Source: Gloeocapsa sp. DLM2.Bin57
GTDB taxonomy: Bacteria > Cyanobacteriota > Cyanobacteriia > Cyanobacteriales > Gloeocapsaceae
Direction of reading: 5' to 3'
Length of the DNA: 37,724 bases
NCBI GenBank assembly: GCA_007693955.1
Contig: RECR01000105.1
Coordinates: 1-37,724, forward strand
Shown: one piece after another, positions 1 through 37,724 of the stretch
Layout of the letters: every line of letters starts with the position of its first letter
Numbering within the stretch: the stretch's first letter is position 1
Position numbers and translations under genes: made by a program
Notes under the pieces: model-generated
What the model was told of the DNA's origin: nothing
Seen by the model: only the letters and a program-made list of their open reading frames with translations
Database searches by the model: none

Positions 1-56
1 AGAAGAAAGGAAGAAAGGAAGAAAGGAAGAAAGGAATTCCGTTCCACCGTTCCACC
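1..56. repeat. Two short tandem repeats downstream of icd
   Basis: The window opens with about four copies of the octamer AAGAAAGG (1-35). After a GGAATTCC palindrome come two exact copies of GTTCCACC (41-48 and 49-56). The tract lies just past the icd stop codon, so it falls in or after the icd 3' untranslated region. Short tandem repeats between genes are common in cyanobacteria. No coding role is visible and the left edge is cut by the window. Confidence 0.8.
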
Positions 57-72
57 TAAAGCTTTGGAAGCC

Positions 73-1500
73 CTAGAAATAACTGATAATCCCTTCGGCG
101 AATTCAGAACATTTTAAAGGTTTCTCCACAGGAGGTTCCATCATACGAGCTAAGTCATAGGTAACCTGTCGGTTAGAAATCGCTGCACCAATACCCTTTT
201 TAATTAATTCTGCAGCTTCAATCCAACCCAAGAACTCTAACATCATCACTCCTGATAAAATCACCGAACCAGGATTAATTCTATCCAAGCCCGCGTGTTT
301 AGGAGCAGTACCGTGGGTAGCCTCAAAAATTGCGCAATTATCGCCAATATTCGCACCAGGACCCATACCTAAACCACCAACTAAAGCAGCAGCAGCATCA
401 GAGAGATAGTCACCGTTAAGGTTCATGGTAGCTAGGATAGAATATTCGTTAGGACGAGTTTGAATTTGTTGGAAGATACTATCAGCGATGCGATCGTTGA
501 CCATTACTTTATCCTTCCATTGACCATCACCATGGGTTGACCAAATACTCTCTAAAACCTTGGTTACTTCTTGACAAGCTTGTGCTTTTTTCTCATCGGT
601 AAGAGCATCATAACCTGGTTCAATTTGACGTGCGTTGTCTTCAACGCTTAAATCGGGATTTTTTTCTTGATTAGATAATATCCAGGATTCCCTCTCGGTA
701 ACGCAAACATCCCTGAATTCAGTTTGGGCTAATTCATAACCCCAATCTCGGAAAGCACCCTCTGTGTACTTCATTATATTACCTTTGTGTACTAGGGTAA
801 CCATTTGTTTAGATTTGGGTAACAATAAAGCGCGCTCGATCGCCCGACGGATTAAGCGTTGAGAGCCAGTTTTACTCACAGGTTTAATACCAATTCCCGA
901 ATCAAGACGAATCTGTTTTTTACCGTGTTCTGGTGTAGCGGGGATTAACTCTTCATTGAGTATTTTAATCAATTTGGCGGCGATTTCTGTTCCCTCGGCC
1001 CACTCAATCCCTAAGTAAATATCTTCGGTATTTTCTCGATAGATAATCACGTCGAGTTTTTCGGGATATTTATGGGGAGAAGGTGTACCAGTATAGTAAC
1101 AACAAGGACGAATACAAGCATACAGGTCAAAAATCTGACGTAAAGCTACATTTAATGACCTAATACCACCACCTACTGGAGTAGTTAGAGGTCCTTTAAT
1201 CGCTATACCATACTCTTTAATCGCTTTGAGGGTGTCTTCAGGTAAATATTGGTACGTTCCGTAAATCTCGCAAGCTTCATCCCCTGCATAAATTTTAAAC
1301 CAGTTAATTTTCCGTTCATCCCCGTAAGCTGCTTTCACCGCAGCGTCAATCACTCTTTCTGTAGCCGGCCAAATATCTACTCCTGTACCATCTCCACGAA
1401 TAAACGGAATAATCGGATCATTGGGGACAATGGGTAAACCATTCTCAAAAACTATTTGAGAACCTTCAGTAGGTGGGGTTAATTTGTCGTACATAATCAT
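73..1500 (-). CDS. icd: NADP-dependent isocitrate dehydrogenase
   Basis: Oxidative decarboxylation of isocitrate to 2-oxoglutarate with NADP+. In cyanobacteria this supplies the carbon skeleton for ammonium assimilation by GS-GOGAT. The 475-residue length matches cyanobacterial Icd. Visible landmarks are the N-terminal [14 protein letters not shown] segment, the substrate loop RSLNVALRQ (it contains the serine equivalent to the phosphorylated one in E. coli), [14 protein letters not shown], the metal and nucleotide region around [10 protein letters not shown], and [11 protein letters not shown] near the C-terminus. The ORF begins M-I-M-Y-D-K; many homologues begin at MY, so the second ATG at 1494 is an equally good start. 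It diverges from the next gene with only 29 bp between them, so the promoters must overlap. Confidence 0.97.
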
Positions 1501-1529
1501 TTAAAATTTAATAGACTAGTAAAATATTA

Positions 1530-2039
1530 TTGCCTTATTTGGCTGTGTGCAAGAATACTAAGATTTATTCTCTCGAAACCCTGACAAGGGCGATCGCTCT
1601 TAATCCTGAACAATGGCGTCCTCTGGTGTTCACTAATGGCTGTTTTGACTTATTACACGTAGGTCATATTCGCTATCTCCAACAAGCTAAATCTCTGGGT
1701 CAAACTCTCGTTATTGGACTTAATAGCGATGAATCTGTAGCTAAACTCAAACCTGCTACCCCAGGCTTACCTAAACGCCCGATTATTCCCGAGGAACAAC
1801 GCGCAGAACTTCTGACCGCTTTAATTCCTGTGGATGGAGTAGTTATTTTTGCTGAAAGCACAGCCAATCAGGTAATTGCTACCCTCAAACCAGAAATTTA
1901 CGCTAAAGGAGGAGACTACAGTTTAGTTACTTTACCAGAAGCTCCTCTAGTGCAATCCTATGGGGGTAAAATTGAATTAATAGAAGTAGAAATCCCTACC
2001 TCTACCACCGACATTATTAAACGTATTTTAGCCTGTTAA
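1530..2039 (+). CDS. rfaE2: RfaE2-like nucleotidyltransferase (heptose-1-phosphate adenylyltransferase type)
   Basis: Small cytidylyltransferase-fold enzyme equivalent to the C-terminal half of HldE. That family activates D-glycero-beta-D-manno-heptose 1-phosphate to the ADP-sugar for lipopolysaccharide. The nucleotide-binding HxGH motif is HVGH at residues 43-46, within FTNGCFDLLHVGHIRYL. A YAKGGDY segment and a C-terminal PTSTTDIIKRI match the family. The kinase half is absent, so it would act as a separate subunit. The start is TTG at 1530; a GTG at 1545 is an alternative. It heads a plus-strand run with gun4, which starts 10 bp after its stop. Substrate specificity is inferred from the family. 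Confidence 0.85.
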   Translation: MPYLAVCKNTKIYSLETLTRAIALNPEQWRPLVFTNGCFDLLHVGHIRYLQQAKSLGQTLVIGLNSDESVAKLKPATPGLPKRPIIPEEQRAELLTALIPVDGVVIFAESTANQVIATLKPEIYAKGGDYSLVTLPEAPLVQSYGGKIELIEVEIPTSTTDIIKRILAC

Positions 2040-2049
2040 TTTATCATTC

Positions 2050-2730
2050 ATGAGCGATACAGAAACTTTGTCTTTTTTAACCGCATCGCCGAAAAAACAA
2101 CTAGAGTTGATCCCCGAACTGGTTAAGGATAGTTCTGGAGGATTAGCTATCCTAACAGAATTTTTACAAACTAATCAGCCTCTTGTTCCTAATCTAGTTA
2201 CTGCCAAAATTTACCAAGTTTTACACCAACTTCAAACCTCGGAAGCTCAACAATTACTAGATACCTATTTTCCCCAAGGATTTATACCCCTAACTTCAGA
2301 GCGCAATATCGATTATCAACCCCTCGCACAACTACTACTAGCCCAAAATTGGCAAGAGGCTGATACTCTGACTCGGGTTAAAATGTGTGAATTAGCTGGT
2401 GATGCTGCTATTGCTCGCAAATGGGTATATTTTACCGAGGTGCAACAGTTTCCTAGCAGCGATTTACAAACCCTTAATCAACTCTGGTACTTGTTTTCTG
2501 AGGGTAAGTTTGGTTTTGCTGTACAGAGAAAAATTTGGTTGGGGGTGGGTAAGGATTTTGATAAGCTTTGGCCTAAAATAGGTTGGAAAAATGGCAACGA
2601 ATGGACTCGTTATCCTAATGCTTTTACTTGGGATTTAAGCGCTCCGGTTGGTCATCTTCCTCTTTTAAATCAGATTCGTGGTGTTAGGGTAATTGCTTCT
2701 CTTTTTGCTCATCCGGCTTGGCTTGAATAA
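2050..2730 (+). CDS. gun4: GUN4 domain protein, porphyrin-binding activator of Mg-chelatase
   Basis: GUN4 binds protoporphyrin IX and Mg-protoporphyrin and stimulates Mg-chelatase at the branch point of chlorophyll synthesis. At 226 residues it has the cyanobacterial two-part form: an N-terminal helical bundle (about 1-80) and the GUN4 core (about 85-226). Core signatures are the NWQEADTLT helix, WTRYPNAFTWD and the aromatic-rich GHLPLLNQIRG stretch. It follows the rfaE2-like gene by 10 bp and precedes a TPR protein by 3 bp, so the three probably share a transcript. Some other GUN4-domain proteins are fusions with kinase or caspase domains; this is the stand-alone form, which supports the tetrapyrrole role. 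Confidence 0.93.
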   Translation: MSDTETLSFLTASPKKQLELIPELVKDSSGGLAILTEFLQTNQPLVPNLVTAKIYQVLHQLQTSEAQQLLDTYFPQGFIPLTSERNIDYQPLAQLLLAQNWQEADTLTRVKMCELAGDAAIARKWVYFTEVQQFPSSDLQTLNQLWYLFSEGKFGFAVQRKIWLGVGKDFDKLWPKIGWKNGNEWTRYPNAFTWDLSAPVGHLPLLNQIRGVRVIASLFAHPAWLE

Positions 2731-2733
2731 ATT

Positions 2734-3129
2734 ATGCCTAAAAAAACTGAATCTAAAAGCTCTTTAAAAAAAATTTTGGTATTAGTATTTGGTGTAGCTT
2801 TTGTTTCCTCTAGTGTTTTATTTATCGTTAGATTGTTGACTAATCCTGTCGAAAATTCACCTGTACCTGAGCAAACTCAAACACTTAGTGAACATCTTAA
2901 GTCTCAAGAAGAAGGTTATTTAATCGTGTTAGAACGTGAACCTGATAATACTTCTGCTTTACAAGGATTAGTTGATATTCGTATCCAGTTAAATGATTTA
3001 GAGGGGACGATCGCCCCTCTCGAAAAACTAATTAGCATCTATCCCGATGATGAAAACCTTAAGTTACTTCTTGCTACTGTTCAACAAGAATTAGCTAATC
3101 AGCAACAAAATCAAACAAACCCCGACTAA
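2734..3129 (+). CDS. Membrane-anchored TPR-like protein
   Basis: 131 residues. The N-terminus is a lysine-rich cytoplasmic stretch followed by one hydrophobic helix at about 13-35, then an acidic and proline-containing linker. Residues 50-118 form two to three degenerate TPR helices, with LEREPDNTSALQGLVDIRI and LISIYPDDENLKLLLATVQQ typical of the repeat. This suggests a single-pass thylakoid- or plasma-membrane protein with a soluble protein-protein interaction domain. It starts 3 bp after gun4, so it is probably translationally coupled to it. A link to chlorophyll synthesis is suggested only by that position. Confidence 0.7.
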   Translation: MPKKTESKSSLKKILVLVFGVAFVSSSVLFIVRLLTNPVENSPVPEQTQTLSEHLKSQEEGYLIVLEREPDNTSALQGLVDIRIQLNDLEGTIAPLEKLISIYPDDENLKLLLATVQQELANQQQNQTNPD

Positions 3130-3132
3130 AGA

Positions 3133-3414
3133 TTATGTCCAACCTATAACTTGATTACCAATTTTAAAAGTTATTGAGTTAGCTAGACCTAAATGTTTAG
3201 CAGCAGCTAAGATTAGATTACCCTCATTCTTGGTTTCTGCTAATTCACTCGGACAAGCTTGAAAATCTAGACAAACAACCGTAGAACATCCCCAAGGTTC
3301 TCGAAATACCCGACAGTCTTGGGGAATACACATAGCTAAAGTACGAAATCTCTGTATTGCTACCTTCTCAAAATTTTGACTGGTGCAGTTGGAAAAGGAT
3401 TGGCGATCGAGCAC
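3133..3414 (-). CDS. Small cysteine-containing hypothetical protein
   Basis: 93 residues, no family recognised with confidence. It has cysteines in CIPQDCRVF, WGCSTVVCLDF and QACPSE, that is five within about 30 residues, plus one near the N-terminus. The WGCSTVVCLDFQACP stretch and the hydrophobic end ITFKIGNQVIGWT look like a folded conserved protein rather than chance. It converges on the TPR gene with a 3-bp gap. The start used here (ATG at 3414) gives the longest form; a shorter start at the internal Met (residue 28) cannot be excluded. Confidence 0.55.
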   Translation of the reverse strand: MLDRQSFSNCTSQNFEKVAIQRFRTLAMCIPQDCRVFREPWGCSTVVCLDFQACPSELAETKNEGNLILAAAKHLGLANSITFKIGNQVIGWT

Positions 3415-3488
3415 TGGGAACTCCTGTCTATTGCCGACAATTCTAGATTAACAGTAGATACCTAGACAATTCTGTTAATTTAGACAAT

Positions 3489-3518
3489 TTGATACAATTA
3501 ATCTCAAAAGCTTAAAAT
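3489..3518 (+). promoter_or_regulatory. Candidate sigma-70-type promoter for the DUF1815 gene
   Basis: TTGATA at 3489-3494 and TAAAAT at 3513-3518 are separated by 18 bp and lie 58 bp upstream of the well-supported ATG at 3576. The TAGACAATT sequence occurs twice just upstream, about 18 bp apart, which could be a binding site. The call rests on consensus match only. Confidence 0.35.
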
Positions 3519-3575
3519 AGTATTAAAATAGATAGAATGTGATTAAAGTTGTGGTGTGTTGTTTGGAGGTACACT

Positions 3576-3923
3576 ATGTTTAAACGTTTGGCACAACAAC
3601 ACCGAGACTTCGTCAAAGACTTGGTGATGAATCTTCAAGCTTTGGCGATTGTATTGGAAAACAGAGGTTATTTAGCTTCCTGTTATACCTGTGGTGATCA
3701 AATGAATAGCGCTTCCTTTATGGTGAGTCTAGAAGCTGGTCATCTGATTCGCTTTTTAGTCTCTGACTATGGTATAACCTGGACAGAGATGCGAGATGAA
3801 CGAGAATTAATGAAGTTAGAAGGTGCAGAAGCAATTAACCAATTGCAAGGCTTAACTGATATCGTTAAATATATTCCTAGTCAAAATACTAACAACTCTC
3901 CCAAAATGCCCTTAATTAGGTAA
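3576..3923 (+). CDS. DUF1815 family protein
   Basis: Cyanobacterial protein of unknown function. A longer ORF opens upstream at 3549, but the ATG at 3576 has a strong Shine-Dalgarno sequence, GGAGGT, six bases before it, and MFKRLAQQHRDFVKDL is the usual family N-terminus. This gives 115 residues. The family core is intact: LVMNLQALAIVLENRGYLAS, CYTCGDQMNSASFMVSL and RFLVSDYGITWTEMRDE. The CYTC pair could bind metal or form a disulfide. The last 15 or so residues look unstructured. It appears to be a single-gene unit, followed by a hairpin terminator. Confidence 0.85.
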   Translation: MFKRLAQQHRDFVKDLVMNLQALAIVLENRGYLASCYTCGDQMNSASFMVSLEAGHLIRFLVSDYGITWTEMRDERELMKLEGAEAINQLQGLTDIVKYIPSQNTNNSPKMPLIR

Positions 3924-3930
3924 GATTAAT

Positions 3931-3958
3931 TGGGTTGTTAAATCAACCCAAACATTTT
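3931..3958 (+). terminator. Hairpin terminator after the DUF1815 gene
   Basis: TGGGTTG (3931-3937) pairs perfectly with CAACCCA (3944-3950) across a 6-nt loop, followed by AACATTTTAT. The stem begins 7 bp after the DUF1815 stop codon. The T-tract is short, so termination strength is uncertain. Confidence 0.5.
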
Positions 3959-3960
3959 AT

Positions 3961-3989
3961 CTATAGCAACCAATAATTGGTTACTATAG
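3961..3989. promoter_or_regulatory. Long inverted repeat before the cysteine desulfurase gene
   Basis: CTATAG at 3961-3966 and 3984-3989 bracket AACCAAT (3968-3974) and ATTGGTT (3975-3982, one-base offset), giving a nearly perfect palindrome of 29 bp. It ends 28 bp before the next ATG. It could be an operator or a 5'-leader hairpin of the desulfurase gene, or a second part of the upstream terminator. Confidence 0.4.
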
Positions 3990-4017
3990 TGATGATTAAG
4001 CTATTTAGACTCAAGTA

Positions 4018-5184
4018 ATGTCCTTTCGACCAATTTATTTAGATTGTCATGCTACTACACCCGTAGATAAAAGGGTACTAGAGGCGATGTTACCCTATTT
4101 TACAGAACATTTTGGCAACCCCGCTAGCGTTGCTCATGCTTATGGTTGGACAGCAGAAGCAGCAGTAACAGAAGCAAGAAATACGATCGCTCAAGCTATT
4201 AACGCCACAGCTACAGAAATTATCTTTACTAGTGGAGCGACAGAAGCTAATAATCTAGCTATTAAGGGAGTAGCAGAAGCTTACTATCAACAGGGACGTC
4301 ATCTAATCACTATAGAAACAGAACATAAAGCGATTTTAGATCCCTGTCGTTATCTAGAGACTCTCGGTTTTAGCGTTACCTATCTCAAAGTAGGACAAGA
4401 TGGTTTAATTGATTTAGCCGAGTTAGAAGCAGCGATTAAACCTGAAACAATTATGGTATCGGTAATGGCGGCTAATAACGAAATAGGCGTATTAATGCCT
4501 TTAGCTGCCATCGGTAGTATATGCAGAAAACATAAAGTATTATTTCATACAGACGCAGCTCAAGCTATTGGCAAAATTCCCCTAGACGTAGAAGCTATGA
4601 ATATAGACTTGATGTCTTTAACAGCACATAAAATCTATGGACCAAAAGGAACAGGTGCTCTCTATGTGCGTCGTCGTAATCCTAGAGTGAATATTGCTTC
4701 CCAAATCCAGGGAGGAGGACAAGAAAGAGGAATGCGATCGGGAACTCTCTACCCTCCCCAAATCGTGGGTTTTGCTAAAGCAGTAGCAATCGCACAACAA
4801 GAGCAAGAAACAGAAACAACCAGATTATTAGACTTAAGAGAGCAATTATGGCAAAAACTCTCTTGTTTAGGGGGTATTCATCTCAATGGTCATCCTAGTC
4901 AAAGATTACCAGGTAACCTGAATATTAGTATAGAGGGTGTAGATGGTGCAGCGTTGTTACTAGGATTACAATCAAGGGTAGCTCTCTCTTCGGGATCAGC
5001 TTGTTCCTCTCAATCTGTTGCTCCTTCATACGTACTTAAAGCTTTAGGACGTAGTGACTCTCTAGCTTATGCTTCCCTGAGATTTGGGATTGGACGTTTT
5101 AACACCCAAACGGATATAGAGCAAGCAGCAGATTACGTTAGAGAAACGGTACAATCTCTCAGGAAAGCCGCAGTTAGATGTTAA
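4018..5184 (+). CDS. Cysteine desulfurase, IscS/NifS type
   Basis: PLP enzyme that takes sulfur from cysteine as an enzyme-bound persulfide and passes it to Fe-S cluster or thiocofactor assembly. 388 residues, full length. PLP-binding landmarks are HATTPVDKRV at the N-terminus, TSGATEANNLA (about 71-81), FHTDAAQAIG (about 176-185) and the Schiff-base lysine K205 in TAHKIYGPKG. The catalytic cysteine is C329 in SSGSACSSQS, on the long mobile loop of group I (IscS/NifS-like) enzymes. No iscU, sufE or nif gene is adjacent, so the pathway cannot be assigned from context. Its stop codon overlaps that of the convergent gene (TTAA, 5181-5184). Confidence 0.93.
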   Translation: MSFRPIYLDCHATTPVDKRVLEAMLPYFTEHFGNPASVAHAYGWTAEAAVTEARNTIAQAINATATEIIFTSGATEANNLAIKGVAEAYYQQGRHLITIETEHKAILDPCRYLETLGFSVTYLKVGQDGLIDLAELEAAIKPETIMVSVMAANNEIGVLMPLAAIGSICRKHKVLFHTDAAQAIGKIPLDVEAMNIDLMSLTAHKIYGPKGTGALYVRRRNPRVNIASQIQGGGQERGMRSGTLYPPQIVGFAKAVAIAQQEQETETTRLLDLREQLWQKLSCLGGIHLNGHPSQRLPGNLNISIEGVDGAALLLGLQSRVALSSGSACSSQSVAPSYVLKALGRSDSLAYASLRFGIGRFNTQTDIEQAADYVRETVQSLRKAAVRC

Positions 5185-6332
5185 CCTAATTTTTGTTTCT
5201 GTTTAGGAGAATTACGAATTTCTTGAGCAATTAAGTAAATCTCCCGCCATTTTTTGAGGAGCTTACTTTCAGATAAATTAAGCTCCTTGGCTACATTTTC
5301 TCTAGTTAAACCTATTTTAAGTTTATCAATTACTAAGCGTTGTTCTTGGTTAAGTTTTTGTTCATAAAAAGTTTCCCATTGTCTTTTATTTAACCCTAAA
5401 TTATGCTCTTGTAAAGAAACTTCTAACCATTCTTCCACTAATTCTGGTTTATTTTTGATCACAAAATTATGAGCATGATAGATAACTTTTTCACGTAATT
5501 CCGAAGTTTTTTTAGGAGATAAAGTTAAGGATTTAGCCATCATTTCGGGAGATAAACCCTGAAGATAGAGAGTTAACCAATCCACAGCTATTGAGCCTAT
5601 TTTTTCTTGTAAATAAGTACTTAATTCTTGTGTTACTAAGACTCGAAGAACTTTAATTTCTTCCCATTGTGTTTGTTCTTGATAAATTTCTTGACTAAAA
5701 TTATCGCTTAAATGTCTAACAGAATTATCCTCAGTTTTAGTCTCTTCAGAAACCACAACAATTAATTCTTGAGTAGAAATGTTAGTGATACCTGATCTAG
5801 CTTCACGTTTAAGGAAATTAATAAAACGACGAGCAATTAAAGGTTCATTAGCAATAGGACGTAAACAATATTCTTCTATAGTAGCTAATAATAAACTATT
5901 ACGTAGATTCTCATCTAGGGTACATTCGCTAATCCAATAGAGTTGTTTTTCGAGATATTTATCACTTTTTAACATCTCCATGATTATTTCTTGAATAATA
6001 TCGATGACGGTAGCTGCGCGATCACGACTTGTATCTATCCAAACCCTAATTCTTTGATTGACAATAGGCACAGAACTTAAACGAGTCATTAATCTGTTAT
6101 AAGCTACATTAGAGGTAATATTTAAATATCTTTTGCGTAAAATATTGTAGCGGAATTCTAAACCTTGAGTAGCGATCGCCCTGGCTTGGGAATCTAATTG
6201 ATTAAATCTATTGGGGGAATCTCCTAACAACCAATTAATGATGCTTTGACGTTTGTTAATAGGGAAACTAGGATAGTCACTAAATAAGCGCTCTGACCAC
6301 TTATTTCTTAACTCATCTAGGGCTGTTGTCAT
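5181..6332 (-). CDS. HetZ-related protein
   Basis: 383 residues, predominantly helical, soluble. The sequence resembles the cyanobacterial HetZ-related group (HetZ-related protein 2 in my recollection), relatives of the heterocyst regulator HetZ that also occur in non-heterocystous species. Supporting stretches are SRDRAATVIDIIQEIIMEML, EEYCLRPIANEPLIARRFIN and VDWLTLYLQGLSPEMMAKSL. The C-terminal third has two helix-turn-helix-like segments (around LSPEMMAKSLTLSPKKTSEL and LTRENVAKELNLSESKLLK), consistent with DNA binding as in sigma-70 region 4-like folds. It diverges from dapB by 42 bp. Family assignment comes from memory of the pattern, not a search; the DNA-binding role is inferred. Confidence 0.65.
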   Translation of the reverse strand: MTTALDELRNKWSERLFSDYPSFPINKRQSIINWLLGDSPNRFNQLDSQARAIATQGLEFRYNILRKRYLNITSNVAYNRLMTRLSSVPIVNQRIRVWIDTSRDRAATVIDIIQEIIMEMLKSDKYLEKQLYWISECTLDENLRNSLLLATIEEYCLRPIANEPLIARRFINFLKREARSGITNISTQELIVVVSEETKTEDNSVRHLSDNFSQEIYQEQTQWEEIKVLRVLVTQELSTYLQEKIGSIAVDWLTLYLQGLSPEMMAKSLTLSPKKTSELREKVIYHAHNFVIKNKPELVEEWLEVSLQEHNLGLNKRQWETFYEQKLNQEQRLVIDKLKIGLTRENVAKELNLSESKLLKKWREIYLIAQEIRNSPKQKQKLG

Positions 6333-6374
6333 AAGCTAAGCTAATAGATGTTATTAATAGACTAACATAACTAA

Positions 6375-7199
6375 ATGGACAATAACCAAAAAATACCGGT
6401 AGTAATCAACGGTGCCGCAGGTAAAATGGGACGAGAAGTAATCAAAGCCGTCTCTAAGTGCGAAGATATGATGATTGTAGGAGCGGTAGATCGTCATCCT
6501 GGACTTTTAGGTCAAGACGCGGGAGAAGTAGCAGGTTGTGGAGCGATTGAAGTACCCATACTCAACGATTTACAAAGCGTGTTGGTTTTAGCCACACAAT
6601 CAACAATTCAGGGAGTAATGGTAGATTTTACCCATCCCGATAGTATTTATGAGAATGTCCGTTGTGCGATCGCCTATGGAGTACGTCCCGTAGTAGGTAC
6701 AACAGGATTAAGTGCAGCACAAATCGAAGATTTAGCCGAATTTGCCGATAAAGCTAGCACAGGAGCGTTAATTATCCCCAATTTTTCCATTGGTATGGTA
6801 TTATTACAACAGGCCGCCTTACAAGCAGCCCAATACTTTGACCATGTAGAAATCATCGAACTGCATCATAATCAAAAAGCAGACGCACCTAGTGGCACAG
6901 CGATTAAAACCGCGGAAATGCTGACAGGAATAGATAAAGAATATAATTCACCCCTAGTTCAAGAAACAGAAACTCTCACTGGTGCTAGAGGAGGAAAATT
7001 TAAAGACATACCTATTCACAGTATCAGATTACCAGGTTTAATCGCTCACCAAGAGGTGATCTTTGGCTCACCAGGTCAAATTTACACCCTACGTCACGAT
7101 ACTAGCGATCGCTCTTGTTATATGCCTGGTGTAATCTTAGCGATTCGTAAAGTTACCGAACTCAAATCACTCATCTACGGTTTAGAAAAAATCCTCTAA
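6375..7199 (+). CDS. dapB: 4-hydroxy-tetrahydrodipicolinate reductase
   Basis: Second committed step of the lysine/diaminopimelate pathway, using NAD(P)H. It supplies DAP for peptidoglycan. 274 residues, full length. The N-terminal Rossmann glycine motif is [12 protein letters not shown] (residues 11-22). The substrate-binding signature is [15 protein letters not shown], with the catalytic His pair and Lys, and the C-terminal part carries the [13 protein letters not shown] strand of the family. A membrane protein starts 5 bp after its stop, suggesting co-transcription. Confidence 0.96.
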
Positions 7200-7204
7200 T
7201 TGAG

Positions 7205-7873
7205 ATGTTAATTCCCCTGACTCGCGCGACTTTTGAAGAGATTATCCCTTTAATTGCCACAGGTCCTCAATACCTCTATTATTCTGGTCAATGGCAAAAA
7301 ATACTCAAACAGTTACTAATTTCTCTGGTTGGGGTAGTAACCATTTGGTTGGTATTTAAATTATTTGGTCATGCAGCCGATGGTATTAGTCTAGTCTTAA
7401 GAATCATTGCAGGGTTATACTGGCTCTGGGGACCTGTATATTTAGCGAGTATGCGCAATCAAAGCTATCGTCGCTATCCCTACAGTGGTTTTCTGCGAGC
7501 TAGAATCGTAGATGTTTATATTACCGAAGAACTGATTAGAGAAGAGCAAAGCGTTAACCAAAGGGGAGAATTAGTCATCATTGAGAATAAAGAAAAAAGA
7601 ATCAATCTAGAAATAGAAGATGAAACAGGATTTTTTGCTCAAACCCAAGCACCGCTTAAGCGCATACACAAAGTCATCAAACCAGGTCAAATCGCCGAAT
7701 GTCTGGTACTCTCTAAACAACCCAATCTAGCTATTATTGATAAAACTACTGATATCTATATTCCCCAACACAATCTCTGGATTGGTGATTACCCTTATCT
7801 GCGCAGAGATATCTTTAAACAAGTCAGTCAATCTTTAACTAGAAGTAAGACTCAACGTCGTTCTAGATATTAG
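7205..7873 (+). CDS. Conserved cyanobacterial membrane protein, function unknown
   Basis: 222 residues. Two hydrophobic segments at about 37-55 and 62-82 form a hairpin in the membrane. The rest (about 100-222) is a charged soluble domain with a beta-rich pattern (RIVDVYITEELIREE, KTTDIYIPQHNLWIGDYPYL). Similar proteins are sometimes labelled phosphate ABC transporter permease in databases, but no permease signature or partner ABC gene is visible here, so I do not use that name. It follows dapB by 5 bp. Confidence 0.7.
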   Translation: MLIPLTRATFEEIIPLIATGPQYLYYSGQWQKILKQLLISLVGVVTIWLVFKLFGHAADGISLVLRIIAGLYWLWGPVYLASMRNQSYRRYPYSGFLRARIVDVYITEELIREEQSVNQRGELVIIENKEKRINLEIEDETGFFAQTQAPLKRIHKVIKPGQIAECLVLSKQPNLAIIDKTTDIYIPQHNLWIGDYPYLRRDIFKQVSQSLTRSKTQRRSRY

Positions 7874-8004
7874 CTTATTGTATGTCAGAAAAGAAATAAA
7901 TAAACTGCTACTCCATAGTGACAGGGAACATTACTACAATTAGCCAAGGAATTCCGATTGAGGTTTTGATGTTAGAATAATCCAGACAACCTTACTCTAG
8001 ACTT

Positions 8005-10236
8005 ATGTTAGATTTAATAGCAATTTTTGCAGCAGCGGCGATCGCTGGAGTACTGGCATCCCTATTAGGACAACCTGTATTACTTGGTTATCTGATCGCA
8101 GGATTAATCATTGGTCCATTTGGTTTAGGATTAATCCACGAATATGATCAAGTAGAAATAGTAGCGGAATTAGGGGTTACCTTTTTACTATTTACCCTAG
8201 GTGTAGAGTTTTCTTTGGGTGAATTACAAAAAGTGAAAAACATCGCCCTCGGAGGTGGAGGATTACAAATCATCCTTACGATTGTAATTACATTGATTTT
8301 AAGTTTAACCGTAGGTTTAGTCACTACCATCCCCGAAGGTATCCTCTTAGGAGAATTAATTACTCTCTCATCAACAGCAGTAGTACTTAAAATTCTCATT
8401 GAACGTAACGAAGTAGGAACTCTTCATGGACAAGTAATGTTGGGGATACTCATTGTCCAAGATTTAGCCTTGGGTTTAATGTTAGCAGTAATGCCTGCTC
8501 TCAATAAACCAGTTGAAGAAATAGGTATAGCTATAGGTATCGCCTTAGTCAAAATCTTGTTATTTTCTCTAGCTGCGGTAGCTATTGGTAAATGGATTAT
8601 TCCCCGTATTTTACGTTTATTAGCTAAAACCGAGAGTAAAGAACTATTTCTCTTAGGAGTAGTAGCTATCTGTCTAGGAATCGCTGTGTTTACAGGATTT
8701 TTGGGATTATCTACCGAAATGGGAGCATTTGTCGCGGGATTAATGATTTCTGAGGTAGAGTATTCAGATCAAACCCTTGCTTATGTTGAGCCTTTACGAG
8801 ATATTTGTGTAGCGGCGTTTTTTATCTCCATCGGTATATTGATTAACCCCATTTTCTTATGGGAGAATTTACCTGTGATTCTCGGGTTAGTCGCATTTGT
8901 TTTAGTAGCCAAGACTATAATTATTACGCCGATTGTTTTATTATTTCGCTACCCCCTCAAAACGGCGATTATCGCAGGCTTAGGGTTAGCCCAAATTGGT
9001 GAGTTTTCCTTTGTTTTAGCTGGAGAAGGCAAAAAATATCAGTTAATCTCTGATAATCTCTATTTATTGCTCCTAGGTGCAACAGCAGTCACTCTAGCTT
9101 TGACTCCTTTTATCTTACGAGCTATTCCGATTATCTTTGCGGGAGCAAAATCTATACCAGGTATCAGTGATTTACTAGCTAAAGCAGATGTACCCCTAGA
9201 AGTTGCCGAAGATTTACCCTATCAAAATCATATTATCGTCTGTGGTTATGGACGTGTAGGTAGTAATATCGTTAAATTATTTCAGGAGCGCGATTATCCC
9301 GTTTTGGTTATCGATGAGTCAGAACAACGGATTCAACAACTACGGGAAGCGCAAATACCCTATATCTATGGTAACGCAGCTAGTGAAGCTGTTCTAGAAA
9401 AAGCCCAAATCAGTGCAGCTAAGGGGATGGCGATCGCTCTACCTGATCCTCTAAGTACTCGTCTATGTTTAAAGCGTGCTTTAGCATTTAATCCCGAACT
9501 TGACTTAGTAGTGCGCGCTAACAATGAGGACGATATTGAGTTACTCTACCAAATGGGCGCTAAAGAAGTAGTCCAACCAGAGTTTGAAGCGAGTTTAGAA
9601 CTTTCTACTCATTTATTTACAGGGTTAGGATTTCCCGCAACTGGTGTTCAACAAAATATCCAACGGATTCGTCAATCTCGTTATGCTACCCTTAGAGGCG
9701 ATCGCTCTGAAGAAGAAATTACCCAAGAATTGCAAGCAGCTACTAGAACTATGAGTAGCAAGTGGTATCCTTTACCTGATCATTCACCCTTAATAGGTAA
9801 AACTCTAGAAACAGCTAGTCTACGTCGTCTCACGGGAGCAACGTTAATAGGGATTATTCGCTCTAATCAAGAGAAGATTGACTATCCTAGTCCTGACATT
9901 ATACTTAATCAGGGAGATAATTTATTAATCGTTGGTGATCATGATGAATTAGTCGCTTTTAGGCAATTAGCCCAAGGAGAAGTTAAAATACTTCCCCAAG
10001 ATAGTGACTCTTCCCTATTAGTATTTGTCCCTGAAGATAGCCCTGTTGTGGGTAAAACCCTAGCAGAATTAAAGATTGATCAGGAGTTTAGTATCTCTAT
10101 ACAAGCTATTCGACGATCAGGTAGATATATTCGTTTTCCTGATGGTGATAATCAAATTAAAGCCAAAGATAAGTTATTACTTTTTGGAGAACTTGAGAAT
10201 ATCGCTAGGTTAACTCAAGTCATTTCTGTTAGTTAA
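8005..10236 (+). CDS. CPA2-family cation:proton antiporter with RCK (TrkA-N/TrkA-C) domains
   Basis: Monovalent cation/H+ exchanger or K+ efflux protein of the KefB/KefC/GerN type, in the plasma or thylakoid membrane. 743 residues. Residues 1 to about 385 are 12-13 transmembrane helices containing typical CPA2 pieces: LLGYLIAGLIIGPFGLGLI, the LGVEFSLGEL turn and GFLGLSTEMGAFVAGLMIS. A TrkA-N/RCK nucleotide-binding domain follows (about 407-525), with HIIVCGYGRVGSNIVKLF as the GxGxxG motif and DESEQRI as the acidic ribose site. Two TrkA-C domains end the protein (about 580-655 and 665-743). The doubled TrkA-C means one chain carries two ligand-sensing modules. No partner gene is adjacent. The transported ion cannot be told from sequence. 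Confidence 0.93.
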   Translation: MLDLIAIFAAAAIAGVLASLLGQPVLLGYLIAGLIIGPFGLGLIHEYDQVEIVAELGVTFLLFTLGVEFSLGELQKVKNIALGGGGLQIILTIVITLILSLTVGLVTTIPEGILLGELITLSSTAVVLKILIERNEVGTLHGQVMLGILIVQDLALGLMLAVMPALNKPVEEIGIAIGIALVKILLFSLAAVAIGKWIIPRILRLLAKTESKELFLLGVVAICLGIAVFTGFLGLSTEMGAFVAGLMISEVEYSDQTLAYVEPLRDICVAAFFISIGILINPIFLWENLPVILGLVAFVLVAKTIIITPIVLLFRYPLKTAIIAGLGLAQIGEFSFVLAGEGKKYQLISDNLYLLLLGATAVTLALTPFILRAIPIIFAGAKSIPGISDLLAKADVPLEVAEDLPYQNHIIVCGYGRVGSNIVKLFQERDYPVLVIDESEQRIQQLREAQIPYIYGNAASEAVLEKAQISAAKGMAIALPDPLSTRLCLKRALAFNPELDLVVRANNEDDIELLYQMGAKEVVQPEFEASLELSTHLFTGLGFPATGVQQNIQRIRQSRYATLRGDRSEEEITQELQAATRTMSSKWYPLPDHSPLIGKTLETASLRRLTGATLIGIIRSNQEKIDYPSPDIILNQGDNLLIVGDHDELVAFRQLAQGEVKILPQDSDSSLLVFVPEDSPVVGKTLAELKIDQEFSISIQAIRRSGRYIRFPDGDNQIKAKDKLLLFGELENIARLTQVISVS

Positions 10237-10256
10237 CTGTTAGAATGGTTAAGGTT

Positions 10257-10534
10257 GGGGTTGTAGCTCAGTTGGATAGAGCGAGCGCCTCCTGAACAAT
10301 CGGGCACGATGTAGGGAAACCTCATCAGTGAATGTGGTCAAATTCAAGGAAGCCTAAATCTATTGGTATTAGACATGGTAATCTTGAGCCAAACTCTATT
10401 AGTTTAGAGAAGGTGCAGAGACTAAACGGCCACCACCTAAAGATCTCATCTAGGGTGAAGAGATAGTCCAGAGAGTGGGGAAACTCACACGAATCTGAAG
10501 CGCTAGGTCGCCGGTTCGAATCCGGCCAATCCCG
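10257..10534 (+). tRNA. trnR-CCU: tRNA-Arg(CCU), interrupted by a group I intron
   Basis: Exons are 10257-10293 and 10498-10534, 74 nt when joined. The acceptor stem GGGGTTG (10257-10263) pairs with CAATCCC (10527-10533) with one G-U. The D arm is GCTC/GAGC around AGTTGGATA. The anticodon stem AGCGC (10284-10288) pairs with GCGCT (10500-10504). The anticodon loop after splicing is CT-CCT-AA. The T arm is GCCGG/CCGGC around TTCGAAT. The discriminator base is G10534, and CCA is not encoded. The anticodon CCU (10291-10293) reads AGG. The intron sits between positions 36 and 37, just 3' of the anticodon. Confidence 0.95.
10294..10497 (+). ncRNA. Group I intron, Azoarcus-like (IC3 type), 204 nt, no ORF
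   Basis: The 5' exon ends in U and the intron ends in G10497, as group I splicing requires. A short P1 forms between exon CCU and an intron GGG (U-G wobble at the splice site), like the three-base guide of the Azoarcus tRNA-Ile intron. P2 is GATG/CATC around 10309-10325 with AGG-GAAA-CCT inside. P3 is GTGGTC (10334-10339) with GGCCAC (10428-10433). P7 is GACTA (10420-10424) with TAGTC (10464-10468). P9 is GTGGG-GAAA-CTCAC (10475-10488). GAAA tetraloops in L2 and L9 match the tertiary receptors of small self-splicing introns. It contains no homing endonuclease. Overall it is almost collinear with the Azoarcus ribozyme. Confidence 0.93.
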
Positions 10535-10546
10535 TAGCCTAATGGA

Positions 10547-10575
10547 CTCGGGCTAAGTGATGCCCGAGATTTTTC
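10547..10575 (+). terminator. Rho-independent terminator after tRNA-Arg
   Basis: CTCGGGC (10547-10553) pairs perfectly with GCCCGAG (10562-10568) across an 8-nt loop and is followed by ATTTTTCT. It starts 12 bp past the tRNA. Its T-tract runs into the stop codon of the convergent minus-strand gene. Confidence 0.85.
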
Positions 10576-10820
10576 TAATACTCTATTTCAGGTTGAGGTA
10601 GAGGTAACTCAAAATTAGAAGGATCTTGTAAAAAACGGAAAATTTCTGCTTCTAGTCGGTTAATCAGATGACTTTCTAAAACATTAGTGTATCTGAGAGC
10701 GGCTAGATAACCTTCAGAGTACATTTTTAATTCGTCAAAACGATAACCCCTATGGCGAAAATCTACTAGAGTATCAGTGAGTTTCTGATAATAACGGATT
10801 GATTGAGCGTCTTGCAACAT
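10575..10820 (-). CDS. Small conserved cyanobacterial protein (possibly DUF6761)
   Basis: 81 residues, helical, no membrane segment or cysteine. The pattern SIRYYQKLTDTLVDFRHRGYRF followed by YLAALRYTNVLESHLINRLE, and the proline-rich end LPLPQPEIEY, match a small cyanobacteria-specific family that I recall as DUF6761. No function is known. The ATG (CAT at 10818-10820) overlaps the ATG of a possible broken plus-strand gene. The stop codon abuts the tRNA terminator. Confidence 0.7.
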   Translation of the reverse strand: MLQDAQSIRYYQKLTDTLVDFRHRGYRFDELKMYSEGYLAALRYTNVLESHLINRLEAEIFRFLQDPSNFELPLPQPEIEY

Positions 10821-10993
10821 GGCTTTTACTTTAGATATATTTAGGGAAGCCCAAAAGAGCCTTTATTATTTACTACTATTTTAGCACTAACTCTAGACAA
10901 AGATTAGCCACTTCAGAAGTCATTGACACTCCCCCGCTATCGGGAGAAGATGTCTTACCTGAATTTGTCTTAGACTTAAGTAAGATTTTGTGA
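10819..10993 (+). pseudogene. Possible small frameshifted gene
   Basis: An ATG at 10819 opens MAFTLDIFREAQKSLYYLLLF and stops at 10884. In the next frame, codons from about 10883 read STNSRQRLATSEVIDTPPLS and continue to EFVLDLSKIL, stopping at 10991-10993. Both parts have protein-like composition, and one indel near 10880 would join them into a protein of about 57 residues. It could also be chance in an AT-rich leader, and I know of no homologue. Confidence 0.3.
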
Positions 10994-11040
10994 TTAGATT
11001 GGTTCAGAATCTGTGTTCTTTTAGGTCAGGAAATATCAAT

Positions 11041-11544
11041 ATGTCCCCACAACCAGATAAAGATCAAGATCGAGATCTTGAACAACAAATTAAACGAGAT
11101 GTTCTCAAAGGAAGAAAATTTTCAGTAGCTGATTTAATCGCGATGGAAGGAGGAGGTTTTCTCAAGGGTGAGTCTCCTGTACCTAAATTAGTACAAGTTG
11201 AAATCGAGATTAATAATTATATTGCTAATTATCTGCATGATAGTACTGGAGCATTACAAATGGTTTTACAAAAATGGGTTAAAGCCGAACAAAAGATTCT
11301 CAGTCAGAATATTGATTCACCCTTAAACGCTTTAGCCCAAATTATCCAAAAAATTAATACTAATCAAGAATTACTCTATGAGTTAGTCAAACAAGTTGAT
11401 TTTCAATGGGGTAAACTAACGGGAGAAAGACCATATTTTCAGATGCCAGGACAAGAAGCACATCCCGATGACGAATATACCCATGACTCGGTTAGTCTGC
11501 AATTAAAGCAATTATTAGAGACGATCGAGAGGGAATCTCTCTAA
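11041..11544 (+). CDS. Conserved cyanobacterial protein, function unknown
   Basis: A longer ORF starts at a GTG at 10990, but the ATG at 11041 is preceded by AGGAAA at a good distance and gives a hydrophilic N-terminus, MSPQPDKDQDRDLEQQ. This yields 167 residues. It is soluble and mostly helical, with KFSVADLIAMEGGGFLKGES (glycine-rich turn), VPKLVQVEIEINNYIANYL and a conserved-looking end, HPDDEYTHDSV. There is no catalytic motif I recognise. It converges on the MIF-like gene with a 4-bp overlap of stop codons. Confidence 0.65.
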   Translation: MSPQPDKDQDRDLEQQIKRDVLKGRKFSVADLIAMEGGGFLKGESPVPKLVQVEIEINNYIANYLHDSTGALQMVLQKWVKAEQKILSQNIDSPLNALAQIIQKINTNQELLYELVKQVDFQWGKLTGERPYFQMPGQEAHPDDEYTHDSVSLQLKQLLETIERESL

Positions 11545-11894
11545 CCAAAAGTTGAACCATTCCAACCCCACATAGTGGCTTTAGCGTCTGCAAATTCGAT
11601 ATAAATACGATTTTTGGGGATATCGAGTGTTTGGTTAACTTGTTGACAAAATTCTTGACTCATGGCTTTAGTTTGAGTTGGACTCATATTGCCAATACTT
11701 TTTATTTCAATATAGCACACTGGTTCAAAAGTACCCGCAAAACTCATAGGAATTCCTCCTTCAAAAGCTGTCATCACGTAGGATTCGGGTTTACCTAGTT
11801 GTTTAGCTAATTGACTAGAGAGGGTTTTGAGTAACCCTTGGACTTGACTAGTTTCAGGTGGGGTTATGGAGGTTTGAACTTTAATTAAGGGCAT
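11541..11894 (-). CDS. MIF/tautomerase-superfamily protein
   Basis: 117 residues. Matches the macrophage migration inhibitory factor/phenylpyruvate tautomerase family. Pro2 follows the initiator Met and would be the catalytic N-terminal proline after Met removal. The TSQVQGLLKTLSSQLAKQLG helix, ESYVMTAFEGGIPMSFAG strand and the IPKNRIYIEFADAKATMWGW stretch near the end follow the family order. Such proteins form trimers. The physiological substrate in bacteria is unknown. The gene lies downstream of transaldolase, separated by 142 bp containing a long hairpin. Confidence 0.88.
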   Translation of the reverse strand: MPLIKVQTSITPPETSQVQGLLKTLSSQLAKQLGKPESYVMTAFEGGIPMSFAGTFEPVCYIEIKSIGNMSPTQTKAMSQEFCQQVNQTLDIPKNRIYIEFADAKATMWGWNGSTFG

Positions 11895-11922
11895 AATTGG
11901 TATTTAGATTAACGGGGAGAAG

Positions 11923-11957
11923 CCTCACGCTTTATTTTCTCAAAAATAAGTGTGAGG
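11923..11957 (-). terminator. Long hairpin between transaldolase and the MIF-like gene
   Basis: CCTCACGC (11923-11930) pairs with GTGTGAGG (11950-11957), one pair being G-U, and the stem extends through TTATTTT/AAAATAA with two mismatches, leaving a CTC loop. It is 79 bp past the tal stop codon and 29 bp before the MIF-like start. There is no U-tract on either strand, so it could be a transcript 3'-end stabiliser or an attenuator rather than a classic terminator. Confidence 0.5.
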
Positions 11958-12036
11958 TTAATTGCGTCCTTATTTTATCTCATCCTGATGAGTGGATATA
12001 AGTTTTGAGGGTGAAATGGTTACATCAGTATTTGGT

Positions 12037-13218
12037 TTATTTAGCAGCGGTAGCTAATTGGATCAGTAAACCTAAACCACTACCCATTTCCGCGGGAGAG
12101 ATTTTACCATCGTGATCCTCGTCAAGAGCATCAAAAACAGCATCAGTACCTAACCACTCTTCCCGAGTAATAAAACCATCACCATCGAGATCGTAGCATT
12201 GGAAAAGGGTGCTAGCCGCTTCATCAACTTTACTACCCGCTTCAAGACAAGCTAAACGATCTGCTAAAAGTTTCTCTAAGGTTTCTAAAGCTTTAGTAAA
12301 ACCTTGAATCCCTTCAGAGAGTTTTTCGGAAGCCATTTTGTCTTCAGCGTGCATTTTAGCAAAAGTAGCTTTGTCAATGGTAATTTTGGCAATATCCATC
12401 GTCGCAGCTTTAGCAGGATCGAGTTTACGGATTAATTCTCCTTCGGTTGCGTCTAATTCCGCTAAGAGTTTTGGTGAAATAGTTAATAAATCACAGCCTG
12501 CAAGTTCGAAAATTTCCTCAATATTACGGAAACTAGCTCCCATAATTTCAGTTTCGTGACCAAACTTTTTATAATAATTATAGATGGTGGTGACAGATTG
12601 TACACCAGGATCTTCAGCACCTGTATAGTCTTTACCTGTTTCTTTTTTGTACCAATCGAGAATTCTACCCACAAAAGGAGAAATTAGGGTAACACCTGCT
12701 TCAGCACAAGCGATCGCCTGATGTAAACCAAATAATAGTGTTAGGTTACAGTGAATTCCTTCTTTTTCTAAGGCTTTAGCCGCTTCGATACCCTCCCAAG
12801 TAGAAGCGATTTTAATTAATATCCTTTCTCTAGAGATTCCCGCTGCTTCGTATTGGGCGATTAAATCCTTTCCTTTGGCGATAGTAGCTTCAGTATCATA
12901 AGATAAGCGAGCATCCACTTCTGTAGAAACTCGTTGAGGTACTATTGCGAGGATTTTTTTACCAAAAGATACCGCTAAGCGATCGAAAGCTAGAGAAACT
13001 ACTTGAGCATCACTAGCATCACTCCCGGCGTCTTGTTTCGCTTTCAGCAGAGTCTCATCAACGATTTCCTGATATTGAGGCATTTGTGCTGCAGCTGTAA
13101 TCAAAGAGGGATTAGTCGTAGCGTCTCTAGGGGTAAATTTTTCAATAGCTTGCAAATCCCCTGTATCTGCTACCACGACTGTCATCTCTCGTAGCTGTTC
13201 TAAAAGTGTTTTACTCAT
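12037..13218 (-). CDS. tal: Transaldolase with C-terminal EF-hand pair
   Basis: Transfers dihydroxyacetone units between sugar phosphates in the non-oxidative pentose phosphate pathway. 393 residues, longer than E. coli TalB. Residues 1 to about 325 form the transaldolase barrel, with [13 protein letters not shown], the Schiff-base lysine K136 in [12 protein letters not shown], and the [14 protein letters not shown] and [11 protein letters not shown] segments. After a helical linker the tail carries two canonical EF-hand loops, [12 protein letters not shown] (343-354) and [12 protein letters not shown] (366-377). Both have acids at the calcium positions and glycine at position 6, so both should bind Ca2+. 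This fusion is known from other cyanobacteria. Calcium control of the enzyme is plausible but inferred. Confidence 0.96.
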
Positions 13219-13265
13219 AATTGATGCTTGTTAATGCTGAAATGAGTTTACTTCAATATAGTAAG

Positions 13266-13283
13266 CCTCTATTTCAGTAGAGG
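13266..13283 (-). other. Short hairpin in the transaldolase 5' leader
   Basis: CCTCTA (13266-13271) and TAGAGG (13278-13283) form a 6-bp stem with a 6-nt loop, 48 bp upstream of the tal ATG. It lies in the 143-bp gap after the penicillin-binding protein gene and could mark that transcript's end, but no U-tract follows it. Confidence 0.3.
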
Positions 13284-13361
13284 GTTGATTCCTTAAGCAT
13301 GAATTAACAAAATTCGGCAAGATGTGAGTTTAACAAAAAGCTTGCATACCTGACTTTGAAA

Positions 13362-15590
13362 TTATTGTTTCATATACTCTCCCCAGGTGGCTGCTGCTTG
13401 ATAGCTACCTCCCCAGGTGGGTTTATTGTCGTCATTACCAAACCAAATACCTGTAACTAAGGAGGGTTGGTTAACGTAACCAATATACCAGAGGTCAACG
13501 TAGCTATCTGTTGTTCCAGTTTTACCCGCTTCACCTCTACCTAAATAAGCTGCTCTTCCTGTACCTTCTGTTACTACAGATTGCATTAAACTGGTGAGGG
13601 TACGGGCGATGTTTTTACTAACTGCTACTTTACTAGTATTGGGTTCTTGGGCAAAATTGTAAATCTCTCGACAAGTTGTCAGATTACTAGCATCTGAACA
13701 GTCATTCCCGTCGAGAATACGTTTGATTCCGTGGGGAAGATGCCAAACACCATCATTGGCGATCGCCGCGTAAGCTCCTGTTATTTCCAACAGATTGACT
13801 TCACTTTGTCCTAATACTAAACCTGGTACAGCTTGTAGAGGTGATTTTATCCCTAATTTACGCGCCATTGCTACTACGGAGTCTAAACCCACTATTTGGG
13901 CGATGCGCATAGCTACAGCGTTTTCTGATTGGGCTAGGGCTGTGTACATATTAATATCTCCCTCGCTACGTTCACAAGCTTTGTAGCGTTGTCCTTGCCA
14001 CATAATCGGATCACAAGAGTGAGTCTTCCTTGGCGACATTCCCTCTTCTAAAGCTGCAGCAAAGGCAAACAGTTTAAAGGTTGAACCTGGTTGACGTTGG
14101 GCCCGGGTGACACGATTAAATTGACTTTCTCCATAGTTTTTCCCCCCCATCATCGCTAGTATCTCTCCTGTGCTACCATCTAGAGTTACTAATGCTCCCT
14201 GACTAAAGCCAAAGCGATCGCTACTATTATCTAGGGTTGCTAACATCGCTGTTTCTGCTTTACTTTGTAAGGCTAAATTTAACCTCGTCTCAACGATAAA
14301 ATTACCTTCTCTGGCTATTTCTGTACCTAAAATATTGTTTAACTCATTAATGATATAACTATAAAAATAGGGAGCAAGAATATTACTAAAAGCGTCTCTA
14401 GCGTTAGGGCTAACTTCAATACGCGAGCGCCTCGCCCTATCTGCTTCTTCTCGACTAATCATACCTAAATCAGCCATACGCGTAATGACTCGATTGCGCA
14501 GAGAGACTGCGGTGTCATAATCTTGTACAGGATTATAACTATTGGGTGCAGGTAAAATAGCTACTAAGGTGGCAGCTTCAGCGATATCTAAATCAGCTGC
14601 TGACTTATCAAAATATAAACGGGCTGCATCTTCAAAACCAAAATTATTCAAGCCTAAAAAGACTCGATTGAGATAAGCTTTAAGAATATCATCTTTACTA
14701 TAAACGGCTTCTAACTTTAAAGCCACCACCATCTCTCTAATTTTACGCCCCGCAGTATTCTCTCTCCCTACTTCAGGGAAAAGACTGCGGGCTAATTGTT
14801 GCGTAATTGTACTTGCACCTTGACGTATTCCTTGTTGTTCGAGATTAATAAATATCGCCCTGACAATCCCCAAAGGATCTACCCCTAAATGCCAATAAAA
14901 GCGACTATCTTCTGAAGCGATGACTGCTTTAGGTAAATAAGGGGAAAAACTAGATAATTTCGGTAATTCTCTATGAGTCTCTCGACGAGAAGGGGTAAGT
15001 GGTTGACCATCCTCAGAATAAACCACAATCGGACCACTAGTATTAGAGGGAAGAGGATAAACATCTATACCTACCCATTGCCAAGTTAACCACAGTATAG
15101 CTAAAAATAGCAAGAGGGAGACACCGTAGAGGCAATAACGTAAAATTAACATCCACCAAGGACGAGGATAGCGTAATTTAATCGTTACCGCTGTAGCTAG
15201 TTCTCCAGGACCTAGGGTTATGACATCTCCATGATGCAGTAAAAAACCTTTGAGTCTCTTTTTACCCCGAAATGTCCCATTAGTCGATCCTTCGTCTTTA
15301 ACTATAAAAGTACGACGGTTACGAGAATCTCTTCGTAAAGATAAATGTGTCTGACTAACGATCGCATTAGGAATCAGAATATCACAGGATTGACTACTAC
15401 GCCCAATCACGTAGCGATCGCCCAATAAGGGATAAACTTCAGGGTTAGTTTCATTAGGAAGATATACTAATAACTCGGGAACTTTTGCCCCTTTTTTAAG
15501 TAATTGAGAGGTAAAGTTAACCCGTTGTTGGATTTTTTGTACCGTTTGGGTTAACATTTTACTGAGATTGCTAGGATGATTGTTAGCCAT
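13362..15590 (-). CDS. Class A penicillin-binding protein with N-terminal FHA domain
   Basis: Bifunctional peptidoglycan synthase: glycosyltransferase (GT51) plus transpeptidase. 742 residues. Residues about 55-135 are a forkhead-associated domain (YVIGRSSQSCDI, VSQTHLSL, DEGSTNGTF), cytoplasmic, which would bind phosphothreonine partners. One transmembrane helix follows at about 148-170. The GT51 domain has ASEDSRFYWHLGVD with the catalytic Glu and GASTITQQLARSLF. The transpeptidase has the SxxK motif in PGSTFKLF, SEN as the SxN motif, and GKTGTTD as KTG. The protein ends soon after the catalytic domain (WGEYMKQ), with no long tail. It overlaps the end of the PucC-like gene by 8 bp, so the two are translated from one message. 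FHA-PBP fusions occur in cyanobacteria and suggest Ser/Thr-kinase control of wall synthesis. Confidence 0.95.
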   Translation of the reverse strand: MANNHPSNLSKMLTQTVQKIQQRVNFTSQLLKKGAKVPELLVYLPNETNPEVYPLLGDRYVIGRSSQSCDILIPNAIVSQTHLSLRRDSRNRRTFIVKDEGSTNGTFRGKKRLKGFLLHHGDVITLGPGELATAVTIKLRYPRPWWMLILRYCLYGVSLLLFLAILWLTWQWVGIDVYPLPSNTSGPIVVYSEDGQPLTPSRRETHRELPKLSSFSPYLPKAVIASEDSRFYWHLGVDPLGIVRAIFINLEQQGIRQGASTITQQLARSLFPEVGRENTAGRKIREMVVALKLEAVYSKDDILKAYLNRVFLGLNNFGFEDAARLYFDKSAADLDIAEAATLVAILPAPNSYNPVQDYDTAVSLRNRVITRMADLGMISREEADRARRSRIEVSPNARDAFSNILAPYFYSYIINELNNILGTEIAREGNFIVETRLNLALQSKAETAMLATLDNSSDRFGFSQGALVTLDGSTGEILAMMGGKNYGESQFNRVTRAQRQPGSTFKLFAFAAALEEGMSPRKTHSCDPIMWQGQRYKACERSEGDINMYTALAQSENAVAMRIAQIVGLDSVVAMARKLGIKSPLQAVPGLVLGQSEVNLLEITGAYAAIANDGVWHLPHGIKRILDGNDCSDASNLTTCREIYNFAQEPNTSKVAVSKNIARTLTSLMQSVVTEGTGRAAYLGRGEAGKTGTTDSYVDLWYIGYVNQPSLVTGIWFGNDDNKPTWGGSYQAAATWGEYMKQ

Positions 15591-17001
15591 CTAAATCCCC
15601 TTCCATCACAAAGGTAACTGCTTCTGATTGATTAGCTTTAAACTCGGCGATATTGACTCTTTTGAGAATAACGATCGCTATTAACATTAAGATTCCTTGA
15701 GTGCTAAATACTAAACCATAAGCTAATAAAGGTGTATCAAACAATTGTTGACCAATATCTAATATTACTCCACCACTGAAAGTAGCGATCGCCCTAGCGA
15801 AAGATTGGGCTAAACCCCAAGCACCAATAAAAGTTCCCGCACTTTCTGCTAAAGTTAAATCTAACATTAAACTAATGCTACTCACCGTGGCTATCCCTGT
15901 AGCGATACCAAAGATTACTAAAGTAAATTTAAGGATAGGTTCGGCTTGGGTAAAACCTGCTAAAATTATCAAGACAAAACAAATGGCTACTAATAAACAA
16001 CCTAGTCTAGCTGTATTAACTTTACCCAAACGAGGAATAATCAAAAAACCCGTAAAGCTATAACCAATTAAAATCCCAATCCCCCAAAAAGAGTTTAACA
16101 GAGTTGTTTGAGCAATGGACATTGCAAAGACATCCCCCCCATAAGGTTCTAAAACCGCTTCCTGCATAAATAATCCTAGAGTAATTACTACCAAGAATAA
16201 GAAAAATATCCCTGTTTGTCGATTACTAGTGAGAATATTTAAAGCTGATTGTAAACCCATACTATCATCTTCTCTTGAAGAACGAACTCCACTACGTAAA
16301 AGACGAGAATATCTCTTCTCTACCCCCCAAGTAGCAATTATAGCCAGACAAAATACGACGATAGGGGCAACAATAAAGATAAAGTTAATGGGATTACGTA
16401 AAACCTCTAAAGAAGATTCTAATTCTATAGCCTTGAGTAAAATACTGCCACTAATCCCCCCAATCACAATACCTACCATCAACATTGACCAAACAATCGC
16501 CACTAATTGTGACCTTTGCTTTTCTGAAGATATATCTACTAACATAGCAGTAAAAGGGGTGGAACTCGAACTAATTGCTAAACCATAACAACCTAAAATT
16601 AAACCAAGTAGGATAGTCAAAGTAATCGTGTCTCCACTCCATAACCACCCTCCACTCTCTATAACAACTTTGCCCAATTGCCAAACTATTTGTACCGCGG
16701 TAAAGATGGTTAAACCTGCAAAAATAGTGCCAATTCTCACATAATTACTGCGATATAAACCAAAAATTGGCTTGATATCTGATAACCTGCCAAACCATAT
16801 TCTAGCAGGAGCGATGACTTGAGAAATAGCGAGAGTCCCCGCGGTAACCGTTGCAGGTATCCCTAACTCAGAAATCATAACCCGATTAAGTACCGCTAAA
16901 GTTAGTACCGACATTAAACCTAAACCGAGATTAAATAATCCAATGCGTACCATTGTAAATATATCTAATCTTGATTCTGAGATTGGTGATTGATTTTTCA
17001 T
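15583..17001 (-). CDS. BCD/PucC-family major facilitator protein
   Basis: 472 residues, about 12 transmembrane helices in the MFS layout. The N-terminal LGLMSVLTLAVLNRVMISEL and ISQVIAPARIWFGRLSD match the bacteriochlorophyll-delivery (BCD, PucC/LhaA) family. In purple bacteria this family is needed for light-harvesting complex assembly; cyanobacterial members are thought to handle chlorophyll or other pigments. The central loop (about 225-250) carries charged SGVRSSREDDS. It is the upstream gene of a two-gene unit, overlapping the FHA-PBP start by 8 bp. Pigment binding is inferred from family; nothing here identifies the substrate. Confidence 0.88.
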   Translation of the reverse strand: MKNQSPISESRLDIFTMVRIGLFNLGLGLMSVLTLAVLNRVMISELGIPATVTAGTLAISQVIAPARIWFGRLSDIKPIFGLYRSNYVRIGTIFAGLTIFTAVQIVWQLGKVVIESGGWLWSGDTITLTILLGLILGCYGLAISSSSTPFTAMLVDISSEKQRSQLVAIVWSMLMVGIVIGGISGSILLKAIELESSLEVLRNPINFIFIVAPIVVFCLAIIATWGVEKRYSRLLRSGVRSSREDDSMGLQSALNILTSNRQTGIFFLFLVVITLGLFMQEAVLEPYGGDVFAMSIAQTTLLNSFWGIGILIGYSFTGFLIIPRLGKVNTARLGCLLVAICFVLIILAGFTQAEPILKFTLVIFGIATGIATVSSISLMLDLTLAESAGTFIGAWGLAQSFARAIATFSGGVILDIGQQLFDTPLLAYGLVFSTQGILMLIAIVILKRVNIAEFKANQSEAVTFVMEGDLDG

Positions 17002-17047
17002 CAGTTAAGATTGAGTTAAACATCTTCTAGTTTAAACTTTTATATAG

Positions 17048-17380
17048 ATGAATCACTCTGAAGAATTAGACCTTAAAGACGCAAAACTCAAACAAATTCA
17101 ATTATTTATCTATCTTATCCCTATTGTCGGATTAATCCCCGCTATCTGGACTCTGTTACGGGATGAGTCTGATACTTCTAGTCAAAAAGTTAGTCGTCTT
17201 TCTGTTAAACTAGCGATCGCCTGGTTAATAGCTTATGCTTTACTCTGGTTAGGTTCAACTCAAACCACTGATATAGTCAGCTTTCGTCTTCTTTATCTCA
17301 ACGCTTTGTTGACTTCTGGTTATTTTCTCAGTAGTTTTCTAATCATGTTCAATATTTGGCGTAACAAACCACCTCGTTAA
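17048..17380 (+). CDS. Small membrane protein, function unknown
   Basis: 110 residues with an acidic N-terminus and three hydrophobic segments (about 18-36, 52-68 and 76-102), then a basic end, NIWRNKPPR. The layout recalls small DUF4870-like membrane proteins, but I cannot assign a family. It diverges from the PucC-like gene by 46 bp. Confidence 0.6.
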   Translation: MNHSEELDLKDAKLKQIQLFIYLIPIVGLIPAIWTLLRDESDTSSQKVSRLSVKLAIAWLIAYALLWLGSTQTTDIVSFRLLYLNALLTSGYFLSSFLIMFNIWRNKPPR

Positions 17381-17419
17381 CCTAAAGCTAAGGTTTATCA
17401 AAAGAATGGGTATAATATC

Positions 17420-17535
17420 CCCTGCTTCAGCAGGGCTTCTCTTGATTTCTGATATACTCCTTTAAGATATCTATAGGTGCCCCTCCTATAGAAGCTGCAA
17501 AATAACTCGGTGACCACAAACAAGTTTTATAGCGC
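17420..17535 (-). pseudogene. IS200/IS605 TnpA remnant, C-terminal end
   Basis: Read on the minus strand, the segment gives RYKTCLWSPSYFAASIGGAP followed by IDILKEYIRNQEKPC and a stop (TCA at 17427-17429). This is the typical C-terminus of Y1-family TnpA transposases. It is open for only about 36 codons; an in-frame stop lies just upstream. The stop codon sits in the loop of a hairpin, CCCTGC-TTCA-GCAGGG (17420-17435), which is how right ends of these elements are built. The catalytic HUH and Tyr parts are missing. Confidence 0.75.
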
Positions 17536-17543
17536 TACGCGCA

Positions 17544-17571
17544 GGCAAGAGGCAAGAGGTAAGAGGCAAAA
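17544..17571. repeat. Heptanucleotide tandem repeat (STRR type)
   Basis: Four consecutive 7-bp units: GGCAAGA, GGCAAGA, GGTAAGA and GGCAAAA. Such short tandemly repeated heptamers are a known feature of cyanobacterial intergenic DNA. Here they interrupt the tnpA remnant, separating its two readable parts. Confidence 0.8.
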
Positions 17572-17590
17572 GGTAGATTAGTAATGGGTT

Positions 17591-17754
17591 TCATAATTTT
17601 AAAATGTCAAACACCTTAGCTTGTACTGCTATACCATAAGGTTTTTCAAATCCAGCTTGACCATACTTTCTACTAGACACTCCTTTAAGTGCGTTAACGA
17701 GTACAAATATAAAAAGCTTTGATAGGTATGCTTGTGATATACTGATTTTAACCA
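17591..17754 (-). pseudogene. IS200/IS605 TnpA-like remnant, internal part
   Basis: Minus-strand translation has ISISQAYLSKLFIFVLVNAL then KGVSSRKYGQAGF, ending at a stop at 17591. LVNALKGVSSR matches the helix following the HUH region in IS200-type transposases. Its order relative to the C-terminal remnant (higher coordinates, same strand) fits one broken tnpA. The stretch after KGVSSRK does not look like TnpA, so the copy is scrambled or fused to other sequence. Confidence 0.55.
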
Positions 17755-17839
17755 ATCCAGGTTAACTAAATTTTATAGTCATTCCAAATAAAAACAAACA
17801 GTAGTAGAATAGAAAAAACGTAAAAAACTAGAAAAGCTA

Positions 17840-18201
17840 ATGACATATAGTGTAGATTTACGTGATCGTGTAGTGAAGTTTGTCAAAAATGGAGGCTAAA
17901 CAAGCAGAAGCAGCCCGTCGATATCAAGTCAGCCGATGGTGTGTTCAGGATTGGTGCAAAAGAGAAAATCTGAACCCAGTCAAAGTAACAAGGCGATCGC
18001 GCAAACTAGATTGGAATGCTTTAAAAAGGGATGTACAAGAACATCCTGATGCTTTACTACGAGAAAGAGCAGAGCGCTTCGGTGTCAACATTAAGGCTAT
18101 TTGGTACGCACTTAAACAAATGAAACAAAGCCGAAAAAAAAACACTACTTGATCAACAGAGAAAACATGGTGAGCGTAGAGAATACCTGAGAAAATGTTG
18201 A
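17840..18201 (+). pseudogene. IS630-family transposase fragment with two frameshifts
   Basis: An ATG at 17840 starts MTYSVDLRDRVVKFVKNGG and stops at 17897. The next frame continues with KQAEAARRYQVSRWCVQDWC, VTRRSRKLDWNALKRDVQEH and ALLRERAERFGVNIKAIWYA, and stops at 18152. A third frame picks up after a run of nine A (18134-18142) with LLDQQRKHGERREYLRK, to 18201. This is the N-terminal helix-turn-helix half of an IS630-type DDE transposase. The catalytic domain is absent. The fragment therefore cannot transpose itself. The first frameshift lies at GGAGGCTAAAC near 17893. Confidence 0.85.
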
Positions 18202-18217
18202 ACTTGTTTTAAAGAAT

Positions 18218-18237
18218 CCCCATTCTTCAGGATGGGG
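18218..18237. mobile_element. Hairpin resembling an IS200/IS605 right end
   Basis: CCCCAT (18218-18223) pairs with ATGGGG (18232-18237) around an 8-nt loop containing CTTCAG. The hairpin at the tnpA remnant (17420-17435) has a similar CTTCAG centre. On the minus strand it reads as a GC-rich stem followed by ATTCTTT, so it may also act as the terminator of the gene that ends inside it. No transposase is attached to it. Confidence 0.5.
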
Positions 18238-18754
18238 AGGATGTCAATGTCCACAAATCTATCAAAAGTAGGCAAAAAGTTAACAACAATAAAATTAAAT
18301 ACATCCAGGGTTGAGATAGAGGACGAATATCACTGGTATCAATACCAGTTTTAGCTGCAATTATCTCAACCATCTTAGCAAAACCTGCAACCCTCATGGG
18401 GAGTAAATAAGCTTTTTCTCCCTGGTGAGTAGTAAAATAATAAACTAATCCCCCTTGTCCTGTGGTGCGTAACTTTAAATCCTTGATTTCCGACCAAGAT
18501 AAAACCCAACCCCTACGGAAAAAGCTAGGAATCCAACTAGGGTAGCTAACCTGTATTTTCTCATCATCTAAAATCACACGTTCACTTAAAGCAGCAATCA
18601 AGGAGTGCGCACCTAAAATTATCCCTAGCCATAGTAATGGTGTTGGCACTGGTGATTGTGTAAAATCACTTAAAAAAGGTAAGGGTATAGTCAGGGCAAA
18701 ATATAAGCTAATTAAAGTTATCCTAATCAAGGGAGACAAGGGAAAAATAGTCAT
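18227..18754 (-). CDS. Membrane protein with PH-like domain, function unknown
   Basis: 175 residues. Two hydrophobic helices lie at about 8-28 and 38-56, then a beta-rich soluble part (about 58-130: RVILDDEKIQVSYPSWIP, WSEIKDLKLRTTGQGGLVYY), and a last membrane helix at about 150-168. The soluble part resembles the PH-like domains of bacterial membrane proteins. The last residues, TSSPS, and the stop codon lie within the mobile-element hairpin at 18218-18237, so the original C-terminus may have been lost. It starts 5 bp after the ArsR-type gene and is probably in its operon. Confidence 0.6.
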   Translation of the reverse strand: MTIFPLSPLIRITLISLYFALTIPLPFLSDFTQSPVPTPLLWLGIILGAHSLIAALSERVILDDEKIQVSYPSWIPSFFRRGWVLSWSEIKDLKLRTTGQGGLVYYFTTHQGEKAYLLPMRVAGFAKMVEIIAAKTGIDTSDIRPLSQPWMYLILLLLTFCLLLIDLWTLTSSPS

Positions 18755-18759
18755 ATCAC

Positions 18760-19062
18760 TTAATCTTCACACAGACGAGCTGATTCTATCTTACACTGAC
18801 TATATTGATCCAGATATGCTGCTAATATTTGAAATCCCTCGCTATTTATACTGTAATATACCCATCTCCCTTGTTGACGACTTTGCAGTATATTAGCCTC
18901 TTTAAGTATTTTAAGATGAAAAGATAGCTTAGATTGAGAGATATCTAAAACCTCCTGTAACTCACATACACATAATTCTCTTTCTTTGAGTAAATCGATT
19001 ATACTTAACCTCAAGGGGTCAGATAAAGCTTGAAAATAACTAGCTAAAGATAAAGTTATCAT
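18760..19062 (-). CDS. ArsR/SmtB-family transcriptional repressor
   Basis: 100-residue winged-helix repressor. The alpha-3 metal site is ELCVCEL (residues 29-35), with C31 and C33 placed as in arsenite- or antimonite-sensing ArsR. The recognition helix is SQSKLSFHLKIL (43-54), followed by the wing, RQQGRWVYYSI. C-terminal C90 and C98 could add ligands. As a repressor it would release DNA on binding thiophilic metal. The partner gene just downstream encodes a membrane protein that is not a known arsenic pump, so the regulated function is unclear. No arsenic resistance gene is visible in the window. Confidence 0.9.
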   Translation of the reverse strand: MITLSLASYFQALSDPLRLSIIDLLKERELCVCELQEVLDISQSKLSFHLKILKEANILQSRQQGRWVYYSINSEGFQILAAYLDQYSQCKIESARLCED

Positions 19063-19119
19063 AATTTAGTATCCACCTCATAAATCATAATATACCGCAT
19101 AAATGTATCAGAGCAGATT

Positions 19120-20088
19120 TTAAGAAGGAGAAACACTTAAAGAAGGACACAAATCAGGATTATAAGTAAATTTAACAGTAATTAAATAGGGTTGAATAGC
19201 GACACTCGGAGAAAAGTTATAAGACTCTATTTGTTGAACTGCTTGTGTATTCAGTAAAGAGTATCCTGCACTTTGAATCAGGTGTAAATTGACAATTTCG
19301 CCTGTAGGATTAACTAGAACACCATAGACAGTCTCACCCTCTATCTTTTTGATACAAGCATCAAGGGGATATTCTCCCTGTATATCAATTGTTTGAGGGT
19401 TCTTATCAGTTTGCCAACTAATCCAACGTTCATAGTTAGCTTGTCTTTCCCCGATGGTAGTGTCACTTGGATCAAACTTAAGAGATTCTGCTTTAGCTTG
19501 TACTGAAGCGATTAAATCATTTTCTCTATCTACAGGTGTTGCTTCTGGTTGAGTAGCGATTTCTGGTTCAGGAATAATCATCATAGGCTCGGTTACTTTA
19601 GGACTATTAAAGAAGTCTTCCCGAGGGTTAATAATCTCGATGAGTTCTCTAGGAATAGGAGAAGGGGTAACGGGTAAGAGTCTCGCTACTGGTTCAGTTG
19701 GTGGTACTAAACTCTCTACAGGGGGTGGTGGTGGGGGTGGTGGTATATCTAAAGGTGGGGGAATAGGGATAGTTTCTGTAGTGGATTCAACCGCGGGAGG
19801 AAGATTGTTAGTAAATACGGGAGTAGAATCAAGAATAGTTTCTATTTCTTCGGGAGGGGTGACGCTTGGGTTAGGAGGTTGTAAAGTTTCGGGTAGTCTT
19901 TGTTGTTGTTCTGAGGTTAAGGAAATAAGGGGAATATTGCGAAATCTGAGTTTACCTCTGAGTAGTAGTTCTTCTCCTGAGAGTTTAGGTAAAATAATCC
20001 CTAAGAGGACTAGATGAAGTCCTGCTGAAACGAATATACCAATACTTCTTGTTTGTAGCCAATCAGAACTATAATACTTACCGTTCAC
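19120..20088 (-). CDS. TonB-like energy-transducing protein
   Basis: 322 residues with the TonB layout. There is a short cytoplasmic N-terminus, one membrane helix at about 16-34, a long proline-rich periplasmic spacer (about 67-165, with an uninterrupted run of prolines near 117) and a C-terminal TonB domain (about 230-312). That domain has the YPLDACIKKIEGETVYGVLV and TGEIVNLHLIQSAGYSLLNT segments typical of the fold. TonB couples ExbB-ExbD proton flux to outer-membrane receptors for iron complexes or vitamin B12. No exbB, exbD or receptor gene is adjacent. Confidence 0.88.
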   Translation of the reverse strand: MNGKYYSSDWLQTRSIGIFVSAGLHLVLLGIILPKLSGEELLLRGKLRFRNIPLISLTSEQQQRLPETLQPPNPSVTPPEEIETILDSTPVFTNNLPPAVESTTETIPIPPPLDIPPPPPPPPVESLVPPTEPVARLLPVTPSPIPRELIEIINPREDFFNSPKVTEPMMIIPEPEIATQPEATPVDRENDLIASVQAKAESLKFDPSDTTIGERQANYERWISWQTDKNPQTIDIQGEYPLDACIKKIEGETVYGVLVNPTGEIVNLHLIQSAGYSLLNTQAVQQIESYNFSPSVAIQPYLITVKFTYNPDLCPSLSVSPS

Positions 20089-20253
20089 ACTTTTTAACCT
20101 AAATTAATCTGCTAGATTAATTTCTCTCTAGTTTGTTTTTAAGGATATTAAAAAAATACCTCTAGATTATTTAAAGGTATTTCTAATTATTCTATACTAA
20201 CCTTAATCTCTCAACTGAGCAACCAAAGCTTGAAATCCTAAAACCAATTAACT

Positions 20254-20880
20254 ATGAATTCTAATGACGCTAAACAATATGCTCCTGCTACAGAAAGAAA
20301 CCGAGAACCGATATTAGAGGTATTGTTAAAAATACTACCAAGGGAAGGAACTATTTTAGAAGTAGCCAGCGGTACAGGGGAACACGCCTTATTTTTTGCC
20401 CCTCGTGTTTACCCCCGTCAGTGGATACCTTCAGAAGCAAATGCTCTGTTAAGACAAAGTATTACAGCTTGGCGTGAAGATTGTCCCACCGACAACCTAC
20501 AGCTACCTTTAGATATCAACGTAGAATCAAACTTATGGTCTATAGAAACAGTGGAATTTCCACCCATTGAAGCTATAGTCAATATCAATATGATTCATAT
20601 AGCCCCCTGGTCAGCTTGTTTAGGCTTAATGGCGGGTGCAGAGCGCATTTTACCAGCCCAGGGTATTCTGTACCTATATGGTCCATTTCGCGTACATGGT
20701 CAACATACAGCCTCAAGCAACGTTGCCTTTGACGAGATGTTAAAATCTCAGAATCCTGCTTGGGGAATTAGGGATTTAGACGAAGTAATCATCGTTGCTA
20801 GACAACATCATCTCAGACTGAAAGAAACGATCAATATGCCCGCGAACAATCTATCTGTGGTGTTTGAAAAAATTGTATAA
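20254..20880 (+). CDS. DUF938 family SAM-dependent methyltransferase-like protein
   Basis: 208 residues. The SAM-binding glycine motif is ILEVASGTGEHALFFA (about 34-49), followed by the family's QWIPSEAN and the VNINMIHIAPW signature with motif-IV-like residues. LYGPFRVHGQHTASSNVAFD is a hallmark of DUF938. The substrate is unknown. It lies 32 bp upstream of lysS. Confidence 0.88.
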   Translation: MNSNDAKQYAPATERNREPILEVLLKILPREGTILEVASGTGEHALFFAPRVYPRQWIPSEANALLRQSITAWREDCPTDNLQLPLDINVESNLWSIETVEFPPIEAIVNINMIHIAPWSACLGLMAGAERILPAQGILYLYGPFRVHGQHTASSNVAFDEMLKSQNPAWGIRDLDEVIIVARQHHLRLKETINMPANNLSVVFEKIV

Positions 20881-20899
20881 TGGTGATTTGAGTTATAAT
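20873..20899 (+). promoter_or_regulatory. Candidate promoter elements before lysS
   Basis: Two TATAAT hexamers, at 20876-20881 and 20894-20899, lie between the DUF938 gene and lysS. TTGTAT (20873-20878) is 15 bp before the second, a poor spacing, and the second leaves a leader of only a few bases. Either could be a -10 element. The call is consensus-only. Confidence 0.25.
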
Positions 20900-20912
20900 C
20901 CCCGCTAAGTAG

Positions 20913-22634
20913 ATGTCTTCAGAATCTAATCAATCAAAACCTCAGAGTGCTTCTACTCTAGAAGAAATACGCGCCACACGTCTGGAAAAAGTACAACAAC
21001 TCCAAGATTTAGGCTTAAATCCTTACGCTTATCAATGGCAATTAACCCATCATACCGCCGAGTTGCAGGAAAAATACATAGATTTAGCCCCAGGTGCAGA
21101 AAATCCAGAAAAAGTTAGTCTAGCAGGGAGAATAATTGCTCGTCGTGTGTTTGGCAAATTGGCTTTTTTCAGTCTGCAAGATGAAACTGGTACAATACAG
21201 TTATACTTAGAGAAAAGTCGGATTACCAATTGTATGTCTGAGTCTCCCCAAGCTTTTGACAATCTCAAAAAACTAACCGATACAGGAGACATACTCGGAG
21301 TAACAGGCACAATTAAACGTACAGAAAAAGGGGAACTCTCTATCTATGTACAAACCTATAGTATTTTAACCAAATCTTTATTACCCCTACCAGATAAATG
21401 GCATGGTTTAACCGATACCGAAAAACGTTACCGTCAGAGATATGTTGATTTAATCGTTAATCCCCAAGTTAGACAAACCTTCCGTCAAAGGGCAAAAATT
21501 ACCGCAGCTATTCGCCGTTATTTAGAAACTAGAGACTTTTTAGAGATTGAAACTCCTGTGTTACAAAGCGAAGCAGGAGGAGCAGAGGCGCGCCCCTTTA
21601 TCACTTATCACAATACCCTAGACATGAATCTCTATCTACGCATCGCCACAGAATTACATCTAAAACGCTTGATTGTGGGAGGATTTGAGCGAGTTTTTGA
21701 ACTAGGGCGAATCTTCCGTAACGAAGGGGTTTCTACTCGTCATAATCCCGAGTTTACCTCTATAGAAGTTTATCAAGCTTACGCTGACTATAACGACATG
21801 ATGTCTCTGACAGAGGATTTAATTAGTTCAGTAGCTACAGAAGTAATTGGGACAACTAAAGTTACTTATCAAGATGAGGTGATTAATTTAAGCCCACCTT
21901 GGCCGAGAATAACTATGTCAGAATTGGTTAAAAAAACCACGGGTATAGATTTTGAAGAATTTTCTGACTTAGCTACAGCTAAAGCAGCAGTAAAAGCGAT
22001 TGGGGTAGAAACATCCACAGATTGTAATTCTCTAGGTAAGTTACTTAACCAAGTATTTGAACAAAAAGTAGAAGAAACCCTGATTCAACCAACCTTTGTC
22101 CTAGATTTTCCCTTAGAAATCTCTCCTTTAGCTAAACCACACCGCAGTAAACCAGGTTTGGTAGAAAGATTTGAGTTATATATAGTCGGGAGAGAGTTAG
22201 CTAATAGTTTCTCAGAATTAACTGATCCTATTGATCAAAGAGAGAGATTAACAGCCCAAGCAGCGAAAAAAGCCGCGGGAGATTTAGAAGCTAATGACAT
22301 CGACGAAGACTTCTTGACAGCTTTAGAATACGGAATGCCACCAACAGGAGGATTAGGGATTGGCATAGATCGTTTGGTGATGTTGTTGACTAACTCTTCT
22401 AGTATCCGTGATGTGATCGCTTTCCCTTTACTTAAATCTCAAAGTGCAGCAATTGAGTCTTTTGATTATGATAGCGATCGCCAAATCTTGAGAATAGTCT
22501 TTAACAACGGTAGTGTCTATAAATATCACGACATCCCCGAAAATATCTATAAAGAGATGAAAACCACAGCTTCGGTAGGACAATATTTTAATAGCCACAT
22601 CCGCAATAAATATGGTTTTGACCAAGAATCATGA
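20913..22634 (+). CDS. lysS: Class II lysyl-tRNA synthetase with C-terminal KTSC domain
   Basis: Charges tRNA-Lys. 573 residues against about 505 for the usual bacterial enzyme. The N-terminal OB-fold anticodon-binding domain covers about 55-165 ([20 protein letters not shown]). The class II core follows: motif 1 around [20 protein letters not shown], motif 2 as [18 protein letters not shown], and motif 3 as [12 protein letters not shown]. The core ends at [11 protein letters not shown]. Residues 514-573 are an added KTSC domain ([20 protein letters not shown], then the [11 protein letters not shown] helix). The domain family takes its name from this position in LysRS but also occurs alone, and its role is unknown. 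The stop codon overlaps the hypE start (ATGA). Confidence 0.97.
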
Positions 22635-23677
22635 CAGCAGAAGATTTTAACCTAACTTGTCCTATTCCCATTCAACAATACCCCCAAATTCTCCTCGCCC
22701 ATGGTGGAGGGGGTAAACTGATGCAGCAATTAATCAATCAGATTTTTACACCTACTTTTGGACAACAAGAATTACACGACTCTGTGGCTTTAAATCTCTC
22801 AGGTAATAAAATTGCCTTTACCACTGATTCTTATGTCATTCATCCTCTATTCTTTCCAGGAGGTGATATCGGGACAATCGCTGTTAATGGTACAGTTAAT
22901 GACTTAGCTATGAGTGGTGCGCGCCCTCTTTATCTGAGTTTGGGTTTAATTATCGAAGAGGGTTTACCGATGGAGACTCTCTGGAGAATTGCTCAATCTA
23001 TCCAAACAGCAGCTACCGAAGCGGGAGTAACTATAGTCACAGGAGATACTAAGGTAGTAGATAGAGGTAAAGGAGATGGTATCTTTATTAATACCGCGGG
23101 AATAGGGATCATTGAACATCAACAGACGATCGCCCCAAGTTCAGTAAATGTAGGTGATTTGGTGTTATTAAGTGGGGATATCGGGCGTCATGGTATTGCT
23201 ATTATGGCCCTTAGAGAGGGTTTAACCTTTGAAACCACTATTACTAGTGATTGCGCACCTTTAGCTCAAATAGTCTTAGAATTAATAACAGCAGGAGTAA
23301 CTATTCACTGTCTGCGGGATTTAACTAGAGGAGGATTAGCCAGCGCCCTCAATGAAATTGCTACTAGTCGAGGTGTAGAGATTAATATCTCAGAACAAAA
23401 TATACCCGTACAAGAACAAGTTCAGGGGGCTTGTGCTATCCTAGGTTTAGATCCTCTCTATGTCGCTAATGAAGGTAGATTTATTGCTTTTATTCCTCCT
23501 GAAGATGCTCAAGCAGCTTTGCAAATCTTACGATCTATTCATCCTGAAGCTAGTATCATTGGCGAAGTGGTGGCTAGTAGTGATAGTCAAATTGGTTTAG
23601 TGACTACCCAAAGCGCGATCGGGGCTAGACGCATCCTCGATTTACTTAGTGGTGAACAATTGCCCAGAATTTGTTAA
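22631..23677 (+). CDS. hypE: Hydrogenase maturation factor HypE
   Basis: Dehydrates the thiocarbamate on its own C-terminal cysteine to a thiocyanate, the cyanide donor for the NiFe site of hydrogenases, working with HypF. 348 residues. The N-terminal [13 protein letters not shown] and the [20 protein letters not shown] segment bind ATP as in PurM-type enzymes. The chain ends in PRIC (345-348), the carbamoylated cysteine being last as required. It overlaps lysS by 4 bp and is followed 29 bp later by an S1 gene. No other hyp or hydrogenase gene is in the window, so hyp genes are dispersed here. Confidence 0.96.
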
Positions 23678-23706
23678 ATTTAAAAGATTAGATCACTTTA
23701 TTTATT

Positions 23707-24618
23707 ATGAGTTCACAATCAACCTCTTCTGGTCAGCAAAATGTTTCTTTTTCTAGAGATGATTTTGCTAAAGCGCTAGAAGGTATCGATTTTCAGTTTA
23801 GTAAAGGTACAATAGTATCGGGTAAAGTAATTCAACATAGCCTTGATGGTGTTTTTGTTGATATTCAGGGCAAATCTCCAGGTTTTATACCTCTTAAAGA
23901 AGTACCAGCAGCTACAGTGACGGATTCAGAAGAAATTTTACCCCTAGAAACGGAAAGAGACTTCTTAATTATCCGTGAACAAGACGCCGATGGTCAAGTA
24001 ACTCTCTCTCTACGTCAGTTAGCAATGCAGGAAGCTTGGCATCGTTTAGGAGAAGTTAAAGAAGCAGCTGGCACAGTAGTAATGCTGGTAACGGGAGTAA
24101 ATAAAGGTGGTGTCACAGGGGAAGTAGATGGTTTAAGGGGCTTTATTCCCCGATCGCACCTTTTATACAAAGATAACCTAGAATCTCTCGTTGGTCAAGA
24201 ACTCAATGCTAACTTACTAGAAGTAGATAGCGATCGCAATAAGTTAATCCTTTCTCAACGTCAAATGGCTCAAGCTGCGGCTATGGATAAACTAGAGGAG
24301 AGAAATCTAGTGGAGGGAACAATTACCCGTATAGAATCCTATGGAGTCTTTGTTAACCTAAATAATATCACAGGTTTATTACACATTAAGCAAATTAGCG
24401 CTCAACACATCGAATCTATCTTTAATTTATTCCAGGTGGGAGAAACCGTTAAAGCAGTAATTGTGGAATTAGATACGATTAAAAGGCGTGTTTCTTTATC
24501 TACTAAAATTCTCGAAGATTATCCAGGAGAAATATTAGAGAAAAAAGCCGAATTATTCGCAGATGCCGAAAATCGTCTGGAAAAAGCCCTGAAAAAGTTA
24601 GCAACCGTCTCAGAATAA
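23707..24618 (+). CDS. Ribosomal protein S1-like protein with three S1 domains
   Basis: 303 residues, like the shorter of the two S1 proteins in cyanobacteria (often called Rps1B). Three S1 RNA-binding domains are at about 31-105 (FSKGTIVSGKVIQHSLDGVF), 118-185 (GTVVMLVTGVNKGGVTGEVD) and 200-268 (VEGTITRIESYGVFVNLNN). A charged coiled-coil tail ends the protein. S1 domains bind mRNA near the ribosome; this short form lacks the extra domains of E. coli S1. It is the last gene of the plus-strand run that begins with the DUF938 gene. Confidence 0.9.
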   Translation: MSSQSTSSGQQNVSFSRDDFAKALEGIDFQFSKGTIVSGKVIQHSLDGVFVDIQGKSPGFIPLKEVPAATVTDSEEILPLETERDFLIIREQDADGQVTLSLRQLAMQEAWHRLGEVKEAAGTVVMLVTGVNKGGVTGEVDGLRGFIPRSHLLYKDNLESLVGQELNANLLEVDSDRNKLILSQRQMAQAAAMDKLEERNLVEGTITRIESYGVFVNLNNITGLLHIKQISAQHIESIFNLFQVGETVKAVIVELDTIKRRVSLSTKILEDYPGEILEKKAELFADAENRLEKALKKLATVSE

Positions 24619-24785
24619 TTAAGCGATCGCTTTTGGGCTAGATCAAATCGTAGAATGGGTTAGCGACAGCGTAACCCACCGAATTAATCATCGAGGTGGT
24701 GCGTTCCCAAATAGGTTGCCATGTACAATTCACAGGAGTTTCCAGGAACGCACCCTACTGGCTTTCTCTCAATCTATTTCAGATT
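24619..24785. repeat. Intergenic repeats after the S1 gene
   Basis: 167 bp without a gene. It begins with a HIP1 site. GGGTTA-GCGACAGCG-TAACCC (24658-24678) is a perfect hairpin of a repeat type scattered in cyanobacterial genomes. GTGCGTTCC (about 24701) and GGAACGCAC (about 24746) form a second, wider inverted repeat. The first hairpin may terminate the S1 transcript, though no T-tract follows. Confidence 0.55.
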
Positions 24786-25060
24786 ATTTACACATAAGGT
24801 TGGGAAATAGAGACATTCTTGAGATATTGTACCCTTTCAAAGGCACTCTCATTAGGACAGTTGATTTGACTCATACTTCCTGGCATTTGCTTGATGGATT
24901 CGTACTCGTTTTCCTCCATCGAGTGAATCATTTCTTTTTCGATATATTGGATATGATCGATACCGTGACGCAATAAAGCGGAACAGAGTTGGGTTATTTT
25001 TGCTCCTGCCATCATTATTTTAATCGCGTCTTGACCTTTTTGAATACCGCTAGTGGCAGC
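24786..25060 (-). pseudogene. Duplicated 3' fragment of the dihydroorotate-dehydrogenase-like gene
   Basis: This 275-bp segment aligns without gaps to 26247-26521, the last 90 or so codons of the intact gene, with an offset of exactly 1461 bp. I count about 10 differences (roughly 96% identity): 6 change an amino acid and 4 are silent. That is consistent with relaxed selection on this copy. The 5' two-thirds of the gene is missing: after 25060 the sequence becomes the methyltransferase leader. It is a pseudogene created by a direct duplication. Confidence 0.93.
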
Positions 25061-25080
25061 ATTTTTAGATAATACGTAAT

Positions 25081-26157
25081 ATGAATACAATAACATCTTT
25101 CAAGAATCAAAATAATAGCTATATTCCTGAGTTAATCGAACAACTCAACTCTGATTACAGTTCCCATAATCAATATGATTTCCCAGATAAAATTAGATTT
25201 ATTGACCTTTTTGCTGGTATAGGTGGAATGAGATTAGGTTTTTCTCGCTTTAATAGTGAGTGTGTTTTCTCTTCGGAATGGGATAAATATGCTCAAATAA
25301 CTTATGAAGCCAATTTTCACGAGAAACCTTTTGGAGATATTCACAGTATCTCTGTCAATGATGTACCAAAGCATGATATTCTTTTAGCTGGTTTTCCTTG
25401 TCAACCTTTTAGTACAATCGGCAAAAGAGAGGGTTTTCAACATCTAACCCAAGGGAATCTTTTCTCTAATATAGCCAATATTTTAGCTGCTAAAAAGCCT
25501 TTTTGTTTTCTTCTAGAAAATGTTCCTGGTTTAGTAACTCATAATCAAGGAAAAACTTGGCAAACTATCCTTAAAACATTAGATTTCCTGGGATATGACG
25601 TAAGATATAGTATCTTAGACGCTGCATTGTTTGATTTACCTCAAGTTAGAGAAAGAATATATTTAGTAGGGTTTTATCGTCAATATTTACACCAAAGAGT
25701 TAATTTTTTGTTTCCACTTGGTCAAGAAAATGATGTATTTATAGATAGATTTATTGAAAGTAATCTTACAGGTTATTCTATATCTAAGCATTTACAAGAC
25801 ACATATTTATTTAAAAAACCAGATGGGAGACCTCAAATTGTCGATAACCAGTCAAAAGTAAAAGTTAAAACATTTGTTTCTACTTATCACAAAATTCAAA
25901 GACTAACAGGTACATTTGTTAGAGATGGAGAAACAGGATTAAGATTATTATCAAAAAATGAATGTAAATCTCTCATGGGTTTTCCTGATAACTTTACTTT
26001 TCCTGTTTCTCGAACCCAAATGTATAGACAATTAGGTAATTCAGTAGCAATACCTGTGCTCAAATCAATAGCAGATAATATATACAAAACATTTATCAAT
26101 TGCGCCATCCCCGTAGGAAGCGGGGGGAATGGGGAACACCTGACCCCTTACTCCTAA
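25081..26157 (+). CDS. C5-cytosine DNA methyltransferase
   Basis: 358 residues, all catalytic motifs present. Motif I is DLFAGIGGMRLGF (42-54). Motif IV is GFPCQPFS with catalytic C107. Motif VI is ENV (146-148). Motif VIII is QVRERIYLVG (Q178, R180, R182), and motif X is GNSVAIPV (319-326). The region between VIII and IX, about 185-275, would be the target-recognition domain; the recognised sequence cannot be read from it. The last 20 or so residues (AIPVGSGGNGEHLTPYS) look like read-through into intergenic repeat DNA. No Shine-Dalgarno precedes the ATG, and no restriction endonuclease is adjacent. The gene has no HIP1 site and is more AT-rich than its neighbours. The flanking direct repeats indicate acquisition. 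Confidence 0.94.
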   Translation: MNTITSFKNQNNSYIPELIEQLNSDYSSHNQYDFPDKIRFIDLFAGIGGMRLGFSRFNSECVFSSEWDKYAQITYEANFHEKPFGDIHSISVNDVPKHDILLAGFPCQPFSTIGKREGFQHLTQGNLFSNIANILAAKKPFCFLLENVPGLVTHNQGKTWQTILKTLDFLGYDVRYSILDAALFDLPQVRERIYLVGFYRQYLHQRVNFLFPLGQENDVFIDRFIESNLTGYSISKHLQDTYLFKKPDGRPQIVDNQSKVKVKTFVSTYHKIQRLTGTFVRDGETGLRLLSKNECKSLMGFPDNFTFPVSRTQMYRQLGNSVAIPVLKSIADNIYKTFINCAIPVGSGGNGEHLTPYS

Positions 26158-26198
26158 AGAGCGTGTACCTAATTAGAGAATTAAGGTTAACGCTCTTT
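26156..26198. terminator. Strong hairpin after the methyltransferase gene
   Basis: AAAGAGCGT (26156-26164) pairs perfectly with ACGCTCTTT (26190-26198), and ACCTAATT/AATTAAGGT extends the stem with one bulge. It begins inside the stop codon of the methyltransferase. Only three T follow on the plus strand, so it may act as a bidirectional terminator between the methyltransferase and the converging dehydrogenase-like gene. Confidence 0.6.
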
Positions 26199-26248
26199 AT
26201 GGTCAAGAAATTAAATATTCTCCTAACGGATAGAAAGAAGAAACTAAT

Positions 26249-27250
26249 TTACACGTAAGGTTGGGGAATAGAGACACTCTTGAGATATTGTACCCTTTCA
26301 AAGGCACTCTCATTAGGACAGTTGATTTGACTCATACTTCCTTGCATTTGCTTGATGGATTCGTACTCGTTTTCCTCCATCCAGTGAATCATTTCTTTTT
26401 CGATATATTGGATATGATCGATACCGTGACGTAATAAAGCGGAACAGAGTTGGGTTATTTTTGCTCCCGCCATCACCATTTTAATCGCGTCTTGACCTTT
26501 TTGAATACCGCTAGTGGCGGCTAAGTCAGGTTTGATGCGACCATAGAGAATAGCAATCCAACGCATAGGTAAGCGCATAGCTTGGGGGGTACTGAGTAAG
26601 ACGTGGGGATAGACTTCGAGGTTTTCTAGGTCAATATCTGGTTGATAGAAACGGTTAAAAAGTACCAGTCCGTCTGCCCCTGCTTCGTCAAAGCGTTTAG
26701 CCATATTTGCCATATTAGTCCAAAAAGGACTTAATTTTACGGCTACAGGAATTTTAATCTCTGATTTGACAGCTATGAGGATGTCTAGGTAACTTTGTTC
26801 TATTTCTGCAGAAGTTTGGTGAGGATCTGTGGGAATGGTATAGATATTTAATTCTAAAGCGTCTGCTCCTGCTTGCTCAATTTGTTGAGCGTAATGAATC
26901 CAACCACCAACACTATAACCATTGAGACTAGCGATGATGGGGATATCTACCATGGCTTTGGCTTTACTAATGTGGTCTAGATAGACTTCAGCGCCAACGT
27001 GGAAGATATCGGGTTCGGGAAAGTAGGTTAAAGCTTCAGCAAAACTATCTGTACCATAAACGAGATTATGATGTAGCTCGTGTTGTTCTAGTTCTAATTG
27101 TTCTTCAAAGATACTGTGTAAGACTACCGCGGCAGCCCCTGCGTCTTCCATACGTTTGATGTTGTCGATATCCTCGCTTAAGGGTGCAGAAGCACCGGGA
27201 ACTAAAGGCGATCGCAATTCTAAACCGAGATAATTAGTTGTTAAGTCCAT
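26249..27250 (-). CDS. Dihydroorotate dehydrogenase-like protein paired with nifJ
   Basis: 333 residues of the FMN TIM-barrel family. The start, MDLTTNYLGLELRSPLVPGA, and the later IPIIASLNGYSVGGWIHYA, IPVAVKLSPFWTNM and KPDLAATSGIQKGQDAIKM segments follow the PyrD-type barrel and phosphate-binding order. The active-site base of true PyrD is not evident, and such genes are often linked to nifJ in cyanobacteria, so a role other than pyrimidine synthesis is likely. It starts 1 bp after the nifJ stop. The 3' end is duplicated at 24786-25060. Confidence 0.88.
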   Translation of the reverse strand: MDLTTNYLGLELRSPLVPGASAPLSEDIDNIKRMEDAGAAAVVLHSIFEEQLELEQHELHHNLVYGTDSFAEALTYFPEPDIFHVGAEVYLDHISKAKAMVDIPIIASLNGYSVGGWIHYAQQIEQAGADALELNIYTIPTDPHQTSAEIEQSYLDILIAVKSEIKIPVAVKLSPFWTNMANMAKRFDEAGADGLVLFNRFYQPDIDLENLEVYPHVLLSTPQAMRLPMRWIAILYGRIKPDLAATSGIQKGQDAIKMVMAGAKITQLCSALLRHGIDHIQYIEKEMIHWMEENEYESIKQMQGSMSQINCPNESAFERVQYLKSVSIPQPYV

Positions 27251-27251
27251 G

Positions 27252-30200
27252 TTATTCTCCTTGGTTATTGTTCAAGGAACGTTCAGCCAGATATTGATAC
27301 ATTTGCCAACGGTGATTGACGTCTGCTTGTGCTTGTTGTAGGAGGTGTTTAGCTGCTTCTGGTTTGGTTTTAGTTAGCATCTTGAAGCGGTTTTCTTGAT
27401 ACATAGATTCTTGCACTGGTTTTTTGGGCGATCGCATATCGAGATGGAGAGGATTTTGTCCAGTTGCTGCTAAATCGGGGTGATAGCGATAGAGTAACCA
27501 GCGTCCACTTTCTACTAAAGCTTTTTGATGATTCATCGCGGTTTGCATATTGATACCGTGAGCGATACAGTGACTATAAGCGATAATCAGGGATGGTCCA
27601 TCGTAGGCTTCTGCTTCTAGGAAGGCTTTAAGTGTATGTTCGTCTCTTGCTCCCATAGCTACACTAGCTACATAAATATTACCGTAGGTCATGGCGATTA
27701 AGCCTAGGTCTTTTTTGGCTGAGGGTTTACCACCTGCGGCGAATTTGGCTACAGCTGCTCGTGGTGTGGCTTTAGAAGATTGTCCCCCTGTATTGGAGTA
27801 AACTTCGGTATCCATAACCAAGACGTTGACGTTATAACTACTCGCGAGAACGTGATCTAAGCCACCATAACCGATATCATAAGCCCAACCGTCTCCCCCC
27901 ACAATCCAGACTGATTTTTTGACTAGATAGTCTGCTACTGCTAGGAGTTGTTTAGCTTCGGGAGAGTTGATGGTGTTTAATGTAGCTTTAAGTGCTGCTA
28001 CTTTGTCTCGTTGTTCCCAGATATCTGCTTCGGTTTTTTGGGGGTTAGCCAGAATCTCGGTTACTAGGTTATCACCGATTGCTCCTGCTAGTTTTTGCAG
28101 GAGTTCTGTTGCGAATTCTTTTTGTTTATCTATAGAAACACGGAAGCCTAAACCAAATTCGGCGTTATCTTCAAACAAACTATTTGACCAAGTAGGACCC
28201 CTTCCCTCGGCGTTTTGTGTCCAAGGAGTGGTAGGAAGGTTACCACCGTAGATGGAAGAACAACCCGTAGCGTTGGCAATTAAAGAGCGATCGCCAAATA
28301 ATTGACTCAGTAATTTTACGTAAGGTGTCTCGCCACAACCTGCGCAAGCTCCTGAAAATTCAAATAATGCCTCTTGTAGTTGTTGTTCTCTGACTTTTTC
28401 GGAATTGAGGAGACGGCGATCGGGATTGGGTAAGTTTAGGAAGAATTCCCAATTGGCTTTTTCTGTTTCCCGTATGGGTAACTGCGCTTCCATATTAATC
28501 GCGCGAAGGGATGGTTGTGATTTATTTTTCGCAGGACATACATCTACGCAAACTCCACAACCTGTACAGTCTTCGGGAGCTACTTGAATGGTAAATTGTT
28601 GTCCTGACCAATGTTTATCTTTAGCTGCTGTCGCTTTAAAGGTTTCCGGAGCGTTTTCTAGGTTACTAGGTTCATAAACTTTACCCCGAATCACTGCATG
28701 AGGACAAACTAAGATACATTTACCACACTGTACACAGATATCAGGGTCCCAAACCGGGATAATATCGGAGATATTGCGTTTTTCCCATTGGGTTGTACCC
28801 GTGGGGTAAGTTCCATCACAGGGAAGCGCACTTACTGGTAAATCATCTCCTTCCCCAATTAGTATTTTTCCTTCTACTTCTCTGACGAATTCTGGTGCTT
28901 CAGGGGGAACTGCAGGAAGTCTGCGTTTAGTAGAATCCGGGACACCTATGGTTACTTCAAAAAGGTTGTCTAAGGTTTGATCTACGGCGTCTAGGTTCAT
29001 TTTTACGATGCTTTGACCTTTTTTCCCGTAGGTTTTTTGGATCGCTTTTTTAATCGCGGCGATCGCTTCTTCTTTGGGTAGTACTCCTGCTAGGGCAAAG
29101 AAACAAACCTGCATCACGGTGTTTATCCTTCTTCCCATCCCACTTTCTTGAGCTACTTTCCCTGCGTCTATTACGTAAACTTTAAGATTGCGTCGTACTA
29201 TTTGCTCTTGAATTTCGATAGGGAATTCTCCCCACACTGTATCGGCGCTATAGGGACTATTTAAGAGAAAAGTTGCTCCAACTGCTGCGTGTTTGAGTAC
29301 GTCTAGTTTTTCTAAGAAACTCCACTGGTGACAACCGATAAAGTTGGCTTGATTGATTAAGTAAGTAGAGCGAATTATGTCTGGACCAAAGCGTAAATGG
29401 GATACGGTGACTGCTCCTGATTTTTTGGAGTCGTAAACAAAATAACCTTGTGCGTAGTTATCTGTTTCTTCTCCAATAATTTTGATGGTATTTTTATTCG
29501 CTCCTACTGTACCATCTGATCCTAAACCATAAAACATCGCTCTAACTACTTCTTTAGGTTCTATGTCAAAATCAGCATCGTAACTTAAGGAGGTATGGGT
29601 TACGTCGTCATTGATACCAATGGTAAAGTGGTTTTTGGGTTTATCGAGAGCGAGATTGTCAAAAATACCCTTGATCATCGCTGGGTTAAACTCTTTTGAG
29701 GATAAACCATAACGACCTCCGATAATTTTTACTTTACTTTCGCCAAATCCTATCTCTAGATAAGCGTTGACTACGTCTAAATAAAGTGGATCTCCGGCTG
29801 CTCCTGGTTCTTTGGTACGATCTAAAACGGCGATGGTTTTTACTGTTTTGGGTAATGCTGCGCTTAACCTTTCTTGATCTAGAGGTCGATATAATCGGAC
29901 TTTAAGTACCCCGACTTTTTCTCCTTGATTGGTGAGATAATCTACGGTTTCTTGGACCGCTTCACATCCTGATCCCATTAAAATTACCACTCTTTCTGCG
30001 TCTGGTGCGCCATGATATTCGTAGAGTTGATATTCTCTTCCTGTGATTTCGCCAAATTTAGCAAATGCTTTAGCTACAATATCTGGACAAGCATCATAAA
30101 AGGGGTTGGCGCTTTCTCTTCCTTGAAAATAAACGTCGGGATTTTGCGCTGTTCCTCTGATTACAGGACGATCTGGTGTTAAGGCGCGACTACGATGAGC

Positions 30201-30806
30201 TAAGATTAAGTTTTCATCGATCATCTCCCTTAATTCGTCGTCTTCTAAGACTTCTATTTTCTGGACTTCGTGGGATGTTCTGAATCCATCGAAGAAGTGA
30301 ATAAAGGGTATTCTTGATTCTAAACTCGCTATTTGAGCGATCGCTGCAAAGTCTTGGGCTTCTTGTACTGATGCTGAACATAATAGGGCAAAACCTGTGG
30401 ATCTTACCGACATTACGTCACTATGATCCCCAAATATTGATAGTGCTTGGGCTGCTAGCGATCGCGCTGCTACATGAATTACACAGGGGGTTAATTCCCC
30501 TGCTATTTTGTACATATTGGGAATCATTAATAACAACCCTTGGGATGCTGTAAAGGTTGTGGTTAATGACCCTGTTTGTAGTGCTCCGTGTACTGCGCCT
30601 GCTGCACCACCTTCAGATTGTAATTGTACTACTAAAGGAATTGTCCCCCACAAGTTTTCTCTTGCTTCTGACATCCAACTATCTGACCATTCTCCCATCG
30701 GTGAAGCGGGTGTGATGGGGTATATTGCCACTACTTCATTTAGTTTATACGCTATTCGTGCCGCTGCTTCATTAGCGTCCACGGTTGTAAATTTTTTAGT
30801 TTTCAT
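27252..30806 (-). CDS. nifJ: Pyruvate:ferredoxin (flavodoxin) oxidoreductase
   Basis: Converts pyruvate and CoA to acetyl-CoA and CO2, reducing ferredoxin or flavodoxin. With the ATG at 30806 it has 1184 residues; a TTG three codons upstream (30815) would add MTI. All domains are in one chain in the usual order: pyrimidine-binding domain I (YPITPASPMGEWSD), domain II, the gamma-like domain, two [4Fe-4S] clusters (CVQCGKCILVCP and CTGCGVCVDVCP), and the TPP domain (GCAGCGETPYVKLL, GGDGWAYDIGYGGLDH). It is linked to fermentative or photomixotrophic metabolism as well as nitrogen fixation, so it is not proof of diazotrophy. It is co-transcribed with the dehydrogenase-like gene. Confidence 0.98.
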   Translation of the reverse strand: MKTKKFTTVDANEAAARIAYKLNEVVAIYPITPASPMGEWSDSWMSEARENLWGTIPLVVQLQSEGGAAGAVHGALQTGSLTTTFTASQGLLLMIPNMYKIAGELTPCVIHVAARSLAAQALSIFGDHSDVMSVRSTGFALLCSASVQEAQDFAAIAQIASLESRIPFIHFFDGFRTSHEVQKIEVLEDDELREMIDENLILAHRSRALTPDRPVIRGTAQNPDVYFQGRESANPFYDACPDIVAKAFAKFGEITGREYQLYEYHGAPDAERVVILMGSGCEAVQETVDYLTNQGEKVGVLKVRLYRPLDQERLSAALPKTVKTIAVLDRTKEPGAAGDPLYLDVVNAYLEIGFGESKVKIIGGRYGLSSKEFNPAMIKGIFDNLALDKPKNHFTIGINDDVTHTSLSYDADFDIEPKEVVRAMFYGLGSDGTVGANKNTIKIIGEETDNYAQGYFVYDSKKSGAVTVSHLRFGPDIIRSTYLINQANFIGCHQWSFLEKLDVLKHAAVGATFLLNSPYSADTVWGEFPIEIQEQIVRRNLKVYVIDAGKVAQESGMGRRINTVMQVCFFALAGVLPKEEAIAAIKKAIQKTYGKKGQSIVKMNLDAVDQTLDNLFEVTIGVPDSTKRRLPAVPPEAPEFVREVEGKILIGEGDDLPVSALPCDGTYPTGTTQWEKRNISDIIPVWDPDICVQCGKCILVCPHAVIRGKVYEPSNLENAPETFKATAAKDKHWSGQQFTIQVAPEDCTGCGVCVDVCPAKNKSQPSLRAINMEAQLPIRETEKANWEFFLNLPNPDRRLLNSEKVREQQLQEALFEFSGACAGCGETPYVKLLSQLFGDRSLIANATGCSSIYGGNLPTTPWTQNAEGRGPTWSNSLFEDNAEFGLGFRVSIDKQKEFATELLQKLAGAIGDNLVTEILANPQKTEADIWEQRDKVAALKATLNTINSPEAKQLLAVADYLVKKSVWIVGGDGWAYDIGYGGLDHVLASSYNVNVLVMDTEVYSNTGGQSSKATPRAAVAKFAAGGKPSAKKDLGLIAMTYGNIYVASVAMGARDEHTLKAFLEAEAYDGPSLIIAYSHCIAHGINMQTAMNHQKALVESGRWLLYRYHPDLAATGQNPLHLDMRSPKKPVQESMYQENRFKMLTKTKPEAAKHLLQQAQADVNHRWQMYQYLAERSLNNNQGE

Positions 30807-30821
30807 AATCGTCAATGTTTA

Positions 30822-30842
30822 AGTTAACTTAATTAGTTAACT
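30822..30842. promoter_or_regulatory. Two AGTTAACT palindromes upstream of nifJ
   Basis: The 8-bp palindrome AGTTAACT occurs at 30822-30829 and again at 30835-30842, separated by TAATT, so the repeats are 13 bp apart. They are 16 to 36 bp upstream of the nifJ ATG. This pattern suits a dimeric or paired repressor site, but AT-rich DNA makes chance possible. The rest of the gap to 31018 is AT-rich with T-runs and holds no gene I can see. Confidence 0.4.
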
Positions 30843-31018
30843 ATATGTTCTACCTCTTTACATTTTGACTTTATTTTAACTATAAATACCGCTACTTTCG
30901 GCACATTTTAAAGATTATTTTAGATTCTTGATTCTTTTTTTATCTCGTTATTATAGCTTATTTTTTACTTATTAATTTAGATCTTTTGTAGAGTTTTATT
31001 AAATTTTATTTACATAAG

Positions 31019-31867
31019 TTAATACTTGTCTAAGTGAGAATAAATATCTGAGTATTTGATAGTATTTACTTTTAAGCGCCATTTTCTGAGATTAAAGCTT
31101 AAAGTATTGCTAATTTTATCTTGTATTTTTTCTAATATATTTCTTTGGGGATGTTCATACTTTCTTTGTTCTTCTAAATATTTGTACAATTTATCAATTA
31201 CTAGTTGATGATTTTGCTGTTTTACTAACTCTATTCTATCTTTAAATATCAGAAGTTTTTTATCATAATCATGCTCTATTGGTACTCGAGCTAAAGCTGC
31301 TGCTAACCCAATAATATTACCTTCTCCTGCATAATATCCCTTTAGTTCAAAATATCCTGCTAAAATTTCCCATTGTCTAAAAAATTCCTGAATATTTTCA
31401 TGTCTAGTTACATAAAATAAAAATTCCTGAATAAACTTTACTTGGCTAATATCTAGTGATGATTTTTGACAAATATTTCTAATTAAATCAAGTTTTTTGT
31501 CATCGGTTTTATTGATTTTAGCAATGTTACAAGAACTATAAGCGATAATACCAGGTACAAAATTTAAATTTTCAGGTACTGTTGCTAACAAGCGCATATC
31601 TGCATCTATATAGATACAAGACTCATATAGATTCAGAGATTTGGCAATTACGAACCTTTTATCATTATAAAATTTACAACTCTGGGGATAATGTAAGTAA
31701 GGAATAACATTGGGTTTATTCTTAAATTGTTTAGGGTTATCTGTGAGAACGATAAAATTAATTTCGGGAGAATATTTAGCTAGGTCATCCGCTAATAATA
31801 AAGCTAAGTTTATATATCTAGATCCTATTGCTAAAGTACAAAAACAGAAATTGTTAAATTTAACCAT
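31019..31867 (-). CDS. Putative GT-A fold glycosyltransferase
   Basis: 282 residues. CTLAIGSRYINLALLLADDL at the start, the INFIVLTDNP strand and a DxD motif (DAD, 88-90, in CIYIDADMRLL) are the order seen in GT-A nucleotide-sugar transferases of the GT8 kind. GYYAGEGNIIGLAAALA (about 177-193) would be the acceptor or sugar loop. The C-terminal 60 residues are basic and helical. It is the last gene of the minus-strand block, 5 bp after the exonuclease-ATPase gene. Donor and acceptor are unknown. It is AT-rich compared with the core genes. Confidence 0.55.
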   Translation of the reverse strand: MVKFNNFCFCTLAIGSRYINLALLLADDLAKYSPEINFIVLTDNPKQFKNKPNVIPYLHYPQSCKFYNDKRFVIAKSLNLYESCIYIDADMRLLATVPENLNFVPGIIAYSSCNIAKINKTDDKKLDLIRNICQKSSLDISQVKFIQEFLFYVTRHENIQEFFRQWEILAGYFELKGYYAGEGNIIGLAAALARVPIEHDYDKKLLIFKDRIELVKQQNHQLVIDKLYKYLEEQRKYEHPQRNILEKIQDKISNTLSFNLRKWRLKVNTIKYSDIYSHLDKY

Positions 31868-31872
31868 AATGA

Positions 31873-34206
31873 TTATTTAACTTGTCCTAACATTTTTTTG
31901 ACTAACCAAGAATTATGATAATATTTAACCCAAATATCTATGGCGGTTTTTAAATCAATTTCTAAATCGCGGTTATTAATATCAGTGATCATCTTATACA
32001 TTAACTCAAACTCGATTCGAGCTTCTTTTTCCAGTATAATTAACTCAGCATTGCTACTCTGGGTAAAATTGGTTATTTCTCTGAGACCAACTTTACCGTT
32101 AATAGCGGGTTGACGGCGATCGCGTATTAAAATAAACTGTAAATGAGGATGATTAACTAATAATTGATTAAAATTTTTCATCCGTGGGGTAAAACGACTC
32201 CCGTTTTCGTTTAGAAAAGCTAGTACATTTTCTTGTTTACCATGACTGATTACTAGGTTTTCGGGGATAACTAGTTTTCTTAATCTTAAAACTGTTATTT
32301 TACCAGAATACCGTTTTAAAAATGCTGTTGCTATTTGCCTTAATTTACCAATCTCATCACTATCATCGATAATTTTAATATTATTATAGTCTTGAGACAG
32401 TATTTCCTTCTCTGTTTCCCAATAATTTAATAAGATATGATCTTCAGTTTTGTTAATCAGAGGTATGGTTTCTGGGATAGTTACTACTGCTTCCGTATCT
32501 AATAATTGCGCTAACTGTAATTTTATTTGGTGTAACTCTGTTTCTAGCTGGTTTAGTCTTTCTTCATAAGTTTTGATTGGTTTAAAATCTAATTGTGTTT
32601 GATTGTTTTGAGGTAATGTGATACCATGGACTCGATAACGGTAATAATCTGCTGCTCTATTAATAGTCTTTCTGATAGAATTTTGCTGTAAAATATCTTG
32701 AATATCTTCAGTAGTAAATATTTCAGTTAAAGTTATTCCAGTAGATGCTAATTTAATCTTTAAAATTTGCTGGAGTTGTTCTGGGTTAATAGGGGATAAA
32801 TTAATGATAGACTGAGATATTCTGTCAATCACGGAAGGATCAAAAAATTCTTGAAAATGTGACCAGCGATCGGGAAATAAATTAAGGATAATTAAACTAT
32901 TGGGGACATGAGTACAAATATCTTTAATCGCTTCACCAAAACTGAGTAAAATTTCCTGATTATAGGGGAGACTAAGAGATTCTAGTTGATCAAAAACAAT
33001 AATTAAAGGTTCATCTAATAAGGAAAGTTTTCCCAACACAGAAATAGCTTCTAAAGCGAAGTTTTCCTGACTTAATTCTTGTGACCATTTGTCTAATCCT
33101 AAACGTTTTAATTCTGCATCCTTTAATTCATCAGCAGCTAACCAACGGGTTACTAAGATTTTATAGTTTTTATCTACGTAGCTACAATATTTAACGATTC
33201 CTTTAATGATATTTAGAGAATAACCACTACCTCCATGTTTTTTACTCCACCAATTTGTCAAATATTTTTCTATTTTGGGGAAGTTTTTTCTTTTGTCATA
33301 AATGCTAAATGGATCAGCTTCTAACTCTGTTAACAAATTGAGCTTAGTTGGAGTTGTGCAATGTTTTTCTAAGCGCATAAAGTTAACAAAAGTTTTGGCT
33401 AAAAAATATTCTAGTTGTGAGTAATTAGTCTTAGGAACTGGTTCAACTAAAGACTCTAATATACGCGTATAAATATGAAATAAAATCGACTTAGCATTAT
33501 TGGGTTGACGTATAAATAAGAGACGATTAGTTGCTAAAGTTTTTTGGGCTAATCGCATAATTAAATGAGTTTTACCCGAACCTGGTTCACCAATAATGAT
33601 AGCACCTTTACTCTGATGATTTGGCTCTAATTTAATATCTGTTAAAATAGAAGTTAGGGTGTTAAACTCTTCTTGATAGATTTGAGAATAATCAGGGTGT
33701 TGTTGAAAGGGTGTATCAACGCGATTACTACTAAAAGGATTGAGAGTATTTTGAAACATTTTTTCTCTAATTTTCTGATATAGTTGATAGGTGAATTGGG
33801 CATCATATTTAGCTGAATGAGCCAGATTAAGATTAAATACTCGACCGTTAACTCTTAAATCTAAATACTGACTCAAGTATTGTAGGGAGTAGCTATCAAG
33901 TCTTGGAAAATATCTCTTAGCTAGTTGATAAGTACAATCTGTTTTGACCTTGGGAAAAGATTGACCGACTTGTTTAAAACTCTGGGATAGTATTTGTAGA
34001 TCGTGTTGAGCGGAATGAAAAACTAATAAGTGATTAGGGATAATTTCCTTGATATCCTCCACAATCTCGGCAATTGATTTAACTCCAAAGGTAGATTTAT
34101 TATAAGCTTCATAAATCAAGCGACCATTTTTATTTATGATCGCGATTTCATTTATTTCCTGTTTACCTTCGGTATCAATGACTAAAAAGTTAGGAGACAA
34201 TAACAT
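31873..34206 (-). CDS. DEDDh exonuclease fused to a P-loop ATPase
   Basis: 777 residues, unlike any single family I can name. Residues 1-150 are a DnaQ-type 3'-5' exonuclease with all five catalytic residues: D11 and E13 (VIDTEG), D69 (HSAQHD), H130 and D135 (HSAKYDA). Residues about 175-540 are an AAA-like ATPase: Walker A GEPGSGKTH (206-214), Walker B LIIVFDQLES (401-410), and an RWLAADELKDAELKRLGL segment like those of ORC/Cdc6-like and BREX-type bacterial ATPases. A short coiled coil (about 550-582) leads to an unassigned C-terminal domain (about 600-777). There is no membrane segment. It could process nucleic acid ends in an ATP-dependent way. It starts 4 bp after a broken gene and 5 bp before the glycosyltransferase. 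Confidence 0.85.
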   Translation of the reverse strand: MLLSPNFLVIDTEGKQEINEIAIINKNGRLIYEAYNKSTFGVKSIAEIVEDIKEIIPNHLLVFHSAQHDLQILSQSFKQVGQSFPKVKTDCTYQLAKRYFPRLDSYSLQYLSQYLDLRVNGRVFNLNLAHSAKYDAQFTYQLYQKIREKMFQNTLNPFSSNRVDTPFQQHPDYSQIYQEEFNTLTSILTDIKLEPNHQSKGAIIIGEPGSGKTHLIMRLAQKTLATNRLLFIRQPNNAKSILFHIYTRILESLVEPVPKTNYSQLEYFLAKTFVNFMRLEKHCTTPTKLNLLTELEADPFSIYDKRKNFPKIEKYLTNWWSKKHGGSGYSLNIIKGIVKYCSYVDKNYKILVTRWLAADELKDAELKRLGLDKWSQELSQENFALEAISVLGKLSLLDEPLIIVFDQLESLSLPYNQEILLSFGEAIKDICTHVPNSLIILNLFPDRWSHFQEFFDPSVIDRISQSIINLSPINPEQLQQILKIKLASTGITLTEIFTTEDIQDILQQNSIRKTINRAADYYRYRVHGITLPQNNQTQLDFKPIKTYEERLNQLETELHQIKLQLAQLLDTEAVVTIPETIPLINKTEDHILLNYWETEKEILSQDYNNIKIIDDSDEIGKLRQIATAFLKRYSGKITVLRLRKLVIPENLVISHGKQENVLAFLNENGSRFTPRMKNFNQLLVNHPHLQFILIRDRRQPAINGKVGLREITNFTQSSNAELIILEKEARIEFELMYKMITDINNRDLEIDLKTAIDIWVKYYHNSWLVKKMLGQVK

Positions 34207-34210
34207 TAAT

Positions 34211-34600
34211 TCAGCGTTTAAATTTGAACATATAGCCTAAAAAACCTAGATTTAACAGTACAGAAGATAATAATAAGGAAGGTTCTGGTATAACATTACT
34301 AGGTTGTAATTCAATAATTTCGCCAACTCCTGTAGCAAAACCATTGTTAGCTATATAAATAGTATCATTTTCAGTTATTGCTAAACCAGTAGGAAATTGT
34401 AAACCTTGTATATTTATTCTTGTTTTCGTTCCATTGGTATCTATTCGCCAAAGATTACCTGTCAAATCTCCTGGAAGAACATTACTAGCATACTCTAAAG
34501 CATAAAGGTTACTATTACTATCAAAAGCGACGTCAATCAAATTAGTAATATAAATGCTATTATCAGGAGCGATGGTCATTCCTGTGGGCACAGATTGCAT
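34211..34600 (-). pseudogene. Remnant of a ScyD/ScyE-like PEP-CTERM beta-propeller gene
   Basis: 129 residues with NHL-type repeats (VPTGMTIAPDNSIYITN, LIDVAFDSNSNLYALEYASN, FPTGLAITENDTIYIANNG) and a C-terminal sorting signal, VIPEPS, then a hydrophobic helix and FKFKR. Family members are about three times longer, with a secretion signal that is missing here. The first repeat seems to jump from SIYITN straight into LIDVAFD, suggesting an internal deletion. Stop codons lie just upstream in the same frame. Without a signal peptide it could not reach the surface, so it is probably a decaying remnant. Confidence 0.7.
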
Positions 34601-34637
34601 CGGAAAGGGATTGGGTTAATTCTTTGGATAATTTGAA

Positions 34638-35453
34638 TTATCTTACCGTTTCTGCTTGTCCTAAAGGAGAGAAGCGTATCTCTATTCTCCTTCTAGAAGC
34701 GTCTGCTTGGCGACTAGGATTAGCAAATTCTCCCGAAGGTAGTAGTAATTGTGCTGCTGAATAAGCGCGGAATTGTATCCCTTGCAGACGTCCTTGTTGT
34801 TGCAATGCTTGTAATTCTTTGACTACTTCTAGAGCGCGCATTAAGCCTAAATCTGCGTTAGATCCTGGGTTTAATTGATTGGAGGGTTTGTCTCCTTGTG
34901 CGACTGCTTCTAGATTAGTATCTAGGTTACTATTACCTGCAACTGTTGCTTGTCCGTCGGTGTGTCCAATAATTTCTACAATATAAATATCTCTTTGTTG
35001 TGTAACTGCTTCGATACGCTCGACTAAATCCGTACGTATATATTCGCGCAAACCGTTAGATAATTCGGCGCTTCCTGAGTCGAACTGGAATTCTCCGGAG
35101 TTTTCAATGACGACTACTGGTGGTGCTAATTTAAGGGTTTCTATGTCTGTGTTTAATGTGTCTATTTGTGTATTGAGTCTCTCGGTTTGTCTTTCAAGTT
35201 GACTAGTGCGTCTTGCGGCGTTTTGTAATTCTCGATTTTTTGCTCTTAATTCTCTTTGTAAGTCTAAGACTTGTTCTTCTGTTTGAGTCAGACTTATTTC
35301 GGTTTCTTCTGCTGTAGATTTAAGAAAAAGAGATTTAAATAAGGCTAACAGCAAAAACAGACTAATAATCATAAAAGCATTAGACATTAAGTCCGTAAAA
35401 GAGGGCCAAATATTGAGGTTTTCTGCTTCTTGCTCTCTGTAGCGTTTACTCAT
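34638..35453 (-). CDS. OmpA/MotB-like motor partner (ZorB-like)
   Basis: 271 residues. The N-terminus NIWPSFTDLMSNAFMIISLF (14-33) has an aspartate (D21) just before the single membrane helix (about 24-44), placed like the proton-carrying Asp of MotB, ExbD and ZorB. A coiled coil follows (about 55-107), then a peptidoglycan-binding OmpA-like domain (about 113-265) with EFQFDSGSAEL, IIGHTDGQA and SRRRIEIRF. It overlaps the upstream channel gene by 8 bp, so the two proteins are made together. The architecture fits a proton-driven stator anchored to the wall. Confidence 0.85.
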   Translation of the reverse strand: MSKRYREQEAENLNIWPSFTDLMSNAFMIISLFLLLALFKSLFLKSTAEETEISLTQTEEQVLDLQRELRAKNRELQNAARRTSQLERQTERLNTQIDTLNTDIETLKLAPPVVVIENSGEFQFDSGSAELSNGLREYIRTDLVERIEAVTQQRDIYIVEIIGHTDGQATVAGNSNLDTNLEAVAQGDKPSNQLNPGSNADLGLMRALEVVKELQALQQQGRLQGIQFRAYSAAQLLLPSGEFANPSRQADASRRRIEIRFSPLGQAETVR

Positions 35454-36600
35454 AGTTTTTCTTGCTTTGTTGTAATTGCAATATCAGACCGTATTTTTCG
35501 TTGATGCTGCTCATTTCTTCGGTTAAGCTAATTATTTTTAAGATTGATTTCTGTAATAATTCTAATGTGTCTTCAATGGATTTGGTGGATTTGTTCAGGA
35601 TTAGTGCTGATTGAGAGAATTGATTCTGGGCGATCGCCAAATCACTTACCGCTGAAGAGAGTTTCTCAGAGAATCTACTTTTATCTAATATACTTACTGC
35701 TTGATTAAAAGTTCCTGTACTTTTAGCCATAGCTAGGGTAGATTGTTGCAATTCTTGATAAGCTTGTTCTGCTGCTGTAGTGATTTGTTGATTTTGAGCG
35801 ATCATTTTTTCTAGGGGTTGAGTGACGGAATTAGTCATCACTCTTTCTAGGGTTGTCCCAAATTGTTCGGAAAATATGTTCAGAAATAAACCAAATTCGC
35901 TGACTAGTTTTTCTACTCCCTCTTGTAAACTTTTACTAGAAGTATTGGGTATCGTTAACCAGTAAACGTTATCTAGATAATCTTCTAGAGAGTTTAATAA
36001 GGTTAATTTAGCTACGTTAGTATTCCACAAAAAATTAATCGTCGTCAGTATAGCGCTGCAAAATACAGCTACTAAACTACTAATAAAAGCGATACCCATA
36101 CCCTGTAGGGGTTTTTCTAATCCTTGAATTAGACTACTTACATCGGTTAAATCACTTTGAGTGAGGGTTTGACTTAAATTAGCTAAATTAATAGTTATCC
36201 CCAAAAAGGTTCCAAATAAGCCAAAAGAGAGTAATAAATTGGGTAAATTGCGGGTTAGATGGTCTATAGCTTCACATTGTAAAGGAATACCCAACAAGCG
36301 AAATCTTTCTTGACTATACGTACCATCTACTAAAGCAGTGGTGTTGATATCCTGTCTTTGTGCACTAGCGTTTTGTACTCTTTGTTCTAGATAATTAATA
36401 ATCAGAGGAGTTTTGCTTAGGGTTTCTCCTCGCAATAACTTGCGTAGTTTAGCAGCTAAAACAGTTAGGTGTCTATGGAGAGCAAAACGTAATAAAATAG
36501 CAATTATACTAGGGATAATTACTAAAAAAACAGTCAGCCATAAAAGATAGGGGGGTAACAAATTAAATCCCCTCATCACAGTTTCTAGGAATTCAAACAT
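35446..36600 (-). CDS. MotA/TolQ/ExbB-type proton channel with helical tail (ZorA-like)
   Basis: 384 residues. Membrane helices are at about 16-40, 119-140 and 166-188. The last two match the MotA/TolQ/ExbB pore: LLSFGLFGTFLGITINLANL, then LQGMGIAFISSLVAVFCSA. Residues about 200-384 are an unbroken amphipathic, Gln/Ser-rich helical tail, like the long intracellular tail of ZorA rather than the short ends of TolQ or ExbB. With the OmpA-like partner it should form a pentamer-dimer proton-driven motor. It starts 3 bp after phoH. Flagellar use is excluded by lineage; gliding or envelope roles remain possible. Confidence 0.85.
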   Translation of the reverse strand: MFEFLETVMRGFNLLPPYLLWLTVFLVIIPSIIAILLRFALHRHLTVLAAKLRKLLRGETLSKTPLIINYLEQRVQNASAQRQDINTTALVDGTYSQERFRLLGIPLQCEAIDHLTRNLPNLLLSFGLFGTFLGITINLANLSQTLTQSDLTDVSSLIQGLEKPLQGMGIAFISSLVAVFCSAILTTINFLWNTNVAKLTLLNSLEDYLDNVYWLTIPNTSSKSLQEGVEKLVSEFGLFLNIFSEQFGTTLERVMTNSVTQPLEKMIAQNQQITTAAEQAYQELQQSTLAMAKSTGTFNQAVSILDKSRFSEKLSSAVSDLAIAQNQFSQSALILNKSTKSIEDTLELLQKSILKIISLTEEMSSINEKYGLILQLQQSKKNYE

Positions 36601-36603
36601 AGT

Positions 36604-37563
36604 TTATAAATTAGGGTGTTGTTCATAAGCTGCTACTATTTTCTGTACTAGAGGGTTACGCACCACATCAGCTTGAGAAAAATGACAGAAAGCGATTCCT
36701 TCTACTGATTTGAGGATTTTTTCGGCTACTACCAATCCCGAGTCTTGATATTTAGGTAAGTCAATTTGGGTAATGTCTCCTGTAACTACCATACGAGAAT
36801 GGTTACCTAAACGAGTCAAAACCATTTTTAATTGAGCAGGGGTAGTATTTTGAGCTTCATCAACGATAATAAAAGCATTACTGAGGGTGCGTCCTCTCAT
36901 ATAAGCTAAAGGCGCTACCTCAATTTTACCCCGTTCCATCAAATCTGGTATTTTCGCGGGGTCTATGAATTCATAAAGAGCATCATAAAGGGGACGTAGA
37001 AAGGGGTCAACTTTTTGTTGTAAATCTCCTGGTAAAAAGCCCAGTTTTTCTCCCGCTTCTACCGCAGGTCGAGTCAGAATCAGGCGATCGCACTCTTCCT
37101 TTAATAAAGCTTGTACAGCGATTACCGCAGCTAAAAAGGTTTTACCAGTTCCGGCAGGACCAATGCAAAAAGTCAGATAATGTTTTTGAATAGCTTGGAG
37201 ATATTGATGTTGGCGAAAAGTTTTCGCTCTAATTACTTCACCTCGTCGAGTTTTAGCGATAACTTCAGCTTGGATAGCTTGATATTCTGTTTCTCTTCCC
37301 GTATCTAAAGCATGAAAAGCCGTTAATAAATCCGATTCATTGATTGATTGTCCTTCCTTCCAGGAGGATTCCAGAGAATTAATCACCTCAAGACATCTAG
37401 TCACCGCTTTAGGTTTACCCATCACTAGTAATTCTTGACCTCGTAAAACCACTTGAGCGCCGGTATGACGAGTAAGGAAGTAAAGATTTTCTTGTTGATT
37501 TCCAGCCAGGGCGATCGCCGCTTCTATACTAGGTAATTCTATTCTTTCGATCGATTCAGTCAT
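36604..37563 (-). CDS. phoH: PhoH-family ATPase
   Basis: 319 residues. An N-terminal KH-like region (about 25-75) precedes the ATPase domain with Walker A GPAGTGKTF (135-143), Walker B FIIVDEAQNTTPAQLKM, and the TRLGNHSRMVVTGD and IDLPKYQDSGL segments diagnostic of PhoH. Bacterial PhoH proteins are linked to RNA metabolism and ribosome maturation; in some bacteria they belong to the phosphate regulon. It starts the minus-strand block and ends 3 bp before the channel gene, so these genes may share a promoter. Confidence 0.95.
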   Translation of the reverse strand: MTESIERIELPSIEAAIALAGNQQENLYFLTRHTGAQVVLRGQELLVMGKPKAVTRCLEVINSLESSWKEGQSINESDLLTAFHALDTGRETEYQAIQAEVIAKTRRGEVIRAKTFRQHQYLQAIQKHYLTFCIGPAGTGKTFLAAVIAVQALLKEECDRLILTRPAVEAGEKLGFLPGDLQQKVDPFLRPLYDALYEFIDPAKIPDLMERGKIEVAPLAYMRGRTLSNAFIIVDEAQNTTPAQLKMVLTRLGNHSRMVVTGDITQIDLPKYQDSGLVVAEKILKSVEGIAFCHFSQADVVRNPLVQKIVAAYEQHPNL

Positions 37564-37676
37564 ATTTTTCCCAAAGTAGTTAAAATTCTAGCTTAACTTA
37601 AAATCTACGAAACCTAGAATAGAAAAGCAATTCAGACAAGTTCCCCAACTTTTTTCCAAAATTTTGCCCAAAAGGG

Positions 37677-37705
37677 TTGACAAAGCCTAAGAAAAGAGAT
37701 AGATT
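37677..37705 (+). promoter_or_regulatory. Promoter firing out of the right edge
   Basis: A perfect -35 TTGACA (37677-37682) is followed after 17 bp by TAGATT (37700-37705), the best consensus promoter seen in the window. It points rightwards, divergent from phoH, so the gene it serves lies beyond the window. Confidence 0.55.
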
Positions 37706-37724
37706 AGTAAATGCGCGGTTGAGG

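Follow-up and report, generated by a model that had tools for sequence, protein, structure and literature searches.

The window analysed here, the whole 37,724-nucleotide stretch of contig RECR01000105.1 from Gloeocapsa sp. DLM2.Bin57, encodes on its minus strand a protein of 777 residues that starts with a DEDDh exonuclease and continues with an Orc/Cdc6-type AAA+ core, a probable coiled-coil linker and a C-terminal domain with a probable restriction endonuclease (REase)-like fold (Table 1). The plus strand over the same positions contains many stops and no open frame. The architecture is real and well conserved, and its domain order is well supported: the open reading frame and the structure search bear out the DnaQ-type exonuclease fused to an ORC-like ATPase that the first-pass annotation had proposed. 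That annotation knew of no characterised protein with this order, and at full length the protein matches no characterised family, housekeeping families included, in Pfam, NCBIfam, PADLOC, PHROGs or the sequences of the PDB. Members of the family carry generic annotations only ("exonuclease domain-containing protein", "AAA family ATPase"), and our literature search found no description of an exonuclease-Orc/Cdc6 fusion.

Table 1. Features of the fusion gene, with positions in the window. Fractions give the sequences that keep a residue; those out of 35 refer to aligned full-length homologues (~40-63% identity), and all others come from a wider, non-redundant set.
Feature	Positions	Strand	Basis or conservation
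Whole fusion gene	31873..34206	-	777-aa ORF and translation; homologues in ~one-fifth of the genomes sampled from the same order and in further phyla
DEDDh (DnaQ/RNase T) 3'-5' exonuclease domain, residues 1-154	33745..34206	-	Pfam RNase_T; structure matches
Exonuclease motif I, D11-T-E13	34168..34176	-	D11, E13 35/35; wider set 72/72, 71/72
Exonuclease motif II, D69 (HSAQHD)	34000..34002	-	35/35; wider set 73/73
Exonuclease motif III, H130-SAKY-D135	33802..33819	-	35/35 each; wider set 74/74, 74/76
Orc/Cdc6-clade AAA+ core with helical lid, residues 156-530	32617..33741	-	Structure matches
Walker A GEPGSGKT, residues 206-213	33568..33591	-	K212 89/89
Walker B LIIVFDQLES, residues 401-410	32977..33006	-	D406, Q407, L408, E409 89/89
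R462, putative arginine finger	32821..32823	-	84/89
R512, putative sensor 2 arginine	32671..32673	-	89/89
Variable linker, residues 531-585; long helix predicted at 547-570, a probable coiled coil	32452..32616	-	AlphaFold pLDDT, alignment
C-terminal alpha/beta domain, residues 586-777; probable REase-like fold without PD-(D/E)XK	31876..32451	-	Structure search

On the same strand, positions 34211-34600 encode the C-terminal part of a propeller protein of the ScyD/ScyE family; this piece stops 4 bases short of the fusion's start codon and looks like a remnant. Further upstream lies a minus-strand cassette of PhoH, ZorA-like and ZorB-like genes (34638-37563; the ZorB-like product has an OmpA-type C-terminus), which is kept in both same-genus genomes compared (L202 and L203). 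Five bases downstream of the fusion, a minus-strand gene for 282 residues (31019-31867) belongs to no Pfam family; a YIDADM stretch and its overall appearance suggest, by eye, a GT-A-type glycosyltransferase. Beyond it are a full-length pyruvate:ferredoxin oxidoreductase (27252-30815, minus strand) and, downstream, a dihydroorotate-dehydrogenase-like gene; the oxidoreductase had no match in two same-genus genomes, in searches run without a positive control there. A promoter scan around the fusion gene performed no better than shuffles.

The assignment of the N-terminus rests on concordant evidence from sequence and structure. Pfam RNase_T matches it with an E-value of 1.8e-8 and 35.5 bits, above the 24-bit cut-off, and NCBIfam returns PolC/DinG/DnaQ-type exonucleases. 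The AlphaFold model of residues 1-154 retrieves PolC, DnaQ, DinG and RNase T with Z 16-17.8 and rmsd 2.3-2.8 over ~140-150 residues, among them PolC (17.8), the DnaQ domain of S. thermophilus (17.4) and RNase T (16.8). The DxE, D and HxxxxD residues of the DEDDh superfamily are present on an RNase H-like fold. The exonuclease domains of PolC, DnaQ and S. aureus DinG have this fold and all five catalytic residues as well, but they are paired with a polymerase or an SF2 helicase, whereas the window protein pairs its exonuclease with an Orc/Cdc6 AAA+ module. Of the protein's parts, the exonuclease domain alone matches the candidate PDC-S48 models of PADLOC.

The ATPase is less visible to sequence profiles. 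Pfam AAA_16 matches it below cut-off (1.4e-5), and the NCBIfam Orc1/Cdc6 models match weakly (E ~5e-4 and 2e-3) and in the P-loop region only. A full-length AlphaFold model built from 34 homologues has a mean pLDDT of 85, and its residues 151-539 match Aeropyrum pernix Orc2 (1w5t, Z 15.7 over 250 residues), P. aerophilum Cdc6 (1fnn, Z 15.7 over 240 residues) and TnsC (7mcs, Z 14.8). Because of these matches to Orc/Cdc6 ATPases the label "ORC-like" is correct, and the core combines Walker A and B motifs with the helical lid typical of the clade. The C-terminal winged helix of canonical initiators is absent from the model: the lid is followed by the linker helix and the alpha/beta domain, and the last residues form just two short helices. 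The linker itself varies in sequence among homologues and has low pLDDT at 536-544 and 570-586. All the catalytic and Walker residues listed by the first-pass annotation are where it placed them, and D11, E13, D69, H130, D135, G206, K212, D406 and E409 are each conserved in 35/35 full-length homologues. Its view that both catalytic sites are intact is thus borne out by residues that are (nearly) invariant, and an invariance so far beyond chance points to two enzymes under selection.

The C-terminal domain (about 600-777), which the first-pass annotation had left unassigned, now has a probable fold. Its 194 residues, modelled separately from 83 homologues (AlphaFold, pLDDT 95.4), match mostly restriction-endonuclease folds: XisH (Z 6.1), BspD6I (6.0), EcoT38I (5.9), Can2 (5.7), and also Avs4, Cap4, FokI, BamHI and Hjc, the matches as a whole spanning Z 6.1 to ~4.5. 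The best value, 6.1, is under the trust level of 8 of the structure-search tool. No conserved acidic or lysine residues of a PD-(D/E)XK motif occur on strands 650-655 or 658-664 in the 83 sequences, and the model is therefore that of a probable inactive REase-like domain. Its conserved polar residues (D615, D617, D/E618, K621, R675, N678, N680, R695, D696, R730 and E734) suggest a binding role. Avs4, Cap4 and the CR-effectors likewise unite a nuclease fold and a regulatory domain in a single defence protein, but there the REase is the active effector, whereas in the window protein the catalytic motif is missing from the REase-like domain, which leaves the exonuclease as the one active nuclease that can be recognised.

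The REase-like fold emerged from the structure search before the published account of the Orc/CDC6-iREase-HerA/FtsK group (PMC10853773) was consulted; profile comparisons point to this group as the nearest known kin. In hhalign, residues 151-751 align over 538 columns (E 5.1e-21) with ATPases of 680 residues encoded in a cyanobacterial three-gene operon; the C-terminal domain alone reaches only E 0.053 (probability 1%), and within the full profile it aligns in register. The operon (L071-L089, e.g., L074:5987-11442) encodes a protein of ~270 residues with no recognised function, the Orc/BrxC-like ATPase and a protein of 870 residues that combines a DEDD exonuclease, a PD(D/E)XK nuclease and an FtsK/SspH-like part. 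In one genome (L078), several paralogues of the ATPase follow one another. We discarded an exonuclease in the first operon gene, which belongs to no Pfam family and whose apparent match through a stop codon is unsupported by profile search. The operon matches the neighbourhoods presented in the main text of PMC10853773 (2024). There, the ATPase is of the Orc/CDC6 type and bears an inactive REase between its AAA+ part and a wHTH domain at the C-terminus. It occurs with an active REase, a DndG-like wHTH gene and HerA/FtsK, to which a 3'->5' exonuclease is optionally fused, and these neighbourhoods are predicted to counter invaders. That main text uses the word "exonuclease" once, for the HerA/FtsK fusion, and does not mention an N-terminal DEDDh fusion.

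Compared with the systems as that text describes them, the window protein has in common the AAA+ domain of the Orc/CDC6 clade followed by what is probably an inactive REase-type domain, and a DEDD-type 3'-5' exonuclease is part of both. It differs in that its exonuclease is DEDDh and sits at the N-terminus of the ATPase rather than on HerA/FtsK, and in being a single gene without HerA/FtsK, active REase, C-terminal wHTH or DndG-like wHTH partner. A search for the operon FtsK protein matched all five operon-carrying genomes used as control; it found nothing in the genome of the window, and 11/15 family-carrying genomes yielded no full-length match. The operon relatives also match BrxC_BrxD and SspF weakly. 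BrxC, BrxD and SspC are described as members of the Orc/Cdc6 clade in the relevant passages of PMC12839542 and PMC10853773; BrxC/BrxD, SspC/SspF and DndF are ATPases of defence systems (BREX, phosphorothioate) that work in multi-gene operons, and unlike for the window protein, a fused DEDDh exonuclease is described for none of them in those passages. The fusion falls within a recently predicted class, in which its architecture is apparently undescribed. A point missing from the first-pass annotation is that the architecture does not stand alone: the family is widespread and has predicted Orc/CDC6-REase-HerA/FtsK kin.

In a survey of genomes of the same order, 78/293 gave matches, and ~62, about one-fifth of those sampled, carry the family, some as fragments; this count was made by hand from the table and leaves out 16 genomes with only weak, ~28%-identical relatives of the ATPase. 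In a class-level draw, 37/390 cyanobacterial genomes have the family. Most copies are chromosomal, and some are on plasmids of Nostoc, Tolypothrix, Calothrix and Synechococcus elongatus. Outside cyanobacteria, an alignment-based query of contigs, where a single-sequence query had found nothing, identified the family in Thiomargarita, Thioploca, Beggiatoa-like bacteria, Campylobacterota and one Desulfobulbaceae bin. Some of these carriers are MAGs, so single cases may reflect contamination, which is unlikely as a general explanation given the number of independent non-cyanobacterial cases; cyanobacteria and giant sulfur bacteria have been reported before to share genes (PMC6390638). We found no viral or phage copies in a scan that can miss distant ones. 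On the tree the phyla stand apart with few changes, and inter-phylum transfers therefore look few and old. This bears on the early question of whether the fusion spreads by transfer: it is found beyond one lineage, by events that seem rare and ancient.

The exonuclease co-evolves with the rest of the protein and was lost at least twice. Distances in the exonuclease, AAA+ and C-terminal parts correlate strongly (r 0.87, a value reached in 0/500 shuffles), and the tree shows two changes of the exonuclease state, one in Beggiatoaceae and another in Xenococcaceae, which together indicate that the fusion is old. The question that the first-pass annotation raised about its history is thus answered by an old fusion with co-inherited domains, qualified by these later losses. 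The count of losses leaves out exo-less sequences explained by contig edges or frameshifts (L122, L127, L144, L147, L148 and L154), and a further cyanobacterial pair without exonuclease (L066/L067) is not on the tree. The exo-less paralogues of Beggiatoaceae form a clade from 12 genomes, of which eight (G622, G623, G624, G626, G627, G630, G633 and G634) also hold the exo+ form, at a separate locus. Each of the 11 sequences that certainly lack the exonuclease retains the Walker and arginine residues. The coexistence of the two forms suggests, without proving it, a hetero-oligomer.

Chromosomal neighbours of the family are not conserved, and many are housekeeping genes (ClpC-like, aspartokinase-like, acetate kinase, TatC, ArgJ). 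In 20 family-carrying genomes, the 114 nearest genes showed no PADLOC enrichment relative to 114 random ones, both having similarly few and mostly generic matches, in a crude comparison that rests on the best 25 families listed; PADLOC-DB has no homologue of the fusion as a system protein. The few plasmid copies, in contrast to this chromosomal picture, adjoin defence-type genes: a methyltransferase with toxin-antitoxin, helicase and GIY-YIG genes; a helicase and PLD operon, DISARM-like by annotation; DUF87 and NurA; and DUF262/DUF1524 genes. On a small plasmid of Synechococcus elongatus PCC 11801 (L175, 15001-18967), a family member is followed by genes with TIR and macro domains, possibly a compact defence cluster.

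We hold, with evenly balanced confidence, that the protein is a single-polypeptide, ATP-controlled 3'-5' exonuclease, most likely directed against invading DNA, and a fused offshoot of the Orc/CDC6-iREase ATPases that is independent of HerA/FtsK. The Orc/Cdc6 core, probably oligomeric through its conserved arginines and the coiled-coil linker, would load onto DNA; the catalytically dead REase-like domain would bind DNA or a partner; and ATP binding or hydrolysis would bring the exonuclease to 3' ends of the nucleic acid so captured, presumably DNA rather than RNA, whose degradation would limit the invader. The ATP-driven, end-directed degradation or nucleic-acid sensor suggested by the first-pass annotation likewise stays an inference. 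This reading of an ATP-controlled exonuclease draws on 1) the conserved active sites on DEDDh and Orc/Cdc6 folds; 2) the REase-like fold without motif and the hhalign match to ATPases whose operon resembles the predicted counter-invader neighbourhoods; 3) the patchy, cross-phylum distribution and the plasmid copies beside defence-type genes; and 4) the correlated domain distances and the lack of a full-length HerA/FtsK partner in the protein's own genome and in most family-carrying genomes searched. Against it count the absence of chromosomal defence enrichment, the housekeeping neighbours, the lack of a PADLOC-DB system homologue and of phage-linked copies, and the weak C-terminal match (Z 6, and the poor E-value of the domain by itself). 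A more elaborate form of the idea is tentative and, taken whole, on the unlikely side: a stand-alone anti-invader machine in which DNA is caught by an Orc/Cdc6 assembly, either ring or filament, that passes 3' ends on to the exonuclease, with the dead REase as reader and, in giant sulfur bacteria, an exo+/exo-less hetero-complex. Eukaryotic ORC, which mixes different subunits, offers an analogy for the latter.

The chromosomal neighbourhoods without defence signal are the main reason why a role in genome maintenance keeps its standing, even if we find it rather unlikely. An accessory nuclease whose AAA+ part loads on broken or stalled DNA, and whose exonuclease trims 3' ends in repair or replication, would fit a solitary gene amid housekeeping neighbours that is kept in many members of the same genera, that lies in two related genomes (L046, L048) ~100 bp upstream of, and co-directional with, an apparent dnaN, and whose hosts, cyanobacteria and giant sulfur bacteria, are known polyploid groups. 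But a family present in so small a share of the class-level genomes does not have a core function, some copies are on plasmids beside defence-type genes, and the sliding-clamp motif QxxLx[LF] that the window protein shows at 536-541 (QTQLDF) is not conserved among homologues. The P-loop and Walker B regions weakly resemble nSTAND/AAA_16 models, and the structural matches include RNase T and other DEDDh ribonucleases, which could instead point to a nucleic-acid sensor or abortive-infection protein, a STAND/Orc-type switch with an RNase T-like exonuclease acting on host or phage RNA. This is improbable: sensor repeats are absent, the exonuclease is closest in sequence to PolC/DinG/DNA polymerase types, and the nearest relatives of the ATPase have DNA translocase genes next to their own.

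The Orc/Cdc6 fold, and a gene that is divergent from an adjoining ParA on two Synechococcus elongatus plasmids, would also suit an Orc/Cdc6-like Rep in plasmid replication initiation or maintenance. We give this little credence since both plasmids already hold an annotated CyRepA1-family replication protein elsewhere; moreover, most copies are chromosomal and the initiator winged helix is absent at the C-terminus. CyRepX, with no Pfam/SMART domain by sequence and a DEXDc/HELICc-like structural match (PMC10899382), was set apart from the window protein, with its RNase_T and Orc-type AAA+ domains, by that description and not by sequence. The ZorA/ZorB-like genes directly upstream on the same strand bring to mind a Zorya-like system, of which the fusion is hardly conceivable as a component. 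Operon partnership is largely refuted by synteny within the genus: the PhoH-ZorA-ZorB cassette of another genome ends without the fusion gene, and in a third genome the fusion gene is 5 kb off, behind oppositely oriented genes. Homologues elsewhere lack ZorA/ZorB-like neighbours. The cassette itself is probably not Zorya but an envelope pair of the MotA/MotB type, since its scores are far below the NCBIfam Zorya cut-offs and no effector (zorC/zorD or zorE) was seen among the neighbours scanned.

Replication initiation is what Orc/Cdc6-type ATPases are best known for, and predicted defence systems reuse them together with nucleases. Because the family described here combines loader, exonuclease and degenerate REase-like domain in one protein, a single gene suffices to ask whether loaders of this kind guide the destruction of DNA, and the exo+/exo-less pairs of giant sulfur bacteria provide a natural test for a hetero-oligomeric ATPase.
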